Below the pieces are notes generated by a model. That model ran no database searches and was not told where the DNA came from. It saw only the letters and a list, made by a program, of their open reading frames with translations. A program made the translations under genes and the position numbers. Below, in pieces: positions 1 through 64,000 of a stretch of 64,000 nt of DNA. Position 1 is the first letter of the stretch; every line of letters begins with the position of its first letter. The stretch comes from Protonemura montana. Its lineage: Eukaryota; Arthropoda; Insecta; Plecoptera; Nemouridae. Where the stretch lies: assembly GCA_947568835.1 (NCBI GenBank), contig OX387604.1:19683076-19747075 (forward strand), read 5' to 3'.

Positions 1-843
1 GTTGATAGAACATTTATGTTTTTAATATTATAACATAAAGAAATGTATAACTGTGTATCACTTTCGTAAGATATTACCTACCTATTAAAAATATTTTCCT
101 ATATCTTACAATACTATTTATTATAGTTTTAGTATGTATTTCAGTCAGTGAATTTTGTTAGGCAAGTAACAATCTTCAGTAGATCTCAACTTTTCTTTGA
201 GAGTATTTTCAATGGTGAACATGATTAGAAGGCATTGCAGTAGGTATGCACGTTCAGCACACTTTGTTCATTTGGTGCTTGGATGCATTCAACTTTATGA
301 CTTGGTAAAAACAACACTTAACGCCAAATATTGGGTAGATGGGCTTGATAGAAAATAATGCAGCTCCAGCCTACTTTTAGGAGTAATGATAGATGTCATT
401 CAATGAGAGGGAGATGCATAAAGCAGATAATGAACTGTTTCTGCTCGAGATTAATAAACGCAATCTTTCCAATTATTGATTCGGCTCCAGTGTTCACCAA
501 ATACAGGCATTTTCCAAGCGGCTATAAACTAAGGTAAGTGTGATGTACGAGTAACTCGAGTGCTAGAATTCTAACGAGTGGCGCTTGTAATAGTACAGTT
601 CTGGATCAACAGAAAGGTCACAAATGATTATATTTACTTTAACTTAATCCAGTCTTGTTGAGTGATTGTATTTGATAATTTTAGCACCCAATTAGAACCA
701 ACAAGTCCTTCATTTCTTCCCCTACCAACAATTGACATCACATTTGAACGAGATTGTTTTCAACTCAGAAGGAATCTGTACTAACAATTACCCAAATTCT
801 TATTTAAAAAGCTGTGATAAGAAAGTGAGTGATAAGTCACGTG
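1..843. other. 3' flank of ABCG-A, AT-rich
   Basis: Sequence downstream of the ABCG-A stop. AT-rich with no coding frame, repeat or clear signal beyond a distant minus-strand AATAAA near 117-122. I see nothing else in it. Confidence 0.5.
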
Positions 844-3800
844 CTAGCGACGGTGCAGCCGCCACCAAACAGATGCGAACGTGAGAATGTAGAGACAAAG
901 TCCCCAGCCCACAATGAAGATCATGTTTTCTGTCACGTCGATGTCGGCACAGTCCATATCTTGGAGGAACTTCGCAGTTGATTTGAAGTGGCAATAGAAG
1001 ACCCCTTCTGGGCAAGGGAGAGCCGACCTGTTCCCGTAGGCCGAGAAGAGAGCGCCTTGGTAGGCGGCTCGAAAGTAGCTCAGGTGAAACAACCAGCGGA
1101 ATACGACTGGCATGTCACGGTAGAAGATGTTGAAGCCAAACATCGAGAAGATGACAGCGATCACAGGGCCAATGAACACCGCAATCTGTGGGACGGATTC
1201 CACTCATTTCAACCCACTTTTGCTAGAAATGTGCACGTAAGAGTCCACTTTGAATGCAACAAGAAGTGGTTACTCAACTACAGTTTCAAATCATGATATC
1301 ACCATTAATGATTGCCATGCCAAAGGTGTGCTTACCTTGACAGGGGTGGTTATCCCGATTAGGAATCCGAAGCTCTGTGCGGTGAGCGATGCTGCTAGAC
1401 AGAGGAAGTAGATGGGCAGGAAACGAGCCCACTCCATGGGCTGGCCCGTCAACGGATAGGCCACGCCGAGGTAGAGACTGACACATAACATCTGAAAACG
1501 AACAATTTCTAGAGTTTATATCAGGACAAGCAATTATATCGCAAATCGTTCTTTTCTTGAATTGCTGCCTACTACAGAAAGTTGTTTTAATCGAATTCAG
1601 ATTTTTTTTTTGAGTTTCACATAATTGCGGCTGCTCAGATTGCGAATTTGCGCACATTTCACTTCGAACTAAGTTTTGATGCTCACCTGGACAGGAATCT
1701 CTATAGCTATCAGTGACAAGAAATATGGGCCCAGCGAGTACCAACGGTTGAAATGCTCTCGACGCAACATTTTGAACTCCATTGGAACTGCAGAAAGAAA
1801 CAAGTAAATTAACTTTAAATTGCTGTCATTGTCACTATCACTGTCATTGTCACTGTCACTGTCACTGTCACTGTCACTGTCATGCAGTGACATGCTACCC
1901 GTTTCTAAAAACGGGTAGCAACCGTCAATTTCATCAGTTTCAAGCTGGCTTGACAAAACCTTAGAGAACAGAAAGGGTAAGGTAGAGCCGTATAAGTACA
2001 CTAGGATTATTTGAGTTTGCTACTTTCTGGGGTGCTTGTACCAACCACGAAAGCATGATGCTACTGTTAACTATCCGATTTAAAATCAACAAAATAATGT
2101 TTTTCTTTGGCTGAAACATTTAATAATTTCAGTAAAACTAAAAATTTTATGAAAAACAATAAATGTTTATCAACCAAAGTTCAAATTAATATATTTTGGA
2201 TTGCATGCACCCAAGCTTGCAAACCGCTCTTTGGCAGCCATTGCTAAAATTGGCTAGTGAACGGTAGGTATTTAGCAGAAGTCACTAGGACTTTTAAGTT
2301 CTTATTTTTCAATAGATTTAATTTCACGTAAATAAACTGATCAATTCTCAAAGAATTTAAATGCGGGGTGTATTATTCCTTCATAATTTCCTGGTTAATT
2401 TTCAAACTCCCCGGTGAAGACTAGCTTTATTTTGCATTCTAAAGTTGGCAACATGTAGTCAAAGTCCAGGCTGTGGCAATATAAGGCTAATACGACAGTG
2501 TAGGACGATTTTCTGCCAAAAAAAAAATAGTTGTTGTTCTGGAATCAAGCTAGATCGCATGCCCGGTGGCGAACTCGACGGCAGCGCCAGTCGTTGTAGT
2601 GTGATTCCAAGTAACTTTTTGTGCGAAAGTTGGACTAAGAGACTTGGCGGTTGTTTTCAACTACACGTGGTGATGTTGGTACTGACCAAGACTCTTATGA
2701 GCCGACCAATTTCGGCACACCAGTTTCGAAACCCGGCACCACCACTGGACGGCAGTTGTTCTGCTAGATGAAAGATCTGGGAGCTTTGAAAATCAAAAAT
2801 ATAAAACTCGAAAAATATCTTCGATTATGCTGATTCAGATTCTGCGTCCGAAGTAGGTCATTCGAGCAATGAGGCCGTCAGGTCGATGTGGTGAATCGAT
2901 CGAACGATCGAATCCCGGCCACGGAATGATAGTATTATACATCTTTTTAACATCAGGCGTATCAATATTCGAGTTACCGACCGAAGTCCGGCATTAATTG
3001 ATTGATTGAGTACATTTAATATCCAACAGATGGCGCTGTGGGTCACCGTGCTTCTTAACACGACTACGTGTTTGGTGAAACTTAACAAATAAGAGTAAAT
3101 CGGGGCACTGTACTCCTGCATCGGGCCTAGACTAGCGTTCCTCTAGTTAGCGTCTAAAGCTTGCGTCTTTACATTAGCTTGTTGCAAATGGTGAAAGCTC
3201 ATATTTTTTAGTTGTCGAGTACTTCTGGACTGCTAGATGTGGCGACCTTGTACCTGTGCACTGCTAGTACCTGATGGTAGCTATTGCTTGCGAGGACGAA
3301 TAATATTAGTCCCCAATATGTTAATAATTTTAAGAGATAAATTCCCGGACTGCCCGTTCGAGAACAAACTAAACAGAGGGTGCGGTCGATGTCATGTAGC
3401 GACACAGTAAGCCAGGTTTTCAAACATGAAATTCAAATAGGTTCATCTTTCTCTTCAATGTATGTCCGTCTCCGTGGCACATTGGTTCAGTCGCTGCTTC
3501 GGAAAGGTCAAAGGTACCCGGTACCTGGATCGAATCCACTCGACGGGAGAACCATTTTACCGTTAGAAAACGACATCCAACATGCACCAGAAGTAGCTGG
3601 ATTCGGGAGACTTGTATATCTCAAAAATAAGAGTAATAGTATACATGTGCACTTGGTCGTGCGGTGTAAGGCATCGAATTAGTCGATCAGGGGTTCAAAG
3701 GATTGCCGACATACTAAGTTCGAATCACGTTCACTTCTCGACGCAGGATCACAATTTTGCCATTTTTTGTAGGCGTATGTAAAAGACAGTAGCAAAATTT

Positions 3801-6800
3801 TGCGGGGCGTTCCCACGACACCAAACCCCACCTATACCCCGTGTGCAGCTCCTACGTCTAGCATCAAGTATATGGGAATGGGAACTAGTGTCAAGTACAA
3901 AACTAGCATCAGAGCCACCTGTTGGCAGAAATTGGTACTACACTCTGGACTTACAATATTTTTCATATTTGGTCAAGTGATACCTAGTTCGATGGTAAGA
4001 AACCAAAAAGTAGCTACGCCGGGAAACGAACGCTACAAACCAGAGACACGAAGCAAAGCGCTTACCACAATGCTACACTCTACGGGTAATTTTCGAGGGA
4101 AATAAACCCACTTAACTGCTACCAATATAATTCTCATCCGAAGTAACCAATATATATATATTTTTTTAACAAAATGCTTCTCTCCGTCATAGTTCTGCCA
4201 ACATTTATCTGCTTTCGTGGTCGAGCGGTTTACGTATCAAAATGCAGAGCGTCAAGGCGCATGTTCGATTCCCGCCGTCACTACATTTTTTTTCTTTGTA
4301 CTAAGTAGTATGGTCAAAAAACCTGAACGCTATTAAGCGATTAGAAAATTTCAGTAACAGCGCCCAGAAAAAAGGACTTGCCCCTGCATAGTTGCAAATG
4401 TTTTTTCCCTCCATCCCACCTAGCGACGCAGCGGCGCTCAGCCACTCCACGAATATGAGCTTTGGCCATTTAGCAAGATCTAGCGCGATGATGCAAGCAA
4501 GAAATCTCGACTGGAGGACCGCCAGTCAACCTCTGATACCTGCTCATCGGGCCCCCAGGTTTGGATATTGGTACATGTTTCACCGAACATACGGACGTGT
4601 TAAGTCGCACCATACCCTCAGCCCTATCTACGTCTACCCTCCGTCTAGTATCAAGTATATAGAAATGGGAACTAGAAAGCCGTTGACTGATCATAGGGCC
4701 TCCAGTTTCTTTTACTTGTAAATGTTTCACCGAACATGCGGTCGTGTTTATTCGCACCGTGACCCCCAGCGCAATCTTTTGGATATTATGTTGGATACAT
4801 TGGATATTATGATATTACTGGATATTATAATGGATATGAGTATTTTATATTCAATATTTGCTACAAGTCAATGAAAATATAAAACTCGAAAAAATCGTGG
4901 TACATTTATCCTCTATCTATCTTCTGTACTCTATCTCCTGTAAAAAATTCAATTTGGTACCCCCCCCCCCCCCCTACCATTTTCCCGCAAATAAATTAAA
5001 TGAAATATTTGTAAATGTTTGCCATTTTTTGTTCAGGGCTGGGCTAAAAATTATGATTTATCTTCTGTGAAAAATTTAGGGGGTACCCTCCCTTCATTTT
5101 TGCGCAAATAAATGAAACCCAATTTTTTTTTTCAATTTTAGCCTTTTTTGACCAGGGCTTGGTCAAAAATTAAGACTATCACGGTTCGATAGCTTGTCAC
5201 GTACTCTACCTTCTTTAAAAAATGCAAGGAGGTACATTTTTTTGTAATTGTTAGCTTTTCTTCAAAGCTAGGCAAAAATTCGGTACCATGGCAGTTAGAT
5301 AGCTGGTTGGATAGCTGGTTGGATAGTAGATAGATAGATGGCCGAGAAAAATGGTCCCGTGTAAACCGGGCTTAAGGGAAAATGCTGAGAAATGAGACGT
5401 AATTTTGTATCTTATATCAAGGTGGATGATAAGAGGTGTGAGATCTGTCAAATCTGACAGACCTGTCCACTGTGCAAAAGACTTGCACCAAGAGACTTGC
5501 ACCACGTGATTTGCACCACGTGACTTGCACCGAGAGTCTTACATGAGAGCGTGACGGCCATCTTGCCAGTGTAGACCAGAAAGAGAAGTGTGCCGTACAA
5601 GAAGACGCAGTTCCCCAAAACTGTGACCGCGTTGTCACCCACACCTCGGTACAGGTAGCCAAAGATCAGTCCGATAGCCACGTGTACTCCGAGACGCAGC
5701 AGCAGCCGGCTCTACAATATCAGTCACATTTTTTAACAAGTTCAACAACGTTTCAACAACGTTTCAACAGGTCAGGACGAGACAGGACGAGACAGGATGG
5801 TACAGGAGGGTACAGGACAGTACAGGATGGGACAGGACGGGGCAGGACGGGAAATAAGGGAATAGAAGGGTATAGGTAGGGTTAGGAGGGGTGCACTCAC
5901 CGAATCTCTCCCCATCGACAGGACGCTCCTGTACAGAAGCAGCCCAAACTGGTCCAGCAACGATGAAGCGGGCGCCCGCACGTTTTTTAAATGTTGTCCC
6001 TGGCCACCTGCTTCGAATATCACCGACAGTTCCCCACACGTCCGCGATATTTTATCATCGTTTTCAAATAAATCCACATCTGAAAAGCAAGTAAATCAGT
6101 GAATCAGTGAATTTTCGTCTGTGAATTGTTGTCAATGAATTGTTGTCGATGAATTTTCGTCTGTGAATTTTTGTCTGTGAATTTTTGTCTTTGAATTGTC
6201 ATCTTATCGCTTGTCAGTTTCACTGCAGCTACAAGAAAGGCTTTAAATTGAGAAAGTTGTCTTACTTTTCACAAACGACGACGGAAAATGTATCCGTGCC
6301 TCCTGTGCCAGGCGTACAGGGTCAGCCCCGTATTCACCCAAGCATACGTCCATCACTGAAAATAAAATAACAGAGTGATTTTGCTTTTCAATGAAATCAA
6401 CTTCGTCATTCCTTTTGCTACACTGGTTTGTGAGCTCTGATTCGCTTTTGGTAGATTGCCAGTACCGCCATCAAAAAATTCAAATCACTTTTTTTGGTTC
6501 AGAGAACGCTAGTTTTTTGCTCCAACTTTTTTCAGACGTTTATAAAACAGAGTGCCGGTAAGGAAAAAAATGTGGGTGTCCAAAATAAAAAATTAAATTG
6601 ATTTGCGTTATTGTGTAATCCTAAACGAGTTGACTTTCGAATAACAGACAGCAATGCCAGCTTCCAACGTTATCTCATCAGATATTTCGATCCCTGGAGT
6701 CAGCCAAGGTCCGATCACGACATCATTTACTTCTAAAATGCATTTAAATTGTTTTAAGTAGCACAATTCTCAGTGGCCTCTTTTTATTCGTTTTATCAAC

Positions 6801-9800
6801 TAAACGCTGATTAAATATGACTAGCCAATATAGTCACACAAGTCTATAAACAGTTTACACGATAGCCTAACCAAACGGTTTGGCAGGTTGGAAACACCGG
6901 TTCTCATGAGATCACCGAAGTTAAGCAACACTGCGCTGGAGCAAGTATCATCAGGGTGACCATCAGACACATGACCAGTTCTGTTCGGGAAAGAGGTAGG
7001 AGGGATGTAAGTTAGTACAGCAACTTCATTCGTCTTGCTTATCAAGCTCGACAGCACAGGATTCGTGGAGGAATCCTGTTCTTCGCATTGCACAGTCCTT
7101 CGGAGAGGACGTTAAACAGGTGGTTCCCTTGGTGCTCTTCGACTGGAGTTGGCTACGTGTCGGCACCGGTTTTCCCCTCCTCCGTTCTAGGTTAGGTTAG
7201 GTACATCATCAAAATCATCATCATCATCGGCTCATTCACTGACGTCATTAGACAAGTGCTACATGGCCAGATGTCAAAACAGTGCATCGCTGCACCCCAG
7301 TAATCAATCAACCATCACAACAGCCTACCAGAAAACACCACAGCCATTCTGAATTCAAAATTGCAAGTATTTAAACTCCTTTGCAACTCATTGCCATCAG
7401 AAAAAATTTAGATTTTTTAGTAAGAAATCCCAGCACTAAATTAAATTAAATTAAATTAAATTAATATTTTTCTAGCTTTGTCCACAAACAAGCCACCGGC
7501 TTATGTGGGATTCACCAGTTATATTTTCAAGAATATTATAAATATGCATCTGTTATTGGAGTGAATAAACAAAAAATCTAAAAATTAATTAATTCGATTT
7601 GTGAGTATTATTACTTACAGAAATCTGCCGGATTGTGATAACTGGGGCATTCCAGGCCGAACTTCTCAAGATATGGAGTCAGTGCTTTAGGCGAGCCTTG
7701 GTAAATACATTGTCCTGCAGTCAGCGCATATAAATGATCGAACATTTCGAAGAGGAGTGCGGATGGTTGATGAATGGTACAAACGATGGTCCGGCCCTCC
7801 ATGGCCAGCATCTTCAGCAATGAGATGCAATGTGAGCAGGAGGAGCTGTCCAATCCCCTACAACAAACATCTCCAGCAATGAGTTTTTTTTTTATTATTA
7901 TTTTAATACCAGATTAATCATCATACAATATGATATTTGGTACGTCAGGTGTTATAAATATCTACAGTAGTTTGGATATTAGAAATTATACATTAAAAGG
8001 GGATACAGTAAAAGTTTGGACAGTAGCATTTGTTTACAAGGAAGGCTTTCAATTTTATTTTAAGCGTTTCAGGTGCTTTAATTGATTGTGTGTCTTCCTG
8101 ATGATTGCAGCTTGAATAGTTTTAGTTTCTTGTCACCTATCTGAGCTGCCCTAGTGTCGAGAATATATTCATCCTCAGATTTTAGGTTTAATTGTCTTAT
8201 ATATATATAATAATATTATAAATGTACAGGCATGGTAGGGCTAAAATGTTTAGTTTCTTGAAGTGCGTTACACAAGTGTCTTTGTAGAATATGTTAGCAC
8301 ATGGGTTTAGGCTGGCGTGATCTAGATATCAAAGCGTTAAAAGTCTTTTTGTGCGATTTGAACCTCCCCAAAGGATGACCCCGTATTGTAGGTTGAATTT
8401 AACGTGTGCGTAATATACCGCTAGCCCTGTTTTTTTGATGTGACACCTCCATAATCTTCTTAACAATAAGATAGCATGCTGCTGCTACTTTCTTTGCTAG
8501 GGCGTTAACATGTAGACCCCAGTCCACAGGAACAGCTGGAACAGCTGTCCCCCACAACAAACATCTTCAGCAATGGATGCAATGCACGCAGGTGAAGGTG
8601 TGATGCTGCAATGATTTGATACTGTGATGCTGTGATTCTGTGACACTGTGATACTTTGATAGTGGGTTGCTTGGCTTGAAACTCACGTGGTGGGCTCGTC
8701 GAGGAAGAGCACCGGAGGATTGCTGATAAGTTCAAGTGCAATTGAAAGTCTCTTTTGTTGGCCACCAGACAGCGAGGAACATCTTGTATGTCTGCAATCC
8801 TCCAGTCCAAGAACTGCAAGGATCTCAGTCACCTGGAACAAGCCAGCTGTTTACCTCTGAATCAACAAGTGCTTTGCTTAGCAACACTAACATTACACAC
8901 ATGTTTTTTCTTCGCTGTATTTGCTTCAGCGAATTAACCAGAGAGTATAGTCTCAACTTTACTCCCAAAAAAAAAAAATTGTCTACTCCCGTTAAGTGGC
9001 TGAACCGATTTTGCTTAAGGGGGTTGAATCGCTTCCAGGTAATCCAGGGGATCCAGGTAACAAAATCCTATTTTTTATTCTTTAATTGGAGTTTGTAAAA
9101 ACTGTCCCAGCAACTATTCTAAATAATATAAAACTGGATACAACTAATAAGGTTGGCTTTTCAAAAAGGTTGGCTTGAGTATTTTTTTATGCGCAGTTTG
9201 ATAGTGTTAACAGGTTGAAGAAATTTGAGATCGCCAGCTGCTACGAAAACTCATTTTTTTTCTGGAAAAACACCGGAAAAGCACCTTGAACAGGCTCTTT
9301 TACAACGTGTGCAACTATAAGACGAAATAATATTTTTGATTTTGAAAAGCGTCAATCTGTTGCCAATAGTGTGATAAGTCGCCTAGTTTTTGTTTCGTAG
9401 CGATCGGACTAGTAGTTTGGCCGTTTAGTTGTATCCAGTAAACCTAGTTATAGACCTGAGCAACACACAGGATTGAGAAGGAAATATTTGGACAGGTAAA
9501 TTAAGAACTAAACGTAATGAATAAGGAAATTTGGATTATATCATATAGCGTTAGGACAACCTCGAAAAATTGGCGTTTTTCCACACACATAATTGTTTAG
9601 TTAGAAAAGACGCCAATTTGTTTGGGGTTATATATTTTCGAAAATACAAAATCTGTTAGTTTTTTAGTTATTGACCCTGATTAGTTTAGTTGGATGCCTT
9701 TGGGATGCTTGGACTAGGTAATTATTTAAAAAAAAAAAAAATTGTTTTTGCAATCGGAAAATTTTCAGGACTGCTCTAACCCTTGATAAAGTAACAGGTA

Positions 9801-12800
9801 TAGGTTACGAAACGTTGGGAAAAATAGTTGTTCTTCACTTGGCATTCAAAACTCAGTTCAAGTAGATTTTGTCTAGAAAAATTACCCTTGGAAAATTTTT
9901 TTCTGAGGTAAAGGATTTTCTAGCATAAGTTTGTCGTTACTCCTAAGTTCTTCAGAAAAATTGGAGAATTAAATCAACAATCATCGTGCGTTCTTATTGT
10001 ATTGATGTTTTATTAACGACCTTGTGATATAATTTTTCTTTTGTCATCATTCTCTACATAAAATATGTTCATGTTCGCTTAGAGGAAATACATTTTTTTA
10101 ATTAATGTTTTCCGATCCAAGGAATTTCCTAGAATTATTTCTGCCAAACTCTGATTTTTTTTACGAAAACAGCTACATGCAGGGCCTGATTTCAGGGCGT
10201 CTGTTGAACCCCAATGCGAGCAGATGTCTTCGCGGTCAGACTTAATGGAATCGAAAATTATTCAGAAAGATCTAAAAAATCAGTTATTGAAGGTAGAGTG
10301 TATCTATGGTTGCTTATATTTCATATTTTAAAAAACGTAGACGGGATGAGGTTTTGAAAAAAAAAGTATAAATACACATTTATGAAGGCGTTGTGTGATC
10401 ACACCATAGGTTCAATCAGAAATAAAAATATTAGCAACCATGAACACTCCCTTTTCCTGTACACTTTTTTTTTCAGATGTTTTGGAAAAAATGTGTAGCC
10501 CAAAAAGTCTGACCGCGTAAGGATCTGCACCCCCAGTTTTTAGTAGATACCTTCAACGAAATCGTGTTTATGGAAAAGATTGCTTGCCTTGGAACGTTGC
10601 CAAGAAACGATAAGAAGTAAGTCGAGCGTATAAATGAAAGTATAATTTTTATAGCCTTACGATGTCAGCACTCTTTTTTCCTCAAATAAAAGGGGAGACT
10701 TTACTACAGCGGAAAGTCTTCTAAAACCGGTAAGGCCCAGCTTGCTCTTGGAAGGTATTGAAATTATGCTTATTTAATCAAACAATGTTTCCCGGCTAAA
10801 CCCATTGAAATTTAAGGGAACTACAAAAACGCTTTTGTCGCATTGAGATAAATCATAAGTGAAAAGGATCCAGTGGCAAATGCCCGCACTCTTTTTTTAA
10901 TGATATTTAAAGCAGTTTGTTTCGCCGTTTTGACACTTAATTTAATGTTATACCATGAGAACCATCAGCTCACCTGCTCTTCTTTTTGCTGCTTCGACTT
11001 GGTCGAACCCAGTTTCAGGTGGCAAGTGCTGATCATCATTTCGTCGGCAGAAAGAAATGCGCGGAGCCTATCGTCCTGCTGAATGTAACACGACATCTTG
11101 GAGAACTCGTTTCGATTCTGAGGAACATTGTTGACAAGTACCTCACCGCACATCCCTGTCGTGCTGCAACATTCCAATGCACAACCATTGGTTAGTCATT
11201 GTTGGACTGCAATACCATATATAGACTCTACAGTTGGACTGCAATAGACTCTGCAGTTGGACTGCAATAGACTCTGTAGTTGGACTGCAATAGACTCTGT
11301 AGTTGGACTGCAATAGACTCTGTAGTTGGACTGCAATAGACTCTGTAGTTGTACTGCAATAGACTCTGTAGTTGGACTGCAATAGACTCTACAGTTGGAC
11401 TGCAATAGACTCTACAGTTGGACTGCAATAGACTCTGCAGTTGGACTGCAATAGACTCTGTAGTTGGACTGCAATAGACTCTGTAGTTGGACTGCAATAG
11501 ACTCTGTAGTTGGACTGCAATAGACTCTGTAGTTGGACTGCAATAGACTCTGCAGTTGGACTGCAATAGACTCTGTAGTTGGACTGCAATAGACTCTGTA
11601 GTTGGACTGCAATAGACTCTGTAGTTGGACTGCAATATACTCTACAGTTGGTGGCAAAGGCAGTCTCTTCAGCCTGTCTCGATTGTTCACAATTTTACCA
11701 TTTGGGCACTTATACGTGTTTTCTATAATTTTGGGTCAAGGGGGAAATCGGGAACTTACACGTGTTTTTCCATATTTGCGGTGGTGGGGTCATTTTGGCA
11801 GGTCAGGGAAGAATTTGGCACTTAAACGTGTTTATCCAAACTTTTTGCCAGTCAGGCTGAAACTTGGGCACTTACACGTATCCCGCCAACAGGTTGAGTA
11901 GCGTTGACTTGCCGGCACCGGACGGTCCCATGATGACTGACAGCTTGCCTGGACGAAACTCTCCGCTCACCCCTCGCAGAATATCTTTACTCACTTAAAC
12001 ACAAGTCAGATGTTTTTTAAACGAAGGTTCAAACTGCAGGTTCAAACGAAGTTTGACTTCGTTCAAACTTCACGCAAAGACTAGTCATATTTCGTTCATT
12101 GTAAGCAAATATTACTTTTTGTTGAAAGGCAAAGAGCAAAATGTTCCTATTTGTAATTCAGATGAATGAGTTGACAAGACGGCTATGAATGTACCACTAA
12201 AAAACGTGAATAGTCGCAATCAAACGCCGTATCACATTCACCTTCAATCCATCTGCAACTGACCCTTGGCCGGATTTGTCGTAACCTCGCCAAGGTCACG
12301 GCTTAGTTAGGTGCCTAGCGTACAACTTCGATTACATCTGTGAGAGCTTCTTCCATCACTTCTGTTTATTGAGCACTGTTTTGACCACAATTCCCGTGGC
12401 ACTGGTCTAATGATGTCGGTTAATGAATGGGTGATAATGAGGATCATGATGAACCTAACCTAGCCTAGAAGGTAGGAAGGGAAACCAGGTGAGAGCTCGT
12501 AACCTCCTCTTGTCGAAGAGCACCAAGGGGACCACCGGCCAAACATCCCTTCCGAAAGACAGTACGACGCGAAGAACAGGATTCCTCCACAAATCCATGC
12601 TGTCGAGAGGTTGATAAGCAAAGCGATTGAAGTTGTTATCCTACTTCTCACCCCTCAAACTTCTCTCTCGAACAGAACTGGTCACCCACAAGACAGCCAC
12701 CCATCAACACCGGACCCAGCGCAGTGTTGCTTAACTTCGGTGATCTCATGAGAGCACACGCCAAACCGTTCGGCAAAAACAAATGCTGAAGTTTGATACG

Positions 12801-14269
12801 CAATAGATACATGGAATACATAGATAAATGAAATATAGTACTTGAAAATATGTTATTAAGCCTTATTGTCAATGAAAATACTCGGTTACACTGGTTTGTA
12901 CCAAGTGGAAACGAATGCTTGGAACAATCCTACTCTGCACTACCTTGGTTCGGACTTCCTGGGACTGGGACTGATACAGGAATTGGTGTCTGTCGCAGCA
13001 GGGAGGGTAACCCAGTAATCACAGCCAAGAGACCGTAACATACCCCGTTCGCGAGAGCGTCACGTTGGTGCTAGCATAGCAGCATGGTGCATAGGCAATC
13101 TGTTAGGTGGGAGATTGACCTGGTTAGACGGGCCTAGGATCGGCGATCAAAGGTGCAACCCTATCGCGTCTTATCAGCTGAGAGACTTGGGCGGCGGGAA
13201 ACGAGGACCTTGAATTCAAACGGGCTGAGAAATAGTCGTCGCGAGAGCCTGGGTAGATCGTTTGTTAGTAACCCAGTGCTGACTGCTTGGTGACTGATGG
13301 GTGCCAATGTGATCAAGTCGAAGATGATTCACACGTTTGATATCTTCCTGGTACTCAGTGATTCATGATTTATTCATTCTTTGTGCCTATTCACATTGCT
13401 CCGATAATGTAACTAGTAAAACTCCCTTTTATTCGTGGTATGCTAATAAGCTCTCGTTATCCTGATCTCAGAGTCTTTTCCTTCTATAAACAGTTTCATC
13501 ACATGTGCACACATGGAGCTAATTAAGATGTATTTGTCAATGGTAATTATGAAGAAATAAAAAAATGTGATATTATTTTCAATACCCTTGCCATCATTGC
13601 ATTGTGTTTGCGTATTTATTCATGCACTAACTCTTGTTACCGCTCTTTCTTGCTAATATAGAAAAGCTAACTATTTTGCACTCTGTAAACTATAAAGCAT
13701 TTATTTGCTGTGTTTTCTATAAAAAGCATCCGATCACAACAAACTCTGATTGCAGTATTCAATAGCTGAGAATAATAAGAGACGCACACAAGTAACAAGA
13801 ATAACAATAGCAACGTTTTATAATGACGAGTTTCTTACCTAGAATGATGGTTTTTAGACTCATGTCTACTTGATTTATCCTTAGCACTAGTTTTAAGAAA
13901 AACTATTTTAGAAATTTTAGTTGTCCTTTACTTAGCATTCAAAACCCATTTCAAATAGTTTTTCTTCTTACCTAGAAGTTTCTTCAGTGACCAAGCCTTG
14001 ACTGTGTATGTGATATTTTGAAAACGTATCACGACTGGAGTTTTCTTGGAAACTCTACTTTTCCTTTCAAGTTTCTTGGCTTGCACGTTATTGTTGAGTC
14101 CATCAACTCGATCCACACGATCCACTCGATCCACTCGATCCAATTGATCCAATCGATCCATGTGATCTTCAACCCCGTGTCCGATCGTGGACGTCGAGGA
14201 CCCCAAGGAAGTGCAGCATCTTGATTCCAACATTGGTTTCTTCACCCGGGCCTCGCTCTTGGCCGTCAT
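844..14269 (-). CDS. ABCG-A: ABCG1/4-like half-transporter, 11 exons
   Basis: ATP-binding cassette half-transporter of subfamily G (nucleotide-binding domain first, six membrane helices after), expected to dimerise and export lipids or similar substrates. Exons read on the minus strand: 14269-13972, 11993-11876, 11163-10974, 8832-8687, 7857-7619, 6355-6266, 6079-5901, 5711-5543, 1787-1687, 1491-1336, 1185-844; they join in frame to 675 aa with GT-AG borders. Walker [10 protein letters not shown] (K128), Q-loop CYIQQDDRL, signature LSGGQ (~223), Walker [10 protein letters not shown]-loop GLDSSS and H-loop CTIHQPSA are all present. The start is the ATG at 14269; residues ~38-56 are a short acidic/basic repeat ([13 protein letters not shown]). 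Exon phases match ABCG-B throughout, and exons 2, 5, 8, 9 and 10 plus exon 4 have identical lengths. Introns contain SINEs, a LINE remnant, a MITE and minisatellites. Subfamily ABCG1/ABCG4-like is by motif resemblance; substrate unknown. Confidence 0.93.
1826..1885. repeat. Hexanucleotide CACTGT microsatellite
   Basis: About nine near-perfect copies of a 6-bp CACTGT unit (TGTCATTGTCACTGTCACTG and on), in intron 8 of ABCG-A close to exon 9. Confidence 0.85.
2480..2670 (+). repeat. Dispersed repeat family B, copy 1
   Basis: Blocks GATTTTCTGCC, TTGTTGTTCTGGAATCA, GCTAGATCGCATGCC, CCAGTCGTTGTAG and AAAGTTGGACTAAGAGACTT recur in the same order, reverse-complemented, at 41.9-42.1 kb. No coding frame recognised. 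Confidence 0.6.
3470..4275 (+). repeat. Cluster of tRNA-like pol III remnants
   Basis: Three short stretches look tRNA-derived: GTGGCACATTGGTTCAGTCG with GGATCGAATCC (3473-3540), TCGTGCGGTGTAAGGCATCG with AGTTCGAATCACG (3656-3730), and TTTCGTGGTCGAGCGGTTTA with TGTTCGATTCCCGC (4203-4275). None folds into a convincing full tRNA by eye. All lie in the long intron 8 of ABCG-A. Confidence 0.4.
4380..4800 (+). repeat. Diverged ~130-bp direct duplication
   Basis: CATGTTTCACCGAACATACG (~4574) and AATGTTTCACCGAACATGCG (~4721) head two diverged direct copies. Part of the unit (TCAAGTATATAGAAATGGGA at ~4651) is also found at ~3866 as TCAAGTATATGGGAATGGGA. Intronic, no coding sense. Confidence 0.55.
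4905..5290 (+). repeat. Three diverged ~105-130-bp tandem units with a poly-C run
   Basis: Each unit has a CTT/CTCCTGTAAAAAATT-like start, GGTAC, GCAAATAAAT and GGGCT-x-GGCTAAAAATT blocks. The first carries a 14-base C run at 4961-4974. In intron 8 of ABCG-A. Confidence 0.6.
5460..5545 (-). repeat. 15-bp tandem repeat beside ABCG-A exon 8 donor
   Basis: Four copies of a GACTTGCACCACGTG-like unit on the plus strand, directly downstream of the exon 8 donor in the direction of transcription. Confidence 0.7.
5750..5870. repeat. Degenerate ~10-bp tandem repeat (ACAGGACGAG)
   Basis: About eleven copies of a 10-11-bp ACAGGACGAG/ACAGGATGGT unit filling most of the short intron 7 of ABCG-A. Confidence 0.75.
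6095..6200. repeat. ~17-bp tandem repeat (GTGAATTTTCGTCT)
   Basis: About six copies of a GTGAATTTTTGTCT-type unit in intron 6 of ABCG-A, just upstream of the exon 7 acceptor. Confidence 0.7.
6872..7311 (+). mobile_element. 5S rRNA-derived SINE, copy 1 (full length)
   Basis: Head (6872-6970) resembles 5S rRNA: AACACCGGTTCTC, then GATCACCGAAGTTAAGCAAC, then a GGGTGACCATC-like block. The body includes GACCAGTTCTGTTCGGGA, a TTGCTTATCAA block and GGTTAGGTTAGGT, and the end is AATCAATCAA. Located in intron 5 of ABCG-A, antisense to the gene. Confidence 0.8.
7441..7466. repeat. (TTAAA)n microsatellite
   Basis: Five copies of ATTAA in intron 5 of ABCG-A. Confidence 0.7.
7809..8590 (-). repeat. Duplicated ABCG-A exon 5 acceptor, split by a LINE
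   Basis: The ~59-bp unit CATCTTCAGCAATG...CTACAACAAA starts at 7809 (inside exon 5), again at 7868, and a third time near 8562 with the intervening AGCTGTCC...CCACAACAAA at ~8545. The LINE fragment 7884-8525 sits within the second copy. Confidence 0.75.
7884..8525 (-). mobile_element. Old LINE fragment related to the element at 29-30 kb
   Basis: In intron 4 of ABCG-A. The stretch around 8370-8500 aligns with 29565-29720: both read, on the plus strand, CCCCAAA...CCGTATTGTAG and then a run leading to GCTGCTACTTT. On the minus strand this is a decayed LQYG-x-I-x-WG block. The low end is a T-rich run followed by (TTA)-like repeats, the tail of a minus-strand LINE. No open frame remains. It was inserted into one copy of a local duplication of the ABCG-A exon 5 acceptor. 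Confidence 0.7.
10208..10535. mobile_element. MITE with ~30-bp TIRs, copy 1
   Basis: Starts CCCCAATGCGAGCAGATGTC then TTCGCGGTCAGACTT; ends AGTCTGACCGCGTAAGGATC then TGCACCCCC, its imperfect reverse complement. About 330 bases, no coding capacity. In intron 3 of ABCG-A. Confidence 0.6.
11222..11650 (-). repeat. 23-bp minisatellite, ~18 copies, upstream of ABCG-A exon 3
   Basis: Near-identical 23-bp units; on the minus strand each contains TCTATTGCAGTCCAACTA, which includes an acceptor-like TTGCAG. The real exon 3 acceptor 60 bases further on also ends TTGCAG. Variation is mostly at one position (TGTAG/TGCAG/TACAG). A 23-bp unit cannot preserve frame. Confidence 0.93.
11700..11880 (-). repeat. 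Diverged tandem copies of the ABCG-A exon 2 donor region
   Basis: The plus-strand motif CACTTACACGT, complement of the exon 2 donor ACGT|GTAAGTG, recurs at 11707 (CACTTATACGT), 11753 (AACTTACACGT) and 11819 (CACTTAAACGT) besides the true site at 11869. Units are 46-66 bp. Only the 11753 copy keeps GTAAGT. Confidence 0.7.
12385..12780 (-). mobile_element. 5S rRNA-derived SINE, copy 2
   Basis: Minus-strand copy in intron 1 of ABCG-A, with the 5S-like head at 12690-12775 (GTTGCTTAACTTCGGTGATC on plus) and body down to ~12385. Shares the GACAGTACGACG, ATCCATGCTGTCGAGAGG and AGAACTGGTCA blocks with the other copies. Confidence 0.78.
12850..13340. other. GC-richer block of unknown origin in ABCG-A intron 1
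   Basis: Distinctly richer in G and C than the AT-rich intron around it, with many CG dinucleotides (TTCGCGAGAGCGTCACG, GTCGTCGCGAGAGCC). No open frame of note and no match to a family I know. A 5' untranslated region of a retroelement is possible. Confidence 0.35.
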
Positions 14270-15250
14270 GGTTCCAAATTCAAATCTAAGACAGAGAGAT
14301 TTTACTAGAAATCACATGATTTTATTTAAAAATCTGTGATGATTGCGCTTGTTCTTGTCAACCTGGCTGTCGAAGCAATGTGCTGAAACAAGCATGTGTG
14401 TAATCACTTGGCAGAGTCCCACGAGCGCACGTGGGACTGGTTGGATGGGACGGTACTGCCTACCTGGTACGGCCTAACACGGAACTTCAACACGCACTCT
14501 TGAATGTACCACACACTTAATTATTTGCGTTTACTTTTGCCGGGAAACTAGTTGTGATCGCTGTGATCGCTGTGATAGCTACCGAACGGGGCACGTGCTA
14601 TTGTAACGCATGCGTCACCAGCAACGAGCGAGTCCCAACTGTCGACCGGAACCGTTGGACCCACACTAGGTCACCAAAGTATCCGCTCATGCAGTTAACC
14701 GATCGTACGGTGATGGGAAGGGGCACCAAGGGCACCATGGAGCACCATGCTGCACTATCCTGGCTGGCTGCACTCTTAACAAACTCAATCAATAGAAACG
14801 TAAGAAAACACATAATTGACGGCAAAGTTGTTTTTTGCCAGTCGATTACTCGATTAGATAACACATTTTGAGTGACTCTTGTCTCAGGTTGATTTGTTAT
14901 TTGTTAGCATAAGACTGTCAATTCGCAGGGATCACAGATGTATTCATATCCCAGTAGGTTATTGTCACAAAAAGATGCCACTCAGAGCCGTTCTCATTAC
15001 CCATCATGTAGGAAGTATGAGTGGAACTATTTAGTATTTCAACTTGCCCCACTGTTCCGTTAGTATCAATATTCCATAAAAACTTGTTTGTATAGCTTCT
15101 TTGAATATGATTCACGATTGGGTAGTTGATCTTCTCACTTGCATTGTCTGCGGGCATCATATTATACTTCCATGAGTGTATTATTTGATGCCGCTTACAA
15201 TGGACACGGAAGGTTAGCCACCCCTGGATAAACACCATAAACTCATCACG
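14270..15250. other. 5' flank of ABCG-A
   Basis: Upstream of the first ABCG-A codon. Short direct repeats (GTGATCGCTGTGATCGCTGT at ~14553) and no other gene. No TATA box could be assigned with confidence, and an untranslated first exon may lie here. Confidence 0.35.
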
Positions 15251-15254
15251 TGAG

Positions 15255-15585
15255 AATGTCGACCCTCATGATGATTTTGAGTCAGGTATTGGGTGGGTGG
15301 TCATCACACACTTGGCTAGTTCTGTTCGGGAGAGAGTTTTTCATTCGCCTTGCTTATCAACCTCTCGACAGCATGGATTTGTAAAGGAATCTTGTTGTTC
15401 TTGGTGCTCTTCGATAGAAGGTACCAATTGCCAGCACCCGTTTTACCCTTTTCCCCTGTAGGCTAGATTATATTTAATATCATGCTCGTAATCATGCCTC
15501 TGCATTCACCGATGCCATAAAACTAGTGCCACTGGGTCAGTTAATAAAATAGTGCGTCGTTAAACACCACAAATCAATCAATAAT
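15255..15585 (+). mobile_element. 5S rRNA-derived SINE, copy 3 (head truncated)
   Basis: Begins inside the head (GGGTGGGTGGTCATCACACA), has the CTAGTTCTGTTCGGGAGAGA and GCTTATCAACCTCTCGACAG blocks, and ends ACACCACAAATCAATCAATA. Confidence 0.72.
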
Positions 15586-17724
15586 TAAGGGCAAGTATTT
15601 AATTTTGAAAATATTCGGAATTACAACGTCTCCTGATTAGATTGCTAAAGCTTTGCAAGGAAATACATCTCAATTATCCTTGAACCATTCTCCCTTGTGA
15701 AATGAATACAATTATATTCAAATAAGTTCTGTAGAAAATGCACATCTTTTCCCTGTTTTAAAGGAAATAATTCAATCTTAAGCAAGCGCCGTGTAATTCT
15801 TGATCGCGTTTATTTTTGTGTGCATATGTAATGGGCTTGCAGTCTAATTTTGGCCTACGCAACATGTAAATCAATCCAGGCGAAGCTCATGTGCTGGATA
15901 TAAAATTTAGATTTCAAACCTGAAAGGATGAGCGCTACCAACTGGCCTCGGTTACCCAGAGGCAGGCTCACGTCTTAGTTGAAGCATATCAATACTTTTT
16001 CAGGGATAGAAAGAAAAGTGGGGCGTTGAAATATTTGGTTTTATTTCAGGGCTGGTAGAAGTACCTCCTTTTCACGAATTGGGGGGGGGCTCCTCCCCTT
16101 TCACCAAAAGTCAAAATTTTGAATGAGACTCGCGGCTTTCAAAGATTTTCCGTCCCAGGTTTGTGGCTGAGTATCGCCCACGGTATTTCCGAGCGTTTCC
16201 AAGCATTTAATTAACGCATTTTTAACTGATAGCATAAAGATAGAATTAAGCCTCTCGTTTCTTAACCACTGAGTGCAGTCAAGGACTGTCTATTATTGGC
16301 GAGATTTGTGCGTTGCAAATTGCAAATAGGTATATTTAAGCAACATTTAAGTAATTATTAATTAGCTAATACACACAGGAATAGGAGCTGGTAATTAATG
16401 CCAATTAAGATTTTAATTATGTTTCTTAGAGTTCTAGTGTCAATTTATTAATCAAGCGCCTTAACAATGTACTGTCCAATTACGAAGAAGGAATAAACAA
16501 ACTATTGGGAAATCAAAGTCGGAAAATTGTATTTAGACAAAATAACGAAAATACGCACAAATGTAGAAAACCAACTTTACAAACAAATATGTGTTTAAAA
16601 TAAAAGGCAATGTAGGTATTCTGTGAGCTAAGAATTCTTTTCCAACTTTCGGAATAAACTTATACCTGAAGTATGTATCGAGAGTGTGCCTGCCTTTATA
16701 GGAAAAACTTCTATTATTATCATATCTTCTATATTATTTCTATATATTTATAGGGAAAACTTCTAAAAATGCCTGATAGTCTTCAATTATCTTCAATCTA
16801 ACTCTTATTGTCTTCAACGACAATTACCTCGGATATCTTTGGATTGATTAATCTTGACCGAAAATATAAGGCAGAGATGCTATTGATATACGGGGCAAGG
16901 TTACCTGTCGGAGTATTTTTATTGCGAATGACTCTCGAATTTAGTTCGCGAAATTGAAAAGCAAAAAGATATTGGTTTGAAGGACTTAATGGCATGTTAC
17001 TGATGTGAATCAAATGTGACTGCGTTATGATCACATCGGGGAGCTTAGCTGACCGTGCTCAGGAAGTGTTTATTCCGAGCATTATCATCGCCGGAAAGCG
17101 GTGATAATATTATAGATACACATATTATAATTTTCATGTCCAGTGTCCGGCACAACAATGCATTCAACTGGTAAGTAGGTTCTTTCTTGCTTCAATCAAA
17201 ATAGCACCGGCCATCAATAAAAACAATGCCTATTACAGTGCCACTAAATATTACGGTATATGATTAATTGATTCCATTACGCATTAGACATGTTTGCCGG
17301 TCTTTATCGGCAATTTTAGTGCATTGATATGGTTAATCAGCACTTGAAGATAAAATTAAGATTTGTTTCAATTGCTGGCTACCGGGTAAGAGAGTAATTG
17401 AGCGATGAAAATACTTGGTTGCTTTACATTGTAAGTTTTTGTCTAATGGTTGCTGACATTTTATTGGCAATGAATCGATTAACTTGAGCATTTGATAAGA
17501 ATTCCAAGTAAGCACGATCCAGTCCAAGCTTTGGGCAAAAACCACGCGATTTTCAAGAATGAAAATCTACAATCGAGATACCTACTGTAATTTTGATTAA
17601 ACCTGTTCTCATCAAACTTAGTAGGTAGACAGGACCTATAAATAGACGACACTGCTTGGCTTTGACTCAAGACAAGCGATCACGTTCATCTAGACATTTA
17701 GCAGCCCGACTTCTACCAAACATT
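15586..17724. other. Intergenic, AT-rich
   Basis: No coding region, recognised repeat or RNA gene seen. A 10-base G run lies near 16081. Confidence 0.5.
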
Positions 17725-17996
17725 GGGGATGCAGACCCTTACGCGATCACCTTTTTGGGGGTTCAAATGTATTCGAAAAATGCTGAAAAAAAAAACACAG
17801 TGCAATGAAGTTGTGGCTTTTTTTCCCTACAAAATTCACTCCGTCCACGTTTTTCAAAACATCAAAATGTGAAAAAGTAGCCTCAATAGACACATTCTTC
17901 CTTTATACTCACACAACATGTTTTTTTTTTGTCGAGATAAAATCACAGTTAAGGGCTTAACCTCTGACCGCGTGGACCTCTGCTCGCATAGGGGTT
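17725..17996. mobile_element. MITE with ~30-bp TIRs, copy 2
   Basis: Starts GGGGATGCAGACCCTTACGC and ends CTGACCGCGTGGACCTCTGC then TCGCATAGGGGTT. Ends match copy 1 at 10.2 kb with inverted overall orientation. A single similar end (GGGGATTCAGACCCTTAC) is also seen near 50008. Confidence 0.58.
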
Positions 17997-19394
17997 ATGC
18001 ATACACACAGGGGTTAAACACACAAATATTTCGAACATTTTAAGCTTTGCAGGTTCTAATTTTAATCCCTATAATGATCCCAGTGATAATGAAATCGAAA
18101 ACAATGATAAAAAGAGCATTTGCCATGTGTTAGTAATTCGTTGGATTAGAAGGTCGCGTAATCCAGTGATTTATGCACATAGCCTGCGTGATTTGAACTA
18201 TGTGACGGCGCCAGCTGGGTCTACCTGACTAGCGACATGGAGTACGCAAAATTGTTAGGCAAAACCTTGAGAAGCAGGCAAACCAGATTTGTTTTTCTGC
18301 CATCCCGCCACACGTGATTAAAGATCACACCACTAAACGCATGCTAATGCAATGCTATAAAAAGCACCGCCGCCTTCCAAGGGCTATCCGTGTTAACCAT
18401 CATCTCACCGTTCATGACCGATTTCTAGAAACGGACATTTTTTCTCCTTGTGGCAGTTTTCTTTTGACAAGAAAGCGCCTTCGAACGGCTTGAATTTCGT
18501 AAAATATGAATTTACTACATTTTCTTGTAACTTGCATTGGTAGAAGACTAATTGAAGAACTAGACTTGAAGCTACCGAATTGAGATGAGCGTATAGTGAC
18601 TCCCCCCCCCCCCCCCCCCTCTCCACACCCCACCCCACGCCCACCAAACCCAAACCACGGCTGGGTGAGTGCCCTTTGGGATTGTGACATTGCGTAGCTA
18701 TTGCGTAACAATGGAGTAGCCAGCATCACACGCATGAAGTGTCTGATCGAGTCCGATCAAACACAGGATTAAGTGACCTATTTCAATTCAGAGTGTCATT
18801 TCACTTTCATTTAATAGATACTTTACTTTCCCGACTTGCGAGCAACTCTGCTTTGATAAGAATAATCCTGATCTCACTCTGATCTCACGGTCCAGGTGAC
18901 ATCAGGTGTAAAGGTTAGGTTGGTTAGGAATTGGGCTCGGACTGCTTGCTGTCTCCCACGCATTTACTTAAAATAATCAATGTTGAAAAAGTTGGTTCTT
19001 GAGTCATTTGAATAGAGATAAGAGACCGTGGGAAAGTACAGGGCTTGCTTAAAAGTGATACAAATATTATGCATCTGCTGCGTTACCTCATATTTTTAAG
19101 ATAACAGCTAAAGATAGGTTATCTCATCAACCTGATGAATTATTTCAAATTTGATACCAACATTCGACAAGAACATGCAATTTTTCTGTTTGCTTCTCAA
19201 TTTCATTTCTCGTAAACTAAAAGATGACAATTGACCTTCACTTTCTAAAGAAAATGCCATGTTTAATGAGCGACCTGAGTTACAAAGCGTGATAATTAAT
19301 TCCTGGAAAATGGAGAGCTGATGTGCAAGTATGTAATGTTGGTTCATGAGTTCTGTAAACAACAAAAAGTGTAAATAACGGGTCCTGTGGCAAT
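17997..19394. other. Intergenic with a poly-C tract
   Basis: A run of ~17-19 C at 18602-18620 stands out. Otherwise no gene or repeat recognised. Confidence 0.5.
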
Positions 19395-19690
19395 GGTTCC
19401 ATAACGTTGGATGATGATGAGGATGATGATGAATCAAGCGTAAACTAGAAAGGAGAGTTGATAAGCAAGACGTTTGAAGTTGTTTAATCCCTTCAGCCCC
19501 TCTCAAAAACAGAACTGGTCATGTGTACGATGGTCACCCATCCAATACCTGACCCAGCACAATGTTGCTTAACTTTGGTGATCTCACGAGGAACGGTGTT
19601 TCCAACACACCAAACGGTTTGGTGGTGACCCATCCAATATCTGGCCCAATACAGTGTTGCTTAACTCCGGTGATCTTAACATGCTCCTCA
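19395..19690 (-). mobile_element. 5S rRNA-derived SINE, copy 4 with a doubled 5S head
   Basis: Minus strand. Two 5S-like heads lie in tandem: GTTGCTTAACTTTGGTGATC at ~19563 and GTTGCTTAACTCCGGTGATC at ~19657. The body continues to ~19395 with the GATAAGCAAGACG and AGAACTGGTCATG blocks. Confidence 0.75.
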
Positions 19691-19820
19691 CTCTTAACGT
19701 GCTCTTGATCTGTAAAGCGACTAATCTGCCTGAATTCTGACTTTTGTTTGAGCGCCTGGAGGCTAGGTACCCGGCAAGACACGCGTGACTGCGATAGCCA
19801 CTTCACATGCCAGGCGATTA

Positions 19821-20371
19821 GTCGAATCAATGAGTCGAATCAATAGTCGAATCAGTGAGTCGAATCAGTGAGTCGAAACATTGAGTCGAAAAATTGAGTC
19901 GAAACATTGAGTCAAAACATTGAGTCGAATCAATGAGTCGAAACATTGAGTCGAAACATTGAGTCGAAACATTGAGTCGAATCATTGAGTCGAAACATTG
20001 AGTCGAAACATTGAGTCGAATCATTGAGTCGAAACATTGAGTCGAAACATTGAGTCGAAACATTGAGTCGAATCATTGAGTCGAAACATTAAGTCGAAAC
20101 ATTGAGTCGAAACATTGAGTTGAATCAATGAGTCGAAACATTGAGTCGAAACATTGAGTCGAAACATTGAGTCGAATCATTGAGTCGAAACATTGAGTCG
20201 AAACATTGAGTCGAATCATTGAGTCGAAACATTGAGTCGAAACATTGAGTTAAATCAATGAGTCGAAATATTGAGTCGAAACATTGAGTCGAAACATTGA
20301 GTCGAATCATTGAGTCGAAACATTGAGTCGAAACATTGAGTCGAAACATTGAGTCGAATCATTGAGTCGAA
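19821..20371. repeat. 13-bp minisatellite, ~42 copies
   Basis: Unit GAGTCGAAACATT with an alternate GAGTCGAATCATT. The two variants alternate in semi-regular order, suggesting higher-order amplification. Confidence 0.95.
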
Positions 20372-20453
20372 TGGCTCATGGCTCATGGCTCATGGCTCAT
20401 GGCTCATGGCTCATGACTCATGACTCATGGCTCATGGCTCATGGCTCATGGCT
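20371..20453. repeat. 7-bp minisatellite (ATGGCTC)n, ~12 copies
   Basis: Follows directly on the 13-bp array without a gap. A few units read ATGACTC. Confidence 0.95.
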
Positions 20454-20690
20454 AAACTTTGTATGTATTTTAAAGGGACTTGGCATTTTAAACATTTTCT
20501 ATGTAGTATATGTCCTCAAAGAGCAGCGATTTCAAATTGCTATGCTTGAAAAATCCAACGAGTTACACCGGTCACAATTATGTAGACTGCGTGGGCCGCA
20601 GAGCGGACATTGCGAGATTCATTCGCTGCAACCGCGAGATCGCAAATAGCGTCAATGCAGCAGTCATTTCACTGCTCGAGTGTAGCTAAG

Positions 20691-21378
20691 AGCAAGTCAT
20701 AAGCAAGACAGGAGCAAGTCAGAAGCAAGACAGGAGCAAGTCAGAAGCAAGACAGGAGCAAGTCAGGAGCAAGTCAGGAGCAAGTCATGAGCAATTCAGA
20801 AGCAAGTCAGGAGCAAGTTATGAGCAAGACACTCCTGTCACGACAGGACCAAGTCATGAGCAAGTCAGAAGCAAGTCAGAAGCAAGACAGGGGCAAGTTA
20901 TGAGCAAGACAGGAGCACGACAGGAGCAAGTCATGAGCAAGTCAGAAGCAAGTCAGAAGCAAGACAGGAGCAAGTCAGAAGCAAGACAGGAGCAAGTCAG
21001 AAGCAAGACAGGAGCAAGTCAGGAGCAAGTCAGGAGCAAGTCATGAGCAAGTCAGGAGCAAGTCAGGAGCAAGTCAGGAGCAAGTCAGAAGCAAGTCATG
21101 AGCAAGACGGGGCAAGTTATGAGCAAGACAGGAGCAAGTCAGGAGCAAGTCATGAGCAAGACAGGAACAAGTCAGGAGTAAGTCAGAAGCAAGTCATGAG
21201 CAAGACAGGAGCAAGTCAGAAGCAAGTCATGAGCAAGACAGGAGCAAGTCATGAGCAAGTCAGGAGCAAGTCAGAAGCAAGTCATGAGCAAGTCATGAGC
21301 AAGTCATGAGCAAGACAGGAGCAAGTCAGGAGCAAGTCAGGAGCAAGACAGGAGCATGGTAGGAGCGAGGCAGGAGTA
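20691..21378. repeat. 11-bp minisatellite (AGGAGCAAGTC)n, ~60 copies
   Basis: Units vary at two positions (AGGAG/ATGAG/AGAAG and AAGTC/AAGAC). Longer blocks of the same variant order recur (e.g. around 20700 and 20955), a sign of segmental amplification within the array. Confidence 0.95.
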
Positions 21379-21825
21379 AAATGCAGTGAAAAAACAATGC
21401 ACACGGTTCTCTCAGCAACAGTACTCACCAAAACCCAGTCACATTCATTTGCTTAACGTTCCTCAAAATGTGTGTTTTATTAATCTTATGTGAGTGATCC
21501 TTGTGAAGAGTTGCTTTTAATCTGTTGAGTTGTTGCAGATGGTGTCAGGTGGTATCAGATGGTAACAGTATCTTGTCAACTGTCAACTCTCGCACTGCTA
21601 GGTTTTGTCCACCATTTGATCAGCTGACTGGCTTGTCTACAAGCTAATATCGGGACCAGGCGGGATTCTAGGGAACACATCTGATACGGCGGCGCCACTG
21701 AACAAGCGTTCAGTTATGGATTTAATTAAAGGGGATAGCTCCAACAAGACAGGAAACTCCCGCCTAGTAATTTGAATTTGAACCTGAACAAAGTTTCGAG
21801 CAATAGGTTATTGATACTTTCAAGG

Positions 21826-21958
21826 GTCGAATCAATGAGTCGAATCAATGAGTCGAAACATTGAGTCGAAACAATGAGTCGAAACATTGAGTCAAAATAT
21901 TGAGTCAAAACATTGAGTCGAAAAATTGAGTCGAATCATTGAGTCGAATCAATGAGTC
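21826..21958. repeat. Second 13-bp minisatellite array, ~10 copies
   Basis: Same GAGTCGAAACATT/GAGTCGAATCAAT unit as at 19.8-20.4 kb, 1.45 kb away, just downstream of the GT31 gene. Confidence 0.92.
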
Positions 21959-22068
21959 ATTAATCACTCTTCTGTACCTACCTGGCAACAAACAATTTCA
22001 AACTACCTGATACACTTAAATCATAACTATTTATTTCGTGTTTAATTACAGAAAAATAATCCCTGGCC

Positions 22069-22074
22069 TTTATT
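22069..22074 (-). promoter_or_regulatory. AATAAA polyadenylation signal of GT31 gene
   Basis: TTTATT on the plus strand (AATAAA on minus) begins 7 bases past the GT31 stop codon. That is very close, so a further downstream signal may be the one used. Confidence 0.4.
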
Positions 22075-22080
22075 TATGTT

Positions 22081-23763
22081 CTAAGTGCAGATGGTGCCTT
22101 CTGAAGGGAATTCACCGTCGGCCAGCACAGTGCAATTTTGGTTGGTGTAGCAATACTCAGTGTGTCCCCTGATTTTGAACCAAGCTGTTTCTATTTGAGC
22201 AGCCGTACCATGACCATATCCAATCATGTACTTACATGGGTACACTGTGTTCGTTCCTTCATTGCTGCAGCAATACAATGAGTTCGGCTTGAATGTAAAT
22301 TTGCTGTTTATAGCAAGATGCGAAATTCCAGCGGCCTTAGCCAGCATACCAGTAACGTAAACGTCATCGGTTTTAAAATAGTTCTCTTTCTTAGATGCCT
22401 TCAACAGTTTCTTTACATTCTGGTAAGAAACAGCGTAGAAGATTCCGCTTACATACACCGGGAAGGTGTCTTCAGAAAATTCTTCGATTGTCGTGATATA
22501 CTTCGGGTTGACGTTCGAGTTTGTATCTGGCCGGATGGGTGCCATAGCTCGCCAAACGTGCCCGATTATTTTGTCGCTGTCTGTTTCTTGAATTGCTTCA
22601 AATTCTTGTGCTATTTGATAATAATCGATCAATACATTATCTTCGGTTTTAATGAAAAACCTCGCCTTTTTACAATTGAGTGCCGCAAATTTCATTCCCA
22701 GGAGGACTGTCATCGGCATGTCTGCAAAGGTTTCGTTAATGTTAAACTGGACGATGTCGGAGAAAGCCTCACTCTCCTGTCTCAAAGCGAGTTTGCTATC
22801 CCCGTCGGTCTCATTAGATGCAAGAACAAACACCCTTCTGAGCCCTAGACCCACAACATCTTTCTCTGGGAACGCGTTTCTGATGTTGTTCCGAAGGTCC
22901 ACGTTCTTCAAGGGAGACATTACCAGAATGATTGCAGTAATTGACCTCTCAGTTGGTAGTTGCGCTGGACAAACATTGGCTTTGAGCAAGTATTTGTACG
23001 CCGACAGGTTTGGAGGACTCGTCTGCGCAATGGTGGGGACTGCATTATCTGCGGGGACTTCGGACTTGACTTGAGTGCCGTTCAAATTCACTGAATTGGG
23101 TGCGTCGATGTTTGTCACATTTGTAAGTTCGATGGCTGAGCCTGGATTTGTAGAACCGTCAGTTTGGTTCTCGACTGCTTTTGTGGAGGAATCCGGAGAA
23201 CTTGGAGCTGAATCTGCTTCTGGAGCGACGACTGCTTCAGATGGAGTTTCATTGTCTCGTAAGTGTTGGCTGTCTTTTGGATTCGAATTGATGAGGGCGT
23301 TTTCTAATGGCGCAATGTTTGGTGCCACTTGGGACTCCGCTGCTTGCACATCTGAGTCGTTGTGTAATTGTGAATTGCTCGTGGCATTCAATGGCAGGGA
23401 CGGTGCAAATGCAGATGGATTTTCTTCAAATGCTTGTGTCTTCTCCTTGATTTCTTTGATCACTTTGGATGTCTTCCTGGATTTGGCAGGTACTGACGAA
23501 GGAACTTTCTGTAGATCTTCAACCAGTTTTTCAATCGCGGGGTTGGACGGGCTCACATCGGTAATGTTTGCATTTGATGTGTTCGTCGCGACTTTCGGTG
23601 CAGAATCGTTTAATTCCTGTGAAGCTGCTTTCGAGTCTTCTTTTGAGCTGACTTTCGAGTGAGGGTCGCGGACGGATGCGCAAAGAGCCCCAGAAAGGCA
23701 CACGGCCAGCACTACACCGAGGCACACACGCAGGGGTAATGCTCTTTTGATAACATGTCCCAT
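22081..23763 (-). CDS. GT31-family glycosyltransferase, B3GALT-like, intronless
   Basis: 560 aa single-exon gene. Residues ~8-30 form a hydrophobic signal-anchor, as in type II Golgi glycosyltransferases. Residues ~30-265 are a Ser/Asn/Thr/Pro-rich stem without recognisable domain. From ~270 the pattern fits family GT31 (beta-1,3-galactosyl/N-acetylglucosaminyl transferases): an R-x3-I-R segment (LRNNIRNAF), a DIVQFNINETFADM block matching the D-hyd-x-Q...F-x-D block, a KTEDN block (372-376) where most members have a DDD-type metal site, PVYVSGIFYAVS matching the conserved YP-x-Y-x-SG-x2-Y stretch, and FKTDDVYVTG (D466/D467) matching the EDV motif. The C-terminal ~60 aa are Cys-rich. Expected to add a sugar in beta-1,3 linkage in the Golgi if active; the altered metal site makes activity uncertain. 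It sits alone between the two ABCG genes. Intronless structure is common in this family, so it need not be a retrocopy. Confidence 0.85.
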   Translation of the reverse strand: MGHVIKRALPLRVCLGVVLAVCLSGALCASVRDPHSKVSSKEDSKAASQELNDSAPKVATNTSNANITDVSPSNPAIEKLVEDLQKVPSSVPAKSRKTSKVIKEIKEKTQAFEENPSAFAPSLPLNATSNSQLHNDSDVQAAESQVAPNIAPLENALINSNPKDSQHLRDNETPSEAVVAPEADSAPSSPDSSTKAVENQTDGSTNPGSAIELTNVTNIDAPNSVNLNGTQVKSEVPADNAVPTIAQTSPPNLSAYKYLLKANVCPAQLPTERSITAIILVMSPLKNVDLRNNIRNAFPEKDVVGLGLRRVFVLASNETDGDSKLALRQESEAFSDIVQFNINETFADMPMTVLLGMKFAALNCKKARFFIKTEDNVLIDYYQIAQEFEAIQETDSDKIIGHVWRAMAPIRPDTNSNVNPKYITTIEEFSEDTFPVYVSGIFYAVSYQNVKKLLKASKKENYFKTDDVYVTGMLAKAAGISHLAINSKFTFKPNSLYCCSNEGTNTVYPCKYMIGYGHGTAAQIETAWFKIRGHTEYCYTNQNCTVLADGEFPSEGTICT

Positions 23764-24258
23764 TTTTAAGATCAGCTAATGGATTGTTTCACTTTTAGAA
23801 CAATTCTTGAGCCTCGTCACGAAAAGAATCAACTTTCAGCTCTTCGCTCGGCAAAGAAAATGTGTAAACTGAGAACATTTGCAAAATTTGCTTAGCTGTC
23901 TTAAATACATGACAATTTCCTCAGAAGTAAAATTTCTGTAAACTAAACGGGCGTGTTCACGTTTAAATTGTTTGCATGATTTTGTGTTGTTTCTAGCAAA
24001 CGCTGACACTAAAATGCGTTAAGAAACAATGTAATGTATCAAGTATAAAGTGCGTGCTAATGAATAATAAGTTCAGCACGTATTAGCATTTTTGTGTTGG
24101 TGCAAAACAGATAACAGATTCCTATTATTTAAATGAAAAGCTGAATTAGCATTTTAAATACGAGTAGTATTTTTTTATTTCAAAACTCAAGTTCCTCGAT
24201 TTCTTTGAGTACAGCAATTCAAGATAATAGAGAAGTTTCCGGATATTATTTCACTCTA

Positions 24259-24451
24259 ATAACAGCTCTACCAAAAGCTCTAACAATAGCTTTAACAACA
24301 GCTCTAACAGCAGCTCTAACAACAGCTCTAAAATGCAATAACATACTCTGACAATACTCTAACATGCTCTGTTAAAGCTCTAACATGCTGTGTTAATGCT
24401 CTAACATGCTCTAGCATGCTCTAGAAATATTCTAACAATGCTCTAACATTC
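24259..24451. repeat. Degenerate 10-12-bp repeat (AGCTCTAACA)
   Basis: About sixteen copies of an AGCTCTAACAAC / TGCTCTAACATG unit, ~500 bases upstream of the GT31 start. Confidence 0.85.
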
Positions 24452-24629
24452 TTCGACGATCCGGCTGAAAAGTGATCTTCACTGTTGTGTTGCTCCACGC
24501 AATGGCTGAAGGAACGGTTGCAAAGTCCGACCAGTTTCCCAAAATGTGCACAATATAGTTTAAAACAAAAAAAATCAAAGTTGGGCACACGCGTTGTCGA
24601 ACGAATCAAGAATAGGCTAGAAGTCGAAG

Positions 24630-24677
24630 CTCTGGAAGGTCGTGGCTCCGGAGGGTCGTGGCTCCGGAGGGTCGTGA
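24630..24677. repeat. 17-bp triplication (GGAGGGTCGTGGCTCCG)
   Basis: Three tandem copies of GGTCGTGGCTCCGGAGG. Confidence 0.8.
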
Positions 24678-24679
24678 GT

Positions 24680-26390
24680 TCCGATCCAGAGACAGGAATG
24701 GATTATTTAGGCTTATCTTCCCCTTGTGCTATACAAACGTAATCGTTTACTTTTTCAGATTAAAAAGTAGCTCTTCGTATATCAATTTCTAATATGATTC
24801 CCTAGCATCTTAACACAGAGAACGAGAATGATTCGACAAATCATACAAATCAAGTTTGAATAGAAAATAGCGCGTGTTCTTCCTAAGGATAGCCAAAAAC
24901 TGCACTTCCATTCTTTGAAATCTTGATAACATTTCCATTCAGTGAGTTATTGATAAGTGATTGGTGGTCATATGCTGACAGCACATTGCTTGCCCTTTTG
25001 CTAGACTGAGATTCCGCAGAATTGACTAATTGGCACATTGCCAAATTTTTCTTCGGCTCGATTTAATGTGCGCGATGTGCACTGCAATTCAGTGCACGTG
25101 TATGTGGTGTATCGATGCATCCGACAATGCATTAGTGCATCGTTAGTGCATTTTGTGCTCGTTGCCATGTCACTCTTAACAGTGTGCGTCAAAGTCAATC
25201 AAAAAGGATTTTAGACTGGGTATGTCTTGTTTTGCATTTTTGATTTTGAATTTTATTTCGGCTTTTGTTTTTCGGGACTTGGATTTAAGAACGAGCTGTC
25301 AAGTTCTCGTGTGTCGACGGTCAAGTGCCACGTTTGATGCTGTGTTCCTTGAATTGCATCGCTGGCAATTATCAATCATCAATCAGAGAGACAGATTACA
25401 AAGCGGCAAGTCTGATATCGCACGCCGTGCCCGTCAAAGGTGGCCATACCTTGGCTGGCCGGCAATTGAGAGAATAGATAGGTATTTCTAAGCGAGAACC
25501 ACATTGTTTTTTCTTATCTTGTAGAAATGGACCTTCATTTGTTTCAAAGGTTAATTCAATATAAAATCGTAGATAGTAATTGTGACTATGTGTGATAAAG
25601 GCGATTATAGACTTGAAATAAATAGTCATTCTTCCTCTGTGATCTGCCCAGGAGGCAAGTTGATTTTGTTTCTGTGCTCGACCGAGAAGACTTGTTAGTT
25701 GGAGAATATGTTTTACGACCAGAGTTTACCTAATTGATTCACTTTCGTGTATCAAACCGAAGCGTGAGTGCAACAACATTTCTTTGTATCTGTTCCACTA
25801 ATTCTGTCAGTCGAGTTAGTTTCCGAGATAGTCGAAATGTAAGTCGAAAGTTAGACTGTGGTGAATGAATTGAAGACTTTTAATAGCAACCCACCATTGG
25901 ATAATCCATGGTGGTGCACAAAGATTTACCACATTAGAGGGTCAAATAATAATGATAATGATAATAATTATTATTATTATATAGATCATTTATAATAACA
26001 ACGCATTTTTAATTTGTGAATTACAACGTTACGGATATTTTTTGTTTTTGTATTAACTTACGAAGTTTGTAAGGTTTCGCTGATCAAAGTAATAACGAAG
26101 CCAAGAGTTAGGATCGGAAACAATGATTTATTAAAATGTAGTTCCGGCGAAACGGTGAAATCTTAGGAGGACCGAAGTCAACTGACTCACCTCTGGATCG
26201 CAGCCCTTTAGGATCGTCTACATACCTGCCTACCCTGGTGGGAAGGTTACAAGTTCTAAACGCTCATTTATGGAGTTGATAAATAAAAATTACAGTTTTT
26301 AAAATATGATCGACGGACGTACACAATTATTAAATTATCTGGAAAATTAGCAATTTAAAAAAATAATAAGAAAGAAGCTAGACTGGTAAA
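24680..26390. other. Intergenic between GT31 and ABCG-B
   Basis: Mostly AT-rich. A local excess of GTGCA motifs at 25060-25150 and an AAT/ATT microsatellite at 25948-25980. No gene recognised. Confidence 0.5.
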
Positions 26391-26394
26391 ATAT

Positions 26395-26500
26395 GCAACC
26401 GACGGTAATCGGGAGTTGGTACATCACCCGACCGGCAATTGAGAGGTCCCGGGTTCGTATCCCGGTCCAGTTGTACATTTATCCAGTCTAGCTCCATTTC
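26395..26500 (+). mobile_element. tRNA-derived SINE, copy A
   Basis: Contains ACCCGACCGGCAATTGAGAG and GGTTCGTATCCCGGTCC (a B-box-like pol III element), followed by ATCCAGTCTAGCTCCATTTC. The same order and wording recur at 30.8 kb. The clover-leaf is not intact, so it is not scored as a tRNA gene. Confidence 0.65.
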
Positions 26501-27840
26501 TATCTTTCGCCTAGTATTTTCAGCTCCCAGCTCCCCACCAGAAAAACCAACAATTTTTTCTAATTTTTTCTATGTATTTTTTTAAATTTTTTCTATACAC
26601 ATAATTGTATTATTGAGTTCTGATCCGATCTGACTGTTCTGATTTCAATTGTAATAAAAACAAACAATAATAATAACGATAGTAATTACATTATTTAGCT
26701 GTCAATGAGATCATAAAATAAAAATACAAGCATTAAATTTTTCTTAATCTATTCATAGAAACACAACAGTTATTGAGTTCTAAAATTATTCTTCGTTGCA
26801 AGACCTTATACTTAAATACAATTAGTCAGTACTAATGACTAATGTCTAGATTGTGAGGCAACACACATTGGTAGGACGTGATAAAGTTGATACCTGTAAA
26901 AATCAGTTGTTTATTAGATTTCCTTTGCGTACCCGTTAATCTCTGTGAACAAGGTTCTCGTATTTTGATGCCCCGTCAATAAAATAGATTTAAAAGCTGG
27001 GCAGCGCAAGAAGTCCGAATATTTTAAAATCGTTTCACAGGAATCTTTCACAAGTACATGACAGGTGTCGAGTCGCTATGCGTAAGAATGAATATCTTTG
27101 TAGCATTAATTTGTTGGAGCGGCACTCTTTCATCATTCTTACAGAATGATTCCCTATTTTAATCTCTGGAATGCAAGCGGACACGAAATTTGCTATTTCT
27201 TCATTTTCCATCTTTACAATTGTGTTTATTAATTAATTCACATCCGGTGAAACCTTAGCACATGAACTTCGGTATGGTCTTCATGGTTCCCAGACATTTT
27301 CTTGGGTTTGTCCCTACTTGATTCTCTATCCAATTTTATTATTAGTCCATTTTTACTCAATTTGTGGGGCTACGAATAAAAGTAATGTTAATTTTATTGG
27401 TAAGGTGTTTTTTTTCACACCAAGTGTGCATTTGCAGTGGATCTGCATTAAACAGGTAACCTAAGCTTTCTAATAAATCCAAAAATAGAAAATAACCTTA
27501 GATAAAAGAGTAAATCTATGATATAACCATGACAAATCTCAGCTGACTCATTGTCAAGTAGCACACAATACATCAACAAGGTTATATTTGTACACCGTGT
27601 ATTGGAACATTATCACTGCGAAATGTTTGCAATTCCTAATTGAGATTTCATAAGGACTTGAAGATAAGATGAAAATGAAATGATAGAATTAATCGATGTT
27701 TGGCATTCCACAAAAAAGGAAGAAATTAATATCTGTATTATACTGTTGCATCGCAATTTTTCACATGGTAGAAGTGGGACACTTTGTTGTAGAAGTATCC
27801 ATACACGCGTGCATAACGCATTACGCGTGGACGTAAGCGT
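26501..27840. other. Intergenic, AT-rich
   Basis: No coding region, RNA or repeat family recognised. Confidence 0.5.
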
Positions 27841-28050
27841 ACATCACTCAAATTACTCACATCACTCGCATCACTAACATCACACGTCGCTTGCATCGCT
27901 CACATCGTTTGCATCAACTACATCGCTCACATCACGCATATCACTAACATAGCTATGTTAGTGATATGCGTCATGTGAGCATTAGCACATAGCTCATATC
28001 ACTAACATCATTCACATCGTTCATATCACTCACATCGTATAATGAAGCAT
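27840..28050. repeat. Degenerate CATCACT-type repeat with a 56-bp palindrome
   Basis: Degenerate 9-12-bp CATCACTAA/CATCGCTCA units. At 27925-27980 two 28-base arms form an inverted repeat with no loop and a single mismatch, centred on AGCT at 27951-27954. Confidence 0.85.
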
Positions 28051-28104
28051 GGGTCGTCGATGAAGGTAATGCAGCTAATCATTGTTTTTCTTTAAACTTG
28101 ACGA

Positions 28105-28175
28105 CAGGAGGAGTGCTTTTGGAGAGCTTTTGGAGAGAATTTGGAGGGCTTTTGGAGTGCTTTTGGAGTGTGCAT
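28105..28175 (+). repeat. ~12-bp repeat in the ABCG-B leader
   Basis: Six copies of a CTTTTGGAGAG-like unit end immediately before the first ATG of ABCG-B, probably within its 5' UTR. No upstream ATG occurs within the repeats. Confidence 0.7.
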
Positions 28176-28176
28176 C

Positions 28177-31100
28177 ATGGCGCACCTGAGCGTACTGGGC
28201 GAGGCTATGGCCAGCCCCGTGGAGTCGAATACCCTATCTGCTGCGCTATCGAAGGCAAAACCCTTCACAGAAACTCTAGCCCAAGACACGGCCCAAGACA
28301 ATCCCGCACCAACCTTTAAGAAACAGCTGACCACCAGAAAGTTCTCAAGGCTTCCCTCAAGAAAACCGCTGGACCTGAGATTCGACAATCTTTGTTACAC
28401 CACCAATTTGGGATTCAGAAAAGGTAATCGATAGCGAAGCCCGACAACAGAATACTTGCCTGGGAAACTGAAATCACAGCAAATGTGATCTACTTTGCAG
28501 CTTAATGGCATCATTAAGGGAATACCTAGGATAAAAATGAGATCACATAAATGCATATTATCCTAGTCTACACCTTGGTGCAAATAGAAGAGTACATAGG
28601 CGCTAATTTTTATTGGAGCCTCGAGCGCAAATTCACAGAAGGTTGTATAGGTACTAAGAACCTACTGAATCAACTACCACCTCATAGTTTTGAAACAAGG
28701 TTCAATCTGTAGTTCTATCTGTGGTTCTATCTATGGTTCTATCTGTGGTTCTATCTGTGGTTCTATCTGTGGTTCTATCTGTGATTCTATCTGTGGTTCT
28801 ATCTGTGGTTCTATCTGTGGTTCTATCTGTAGAATGTTTTGTGTACACTTGGAACCATTAGTGAAACTTAACTCACAAATGTGATGGCCTATTGCACGTT
28901 TCAATAAACATTCAAGTCGGATTGGCTGAGCACATTCAAGACGAATTCAGTTTTAGTCCATCGGTATTTTCATTTAAGTTGTCCCAGATATGGGCTAGTT
29001 AATAATAATAATAATAATAATAATCATAATAATAATAATAATAATAATAATAATTTGTTTATTGTCAATGTGATCAGGGTATACATGATATATGTGACAG
29101 TCAATTTCTTAAAATTTATAAAGTACATACACAGTCATTATAAGCTATCACAAAGTTCTTTAACATTATAAAAACATTTATCTAATAAGTAGTTCTTTAG
29201 CTTAGTTTTGAAACTACCATTCTTGCAGTCCTTTATATCTTTTGGCAGTGCATGGTACAATTTTATCCCCGAGTAAATAGGGTTTTTCTTTGAAATAGAT
29301 TTTGAGTATCTTTTAGTGTCAATTAAGCTATTTCTAGTGTCGTGTAAATGCTGTTTTGTTTTGTCAATGTGATTGTTGTCCACCACGAATAATATGCAAT
29401 TGAAAATGTACAGACAGGGTAATGATAAAATCTGAAATCGATTGAACAGGGTCTTACAGGAATCTTTCATAAAAGTGACAGCTGTCGGATTATAACTTGC
29501 CTTTGCCATGCATCTAAGTGCTTTTTTTTGTAGACTAAAAAGTTGTGCGGAATTCTTAGATCTACCCCAAAATATAATTCCGTATTGTAGCCTGGATTGA
29601 ATATATGCAAAGTAAACTAGTTTTGCTGTTTGTTCGTCTGTCAGGTTAATGATTCTTTTCATGAGGTAGCATCCGGCTGCTACTTTGCTGCAAGTATTTT
29701 TTATATGTGCAACCCAATTTAATTTATTGTCCACTGTGATGCCCAAAAATTTTATTTCGCTTGTCCCAGCGATTGTCTTAGTGTCTAGCCTGATTAGGGG
29801 GCTGCTATCGATTTTTGTGAAGTTTGACGTGATGCGCATAAAAACGGTTTTAGATATGTTTATAGAAAGGTGGTTGTTTGCGCACCATGTATGCATTTGG
29901 TGGGCTGCTTGGTTGGATTGGAGTCCCAAACTTTCATTTTCGTTGCTAATAATTAGGTGCGTAGTGTCGTCCGCGTAGAGAGTGAGTTCACCTGTGTTCA
30001 CTTCATTTGGAAGGTCATATGTAAAAAGTGAAAACAGCAGTGGAGAGATTATCGACCCTTGTGGCAGTCCAACATTAACTATCATTTCATTTGACATAAT
30101 TACCTCAGTTTCTGTTTGGATATGGACCGCTTGTTTACGATCTTTTAAATAGGATCTAATCCAGTCATTGGCGACACCCGCTATACCGATATTTTTCAGT
30201 TTTTGCAGCAGTAACTCGTGATCGACCGAGTCGAACGCTCTGCTGAAGTCATAGAATATTCCTAGGATATCTTTATTATCGTCAATAGCGTCCCGGACAC
30301 GTGCTAGTTGTCCTGGACATGAGCTTGTGCTGCTTGGTGTAGGATTTGGTCGAATTGACTCGGTCCTGCTTGGCTAAATCTAGGTTCCACGGCAGTGCAA
30401 TGCGTCGACCAAGTTGTTGTGAATTGAGTTCAAATGATTGGTCGATTACTGAAATGACATTACATATTATGCTGTTTTGTTAATTTAGTTGTTCGGCACA
30501 GTTTGAAAACTGTCAAAATATTTTCCTTGCCAGCCAGTTTTAAATAAAATTCATTATGAAAACCCCCTCAAATCACCGTAGAAATGTCGCGTTAGGTCGT
30601 GCTCAGAAATTATTTACAAATTTAAACCATTTCCAGTCGTTTTTGACCGATTTTCGCAATTCCTATACAAGGTGTAAATTTGTAAGTAAATCATGAGGGA
30701 CATACATAGCCCGTTACATGAAAATGACGTCACGCAAATTAAGGCTTGATATAAGGTTAATTATGTTGTTTTGTGACATTACGTATTCTTCAATTTTCTC
30801 TTTCTCTAACAAAAATATACGACCGGCACGACATGTTTGTTAGACCACCCGACCGGCAGCTGGGAGGTCCTAGGTTCGTATCCCAGTTCGGTCGCAATTT
30901 TTTCCAGTCTAGGTCCATTTCCCTCTTAATCAAGTTTAAGTTTAGTGTATGACATACACACAACATGGGAGGTCAAAGCCACTTGAAGATAAACAAAATA
31001 ACGTATTTGCCAAATATACTACTGGATATTTATTAAACTACAATTCTTGAACATAACCTACTCACATACATTTCATTAGTTAACAACTCTGGCTTAGTAC

Positions 31101-34100
31101 TTCGTGTTTCGTAATTATTTAAGTTAATACAGTTATAGACTATTTCACGTATTCCCGCCATTTCCGACTTGTCCGAAGCTACACCACGGTTTAAGCTAGT
31201 GCAAGAAATACTTCACTAAAACTTCACTGAACTGTTTTGAATAGCGAATAACTGACGGCCGCCATTTCTTTGCCGTCAGATGTTGCTCGAACTGAACCGA
31301 ATAAATCCAGAACCATCCCATCTCTGACAAATAGTATACCGTTTTAACGAAACTCTAACGGATAACCAACGATTGCCATAACATCCATAACACCTGCTTT
31401 CCATGACATCCGAAAAACACAATGAGATGCAAAATAAGATGGTACACTTGTCAGTGGTCTACATTACGTATGACAGATTTCAAACATGCTTGATCTTTCA
31501 GGTACGAAGAAAATCCTACACGAAGTTTGTGGTCGCTTCCCATCACGCCAGCTGATTGCTATTATGGGGCCTTCGGGGGCAGGAAAGTCCACCCTTCTTG
31601 ACATCTTATCAGGATACAGGTAAATCAATCCTCAATACTATTAGAATACAGGTAGGATACATATTAGGATACCTACTTTAACTATCCACCTACTGAAGTC
31701 TACCTTCTCTGGCATTCACCTACTGAAGTCCACCTACTCTTACTCTCTTAACTATAAAAATGTAAGTCCTTTGATTTTTTTCTTTCACCCGAATTGCAAT
31801 TCTATGCTGTAATTCATTAATTTAAATCTATTCGCGTGTTGTTGAGCCTTTTAGTTGAAACTACCAAGCAAGTGCGTCCTCCTTTCAGTTTTCTAATGAA
31901 CTTTTGAAGCAGGTAAGGAGAGATAAGAAGCAATTGAAAGAGAAAACGGAAATGTAGATACAGTTTAATGTGTTTGGTATGTTTTGGACCAGTGACTCAA
32001 TACCTAATCTGCAGAAATCAGCTGTGTTACCTGACTGCTTGAGCAAGATCACTGAAGTGACTGGCTCAGTGCTGATTAATCTGCTGAAATCAGATGTGTT
32101 ACCTGACTTTGCTTGATCAGGATCACTGGAGTGACTGGCTCGGTGCTCGTGGACAAAGAGGAACGGGACTTGGCCAGCTTCCGAAGAAACTCGTGCTACA
32201 TTACGCAAGATGACCGTCTTCAGCCCTTACTCACAGTCAGAGAAAACATGGACATCGCTGCAGATCTCAAGCTATCGGCTGAACACGTCAAAGAAAAAAA
32301 ACCACTTGTGAGTTCTTACTAATTATCATATTTCGTAGAGGCATTTTTAAATATAATACTCACAGCCTGTAAAATCTAAGCCGTAAGGGAACAAGAGTTT
32401 TTTTAAAATGAATCTAAATTGTTTGCATTTAAAAAAATGTTGAAGTAAAGTTGATCTTCCATCACAATTGAAATCAACAACGAACTAACATTTCTTCGCG
32501 TAGTATGATAATTGTTACATTGTTCATTAAGAACGTGCGCACAAAAAATGAGAGTTTTCATTCTAAAAGATGTGAACCTTCGTAGATTGACGAGATTCTT
32601 CACAATCTGGGTTTGCTTGAAAACCAACACACCCGGGCAGCCAGGTTGTCCGGGGGGCAGAAAAAACGTCTTTCGATTGCACTGGAGCTCATTAACAACC
32701 CCTTGGTCATGTTCTTGGATGAACCCACCACGTAAGTGTCTCAAGCTGTCTTTCTTGGTCATGTTTTTGGACGAGCCCACCACGTATTATTCTACGATAA
32801 CTACAATCATATCTATAAAAACAAGACATCAATTTAAAATAATTGTTTTTTTTTGAGTCTAGGTCGCCTTTAAAGCTCCTTAAATGAAAATGCAAGAGAA
32901 CAGGTTAAAAATATCTTGAATTATTTATCTGGTTCCCGCCTTTTCACCCTTTAATAAGTAATCCCGGGAGACTTAGCTGCACAAAGAAATTTAGCGCAAT
33001 ACCTGATAATACGTGATTGTGAACAGCCAAACAACTGACTGAAGTTCGTTGTTCCAGGGGTTTGGACAGCTCGTCCTGCTCAATGTGCGTGCAGCTCCTC
33101 AAGGATCTGGCCCGGCAAGGACGGACAATAGTGTGCACTATTCATCAGCCCTCAGCGTCGCTCTTCCAGCTTTTCGACGAGGTGTACATCCTGGCGCAAG
33201 GGCATTGTGTATATCAGGGATCGCCACAACAGCTGGTACCATACCTCAAGGACGTGAAATTACCTTGTCCAATGTACCACAACCCGGCCGACTTTGGTAA
33301 CATACTTTGCCATATATCCAAGCACGATCTGCATTTGTTTCCGTTTTATTGTTTCTGTGCAATTGGGATTTTTTATTTGTTCCAGTAATCGAGTTGGCCT
33401 GTGGGGAATACGGCGATGAAAAAATTGAGGACTTGATCGACGGAGTTGACAATGGCAGAGTTATTAAGTGGATGGCCCCGGAATTTCTGAGTGCAACGAG
33501 CACGCCAGTCAGAAGTATGATCTCTAGCTTCTCTTCGTGTTATTAATTAATGCGTTTTAAGTATTATTTAAAAAATAACCGTACAAATAATTGTAGCTGT
33601 ATGCTGATGGAAAACGGTAACGGTACTCGCCGTGTTTTATTTTTGTCTTGCTATGTGTGGCAGCGAGATTTCAGATATTTGTATACAATTGAGATTTAAT
33701 TTTTTTGCCAATTACTCATTCAAAATGTCAGCTCGCAGGCGGATTGTGTCGCCATCGAATACTATCCAGCCCCCAGCAAAGCTGTCAGTGCTTCAGGAGA
33801 CGTCACAGATGAACCAAAATAAGGTGCTACTGAAAAGGGGATTTTTGAAGATGAAGAGAGACATGGTAGGCCAATGATGACTGCTGGAACCAGGTTGGCT
33901 GGTACATTCTAAGTGTGCTCGTGTCTTACAGTGACTTTGTTGATTCCAGACCATGACACATTTGCGTGTAATTGTCAACATCCTGGTTGGTCTTATGCTG
34001 GGTGTGCTCTACATCCAGGCTGGAAATGAAGGAGACCGAATTCATGACAACTACAGTCTCCTATTCGCTATCTTGATACATCATATGATGACCAACATGA

Positions 34101-36329
34101 TGCTAACGATTCTCACCTGTGAGTTACCCAACCAACGTCTGACTACAAATCGACAACTGTATACATTATTTTAGATAGGTTAAGATTTTGATACACATAA
34201 TTATACACTATAATCGTCAGATTTCAAAACCACCCCGGGGTAATCTTGATTTTTAGCCCAATAAATTCTTATTTTGCAAAAAAAATCCACTTTATGATAA
34301 CCAAACCATCTGAATATGTTCTTATCACTCACGATTTGCTGGTTTGAGTTTTGATTGGGAAACGGATAGCGTAATTTGCCCAAAAAGCAGCGAGCTTTAT
34401 CTTGTCCAGCTCGCTGCTAGTAGGAAACTCGGATGTGCGTATAAGACTCCTCCTTTACACCCCTCTTGCAGAACGTATAGTGTCACTCGACCTTTTGGCT
34501 TCAGTAAGCAGAAATGCACGTGTTTTGAATATCTTAAGAGCTTTATTGGGTGGGTGCCCCAAATAAATATTTAAACGATAGTTCGAATTATTCCTTACAC
34601 CTTGACTAGTATAATAAATGTATCGATCAATTGCCTTCTTGTTAGAAAATGTATGTGTATGAACATCCCTGTGAAGAGTAAATCGTCTCTCGAATTTAAG
34701 TCCCTAAAGCCACCACCTGTAAGGCTGTGTCTGGGGAAACAGTTGCGTAGTTTCCGTGCCTACCTTCAGAGGCTCTCCCAAGTCTCAAAGCTAGGGTGGG
34801 AGGGGGAGGGGGGGGAAGCACAAGGGTTATTCTGATTTATTGTGTTTGCCAAACTTTCGACGTCTGTGTACCTCTTCTATCATTTTAGTAGTTAGGTGAA
34901 GCTTTTCTGAAAGTTGCTAACGTACCCCAACTTAACTCTTCGCGTACCCCAGAGGGCAAGCGTACCACACTTTAGGAAACACTGGTGTACATGCTAACCA
35001 AGATGACAGGAACAAATCGAGCCAAGGCGTATTGTTCTTCAATTGATTGATTGATTTGTGGTGTTTAACGACACACTGGTTTGACAACAGACCCCTTGGC
35101 ATTCGTCTAATGGTGTTGGTGAATTAGTGGTTTATGATGAACCTAATCTAGCCTAGAAAAGGGGAGGGGAAATCCGGTGCTGGCACATAGCCTACTTCTG
35201 TCGAAGAGCACCAATGGGACCATCGGCTTAACGTCCCTTGTGAAGGACGGTACAACACAAACAGAATACATCCACAAATCCATGCTGTAGAGAGGTTGAT
35301 AAGCAAAGCGATTGAAGTTGCTGTGCCAACTTTCTTCCCTCCAGCCTCTCTCCCAAACAGAACTGATTTCATCAAATGTACTAATTACGTTCGTTGTGAT
35401 TTTTGTTGCAGTTCCAAACGAGCTTTCTATCTTGCAAAAAGAGCATTTCAATCGCTGGTACTCCTTGAAATCCTACTATCTTTCGATAACAGTAGTGGAC
35501 ATACCAATCACGGTATGCTGCCGTTAACACCATATTCATTCACACCAAATCCTCACCCTCAGAAACCTAAACCTAAAATGTATTCAACTTCTACTTTTTC
35601 AGATCCTCGGCTGCTTTTTGTTCACGGTGGTTGTATATTTTACAAGTGGACAGCCAAGCGATCTGACTCGATTCAACATGTTCTTCACGATCTCGATGTT
35701 AGTTGTGCTCGTTGCCCAGTCGGTTGGTCTCATGATCGGAGCTGTCTTCGACGTAGTTGTAAGTCAAGAAAAATGTTCCATCATGTTTCAAGTCAAGAAA
35801 CTATTCTCTAAACATACATTTTGCTGCACTCATAATAAGTTTTAGAAGCGCATTTCTTGCTTCAAGGTTCACATGTGCTGAGTTTACAAACCTCTTGTTC
35901 GGGCCTAAATGGCAGTGAAATGATATCCGATTTAGGAATTAATTACATTGAGCATATTTGTGTTATGTGTCTTATTTGCAGAATGGCACGTTCCTTGGTC
36001 CAACGCTCTCGATCCCCATCATGATGTTTGCTGGGTTTGGTGTGACGCTCAGAGACTTGCCAGCCTACTTGAAATGGGGGACTCACATAAGCTACCTGCG
36101 CTACGGACTAGAAGGCTACGTCGGCGCTATCTATGGGAATGGGCGACAGACTCTCCACTGTGCAGATGATAAATATTGTCACTATAAGTTTCCTGAGAAG
36201 TTCTTGGACGACATTGCAATGCGCGGAGACAGGTTTTGGGTAGATGTAATTGCACTTGTTTCGATTTTGTTGATTGCGAGAGTTTTGGCGTACGTGCTTC
36301 TACGATGGAAGCTGCAAGCAGTGAGATAA
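28177..36329 (+). CDS. ABCG-B: ABCG1/4-like half-transporter, 11 exons
   Basis: Second ABCG half-transporter, inverted paralogue of ABCG-A. Exons: 28177-28423, 31502-31619, 32121-32307, 32586-32731, 33058-33296, 33386-33514, 33732-33865, 33950-34118, 35412-35512, 35603-35758, 35982-36329; they sum to 1974 bases, 657 aa. Walker [10 protein letters not shown] (K111), Q-loop CYITQDDRL, signature LSGGQ (L205), Walker [10 protein letters not shown]-loop CTIHQPSA, then a linker and a membrane domain ending in a tyrosine/leucine-rich helix. The first in-frame ATG (28177) was chosen; a second lies at 28207. Exons 6 and 7 are the least certain: the donor after 33514 (GTATGA) and acceptor at 33731 were chosen because they restore frame. 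A polyadenylation signal follows. Exon 3 acceptor and exon 4 donor each have an extra tandem copy in the adjoining intron. Expected in plasma or vesicle membrane; substrate cannot be read from sequence. Confidence 0.92.
28702..28831. repeat. 12-bp minisatellite (GGTTCTATCTGT)n, ~11 copies
   Basis: Near-perfect copies in intron 1 of ABCG-B, with two single-base variants. Confidence 0.93.
29001..30380 (-). mobile_element. 5'-truncated LINE with reverse transcriptase C-terminal half
   Basis: Non-LTR retrotransposon in intron 1 of ABCG-B, antisense to it. From about 30330 down to 29138 one open frame runs through the reverse transcriptase core: [46 protein letters not shown] (catalytic YADD), [12 protein letters not shown], then a thumb region with LQYGIIFWG and a conserved C-terminal stretch ending [11 protein letters not shown]. 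There is no endonuclease and no N-terminal RT region, so the copy is 5'-truncated. The 3' end runs into an (AAT)n tract at 29001-29053, typical of CR1/Jockey-like elements ending in a short repeat. The frame is undamaged over ~400 codons, so the insertion is fairly young. Exact clade not assigned. Confidence 0.88.
30815..30935 (+). mobile_element. tRNA-derived SINE, copy B
   Basis: In intron 1 of ABCG-B. ACCCGACCGGCAGCTGGGAG, GGTTCGTATCCCAGTTCGG and TCCAGTCTAGGTCCATTTCC correspond block by block to copy A. Confidence 0.65.
32010..32151 (+). repeat. 71-bp tandem duplication across ABCG-B exon 3 acceptor
   Basis: 32010-32080 and 32081-32151 are adjacent copies. Both contain GAAATCAG-x-TGTGTTACCTGACT and ATCACTG-x-AGTGACTGGCTC. 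The second contains the true acceptor (GATCAG at 32115-32120) and start of exon 3; in the first, the equivalent site reads GAGCAAG. Confidence 0.88.
32702..32790 (+). repeat. 52-bp duplication of ABCG-B exon 4 end (Walker B)
   Basis: CTTGGTCATGTTCTTGGATG at 32702 (exon) and CTTGGTCATGTTTTTGGACG at 32754 (intron). Both encode [10 protein letters not shown]; the three differences inside that peptide are all silent. The second copy has CACGTATTAT instead of CACGTAAGTG at the donor. Confidence 0.88.
35040..35370 (-). mobile_element. 5S rRNA-derived SINE, copy 5 (head missing)
   Basis: In intron 8 of ABCG-B, antisense. The tail (GATTGATTGATT) and body (GTCGAAGAGCACCAATGGGA, GTAGAGAGGTTGATAAGCAA) match the other copies, but the sequence stops near AACAGAACTGATT before the 5S part. 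Confidence 0.7.
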
Positions 36330-36405
36330 ATAGGAGCAGGGCAACTTTAGAGAGAGAAGTGGGTTTGCTACTCTGAATTATGTTATATTACTTATTGTTA
36401 TTGTA

Positions 36406-36411
36406 AATAAA
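36406..36411 (+). promoter_or_regulatory. AATAAA polyadenylation signal of ABCG-B
   Basis: AATAAA lies 77 bases after the ABCG-B stop codon on the same strand, the usual distance for a short 3' UTR. Confidence 0.6.
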
Positions 36412-38200
36412 TTATTGAACTTTAAATAGAGAAGTTAGTTTGCTTATGAAAGCATGAAGAAGTGTTTGTGATTAGCTACTGTACTTCTAGGAATGCATGG
36501 ACCCTCAAAAGTGTAATGTTGTGCCAATCGGCCGGAAGTTGTTGTTACGGAAATTTTGGAGAGAAGCGACGGGATGATGGTAAGCCGCGATAGTTTTGAA
36601 GTTTGAATGACGTCTCAGTGATTACCTTTGTCCCATGAAGAAAGGCTGACCTAAGGAAGGATGTTTCTGGAAGTCTTCCTACTCCCTGCGCTTCATCGAT
36701 GAACAGTTTAAGGGCACATTGGCCCCCCTCCCCCCAGACTTAAAAAGTTTTCTTGTGATCCGAGACATCTTTTTGATTGCTTATGAGAACTCTTGTTTTC
36801 GGAAGTTTCTTCTCAGTTTCTTTTTAGAACAGGTTTACCTGTTACTATTACATTGTGGTCAACTACCTGATGCCAGGCACGGGTTACTTGTTTTACAACC
36901 CTATTCAAGGGGTTTGCAAGCCGAAAAGAGAAGCTGTCACATGTGGGGAAATTTTTAAAAAATAAGGAGCTTCAAAAAAATGTTAATAATGGCAGTAACT
37001 TAAAGAAGAAGCAAGATTTTGAAGAAATGAAAATGCTTTGACTAAAACAAGTCTGCCAGGCTTACACTAGGATCATTTTTCCATACCAGTGCTTGTTGTA
37101 TACATGATACATAATTATTTATTGTATTTACATGGAGCAACTCAACTTGCTGAATAAAAATAAATGATAGTGATGCCCAGTGGTTCAATCACCCTAGAGT
37201 TACTTTATTGGTACCTAGAACAGAGCACTACTACGTCGATGGGATGGGTTGAAGGTCATTTGGAATTTCACCGATCTTTGCCTTGTGGTGACGTTCCAAG
37301 GGGTCGTCCTTTTCTTCCTGCGCTTTTCTGAAGTTGTCTTGGCTAGCCCTGCAAGTAGAAACAGAACTTGTAGCAGCCCTACAAAACATCCCTATCAGTC
37401 CTATCAACCCTTTCAGCCTTATCAGTCATATCTAAACCACCCTATCAGACCTACCATTGGACTAAGTCCCACTTAGCTGTGTGTAAATTGAAGATTAAGT
37501 TGCGGTATCGCTTTTATCCCGGCCCACGTGGTTTGGTTTGACTCTGGGTACCATGGTTAGGTTAAATTCGGTTCAGTTAGGTTAGGTTCTGTGGGGTATT
37601 ATTTCTGCATTGCAAGGCTACCGCAGCCGGCTCATTTTAATGGAGTTTTAATTTAAGAAAGTGATTTATGTTCAACACATTGCCACGATTTCCAAAGGAA
37701 AAGTAGAAGTTCCCAACACATTGTCATGATTTCCAAAAGAAAACAAGAGACTGGTTTTGAGGCTGTGAGCATGACGTAGTCAAGTACTTAATAATCACAA
37801 AATATTCCAGAGTATCCCAAACCATTTAGGTTTTGGGTAAGGTCAGGGGCCTAGTTTTTTCCAAAATAATAACATTTGTTTTCCATATCTGTACGTTTGT
37901 CAAATAAAGGTAAGAAATACTACATGGTCAGAGGAGACCTAATCAAATTTTCAAGGCTAAACACAGCTGAAACATTCAACAACAAAATAAAATTACCTAT
38001 CCCATAATAGCGAGAAGAAATCAACTCTGGGATTATCTGGTATTATTTTATTTTGAAATTGAGGGAAATCATTGATTCCCTTGATTCCATGGGCTGCATG
38101 CTCTCCATTTTATGGTAGTTGACTACTCTAGTAGTAGTCTTTGAAAGTTAGGTGTGGAGGTTTAGAAAGAAGTTCTGAATAATTGTGTAAAAAGTCCAAA
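36412..38200. other. Intergenic between ABCG-B and TIMMDC1
   Basis: Convergent intergenic region. No coding region recognised. It holds a short C/T repeat run at 37380-37455 (CCTATCAG-type) and a GGTTAGGTTA stretch at 37557-37590. Confidence 0.45.
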
Positions 38201-38202
38201 GG

Positions 38203-38226
38203 CCCCCCCCCCCCCCCCCCCCCCCC
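38203..38226. repeat. Poly-C tract (~24 C)
   Basis: Nearly uninterrupted C run about 145 bases past the TIMMDC1 stop, on the plus strand. The count in an assembly may be inexact. Confidence 0.8.
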
Positions 38227-38370
38227 GCCCTCCAAGATAACAAAATCTCAACCCCACATCACAACAAGACTAAAGATATTTGTTTTGAATCAGCTTACAA
38301 GATGAGGTAAAATTGGTTTCCAAGTGAGAGATTATAAACCCCAAATTGAAAAATGTGATAAAAATGACCA

Positions 38371-41300
38371 TCAGCACCATTTCTCAACTGCATTACTCTT
38401 ATCTCCTCCCTGCACCATTCTTTCATGGCACGGCAATCTTACAAAGCGAACCCACCTTTGCCGTGAGGTCTTCCATTTGTACTGCCAGAAGCGCACTTCT
38501 TCCATGGAAGTCCCCGAGAGCGCCAGTGCCCCGAGTGAAAAACCGCCCGCAATGCAGCCGAGGACTGCACCCAATCCTCCACCTACTGCAATTCCACGTA
38601 CACCAAGGTTGCATTTGTACGCAGCCCCCGTCAGCCCACCAGCGATCACGTACTCCAAGATACTGGACTTCCCTCGGTACACAGAGATAGTCGTGGTGAC
38701 CAAGCTGCGGTCAGAAACACACTCAATTAGCTCGATGGGAACAATCATACTGGGGAGAAAAAATTCCACAGATGAATGAATAGTCGGGTTTATTGGCGCG
38801 TCAAACTGCTGATCATTTTGCACCTGATAACATTTTCTGAGAATATAGAACTTTTGTCAACTTGGGAAGGGAACCCCATCGCTGCCCAAAACACAGAAAG
38901 AGGAAACAGAAGGTAGGGCGAGCGATGAAACAAGAAATAAGTAGAAAGAGAGGTGATTAAAGGAAAGTGATAGAGATACAGATCGCACAGATCCTCCCCA
39001 CCCAAAGTCATTGTCCCGTGGCAGCGACGGGGAGGGGTAGTCTTGGTCTGGGTCGTTACCGGGAGCCTGTCCCGAGACATAAGAATAGAGTATTTTGATT
39101 GATAATAGAGTAATTGAAAAACAAACTTAAGTCAAAAGGAAGCATAAGATGACACATCAACAATAATAATGTTGCCAATTTGGCTAAAAAGCAAATAAAA
39201 AACTCACACATAACAGCCACTGAAAGCTGCTAACCTCCAGCCCCACTGAAATGCACCTTTGCCCATATTTAGAGTCACAGTATCCTGCAGCTTTTTCTGA
39301 AATCAAACACAAAGGTCAATCACAAACAGGATTAATATACATACGTTTGTAAATACTAGCTTGTGCCTCTAATTTGGTCACTCTGAAGACCCTGTTCCAA
39401 CTTCTTTTTCTAGCTCCAATTATCCTTGCAAAGTAATGTCAAATCTAATTCTCTCAAAAAATTCAGCAGATCTTTCCCAAACAGTTCATTTCCTTGTTTA
39501 CTGATAATAATGAGTGAGATTTAATGTAAAGAAATCTTTACTTGGTTACTAGTAAGTAGAAGTAGCTTAGAGAAAGAAATGGGTAGGGTAGAGCCGTGTA
39601 GTCTATGTAAAGTTTTCTGCCGATTTTCTGGACCTTTAATTGGAATCACACCAAGATCGCAGCTGTCGTTTGGGGTACTAGCAGCTGGCAATTTCTGGAT
39701 TTAGTGGCACACCAAGCAGCTACATGAGATACATTACCGACTCGCCTCAGGCTATGTCAGAAAATGCGGTATTTGTGAGCCTGTTGAAAGGCTAGTGATT
39801 GCCAGGCAGCGAAAAAGGTGTGATATTTTAGGAAACAGGTAGCAACCATTCTTTTTATCTAAGCTGGCTTGACAAAACCACTTGTGTGAGCCGATACCAA
39901 ATCGATTCTAATGTTTACATGGACTGTTTTAAAGAAACGAGGAAGATGGTTCCTTTTAATCTTAAGACATCGAACATCAGGCTTTCAGGTTCTTTAATAT
40001 TATGCAATAAAAATGAAATTTAATCTTTGTCTGAGATATTTTCTTTCTGAGTCTAATTAAAAAATAAATAAATAAATCGGAATCCTAACAATTTCCGTGG
40101 GTTTCTGGATGACGGCTTTTTAAAGTTATATGTTATGAAATTGCGGCATATGAAATAGCATATAGAAGTCGTCGATGCAGTCCTCGATTTCTACCCTCTG
40201 GTCCTAATCAACGTGTTTAAAAACGCCACCGCTGACTCCGAGAGAGCTTGGACAGCCAGTTTAACAGACATTCTGTCAAATTTTAGGTACAATGTGTCGA
40301 CTGCTTAACTTAACATTGCCCCTAGCCATGTTTGATCCCTGGTCTATGACATAAGCATCTCGCACATCGCGCCAAGACACTTGCTCGACGACACTGTCTA
40401 GCGCGACTAAGAAATCTTTGCTGATCAAATTGTTTCTGATGCTTTTGAACAAACGTGGCAAGTTTTAAAGAGCATATATTTTACGAAAATTTGGGTGCTT
40501 GAAAAATTGTTCGCCAGGCACCAGATTTAACTTGTTCATTAGAGATTGGTTGTTCTCCCCCTGATCACATGTAAAAGCACGGACGAACGCACCTGGTTCA
40601 AATTGGGCCGTGATATTTTTTTTCAGTAAATGCAACATATCTTCCCCAGGCACCTTATTGCCAGCCATATAAAATGCCACAGGCATCTTGTAACTAAGAT
40701 TAAGGCCACAAATCATGAATACCAGAACATGTGATCCAGGGGTCGCCTTCCTACCTAATTCACCCAAATCTCTGAAACCTTCAATCAAGTTATTTTGAGG
40801 GGAATCTTTCTTAATCGACATTTCATCGAACACAAGGAAAAATTCACGCTCAACAGGGGACATTTGGGCCATCTTTTTGCGTAGCTTCGACATCAGCGAT
40901 GCGCATAGACCTGGCTGCGAGTCCAACTCACCAAGCCATCTCTCAATTGTAGACTTACACGGTAGATTTAGAACTAAATTTCTCCCTAAAATCTGAATAC
41001 AACCCAGGGCTTTTGTAATCCATGATGAGTATGAGCTGTTTTTCAGCAGAAGTCCATTGGTCAGGTTTCTTATGCAGCAACTGCAATTTGAATAACGTGT
41101 GAACGCCAGGAGGCAAAAACGAAGCGGAAGCTAAGCTATTGCTACATCGAGAGTACATCGAGAGTAGGGAGAGCAGAGCTCTCCGATTTTTCATGACTGT
41201 TATTCAGGAAAGTGTTGCTGACAAACTTTAAAACGTTGGTTAGCTTCGTCTGAGTAACCATCCAAATTTACGTTATTGCAATATAAACGCCAAGAGAAAC

Positions 41301-43733
41301 ACCGATTAGGGTCTGGAGGAAAACAAAACATATTATTGAAATTTACGAAGTTCTTTTTCCCAATACAACAAATTTCATTCCAGATTCTATTATAGCAGCA
41401 GACCAGACAATATTCACTAGAATAAACACGTCATACTCAAAGTGCATGACCACATGACACCATGTAGAATTTTCACGTAGTTGTTATGTTTCTTTGCTTT
41501 TATTTTGCCATGTTAAATCATAATTTAATCATTTAAAGAGCTACATCTTTGCCTATTTACTTATTCACACATCCAATGATTGAATATGCTTCCAATAAAA
41601 AGAAATCTTATCTAGAACAAATCACATTTTCAGTTAACAGAAAACATCAAATTCTAGGGAATAAGATTGACTTCAAAAATAAGAAAAGAAATATTTATTA
41701 TGAATAATAATGAATATGTGTGGAATAAGTTTTAACGCATTGTGAATAATGGTCGCTTTTACCGAAACCATTCCCAGCTAGTATTTGAAAACTTTGGCAA
41801 AGCAGGGCCTAATACTTTGCTAGTCTGCAAAGCAAAAAGATAACATATGATTGGGATTCTGGGTTCCTAAAAATAGTAAACCTTCTGAGCCAGCCAGATG
41901 TACCTGGCTAGACCCAAAGATTTGAATTCTTAGTTAGCCTCGGGCAAGTCGGTCAAGTAGTCCAAGCCAAGTCTCAAAGTCCAACTTTTGCTCAAAAAGT
42001 TAATTGGATTCAAACTAAAACGACTGGTCCTGCCGTCAAATTCGCGGCCCGGCATGCGATCTAGCGTGATTCCAAAATAACAACAATTTTTTTCTGCAGA
42101 AAACCGCCCTATACTTACACGATTCTACCTAACCATTCCTTTCTCTAAGGTAGTAGGTGCTTAGTTTTGTTTCTACCTACCAACAGACTTTTATCTCATG
42201 AATAGGAAATGTCAAGTAGCAGTGCACTGAATGCGCTCATAGCGACATAGTAGGTACGCTCATTTCTCATTTCCACATACGCATTTTTTATTTATTTTCA
42301 ATTTAAATTATTATATTTGCTGGTCATACCAAACCAATTGGTCTCTACAACACCTTAGCAGAAATATTCACTTTCGTTAAAAAGAGTTGCCCATGCAATG
42401 CAATGAAAACCTAGAGTCACAAGTGTACCAACCACCATACCTTTGCTTCTAAATGACTTGTAAATGTTGTGGCCTGATTTCTTTCCATGAAATCAGTGTA
42501 TGCAGCTCGTGATCTTAGAAAGCCACCCACACATGCTCCAGTGAACATCCCAAGGAAGCTGGCCTGGTACACGGTGTTCAGTTCTGGGCTGACCGTTCCA
42601 AATTCACTTGAAAAAAATGAGATTATTTGAATTAGGAACACTGATAGACTAACTTTAATAAGTATTGAATTATTTATTTATATATTCTGTCAAGCATCTC
42701 TTGTGGATACCTGTAACACCAAAATGTCCATGATAAAGCTATTAATTGTCTAATAAAATCACTATCGAAATCAGTAAAACTACTATTTATGCCTTACTAG
42801 AACCTAGAGCCACTAGAGCCTTAACATGCTCTTCAAGTAGAAAAATAAAAAGGGATCAGAACCTCTGCTCTTTTTAGTTCCGATCCAATGAAACAAAAGG
42901 TTCTAGTGAATCGATGTCCTCTGCTTTGGCCATAGGGTTGCCGGATTTGAAATACATTCAGGCGAATCAAACAATTAAAGACACAGTGAGTGTTACAAAA
43001 CCTGTGACCCACTTCGAAATTAATTACTTGAATCTAAACGCAAGTTTTAGCAATGATTTTTGTGAAATAAATCAAGTGATCTAGATTTGAAAGAACATGG
43101 AAGACTTTTAAGCCTGTGGTGGTACGAATTGGAATGAGCACAGAATATAAGATGTCCAGGGAATACAGAATAAGCAAGACCATACCATGACAAAAACTTT
43201 TAAACTAGGCTTTGATTGCTAAGGGAAGAACAACAACATTTTTCTAGGAAATTTAAAACTCAAAAGAGAGTAAAGAGGGAAATTTAGTTGTTCTTCACAT
43301 AGCATTCAAACCCCAGTTTAAACGTTTTTGTTTAGATTAGGTTCGGTAAAGAAGAAACGAGTCTAGAAACAAAAAGACCATGCTACACTTTATGAAAATG
43401 GTTGGACTTAAATCACTACCCGGCTAGGTTCACATAATATACCAAATCATATTGAAATGGTAGGGCAACACTGAGATGTACGATGCATACTAAAATTTAA
43501 GGGCAGAAATAACATAGCGACGACTATATGAGCGCCGACAGTCCAAAAAGGTACCTGACCTATACTTACTCAATACTAAACATCAAGTGAATTCTATCCC
43601 ATCCAGTTTCATTGTCGTGTTGTTGAGTGTAGAATGATTGTGCTGTTTTCGAATCCTTAGAAACTTTGTCATGATCAACTGTTGGAAGTGGTAAAAGACA
43701 GAAGATCAGGGGTCTCGTGGACCGAAGTAACAT
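38371..43733 (-). CDS. TIMMDC1: TIMMDC1, mitochondrial complex I assembly factor, 4 exons
   Basis: Member of the Tim17/Tim22/Tim23 superfamily; TIMMDC1 is an inner-membrane assembly factor for the membrane arm of respiratory complex I. Exons on minus: 43733-43570, 42606-42441, 39296-39208, 38749-38371; phases 2, 0, 2 match across all three introns and give 265 aa. Conserved stretches: NTVYQASFLGMFTGACVGG (exon 2), FQWGWRLAAFSG (exon 3), YVIAGGLTGAAYKCNLGVRG and the glycine-rich VGGGLGAVLG (exon 4), all typical of the TIMMDC1 helices. The start is an ATG at 43733. The last ~20 residues after WKTSRQRW do not look conserved and two good donor sites lie in them (AAG|GTGGGT, TTT|GTAAGA), so a further terminal exon is possible. 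Intron 2 holds a P-element-like pseudogene and dispersed repeats. Identity is strong; exact C-terminus is not. Confidence 0.88.
39570..39890 (+). repeat. Dispersed repeat family B, copy 3 (rearranged)
   Basis: GGGTAGGGTAGAGCCGTGTA and TTTTCTGCCGATTTTCTGGA with GGAATCACACCAAGATCGCA resemble family B. GGTAGCAACC...AAGCTGGCTTGACAAAACC at ~39837 also occurs at ~1916, where the two blocks are in the opposite order. In intron 2 of TIMMDC1. Confidence 0.45.
40200..41230 (-). pseudogene. P-element-like (THAP9-type) transposase remnant
   Basis: Lies in intron 2 of TIMMDC1, same strand. Blocks in order: a helix-turn-helix-like stretch with QWTSAEKQLILIMDYKSPGL and DFREKFSSKSTV (41194-40955), then after a frame change the RNase H-like core with FFLVFDEMSIKKD, HVLVFMICGLNLSYKMPVAF, AFTCDQGENN and FKHPNFRKIYAL (40926-40465). 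A TAA directly after KIYAL interrupts the conserved stretch; the same frame continues LPRLFKSIRNNLISKDF to about 40276. P-type transposases carry exactly this order. At least one frameshift and one nonsense codon, no THAP zinc finger seen, no terminal repeats found. Confidence 0.8.
41900..42130 (-). repeat. Dispersed repeat family B, copy 2
   Basis: Reverse complement of the copy at 2.5 kb: CTAGATCGCATGCCGGGCCG, CCAGTCGTTTTAGTTTG and AAAGTTGGACTTTGAGACTT are shared. In intron 2 of TIMMDC1. Confidence 0.6.
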
Positions 43734-44100
43734 TTTCCAAATATTTGAGGTTATGTGCAATGAAGGCGCCACTATTGGTCGCCTACACGCCGCGTAAAAT
43801 TTAAATTTAAAGAGAAACAAATTGCTCTATTTATTAATTGTCTATAGAACATTTTTACTATTATGCAAAATTTTCCAAGAGCTAAAGTTTGTTGATCAGC
43901 ATCACGATTCACGACCCAATGAAATAGAAACATGCAAATTTACAAGATATCCATATCGACATCTATTTACTTAAGTATCCTCAAGGAAGGGATCAAATAG
44001 ATATTTTAAGAGTAAAGTCCTTTTCTGTGGTGAAGTATTGATATTTGCATAATCAGTTTTTTCCTGTGATATCAATTTTTTCACACCGTGATTCGTTTGA

Positions 44101-44400
44101 AACTTAATAATAATAATAATAATAATAATTTCTTTATTCCGTGAACAAATTGTACATTGGTGTGGTTGAAAACGGTTTTTGCTCTGTTGAATGGTTTTTA
44201 GGTCCTAAAAAGGACCGTGTCGGTGGTCGACGTTTCGCCAGCGTTGGCGCTGGCATTCTCAAGACTGTGTCAAGGCTCTGAACCCCTTCGTCTTACCAAA
44301 TTGTACATTGTAATAGAATGCGTCATAAATTAGAAAATTTAAATTTATAAATAAAAAAAATATATATTTACACTAAAACATTTTACAAAGGTGAGCGTCT
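44101..44400 (-). mobile_element. LINE 3' end with (TAA)n tail, interrupted by a small insertion
   Basis: (TAA)n at 44106-44129 followed by TTTCTTTATTCCGTGAAC, the arrangement seen at the 3' end of the LINE at 29 kb. It is interrupted at 44160-44296 by a separate insertion with a target-site duplication. No coding sequence was seen further right. Confidence 0.5.
44160..44296 (-). mobile_element. 137-bp insertion with 14-bp TSD and histone-like stem-loop
   Basis: CAAATTGTACATTG occurs at 44146-44159 and again at 44297-44310, a perfect 14-bp target-site duplication around 137 bases. On the minus strand the insert holds a hairpin GCCAGCG/CGCTGGC followed by GAAACGTCG (44228-44254) and then GGTCCTTTTTAGGACC (44216-44201), which fits the histone mRNA stem-loop consensus GGYYCUUUUNAGRRCC at every position. 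Downstream is ATTCAACAGAGC, similar to sequence after histone stem-loops. No open frame and no poly-A tail. Confidence 0.75.
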
Positions 44401-44689
44401 AGGATAACATAAAATCTTTAATTGTGTATGGGCAGGTTGAAATTAGACTTATTCTATTAAACTTATTCTGTGAGAAAGCAGGACGAAGGTGAGATTTGCC
44501 TTCACAACGGATTTGTTTCGCCAAGTACATCAGTGTAATATATGTATTACCCTAAAACATATAATTTAATACGAGGAATATATGTACTACGAGGACGCAG
44601 ACAATTTGGTCGATTTGTTATCAAACAAGTGATGCTCTCTGTCTATCAGAACAAATACCTGATGCTATCTTCTGTAGAACAATAAGCGA

Positions 44690-45360
44690 AGTGGACACGA
44701 TTCGAACCCGGGCCCATCCACAGTTCTTTCGGAGAGAAGCGACTTTTCCAATCAGCCACCGTTACTACAAAAAGGATGCCGGGAAATAAGAGATTCATGA
44801 ATTGTAGGAGACGACTTCAGTGTAATGAAAATAATACTCCGAGAGTTTCGATGGATGAACGCGTGGTGCAACACTTGCAGCATACAATGAATACCAGTCG
44901 CTTCTCGATGAAGAATAAAAAGTGGACCGACCTGGAATCGAACTCGGGCATGCTTCGATTAGCACTCAGAGAAGTAACCTATGAGACGTTCGGCCAAAGG
45001 CAGAAACTAACACGTACTTGAATAGCAGCTTGCGGGGATCTCAGTACATCATGGAGAAGAGACGAAAGTTTTCTCTATAACGATTGATACATATCCAGCA
45101 GTTTTAAACAATCAAGAATTGATGACATGTGATTTACCTACTTCGAACCAGAGACCCACTGTACCCTGGCGCTGGTCACGAGAGCGATCTTCACTCGCCA
45201 ATCGGACGCTATGAAGACCGACGAGAGTTACATGACAATACTCCAACAATATTGATAGGTGATTGTTTCTGAGATTGATATAGTGTACCAGGCGGGATAC
45301 GAACTCTGCCCCGTACTTCTGACATGTCTCAGTCAAGAAGTAACTTCCTATGCAGCCAAC
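44690..45360 (-). repeat. Second cluster of tRNA-like remnants
   Basis: Minus-strand B-box-like motifs GGGTTCGAATCGTGTCC (44697-44713), GAGTTCGATTCCAGG (~44930) and GAGTTCGTATCCCGCC (~45295), each preceded by a TGGCTGATTGG- or TTGGCTGCATAGG-like A-box. Probably tRNA-derived repeats or tRNA pseudogenes. Confidence 0.4.
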
Positions 45361-45659
45361 GAGGCGGATAGCTAGATGGGACAAACAACTGGCATAAGAA
45401 TAACTTAATACTAATATTAATAATAAAATAAACTGCTTAATAAAATTGTCTACTTTATTTTATTTTACCTTTTGCAGGATGTAAATAAAACAAGATATAA
45501 ATAAATCACATGTAAGTAGCAGTAATATTTATTTGTGAATCTTGATGGGTAGGCCACCCATCGTACAGGTGTGCGCTGACATCATGTCTACAGCCCAGGC
45601 GTTGGGAGTCAAGGGATTCTCAGAAGAAAATCAAGAAAAACGTCATAAGTTTCCATCGC

Positions 45660-46020
45660 AGGTTCAAACAGGGGTGTGCATTCAACTCCCCTTATAATTC
45701 TATCCCTATTGACACCCCTCGCGGGTCAAAATCCGTCACTTGAATTCCCACTCAAAAAATATTGAAAAAATCAATGGACCCCTTCGTTTTTTCTTGATTT
45801 TTTAAGATTCGCCCATACTGTGGTCTAAGGGGTAGTTTGCACCCCCGAACACGTTAGGCTATTTGGATTTTGCGTTAACATCATATTTTAGCCGCTATAT
45901 TGGTTTTAAACATTAAAAATAAATTAAGCCCCTTAATATTAATCTGAGACACAAACGGGGGTGTGTATTCAACTTCCCTTGAAATTCTACCCCTGTTGAC
46001 ACCCCTCATGAATCTTTTAT
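45660..46020 (+). repeat. Direct duplication of a ~60-bp block, ~285 bp apart
   Basis: AGGGGTGTGCATTCAACTCC ... TTGACACCCCTCGCG at ~45669 and GGGGGTGTGTATTCAACTTC ... TTGACACCCCTCATG at ~45957. No coding meaning seen; perhaps ends of one repeat element. Confidence 0.55.
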
Positions 46021-46394
46021 GAATATCACATTTATCCTGCATTTTGACACAATTATTGAAACCATATCATAACTCACCAGTTAAACAGACATTTGTAAAA
46101 TTGTAATTATTATTTCTTTATTTAAATTTATTTCCAAAACTAGCAGCAACTTGTTAATCAATCTTATTCTCGTCAGCAACACATATTTACACATAATAAA
46201 CCGGTAATAAAAATATAAGAAATAAATCCATGCTCTGTAGGTTAGATAGGTAATGTTAATAAGGTAAAAGTTAGGTTGTGAAACGAGGGTAAAGACAAAG
46301 CAAGGCAAGTGAGTTTCGGTCTTCACTCGGCTGCGTTTATCCAGGCTGCATACGCAACGACTGTATGATCTGTTGGCACCTCTGATCACGGTCC

Positions 46395-46497
46395 TCCTTG
46401 GTGTCGGCCGAGATCAGATGTCTGTAAACACCAGGACAAGATCAGCAACAAGCCTGCCAGGCAGACGAGGGTAAACCCGGTGCCTAACATGTTTCAT
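46395..46497 (-). CDS. Possible small membrane or secreted ORF (34 aa)
   Basis: From an ATG at ~46491 the minus strand reads MLGTGFTLVCLAGLLLILSW then CLQTSDLGRHQGGP and a stop: a hydrophobic segment followed by a short polar tail. An AG in a good acceptor context (TGGTGTTTACAG) falls just after CLQ. Downstream of it, in another frame, HLISADTKEDRDQRCQQIIQ then SLRMQPG ends in a stop, so the same bases could be the end of an intron and a last exon. No family recognised. Either reading may be chance. Confidence 0.2.
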
Positions 46498-46805
46498 TCT
46501 TAGATTGTTTAGTTCAAGGTTTTCTTTGTGTTTTCTCTGTGGCCAGAACAATCGATGTTTTCACTTTCCAGTCACGGATAGATAAGATCACATTTCACGG
46601 TCACAGAAATAAGATAGCCTTCGCATCGAATCCATTTTTCTAAAAATAAAGGGTTTCCTAAAAAAAAATTTTTTGCTTATCAAAAAAATAATTACCACCC
46701 TTCCCCCTTTTTATTTTTTCTACCCCTATTATCTTTCAAAGTATCCACTAGTTTTACCCCAGAGCCATCAAATGTATGACAGAAAAAGTTTGAAACGTAC
46801 AGATG

Positions 46806-46976
46806 ATGTCGATTAAGTGCCGGCGGAACCTGTCTTTCTGTGACAGTTTCTTTAGCCGATTAAAATCTGGTGAAAAATGGATCCAGTGCACTGCGTGCTC
46901 TAAATACTACCATGAAGCGTGTGCCGGTATCGAAAAAACAACAATGCACTACATTTATGATTTGTGTAGTACCTAA
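46806..46976 (+). pseudogene. C-terminal tail of a pogo-type transposase (PHD-like)
   Basis: A short plus-strand frame reads KCRRNLSFCDSFFSRLKSGE then KWIQCTACSKYYHEACAGIE and ends in IYDLCST and a stop. The W-x-Q-C-x2-C-x4-H-x2-C-x-G ... C-x-C-like pattern is the zinc-binding tail found at the end of many pogo/Tigger-like transposases. No catalytic DDE region is seen upstream, so only the tail survives. A PHD finger of an ordinary gene is the alternative; isolation and lack of splice sites argue against it. Confidence 0.55.
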
Positions 46977-48793
46977 AGTTATACCTGACTCATTGTAATA
47001 CTTATCAATAACACAATTCAAAAAAATTATGCTTTTATTACAGGTAAGTAGCAAAGCCATTTTTTCACCAAAAAGTAAAAATCCCTATTTTGCCCCATGC
47101 CATGGGGTAAAGTAGGCATTTGCTCTTCTTTTAGAAATCAATTCATTTCCGAATGGATTGTAATTATTTTTCTTTCCACTTCTTTGTGAATGTAAAGGGA
47201 TGATGAAGCTTTCATAAGACTTTTTTTCAGATTTCTAGAGCTATTACTACTTATTCTACACAAGTTTTCCTTTTTAGCTAGCCCACTTTGCCCCACCCAC
47301 CCCTATCAGTCAAGAAAATTGACGAAATAAACTGTTTTTTTTCTCCTGTATGTGTGGAATATATATGACAGATTGAATTAAGTTAATCATGTGTAAAGAA
47401 AATAAACAAAATGTCTCCATAGCCTAAACAATGGGAATATCTCTACATAGAATCAACTAGTACTACATATTCACTAATCAACTTGCTCATAATTTAATAA
47501 AACATTTTATTACCATAATTAGCAATATTTATATTTTACACATCACTTAATATACACAAATATGGTTGTACATATTGACTGAAGAAAATGCAACAATAAA
47601 CAATTTATTATTAGGTATATTACATGTTTATATGCAACAGCCAAGATTCATTTAATATTATATCAATTAATAGTGTTTTGAATAATCTCACATATAAGGT
47701 GCTTGCTTTAATGTATAATAGCTTGGATAGTTTCTTCTTTCTCCCAGTAAACCATCTCCAACTTCTTAAGACTTAAACCGCAGTAGTTCGACATCAAGAT
47801 ACAGTAGTATTTTGGACCAATTTTTTCTTGTTGACATGCCATAACTAATTTTTCAACATCATCATTTACACACTTTAAAAAAATTGATTTGGCAGAAACA
47901 GTGAGACAAAAAATTATAACAAATACACAGTTAGCCAGAAATACTGGTGTCAATAGACTTGAAGGTCGACAGCTGGAAAGTTAAAATGTGTATCACGCTA
48001 ATGGCTCGCTGGCACAACACATTGTTTGGCACAAAGTAATAAATTATTCACTAAATTCTGGCATCTAACTGAAAACGAAATATGATTTTTCTAGCAGTAG
48101 TTACAGACACTATTCACAGACTTTATATTGGCACTAGAGAAAATGTGTTTATGTCAGGTTTTATCCCCCCCCCCCCGCCCCTTCCTCCCCATTATATTAC
48201 AGCTTCAACTAAAAGTTAACCCATTACTTAATACTAAAATTGATAGTGATGTTGCCTATCACTCGGTGCCGATTCCTTCCATTATCTTCTTCAGATCTGC
48301 TAATTGGGCCACTTGAACAACTATAAGATAATATGATATATGCCCCACCCCACTAAACAAAAATAAAATGCATTGCCCTTAGTGTACATATTTTGCAAGA
48401 AAAAAAAAACATAATCTACTTTACATCTGAAATTTGATAAATCTAATACCACAGAAGGATGTTTACTCCTTAACAGGAAAATGCATAGTCCACTGCCCTC
48501 CCTCCGATTTTCAATACAACCCTAAATAAATATGAATCGGAACAGTTTTGCTGCTTCCAACCAAATTGCAGTGGTGACAGCAAAGAACCCCCCCCCCCAT
48601 CCCCAGGGAGAGAAAATATCAATTTACTGGACTAAATGGCTAATTTATCATGCCTTTGGGCAACAAACTATTTTAATAGGAATTTTCAGACAATTTCCTT
48701 GAACTTCTGAAACTAGTTGATAACGTGTTGGCGAGTTGATGTCAAGCGAGTTGTAGTTAATCAGCCTCAGCCTCAGCCAGTTTCTTCTTGCCG
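46977..48793. other. 3' flank of RNF220
   Basis: AT-rich, with a C run at 48165-48178 and one at 48588-48599. Apart from the doubtful frame at 47.7-48.0 kb I see no gene. The RNF220 3' UTR must start at 48793 and run leftward. Confidence 0.45.
47708..47970 (-). CDS. Possible terminal exon of an unknown secreted or membrane protein
   Basis: An acceptor-like TTTTAACTTTCCAG precedes a frame reading CRPSSLLTPVFLANCVFVII then FCLTVSAKS, a hydrophobic stretch, and a Cys-containing region with CVNDDVEKLVMACQQEKIGP and YYCILMSNYCGLSLKKLEMV ending at 47708. No in-frame ATG starts it, so it would be a last exon. I found no partner exon and no family. Codon composition is AT-rich, like surrounding non-coding sequence. 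Confidence 0.2.
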
Positions 48794-51700
48794 TCACATG
48801 TATATCTTCCTCAGATCTGAAGGCGAGGTTATCATGTTGCACTGTGGGCACAGCTTCTTGGCACCCTGTAAGACAATCCAAGCACAGGGCAATCTTAGAG
48901 ACAAGACAGAGACACCCTTAGCAAGCTGCACTAGGCCCAGGGTCAACTAGGCTCATAGAGTCCAGATCATGAAACAAGGTATTTTCTTGCACTACGCTAA
49001 GTCAGCATCGCACCAACAAATAAATAGAAACACACTGACAATTCTTAGTGTTTGTGATACAATTGATAAGATTGGATTCAATATTGATTTCAGATTCTCA
49101 CCGATGTTCAATCACAGAACGCGTGTGTTAATAACATATTCTACAGGGCATATCATTGTGATGTTGGCATCAAAAGCTGTAACTCGTGAATTAAGAAAGT
49201 TTGCTTATTCGGCGGTATAACAAGCTGAAAATTTGACCAAATCTTCCCAGAAGTGTAAGGACGTGTTGGAAAAAAGGGGACAAAAATATCATCGGTACAC
49301 CCCCTGAAAAAAGTTAGGAAATTCATATTTTTACAAAAAAAAACGAAAAAAAACATCAGAGCTACGTAATTAATTTAGTTTAAAAGTTACACGGTTCTCC
49401 TTTCCATAAATGAGTTTGGCTAACCCACGGTTACCTCGAACACTATCAAAAAATGTAATTCTGCCATTATATCTAGTCAAAAATGGACAAAATGGACAAA
49501 ATGTAGCAAAAAAGTATCAAAAACTTAACTACACATTACTTCACTCAAGTTTACTGGCTTAGTTAATATCACAAAAAAATCAATTTTGGTATCATCCGGA
49601 AGCTTGGAGCATTGGCTACAAAATAGCAGATGCAGAACTTTGAAAACGCGAACTTCCCTGCGTGCTTTTTTTGATTTCCGTGACTATCCGTATGAGCGTT
49701 CCCCCTTCCCCGTCGTTGGAGGCACGCTAGCTGCTGCCAGTGAGCATGGGCTGTCCTATGCTGGCCTCCAGCGCATTCTCACATACCAATCATCCTTCAC
49801 ATTTGAAGGAATAAAATAAATAATTCTACTGTGTAATCCGCCATTTTGGAGTTGATAATGCTCGACTGTCGCGCCTCATTGTTTTTATAAAAGCCTCGAA
49901 TTGTCTTCATTCTGCTACGAGCATACCTCTGCAGCTGCTTAGTTGAATTGCTAATGGCAATGAACTGAGTCATGTCGATCATTTTCTGGAAAGACAGCCA
50001 ATATTTAGGGGATTCAGACCCTTACTTTTATGCAAAAATGGACATCTTACTTCGTTCATAGTTAGCGAGCGGCAAGCTTAGGGACATAATCTTGGTTAGA
50101 ACTGTAATCCGAACGGGCTTTTGTTGTGCATATTGCACCTTTTTTACTCATTTAGTTTTTAAATATTCTGAGGTTCTATATTTCTTAATCAATTAAAGTA
50201 AAATTATGCCTATGACCAAGAAATGGTCTAACTGCATCCAAGGACTTTTATTAAATTCGAAATTTGAACACTTTTGGAATCCATAACACTCGTTTGAAAC
50301 TTGATATTTAGTTGATTCTTCTTGATATTTAGTTGATTCTTTTTGATATTAAGAAGTGAAAGTGATCATTAATGAGTGAGAAAAGTAATAATTGAGAAAA
50401 TTATACCTATATATTGAGAAAGTGAAGATATCGGCGCACACGATTTGTTGACAGAAATTGACTGCGTAGCTAAGATACCTAGAGCAAGACACTGGAGAAG
50501 TGACTCAGTAAAAACCATGAGTGCCTCTCTCTGGATTAGCTTTGACACTTCGTGTTTGAAAATGTGATCATGAGATTTGTTTCCTCCGTAGCCGGCAGGT
50601 AATTCAGTAGTTGAGATGGCAAGCGAGAGGCATTAAGCACAACTTTCAAGTAGCATGTTCAAATGATTGAATGGTTAGCGCTCAAAAGAGCATTTCAAAG
50701 GCCCAAATTATGTTTTTTTTTCTAATGTGTCTGCTAATGACTATTTTATTAGAGGACTCAGCCCAGCAAAGATTTCAATTTCTTGCTCGAGCCCCAGCGT
50801 GAAATAGAGAATGAAAGCATAAGAATTTGTCGTGAAACATTGGCCCATGTACGGAGTGTCAGGATCTGAAAGTTGTTGATGGCCTTCGTGCTCGGATTTC
50901 GTGGCTGGCCGAGCAGTAATCGTCCTCGCTCAGTCAATCTTCCTTCTATTTGAAAATGATTATCTCTTCCCGCTTGCATATAGATTATGAAACTGAAACT
51001 TTTATGCCGAATTCTGTACTTAAAAGAACACTAGGGCGTTGACTTTTACATTCCAAGAACCACGGAAAATGTGTTTTGAACTCTGGGAAACTAACGAAAA
51101 CCTAATCACGCTGTATGTATTTGTAAAAAGTGTTCCAATTTTCAGGGACCAGCGATAAAAGACAAATGTCAATGAACTTGACGTCTCTGGAGGTTGAAAG
51201 GATCTGCTATCGAATCGCGTTGGTTGAAGAACGGTCTCAGCAATGCGTCCGGTGGGACATGTGGTGAAAGGAGGGGGGGGGGGGGGGGGGGGGGGAGTGG
51301 TGGATCCCCGCCATGAAGGGATTTCCGTTTTATTGACTGGCACGAGTCAAATAATACATTTGCCTGGTATCCTATGCTTTTTATCATATAGTCCTATGCC
51401 TTGTAGTCTAGGAATATCGAGCGGCTATCTCTTCAAATAGAGAAGTTAGGATATTCGGTGTTATATAAAGCTGAAATTTTGATATTATGTGCATAACACC
51501 ATGACACAACTATTGTCACAAACCCGGACAAAAAATTTTCATCGGAAGACATTCAAAAAAATTACCAAAGTCAAAATTTCTTAAAAAATGAAAATTTCTT
51601 AAAAGTTGAATAAGTATGTCATTTTTGAATTTATAAACGTCTAGTTTCCGCAGAAGCCTAGGCATTAATACGTTATATCGATGCCGTTTTTAAAAAACAT

Positions 51701-54700
51701 CAAAAAGTTTTTTCTAACCTATGATATGAGCCAAAAAGTAGCTAAAAAAACGCAAAAAAAATATATACCACTTTTCACTTAATGCCACGGGACTAAATAT
51801 TGGCCAAATGTTATAAAACGAGTTTGTAAAGATAGCTCAAATCATTGTCTACAAGACTGCAGATCTAACTTTTTGAACACGTCAAGTTGACAACAGAGAT
51901 TTTTACTTTTCCCTACGAGAGGTAACTCTTGGCGCTCTGCCAAGCGCCGATAAGCCGTGCGGCTGGCTGGCAAATAGCATGCTATTGCTTGGAACGCTCT
52001 TGATACATCCATGCGTGCGTACATCATTGAAGCGTTTCTTCGTCGGCATTGTCGATCATGTCACTATAGGCATTGTAGCATTCCCTATCACACCTGCATA
52101 CGTCGATGCATCCAATTCCATTGCTATTGCACGTGCAAGTGGGGTTTATGCTGCAGGATTTCTTGGACTTGACTGAAATTTTGCAACGTTTCCATGGCTG
52201 TTTGACCCTCGAAATATACAGGTAAGACGAACTTTCTGCCCAGGCTCTGACACCAGCCACTGTCTTCGGGACCTATCACCACAAATAATAAAAATAATAA
52301 TAAGAAGAAGAAAAATAGAGACGACATTTAAATTCTAGTTCAAAAACCTCTGATAGCTTTGAATATTACTTTGGCAAACTTAAGCCACATTTTTGGAAAT
52401 TGCACGTGCGAGTTTACCTAAGTGCTAAATTGCCATGCAGCTCGTCGAAGGTGCTGATGAAATGCCCCTTCGCTCGGGAGTATTTTGGCAATTGAGATAG
52501 GTCGCGACACTGATATCTTAAAACGCAGCGCATTTAGCGAGTAATTATACTGTCGGAATTTCTTGTTTGTATCGTACAATTTAACCACCAAACTTCGAGC
52601 AGTGCTCACCTTTTCCAAAATGTCTGAAAAATTGGCCAAAAGTGACAACTCGTCTCGGGTCATTTTATTCAGTTGACGCCAGATCCTGTTTTTACCGATT
52701 CCGAAAAACGTTTAAAACAGTGTCACAGCCGGACAGTGCATGGGGCTGCAGGTAAAGCGATGCTTATTGGGAGCCCAATTTTCAATGCAATTTCGTGTAC
52801 AGGAATGAACCGATGTGCATAGGTGCTTTTCCCGACTGATCCCGTTTTTGCTGATATAACAGCCCAATAGAAAGAAAATCTGAGCACATGATGCCTGGGA
52901 GGTTTCCTGTGCAATAGTGGAATGAGATGGTTTGGTCTTTGCTGTTGCTAATTAGTTTATTGTGTATTAAATACTTGTAGGTGACACGAACTTGCCACTT
53001 TAGTGTCTACACCCTCAGCAATGAGGTATTCCCTGTATTTTTCGCAAACGTTGGGAATTGGTATAATTTTCCATCTCCTCATTTTATCCGAAATAAACGC
53101 TTGTGTGTTGACAGCAGCGCGATCGTATTGTGAGACGGTTTGTACCTTTTTACATGCCTCTATGCTGTTAGCACTCAGATATTTCGACAAACAATCTGCA
53201 TGGTAGCTGGCGTTTACCTCAAAGAGGGAACCGAATGTCATTCGATTTAAAATTACCTCGTCATTTCTCTCTTTGGTTGCTTTCAATACATTTTCCCTAA
53301 GAGACTCCGGATTCATGTCAACGAGAGAAACTTTACGTCCTGTCTTGTTTGTATCTCTTAATTGATGGATAATGAAACGGTATATGCTCCAGTCAAACTC
53401 TGGCATTGTTGAACGCGATACCCGTTTGTTTGGGGGTGGTGTTTCACCTCTGTTTAAGTTAGGGGACTCGAGCCTACGTTTTTTGCCATGTCAATATTTT
53501 TTTTGTTGGTGTACTGCTCTCTGCAACTTCCTTGCCTTGATATTTGTAAGGAAAAATTTGATACCCTTTCTTGCTTGCTTGATTTATTGTTCTTGCAATA
53601 TCATTGTCTTTTGCTTATTAGACCCTTTTCTGTTAAATTAGGAACATTCTCGCTGGTTAGGAACGCTAACTGAAAAAAATTTCCAATACCTGTGGTGAAA
53701 ATTATTTTTCTAGATTCTGTTGTGGAGGGTTCGCAGCTATCTCCTGTTTTCTCTGCTAAGTGAAAATAGTGAATAAAATTAACTGTCATGTTAACATGGA
53801 TCTAGTATGAGGAAGCATGCATTACTACATACCCATACCCATACGTATTGCTAGTTATTCCGTTTTGTAGGCGATCTTTTCACTTGCACAAATAAACAAA
53901 ATCATTGCTGAGTAACTAGTGAATTAGTGAGTAAACAAGTGAGTTTACGCGCATTTTATTTATCTTCATGCCATTTGCATTCCATATATTTGGGAGAATT
54001 TTCAGAAATTATCAATAATATTCGTCGTCCTGCTTTGAAAGTGAGTAGGAAACTAACTAGCAAGCCAGCAAACTAACCCTGCAAGCCATCGAAACCCATG
54101 TCAAGTGGATATACCTCGACAAATCTGTTCGCAGTCTTCTTGAAAATCATTATCTCGGATTCTGTAGATCCTCAAACCTCTGCACGTGGTTAAAACAGAG
54201 CAAGGTATGGTTGATATAAACGAATATATAACTTTTTTTTTATGTAAAAATCAAGAAACAGACCAAATTTACAGACAAAAAACAAAAAGCCTCCAATTTT
54301 AGGTAAATAATATGAAATCAAGTGCGGACCTAACGTAGTATCAAAAAGCCTGCGCACTCAACGCTAGTATGCCATTCAAAGCACCCTACGCATGCTATTA
54401 ACCAGCCAGCCGCACGGCTTATCGGCGCTTGGCAGCGCGCCAAGAGTTACCTCTCGTAGGGAAAAGCAAAAATCTCAGTTGTGAACTTGACGTGTTCAAA
54501 AAGTTAGATCTGCAGTCTTGTAGACAATGAATTGAGCTATCTTTACAAACTCGTTTAATAACATTCGGCCAATATTTAGTCCCGTGGCATTAAGTGAAAA
54601 GTGGTATATATTTTTTTTTGCGTTTTTTTAGCTACTTTTTGGCTCATGTCATAGGTTAGTAAAAACTTTTTGACGTTTTTTAAAAACGGTATCGATATAA

Positions 54701-57700
54701 CGTATTAATGCCTAGGCTTCTGCGGAAACTAGACGTTTATAAATTCAAAAATGACATACTTATTAAACTTTTAAGTAATTTTCATTTTTTAAGAAATTTT
54801 GACTTTGATAATTTTTTTGAATGTCTTCCGATGAAAATTTTTTGTCCGGGTTTGTGACAATAGTTGTGTCATGGTTTTATGCACATAATATCAAAATTTC
54901 AGCTTTATATAACACCGAATACGGACACGCCCCTTTTTGCCGTCGATATTCCTAGACTATTGTGTCGTATGCCGTGGAAGGCAGGATACGCACCAGTGTA
55001 TGCAGCCAACATTCCTCGCAATGCACGTGCCAGCAACAAACGGAGATGACCGGCTTCTTGTAGCGCTCCTTGAACACGCAAAGAGAAACACATGTTCAAA
55101 GAAAACGTCAACACTCCAGATTCACGGTGTGTTAAAAAATTCGAATCATTCATTTTTAATTCCTGTCCTCATGCCGAATTGACTAGATTTACTAGAATTG
55201 TCTAGATCCAATTGGAATACACGTTCATAGACTGGTGAATTCATGTAATAACTGAAAAAATGATTCAAATTAACTTCTGCAAGCCATATAACCCACTAGT
55301 ACATTATACTGCACTCCACAGATCAATTGCCCGGCATTAGCTGCGTTTAGAACACAAGACCTTACCATGCAAATCAATTGCCCGGCATTAGCTGCGTTTA
55401 AAACACAAGACCTTACCATGCAAATCAATTGCCCGGCATTAGCTGCGTTTAGAACACAAGACCTTACCATGCAAATCAATTGCCCGGCATTAGCTGCGTT
55501 TAAAACACAAGACCTTACCATGCAAATCAATTGCCCGGCATTAGCTGCGTTTAGAACACAAGACCTTACCATGCAAATCAATTGCCCGGCATTAGCTGCG
55601 TTTAAAACACAAGACCTTACCATGCAAATCAATTGCTCGGCATTAGCTGCGTTTAAAACACAAGACCTTACCATGCAAATCAATTGCCTGGCATTAGCTG
55701 CGTTTAGAACACAAGACCTTACCATGCAAATCAATTGCCCGGCATTAGCTGCGTTTAAAACACAAGACCTTACCATGCAAATCAATTGCCCGGCATTAGC
55801 TGCGTTTAGAACACAAGACCTTACCATGCAAATCAATTGCCCGGCATTAGCTGCGTTTAAAACACAAGACCTTACCATGCAAATCAATTGCCTGGCATTA
55901 GCTGCGTTTAAAACACAAGACCTTACCATGCAAATCAATTGCCCGGCGTTAGCTGCGTTTAAAACACAAGACCTTACCATGCAAATCAATTGCCCGGCAT
56001 TAGCTGCGTTTAGAACACAAGACCTTACCATGCAAATCAATTGCCTGGCATTAGCTGCGTTTAAAACACAAGACCTTACCATGCAAATGAGGCACTTGAA
56101 GCTGTCGTCTATGTGGGTTCTCGAGTCTCCTTCCAGCTCTTTGATCCTTCTTTTCAAGGCGTCAAGCACGTGGTTGCTTGATTGCGGAACACAACCTTCG
56201 TCCATGGGCTCAACACAGCTGTTTGCGTTGCTGGCTGCATTTTCATTGCCTTGATGACTAGATAGAGGTGACTCTGACGACTCGACTTTTATCGATAAGT
56301 CGTGGCTGCCAATCGACGATGACTCCTGCTTTACGTGGAAATTTAAACGTTTGCCTTCTTTACTGGTGGCGCCCATGATTTCTGCTCCCGTGTATGGACT
56401 GTTGGGACAGAAAAATCCATTAAAACGTGTTCCTTCGAGCAGAACAAAAGGAAGAACATTGCGTTCAAGAGTTTTTATTTGGCAACATGTAGATGACCTT
56501 ATGACAGCTTCTCTAAGGGCGGCTCTGTCTTCTTCTTCTTCTGGCCCAGCTGCTATCGTGAGCACTACGTCAGCTTCAGTGTACTGGTTGGGTCCATACA
56601 TGGCAGTGTCCACGACGTCCACCACCAACTCTACGTCTTCGTCCGCAGGACTCGGGCGGTGGTTAGACGTACCCATGCCCGCTCCTGAGGAAATCAAAAC
56701 ACTGTTGATGAATCGGGCTGCCTCGGCTAGTAGGTGGCACCCTCGGCTAGTAGGTGGTACCCTTGACTAGTAGGTGGTCGAGTGAGTCTCGACTACTAGG
56801 TATGCTTCAACAGATAGTGTGAGACTATCTAAGCGGTGGCGGAAACAGAAGCACCGCTGCCACTAGTGCTTGTCTGAGCAAGAGGGGGAGGGGGAGATTA
56901 CTTCGAGCAGCCATGAGAGCAAACGTAACAGAATGAAGAAGATAGATTTGAGATAGTTTGGGGAGGCTTACAGCGAGCTGGGTAAATTGACGATGAATTG
57001 ATTACGATGGTGAATGACCGAAGTGAATGACTAATTTACACGGCAGATTTATGGGGATTGTTTAAGAACAGATGTAATTAGTTTGCGTGATTCAGATACA
57101 TGTTATCAGTGTACTAGCTGGCATAGGTCGGTGGTCCCAACAGGTGGATTGCTTTCTTGAACAAGTTCGATTAAGGTAGATAAAGGTGAACACTATGACA
57201 GGGGTGGAAGAGCTTGTACGTGATATTCACGGGCAAATAAAGGCTGTGAACTGAAAAAACTAGCAAACCTGCAAATCCGCCAACTAGAAGGGAAGAAGTT
57301 CTGATTCTTCTTTGTCCCGCCCATTCATATTCTTCATAGACACTGTCGTCACCTTCCACGTCAACGTTTTCATCTTCTTCTGGGGCTCCACCATGCTTGA
57401 GGGAAAATCAGAACTAGTTAGAAGAGACAATGGCCACGGCAAGGCTAAGCGTAGGCATGTTGAGACGTCGGTAACTCCAAGTTGATACGAATAGTTGGTA
57501 AAAAGATGGCGAAGAAGATGTTACCTTTCGCAAGCAGTTTTCCACATGTACGTTGAGCTCCTCGATGGACCCATGCAGCCTGTCACTACACACGGGGCAC
57601 GTGGTTTCATCCGCCTTGCGTTTGTTGCACTTCTTGATGCGGAGTCGACCTTGTCTGTTTGATTTGATTCGTATGAAGGTCTGTAAGCAAGCAATACGTT

Positions 57701-58531
57701 ACGTTAATCTCTGCTCTCACAATGCTGGCACAGGGTTATGTTGGATGGACACTTTGCACACGTGGTCAAGGTAATCTACGTCATCCTGGGGCAAACAATT
57801 AGCAAGATATCAACGCACTGCTCAGCAGACATAGCCGCTAGCTAAGCAATAGTTAAGTGCATGTGCACTTACGCGCGGACTACGCGATCTACGCGGACTT
57901 CCTAGTCCCTTGTTACTTCTTGACAAAATTCGAACAAAGTAACTCTCATTTGAACCGAGGGTTTTTGTTAACTCCTGTTTGGTGCATCGATGGGACTCGT
58001 GCTCATCGGGATCTCTTGGTAAGAAAGTGTGAACGAGCTGGACACGAGTTGATTACAGAGAACTCTCATTGCAAAATTTTGCGGTAGCAGCTGTTAGCTT
58101 TTAGGGTGGCATTGCGGCAGAAATAATCCTCATTCAAGAATTGGAATCGAGGTAAATTCTGGAAGTGAAAACTCATGTCTCCGCTTGCTTTTGGTGTAAG
58201 ATCAGAGAGAGGACAGAGTGAGGACAGGTGAGGACAAGGTGATGGTAACCTACCTCGTAGCGACCCTCGGGAGTGCCATCGCCGGCAGATGCGATGCCTT
58301 CTCTGCGCTGGGCCCCGCCTGACGTGGTGGGCCCCTCTGCGGGCGCAGGGTGCCCTCCATGTCTCCCCGCGCCCCCCTCGGCAGAGAGGCGGCGTTGTTG
58401 ACGGCTGCCCACGCTCATCTTGTAGAGGCGATCCATCTCTTGCAGAAAGTGAGGTTCCAGTTCTCCTGGTCTCATAGTTACACCACACACTGGGCAGCAT
58501 TTCGGCCCGTTGCTGGCAAACTTCTTCTTCC
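48794..58531 (-). CDS. RNF220: RNF220 E3 ubiquitin ligase, C-terminal six exons (5' partial)
   Basis: RING-type E3 ubiquitin ligase. Exons on minus: 58531-58254, 57680-57525, 57395-57269, 56684-56080, 55068-54994, 48865-48794; they join in frame for 436 aa plus stop. Matches to the RNF220 family: a CPVCGVTMRPGELEPH zinc finger, TFIRIKSNRQGRLR, a second finger CPVCSDRLHGSIEELNVH, EEYEWAGQRRIR, QYTEADV, and a RING split over three exons: KCLICM | ERYKKPVISVCCWHVHCEEC | GAKKLCPQCN, ending SDLRKIYM at the stop. All RING ligands are present. The two short RING exons (75 and 72 bases) were found by reading the intron; each has a clean acceptor and the first a GTGCGT donor. The first listed exon begins with two bases of a split codon, so at least one more 5' exon exists; I did not find it. 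The exon ending KCLICM runs straight into the 51-bp donor array. Confidence 0.92.
48866..51403. other. Left part of the last RNF220 intron
   Basis: AT-rich intronic sequence. A ~27-base G run lies at 51270-51296 and a possible MITE end near 50008. No coding region recognised. Confidence 0.5.
51404..51985 (+). repeat. Left terminal inverted repeat of the 3.6 kb transposon
   Basis: Aligns in reverse complement with 54390-54959. Shared blocks include TTCGGTGTTATATAAAGCTG near the outer end and CCGATAAGCCGTGCGGCTGG near the inner end. The ~20-35 bases just inside the outermost 17 differ between the arms. Confidence 0.88.
52030..53480 (-). pseudogene. Broken transposon protein with Cys-rich CXC-like tail
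   Basis: Several minus-strand reading blocks in different frames appear to be one decayed protein: 53480-52957 (Lys/Arg-rich start, then MPEFDWSIYRF, and SYHADCLSKYL), 52914-52700 (Cys-rich, unclear), 52663-52418 (ending ILPSEGAFHQHLRRAAWQ), and 52330-52030 (PVYFEGQTAMETLQNF then, after a frame change, KSKKSCSINPTCTCNSNGIG followed by CIDVCRCDREC). The H-x3-R-x3-Q block followed by a C-x-C repeat tail recurs in uncharacterised transposon proteins of many invertebrates; this is recollection of the pattern, not a database match. Stops and frameshifts mean it is not functional here. It is presumably the transposase or an accessory protein of the surrounding element. Confidence 0.6.
54390..54959 (-). 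repeat. Right terminal inverted repeat of the 3.6 kb transposon
   Basis: Reverse-complement partner of 51404-51985. The arms differ by scattered substitutions and small indels, so the insertion is not recent. Confidence 0.88.
55322..56080 (-). repeat. 51-bp minisatellite, ~15 copies, each with RNF220 splice donor
   Basis: 14 complete 51-bp units (55367-56080) plus a 45-bp partial at the low end. On the minus strand each unit ends ATTTGCATG followed by GTAAGG, identical to the end and donor of the RNF220 exon at 56080. Read in the exon frame every unit is open and encodes VRSCVLNAANAGQLICM or a variant with R or E at the G position; the other variable site (TTA/CTA Leu) is silent. On the plus strand every full unit contains the octamer ATGCAAAT. 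The silent-site variants alternate in runs, hinting at 102-bp dimers. No spacers, so not a CRISPR array. Confidence 0.95.
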
Positions 58532-59248
58532 CTGTAAACAAACGCATCACACACTTTTATTAGAGATCCTGAATCACTTGCAATGATGTCAGCACACATA
58601 AATATTCCAGACAAGCTCACAGTTCACTTTGCATGACCTTTTGGTGTTTCCCATTTTATTTAAAAACCGAAGATCAAAGTATAATGAAAAGGAGATGTGT
58701 TTGATACTTGAAGGCTAGTGATTACTGGCCTCTTGTAGGTACGTAATACACAAAGTAAAACAAGAGAGCCCTTGTTGAGAAAGCCCGTGTTGAGAGAGAC
58801 GGCCTTTGACTCAAAAACTTTAAGGAACTTTTAATCAGAGCAGCTAAAATCTTGAGACAATTTTTAACGGTACGATGAAATGACCATCAATGGGATACTT
58901 AGCAAGTCCGAGGAATGTTCTGGATAAAAAGTGCATATTGTTACGTGATCTTTGAGAGACGTTGGGGCCTGCTGATTTTGGCAGGATCGCAATGGCTATG
59001 TACATTTTTAGCTATTGCTTATAGTGCAGATTCAGCGAATACCATGTACTGGGCAATGATCAGATTGCCAAAAGCGCACTGTGGTGTCAACTGGTTTGCG
59101 TATAAAGAGACTGCAGGAAATCGCATTCTTGGCCGTTCGTGTCCTGCCGAAACGTCAGTCAGGGTGTGGCAGGTCGGCGCCTATAAATGGGAGGCCAGCC
59201 AAGAAATGGAGAGTTCCGCACAACATCTGGAGGAACCCGCTTACGGGT

Positions 59249-59652
59249 GTGAGTGCCGTTAGGGCTGGGAGTTCCGGTAGGTCTGTGAGTGCCGGTAGGT
59301 CTGTGAGTTCTGGTAGGGCTGTGAGTGCCGGTAGGGCTGTGAGTTCCGGTAGGTCTGTGAGTGCCGGTAGGTCTGTGAGTTCTGGTAGGGCTGTGAGTGC
59401 CGGTAGGTCTGTGAGTGCCGGTAGGTCTGTGAGTGCCGGTAGGTCTGTGAGTTCTGGTAGGGCTGTGAGTTCTGGTAGGTCTGTGAGTTCCGGTAGGTCT
59501 GTGAGTGCCGGTAGGGCTGTGAGTGCCGGTAGGTCTGTGAGTTCCGGTAGGTCTGTGAGTGCCGGTAGGGTTCTGAGTGCCGGTAGGGCTGTGAGTGCCG
59601 GTAGGGCTGTGAGTGCCGGTAGGTCTGTGAGTTCCGGTAGGGTTCTGAGTGC
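59249..59652 (+). repeat. 18-bp minisatellite (GTGAGTGCCGGTAGGTCT)n, ~22 copies
   Basis: The unit varies at three positions (GCC/TCC/TCT, GTCT/GGCT). Every unit contains GTGAGT on the plus strand, a consensus splice-donor hexamer. The 18-bp period keeps long frames open on both strands, which explains long apparent frames (VSAGRS-type on plus, TDLPAL-type on minus). It lies upstream of the first RNF220 exon found. Confidence 0.93.
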
Positions 59653-59659
59653 CGATATA

Positions 59660-62540
59660 ATTGTGAGTGATGGTGGGTTTGTCAGTGTCGGTGGAATTGT
59701 AATTGCCGAGGAACTGAGTGACAGAGTCTGGAATAAAAGGACAGTTGCACTATGAGTCGTGCCGTCAACTGTTTGTGAACCCCATTCAAGAAGGCTTCTA
59801 GAAAGATCCCTATGTGACGCTGTGCCTCTCAATCAGCCAAGTGAGGTGCCCCTAGTTTAAACATAACAATATAATTGATTATTTTCGAAGAGTTTTAGTG
59901 AGTTGCGTATTGTGATTGCACGATGATCATGTTTGTAAGCATGCGAAGCATGCAGTACAAGGATATGAAAGGTTTTTGGGGACTTGGCGGCATTGATACG
60001 AGTTTTATTTTATATTTCTTGTGTGAAATGATTCACGTTGCTGTGGTGAAGATTTTGTCAGTGGTCCCAAGATTGGGCAGACACGGCTGATCATCTTCGC
60101 GAAAAAATGTCTCGTCACTTTTGTTAAAATCATATTGAAAATCAATAGCTGTAACAATCCTTGGGCGCAGGTTTGTTTTAAATGAAAGAACGAAGGAAGT
60201 GATTCCTCAGATTTGTGTACATCTAACTTCTCAGTACTATCTGCGACGGAGGAAGAAGAGATGATACCGATGCTCATATTGCTTTGAAACACATAAGTTA
60301 TGCCCACAAATTCCACTTGCGTTTCTACTGCAGTAAATGTTCGTAAGGGTTGTTCTTTTAGTGTAAAACAAGTAAACAAAAGCATACTGCTCATTTCAGA
60401 ATTCTTTTCTTTGTTTTAGCGAACGAGCGCTAGGGAATGGCAAGCACGGGCTAAATGAAAACAAAGCCTGTCTCGCCTCGCCTCGACATCCGCTAGGAAA
60501 AATGGGGATAAATATTTCTCTGCTTGGTGCGACAGCATGAAAGTGTATTTCTAGTTCTTTGTTTGCACAAGCGTTAGTAATAGAGTATCTTTCCAAACTG
60601 TAGCTACGCGTGAAACAATTCGCAAAATCGCACACTGAATTCGTTTGTGTCGCCATGACACATGCACCAATTGCACCAGAGATAAAACGGAGTGGAACGA
60701 GAGCCACCTCACGATGACCAAAGGAATGGTTTCAACCACGCCAAGTAAATAACGCAAACTCTCCCGAGAAGTTCCAGGAAAACATCGATTGCCACCAAAT
60801 GGGAACCTTCACAAGCCGGGCCTTGGGCAAAATTGGTGAGTCTGGTTTCATGGGGGAGAGGGGGATTCGGTGGGAATACTTAAACTAAGACTAGCAAGTG
60901 GATGCTGTAAGCAAGATAAAGATATAAAAGTGATGCCGGAAAGGAATAGTTTGTTAGATTTGTCGATGCGAGTAAATAAACAATGTCTTCGATTTTAGCT
61001 CATTCGCCAGCTGTCGCTGGCACAGGGTTGCACTCAGTCGAGAGCATTCGTCATTTTATTGCAACGCAATCAAAGAAAGAATTGTTTGCAGTAGAAAGGA
61101 ATGGAAATGGAATACAAGCAGCTAACAAAACAAGAGAAATTCTCGCATGAGATCAATTATTTTCTCTTTGCTAAAATAGTGTTTATGACGGTAAATCGCG
61201 AGTATCTTATAGCAACGAGTTTATACAAGTCAAGTGGAAAGGGGTAGGAGTAGGGGCTGGGGGGGGGGGGGTGGAAGCCCGAGCGGAAGTGGAAATGAAG
61301 CGTGGTCACACATGGCGCCGAGTGGGAAGTACAGCGTCGCGACGCCAACGCCTATGCCGACGCCGATGCGACGGGCAGCGGCTAGAATGGCTGAGTGATC
61401 TTTCACTCAATGCGCCCAAAGCAACGTTCCGTATTATATTCTCTCATATCATTCTATGGTCTCATTTCAGCCTACATTCTGCTAAAAAGTCGCCAAATAA
61501 AGGCTTAGGCATTGAAACAGCTGGAAAACAAATTTGGGGTAGAGTTGAGTGGAGCATTTCATTTTCTTCCACACCCCTGGGCACGCCTCCCGTTCAAATA
61601 GTACACGTTAGTGGCGCATGCCACTTGGGACGCAAATTTATTTTGTAATTTTTGTCGCTTTTTGCTGCGAGAAAACTTGCGAATGGCGATCCTAATGCGG
61701 CAGAGTTCGACGAAAACTGAGAAGGTGTTTCATGATAACCACTTTAGTTGCGGTGCACAAGCCCAAGCAACGCTACTCGGCTCTAATCCTGTCATACGCA
61801 GGTCCTGAATTCCACTCATTCCAACCATGTTATTACCAAATTGATAACCAAAGCAACGCCTGCTATTTTCGCGCCGATTAAGTCACTGTGCGCTCCACCC
61901 ACAACGTGAGTGTCAACGTCGTATGGATACAGAGACATGAGCCGTCTTATGGGGATTGCTTAGGAGGTAATTCCTGTTGTACCGAAACTTAGACTCGCGG
62001 TCTCTTTGAGACGAGCCACAGGTCAGTGAGGTGCCGTCAACCTCTCAACACTGTCAACCTCTCTCACCTCTCAGATCAAGTTAGGAGCGCTCTGGAAATC
62101 ATGCTAATTCGTGCATCCTGGTTTGATGGAATGGGATATGTAGGTGAGGGTGGAAAGCAAGCTATTGGGGACCAGGAAGAAAATGTCGAGATTGTGACGG
62201 GATTGTGACGGAATTGTGACGGGATTGTGACAAACGGATACTCTAGGGTCAACCTGGGAAATATCACACAAAAACGAGATTCAAAACATACAGCTAAACC
62301 CGCATGAAGCTAAATACACGCATGGAAGAAGAAACGCTTTGTTATTCTTATTTGTGATGATTCCATTTGTTTCTGAATCACGTTCAGATGCGAGTGGAGG
62401 AAAATTCTGCAATGGTTTATTTTTACCCACCTGGCAATAAAAATGCGGGCGTGATATGCACATTCACCAGGATTGATCCGTCGAGCAGGGAGCGAATATC
62501 GAAGTACGTTAGGTGACAACGCCAGTGTCATCATCTAGCA
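59660..62540. other. Possible RNF220 5' intron or flank
   Basis: I searched this stretch for the missing RNF220 N-terminal exons without success. A CG-rich patch lies at 61290-61400 (AGCGTCGCGACGCCAACGCC). A G run lies at ~61258-61271. Confidence 0.4.
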
Positions 62541-62544
62541 TAAC

Positions 62545-62960
62545 AAAGTGCGTCGTCAAACTGTCGCGTCGTCGTCGACGTCGGCGTCGACACCGTCGGA
62601 CGTCCCACGTGAAAAAGGGGAGGAGCAGGCAGTCTTAGCTTGACCAACTGGTCTTGCTTCGACTCCCCGAAAAGGCAGGCGAAGAGGAGAGCAAACCTCC
62701 AAGCTAAGACGCGGCAAGGTGGCTGGCTCGCGGAGCGGATAGACTACAAGGCGCAAACTCTCTCGCGGCAGACGCCGACGCATTGGCTCGATGACGTCAC
62801 GGCGTCGAGCGGAGGCGTCGCGATACGTTGAGCGATCAGAGCACGCGGACGATTTGGCCCGCCTAGCCGCTTTCCCGCCGCTTTCCCGCCGCTTTCCCAC
62901 CGCTTTCACGCCGCGCGGAAATCTCGCGCGATTTCTCCCGTCCCATCCGCGAGTCTTATT
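62545..62960. promoter_or_regulatory. CpG-rich block, candidate promoter
   Basis: The window is otherwise AT-rich and CpG-moderate; here CG dinucleotides are dense (CGCGTCGTCGTCGACGTCGG, GACGTCACGGCGTCGAGCGG, GCCGCGCGGAAATCTCGCGC). Four TTTCCCGCC-like sites lie at its right edge. It could be the RNF220 promoter (minus strand) or that of a gene to the right. No transcript start can be fixed. Confidence 0.45.
62871..62912 (+). promoter_or_regulatory. Four E2F-like sites at 11-bp spacing
   Basis: TTTCCCGCC at 62871 and 62882, TTTCCCACC at 62893 and TTTCACGCC at 62904. The first two fit the E2F consensus TTTSSCGC. Spacing of exactly 11 bases puts them on nearly the same face of the helix. Confidence 0.45.
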
Positions 62961-64000
62961 GATGAATTACGAGCAAAGGTGGAAAGGTGCAAAGATGACA
63001 CTCACACATATGGCTACACAAGACTACGCGCCACGATCAACGAGCAAGCCACGAGCAAATGGCTATTACATTTCGGCCAATATAGGTTTGTCACGTAAAC
63101 GTTGTCTTTATCCCCTGGGTTCTAAAAAACCCAAGTGAATGAGTTTAGAAAGAAGCTAGTTATGGCATAGATTGGTAATAAACATATAAACTACATAGCA
63201 GTTCTAAATGGGTCAAGTTAGGTGTAATATTTTGCCCTACTTTTTTTGAGAAGACAGAATGTCGATTTGGAATTCGCAGAAAAGATCACGCACACACAAA
63301 ACAAGACAATTTTTATAAACAATCGTAGAAAGTTGTCACAGTTCGCACGGTAATCGTTCCTCACCTTCATACAAATTGACGCATATCTTAGATGACCTAT
63401 AAAACCGCGCTATAAAATCTTTAGAGAAATTGCAATAAGATTGCAACCAGCTTGAGAATATGCCCACAAAATCACGCAGTACATCATTTGTACTCAATAA
63501 GCCCGAAAGAAAACAAATTAAAAATCATTTTGATGCAAAACGCATTAGAAGATGTATACTTTTAGGTGTGCGGGTAATGAATTTAAGAAGTTTGTCACTC
63601 CGAAATCAGCAGGGTCACCAGGCAAGATATCACAAAGAAGCGCTCATATCCTTGCTCCTAGCTCCTATCCCTGGCATTCTCAACCTCTTACTTCTTTCCG
63701 GAAGCAAGATCTATTCTTATCTTGTTGATCTACAAGATTGATTGACCAAACAAACAATAGCCCTTGCCAAAAGTATGATTGTCAATTTCAACAGAAAGGT
63801 ACGCGAAGTCAATATCATCGTAAGGATCTGCCAAAAGCTGTGTTCTTATATTATATCTGATGGCATCTAGAATCTTTTATCTTATTCCTCTATCTCGATA
63901 ATGATAGATGGGGAGATTAGGTCGAAGGGATTTATCTGCGTCGGCTTTTGAGACTACAAGGCTGGGATGGGCGTTCCACAAGCAGTTTATGCGCTTAGAA
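62961..64000. other. Right edge of window
   Basis: One uninterrupted 93-codon frame at 63460-63741 on the plus strand (starts MPTKSRSTSFVLNKPERKQI) has a hydrophobic end but no recognised family. I do not call it a gene. Nothing else supported. Confidence 0.3.

Follow-up and report, generated by a model that had tools for sequence, protein, structure and literature searches.

Minisatellites that carry splice donors are already known from the human genes IFI6, ABCA7 and CBS. The splice-donor minisatellite of IFI6/G1P3 (6-16) was reportedly described by Turri in 1995. The IFI6 unit is 12 bp long, the 130-residue form of the protein arises from the first donor, and the in-frame longer forms have 134 and 138 residues. 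According to the passage of PMC4526556 on this minisatellite, a pair of repeat units lying downstream provides additional donors, and three mRNAs are made, the 130-residue form being predominant; the 1995 paper is cited there and in PMC2572611, PMC2915984 and PMC3618361.

In ABCA7, the first GT of the intron 18 VNTR is the canonical donor of exon 18, and the retention of exactly one unit has been seen in 2 ± 1% of transcripts, which are themselves subject to decay. Skipping of exon 19 ranges from 12 to 45% by tissue and climbs with repeat length in cell lines. In one brain area 90% of samples, and in hippocampus 31%, have more of the alternative transcripts taken together than of the canonical one, chiefly owing to skipping of the next exon, and there is no expanded allele among the brain samples of known repeat length (all from the passages of PMC5954066 drawn on here). 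CBS carries a 31-bp VNTR, c.1444_1467+7, in 16-21 copies (PMC2630376). Because this interval covers the exon end and the first 7 intronic bases, the CBS donors are copied along with the unit; the portions of PMC2630376 that describe the repeat do not report use of the extra donors. They do describe a 68-bp duplication of the intron 7/exon 8 junction in which the more distal copied site is strongly favored and the upstream segment is removed.

Here we describe a related array at an exon end of RNF220, found in a 64,000-nucleotide stretch of genomic DNA (the window). As in ABCA7, a tandem repeat begins at a 5′ splice site, and as in IFI6, a minisatellite supplies successive donors. A literature search, which was not aimed at the host species, found no report of an RNF220 donor array among the papers listed.

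The RNF220 gene and its RING exons

An earlier note on this DNA had assigned the gene to RNF220, and profile searches bear this out. All three genome matches to PF15926 (the RNF220 domain) fall in the window and pass the cut-off, one of them at the start of “exon 4” (E 9.7e-10). The gene lies on the minus strand, with the RNF220 domain in three stretches and a C-terminal C3HC4 RING divided among three exons, and the product of donor 1 matches zf-C3HC4_2 with an E value of 2.6e-13. It is from this RING match that we infer use of the exon end at donor 1. RNF220 appears to be single-copy: the profile search of the genome, in which only the best candidates were scored (so that a diverged copy could be missed), found no other RNF220 copy that might have retained a spliced form, and a second genome search returned nine matches, three in the window and six elsewhere that are weak and RING-like (E 0.01 to 0.17). 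RNF220 proteins are said, in the passage concerned of PMC10508689, to exist in most arthropods. The window also holds a 5S rRNA gene (6871-6989, plus strand, 56.3 bits) and, upstream of the RNF220-domain exons, an 18-bp array of 22.6 copies (59248-59654) that is open in three frames; its unit contains GTGAGT, though on the opposite strand.

A 15-unit array takes in the 5′ splice site

Exon 56684-56080 ends in TGCCTCATTTGCATG, with GTAAGG starting directly after it at 56079, just as the earlier note had described for an exon ending KCLICM. That note's count of about 15 tandem 51-bp units, each with GTAAGG, also held exactly: 15 such donors lie on the minus strand within 56110-55322, and all 14 spacings are exactly 51. 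Tandem Repeats Finder (TRF) reports the array at 55322-56088 with a period of 51, 15.0 copies, 97% matches and a score of 1457; as a repeat, it is far beyond chance. GTAAGG starts 15 of the 15 units, the first at the exon end, and all of the donors read ATG|GTAAGG, so that the array includes the 5′ splice site and carries a donor in each unit, as a splice-donor minisatellite does. One correction is needed, in that the array had been placed directly beyond the exon, whereas it starts nine bases within it, in the sequence encoding KCLICM. A DNA search of the 258-Mb, 34-contig genome, with very common words skipped, found the array in one place. Coordinates are collected in Table 1.

Table 1. Features of the RNF220 donor array and neighboring exons (window coordinates)
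Feature	Position	Strand	Content	Basis
51-bp unit, 15 copies	55324..56088	-	ATTTGCATG|GTAAGG...CAATTG; 9 exonic + 42 intronic nt	TRF and unit alignment
Donor 1	56074..56079	-	GTAAGG at the native end of the exon; 1011-nt intron	
Donors 2-14	starts 56028 to 55416, steps of 51	-		
Donor 15	55360..55365	-	final GTAAGG; predicted insert 714 nt (238 aa); 297-nt intron	
RNF220 “exon 4”	56080..56684	-	605 nt; ends FKCLICM, RING cysteines 1 and 2	TTCCTCAG acceptor and GTAAGG donor by eye
RNF220 “exon 5”	54994..55068	-	75 nt; ERYKKPVISVCCWHVHCEECWLHTL; middle RING ligands	zf-C3HC4_2, E 1.4e-6
RNF220 “exon 6”	48794..48865	-	GAKKLCPQCNMITSPSDLRKIYM-stop; last RING ligands	end computed from translation

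The phase of the unit was set in this analysis from the array junctions, which read CTC|ATTTGCATGG ahead of the first copy, CAATTG|ATTTGCATGG internally and CAATTG|ATCTGTGG past the last copy. The junctions at the two edges would fit a tandem duplication across a 2-nt AT overlap. The segment past donor 15 ends in CAATTGATCTG and is without ATTTGCATG, and because of this no more than 14 whole units could be inserted.

Predicted products of each donor

The array is open in the frame that continues the RNF220 exon, and both of the other frames have stops in every unit. On paper, therefore, the in-frame length series proposed in the earlier note stands: donors 2 to 15 would insert 1 to 14 copies of a 17-residue peptide, donor k giving k-1 copies (0 to 238 residues in total), while the intron would shrink from 1011 to 297 nt. 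The number of residues between RING cysteines 2 and 3, with the native cysteine 2 as the starting point, would rise from 12 with donor 1 to 29 with donor 2 and 46 with donor 3. The RING profile scan covered 3 of the 15 products (zero, one and two units). The donor 1 product matched positions 1-40 of 40 in zf-C3HC4_2 (50 bits), and the one- and two-unit products matched positions 4-40 (45.9 and 45.2 bits). The nine exonic bases of the unit encode I-C-M of the RING; because each unit regenerates ICM, these one- and two-unit products still match the profile save for the first cysteine, and the insert can be read as displacing the first RING cysteine alone. Retention of the intron would lead to a stop shortly past the array.

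Unit variants and chance expectations

Four of the 51 positions vary, all by transitions. Position 16 is silent, with C in 6 of the 15 units, and position 30 is silent and changed in unit 3; position 34 replaces Gly with Arg in units 1, 4 and 8, and position 35 replaces Gly with Glu in unit 9. The earlier note was right about the two silent sites and counted one replacement site where we find two. A tendency of position 16 to alternate in the later units hints at the spread of two-unit blocks. The unit allows 18 silent transitions, 32 replacements and 1 stop. The probability of at least two silent changes among four is 0.44, and a 9-nt donor free of variants has a probability of 0.45. The variants carry no sign of selection, the silent-versus-replacement test having little power.

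We also asked how often a donor would be followed by an open frame. In the 214 kb sampled, with the RNF220 array excluded, 140 of 249 GTAAG sites were open over the next 42 nt in the matching frame; multiplied by 1/3 for a triplet period, this gives a chance of about 0.19 for triplet length plus open frame, a combination that is unremarkable and makes weak evidence.

What could rank the donors

All 15 donors have one 9-mer in common, which scores 6 of 9 against the generally known U1 consensus; of three other RNF220 donors chosen by eye for comparison, two have the same score and the third scores 7. Donors 2 to 15 also have a near-identical upstream unit in common. Given the common 9-mer and the near-identical upstream units, nothing intrinsic puts donor 1 ahead of the rest. 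When donors are duplicated experimentally, the one closest to the acceptor is often favored; a literature search on competition between duplicated donors gave nothing relevant among the matches listed. Fifteen donors with the same core in one intron amount to a natural competition experiment on how distance alone ranks equal donors.

RNA structure was rejected as a selector of donors. Predicted accessibility ranks of the donors were middling, at 0.25-0.70 among all 9-mers of the folded pre-mRNA stretch, with no donor standing out; under other settings the order changed, with donor 15 top at 0.012. The unit folds no better than shuffled sequences (one unit, z -0.39, with 64 of 200 shuffles as good; four units, 46 of 200 as low).

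Minisatellites elsewhere in the genome

The 214-kb sample consisted of the window and 15 stretches whose positions were chosen randomly in the first part of the contigs tried. In this sample TRF identified 21 arrays, none overlapping another, with a period of 12-200 and at least 4 copies. With the RNF220 array counted, 9 of the 21 have a triplet period, 13 an open frame on some strand and 3 a donor-like word. A hand-counted subset with a period of at least 20 and at least 5 copies comprises nine arrays, three with a triplet period (the RNF220 array included). The genome is thus array-rich, with roughly one array every 25 kb, and at this density many arrays should meet exon ends by chance.

A genome-wide pattern census of donor-bearing arrays gave 424 + 1241 matches versus 168 + 143 for the backward control. 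Single arrays are counted many times in these figures, which also include simple and telomere-like tracts, and the matches listed cover about 100 of the 1,665 places; the census shows that such arrays exist, nothing more. Among the matches listed was a 46-bp minisatellite family with GGTAAGG in each listed unit, a donor-bearing repeat dispersed over three places on one contig (G000:C1:234524, 1040929 and 1124854). A 128-bp donor-bearing array in L027, inspected by eye, had no obvious frame entering the array. TTAGG-like tracts with GGTAAGG variants occur at about 29.0-32.5 Mb of the 33.1 Mb of G000:C1 and fit an arthropod-type telomere repeat. The mitochondrial contig points the same way: judged by eye, a TGA and two AGA codons of COX1 agree with genetic code 5, and the ORFs in 9,000 of its 15,885 bases run ND2-COX1-COX2-ATP6-COX3-ND3, the gene order of the arthropod ground plan. 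Together with the TTAGG-like tracts, this suggests that the host is an arthropod.

Two further loci attracted our attention. At L023:1-1526, a 70-bp array of 21.7 copies has a unit that includes GGTTCGATCC, which we take to resemble a tRNA T-arm; ARAGORN found no tRNA in L023. On the large contig C4, a COX1 stretch (G000:C4:5760925-5762262) scores 455.5 bits, exactly the score of the mitochondrial copy at C34:3504-4841, and a second long COX1 stretch lies about 15 kb further on (C4:5776811-5777755); either mitochondrial DNA was recently inserted into the nuclear genome or the assembly is responsible.

Discussion

Of the three options left by the earlier note (a length series of RING insertions, a buffered donor or a neutral minisatellite), the evidence favors the last, combined with minor leakage, because the genome is rich in arrays, the frame argument is weak and the human analogues yield one- or two-unit extras. 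We hold with reasonable, though limited, confidence that a recent neutral minisatellite took in the RNF220 5′ splice site, that donor 1 is the one mainly used and that the next donors give minor in-frame products. Several points weigh against this reading: the donors are equal in sequence and in predicted accessibility, experimental duplication of donors often favors the copy closest to the acceptor, the more distal site wins in the CBS junction duplication, and the alternative ABCA7 transcripts can outnumber the canonical one. The array, its frames and the RING match of the donor 1 product are observed; how the array arose and which donors are used we infer as follows. A 51-bp segment made up of the last 9 exonic and the first 42 intronic bases would have been tandemly duplicated at the 5′ splice site, and the duplicated segment would have expanded, minisatellite-fashion, to 15 copies. 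Donor 1 is the presumed ancestral site because an uninterrupted RING comes from it alone, and it most likely still yields the main mRNA; some leakage probably occurs at donor 2, and perhaps at donor 3, and would yield minor mRNAs with 51 or 102 additional in-frame bases. Retention of the first donor, together with leakage products that remain in frame, would explain why the expansion was tolerated. The array resembles a few known human repeats, and we therefore regard it as probably an expansion that arose by chance and has mild side effects on splicing, not as a new device.

An unlikely alternative, and the one to which we give most weight, is that the donor nearest to the acceptor is preferred, so that most mRNAs carry many or all of the 14 units, with up to 238 more residues in the RING. 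The donors are indeed identical, the frame is open throughout, and the intron from donor 15 (297 nt, versus 1011 nt from donor 1) has what is likely the ancestral length. However, such products would load the RING with up to 28 added cysteines and 238 residues in a gene that appears to be single-copy, and the donors reported for IFI6 and ABCA7, in the passages cited above, are those of the first few units only. It is less probable again that the array alters the surrounding splicing more than it does donor choice, for example through skipping of the 75-nt next exon, a triplet multiple, to give an in-frame RING-null protein. This idea draws on ABCA7, in which longer repeats go with more skipping of exon 19, at 12 to 45% by tissue versus 2% for one-unit retention (PMC5954066); the ABCA7 unit has another sequence, however, and the lack of expanded alleles in its length-known brain samples also counts against the parallel. 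If the ABCA7 pattern does hold, skipping of this exon, with the predicted loss of the middle RING ligands, may outweigh donor choice.

We give little credence to a functional length series under selection, in which chosen donors would yield RING isoforms with 1-14 inserts and graded ligase activity. The triplet unit, the open frame, the rebuilding of ICM in every unit and the match of the one- and two-unit isoforms to RING profile positions 4-40 are what it would predict; against this, triplet length plus open frame has a chance of about 0.19, and two replacement and two silent variable positions show no sign of constraint, in a comparison of little power. A donor-choice rheostat, in which each step would move the first RING cysteine 17 residues further with the rest of the RING in register, is just as doubtful; if true, it would make RNF220 an E3 ligase tuned by variable copy number, differing among individuals and tissues. 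The internal CGCAG sites, whose CAG the earlier note had suggested as a possible acceptor in each unit, are very improbable as acceptors for 26-nt microexons. ACGCAG does close the first half of the unit after a U-rich stretch (3 of 15 units inspected; the position is invariant), but whether one, two or three 26-nt pieces are chained, the reading is KCLICM-LMPGN-stop, with the stop within the first piece, so that these acceptors fail on frame, cannot lengthen the series and would yield truncated mRNAs only. Least credible of all is that the spare donors protect the splice site from mutation: all 15 donors are intact, but intact donors are expected anyway (P 0.45), and every substitute donor would put residues into the RING.

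The RNF220 array adds an apparent invertebrate case, in frame and within a zinc-binding domain, to the few human repeats in which a splice site has become part of the array. The ABCA7 unit is 25 bp long, out of frame and present in about 12 to 427 copies in people (PMC5954066, in the passages cited), whereas the RNF220 unit is 51 bp long, in frame, present in 15 copies in one assembly and inclusive of nine exonic bases. The 31-bp CBS unit, unlike that of RNF220, is not a triplet multiple. IFI6 is a small interferon-induced protein with a shorter repeat unit, whereas the insert in RNF220 sits within a zinc-binding domain. What is new is thus an in-frame unit inside a RING, in an apparent arthropod.
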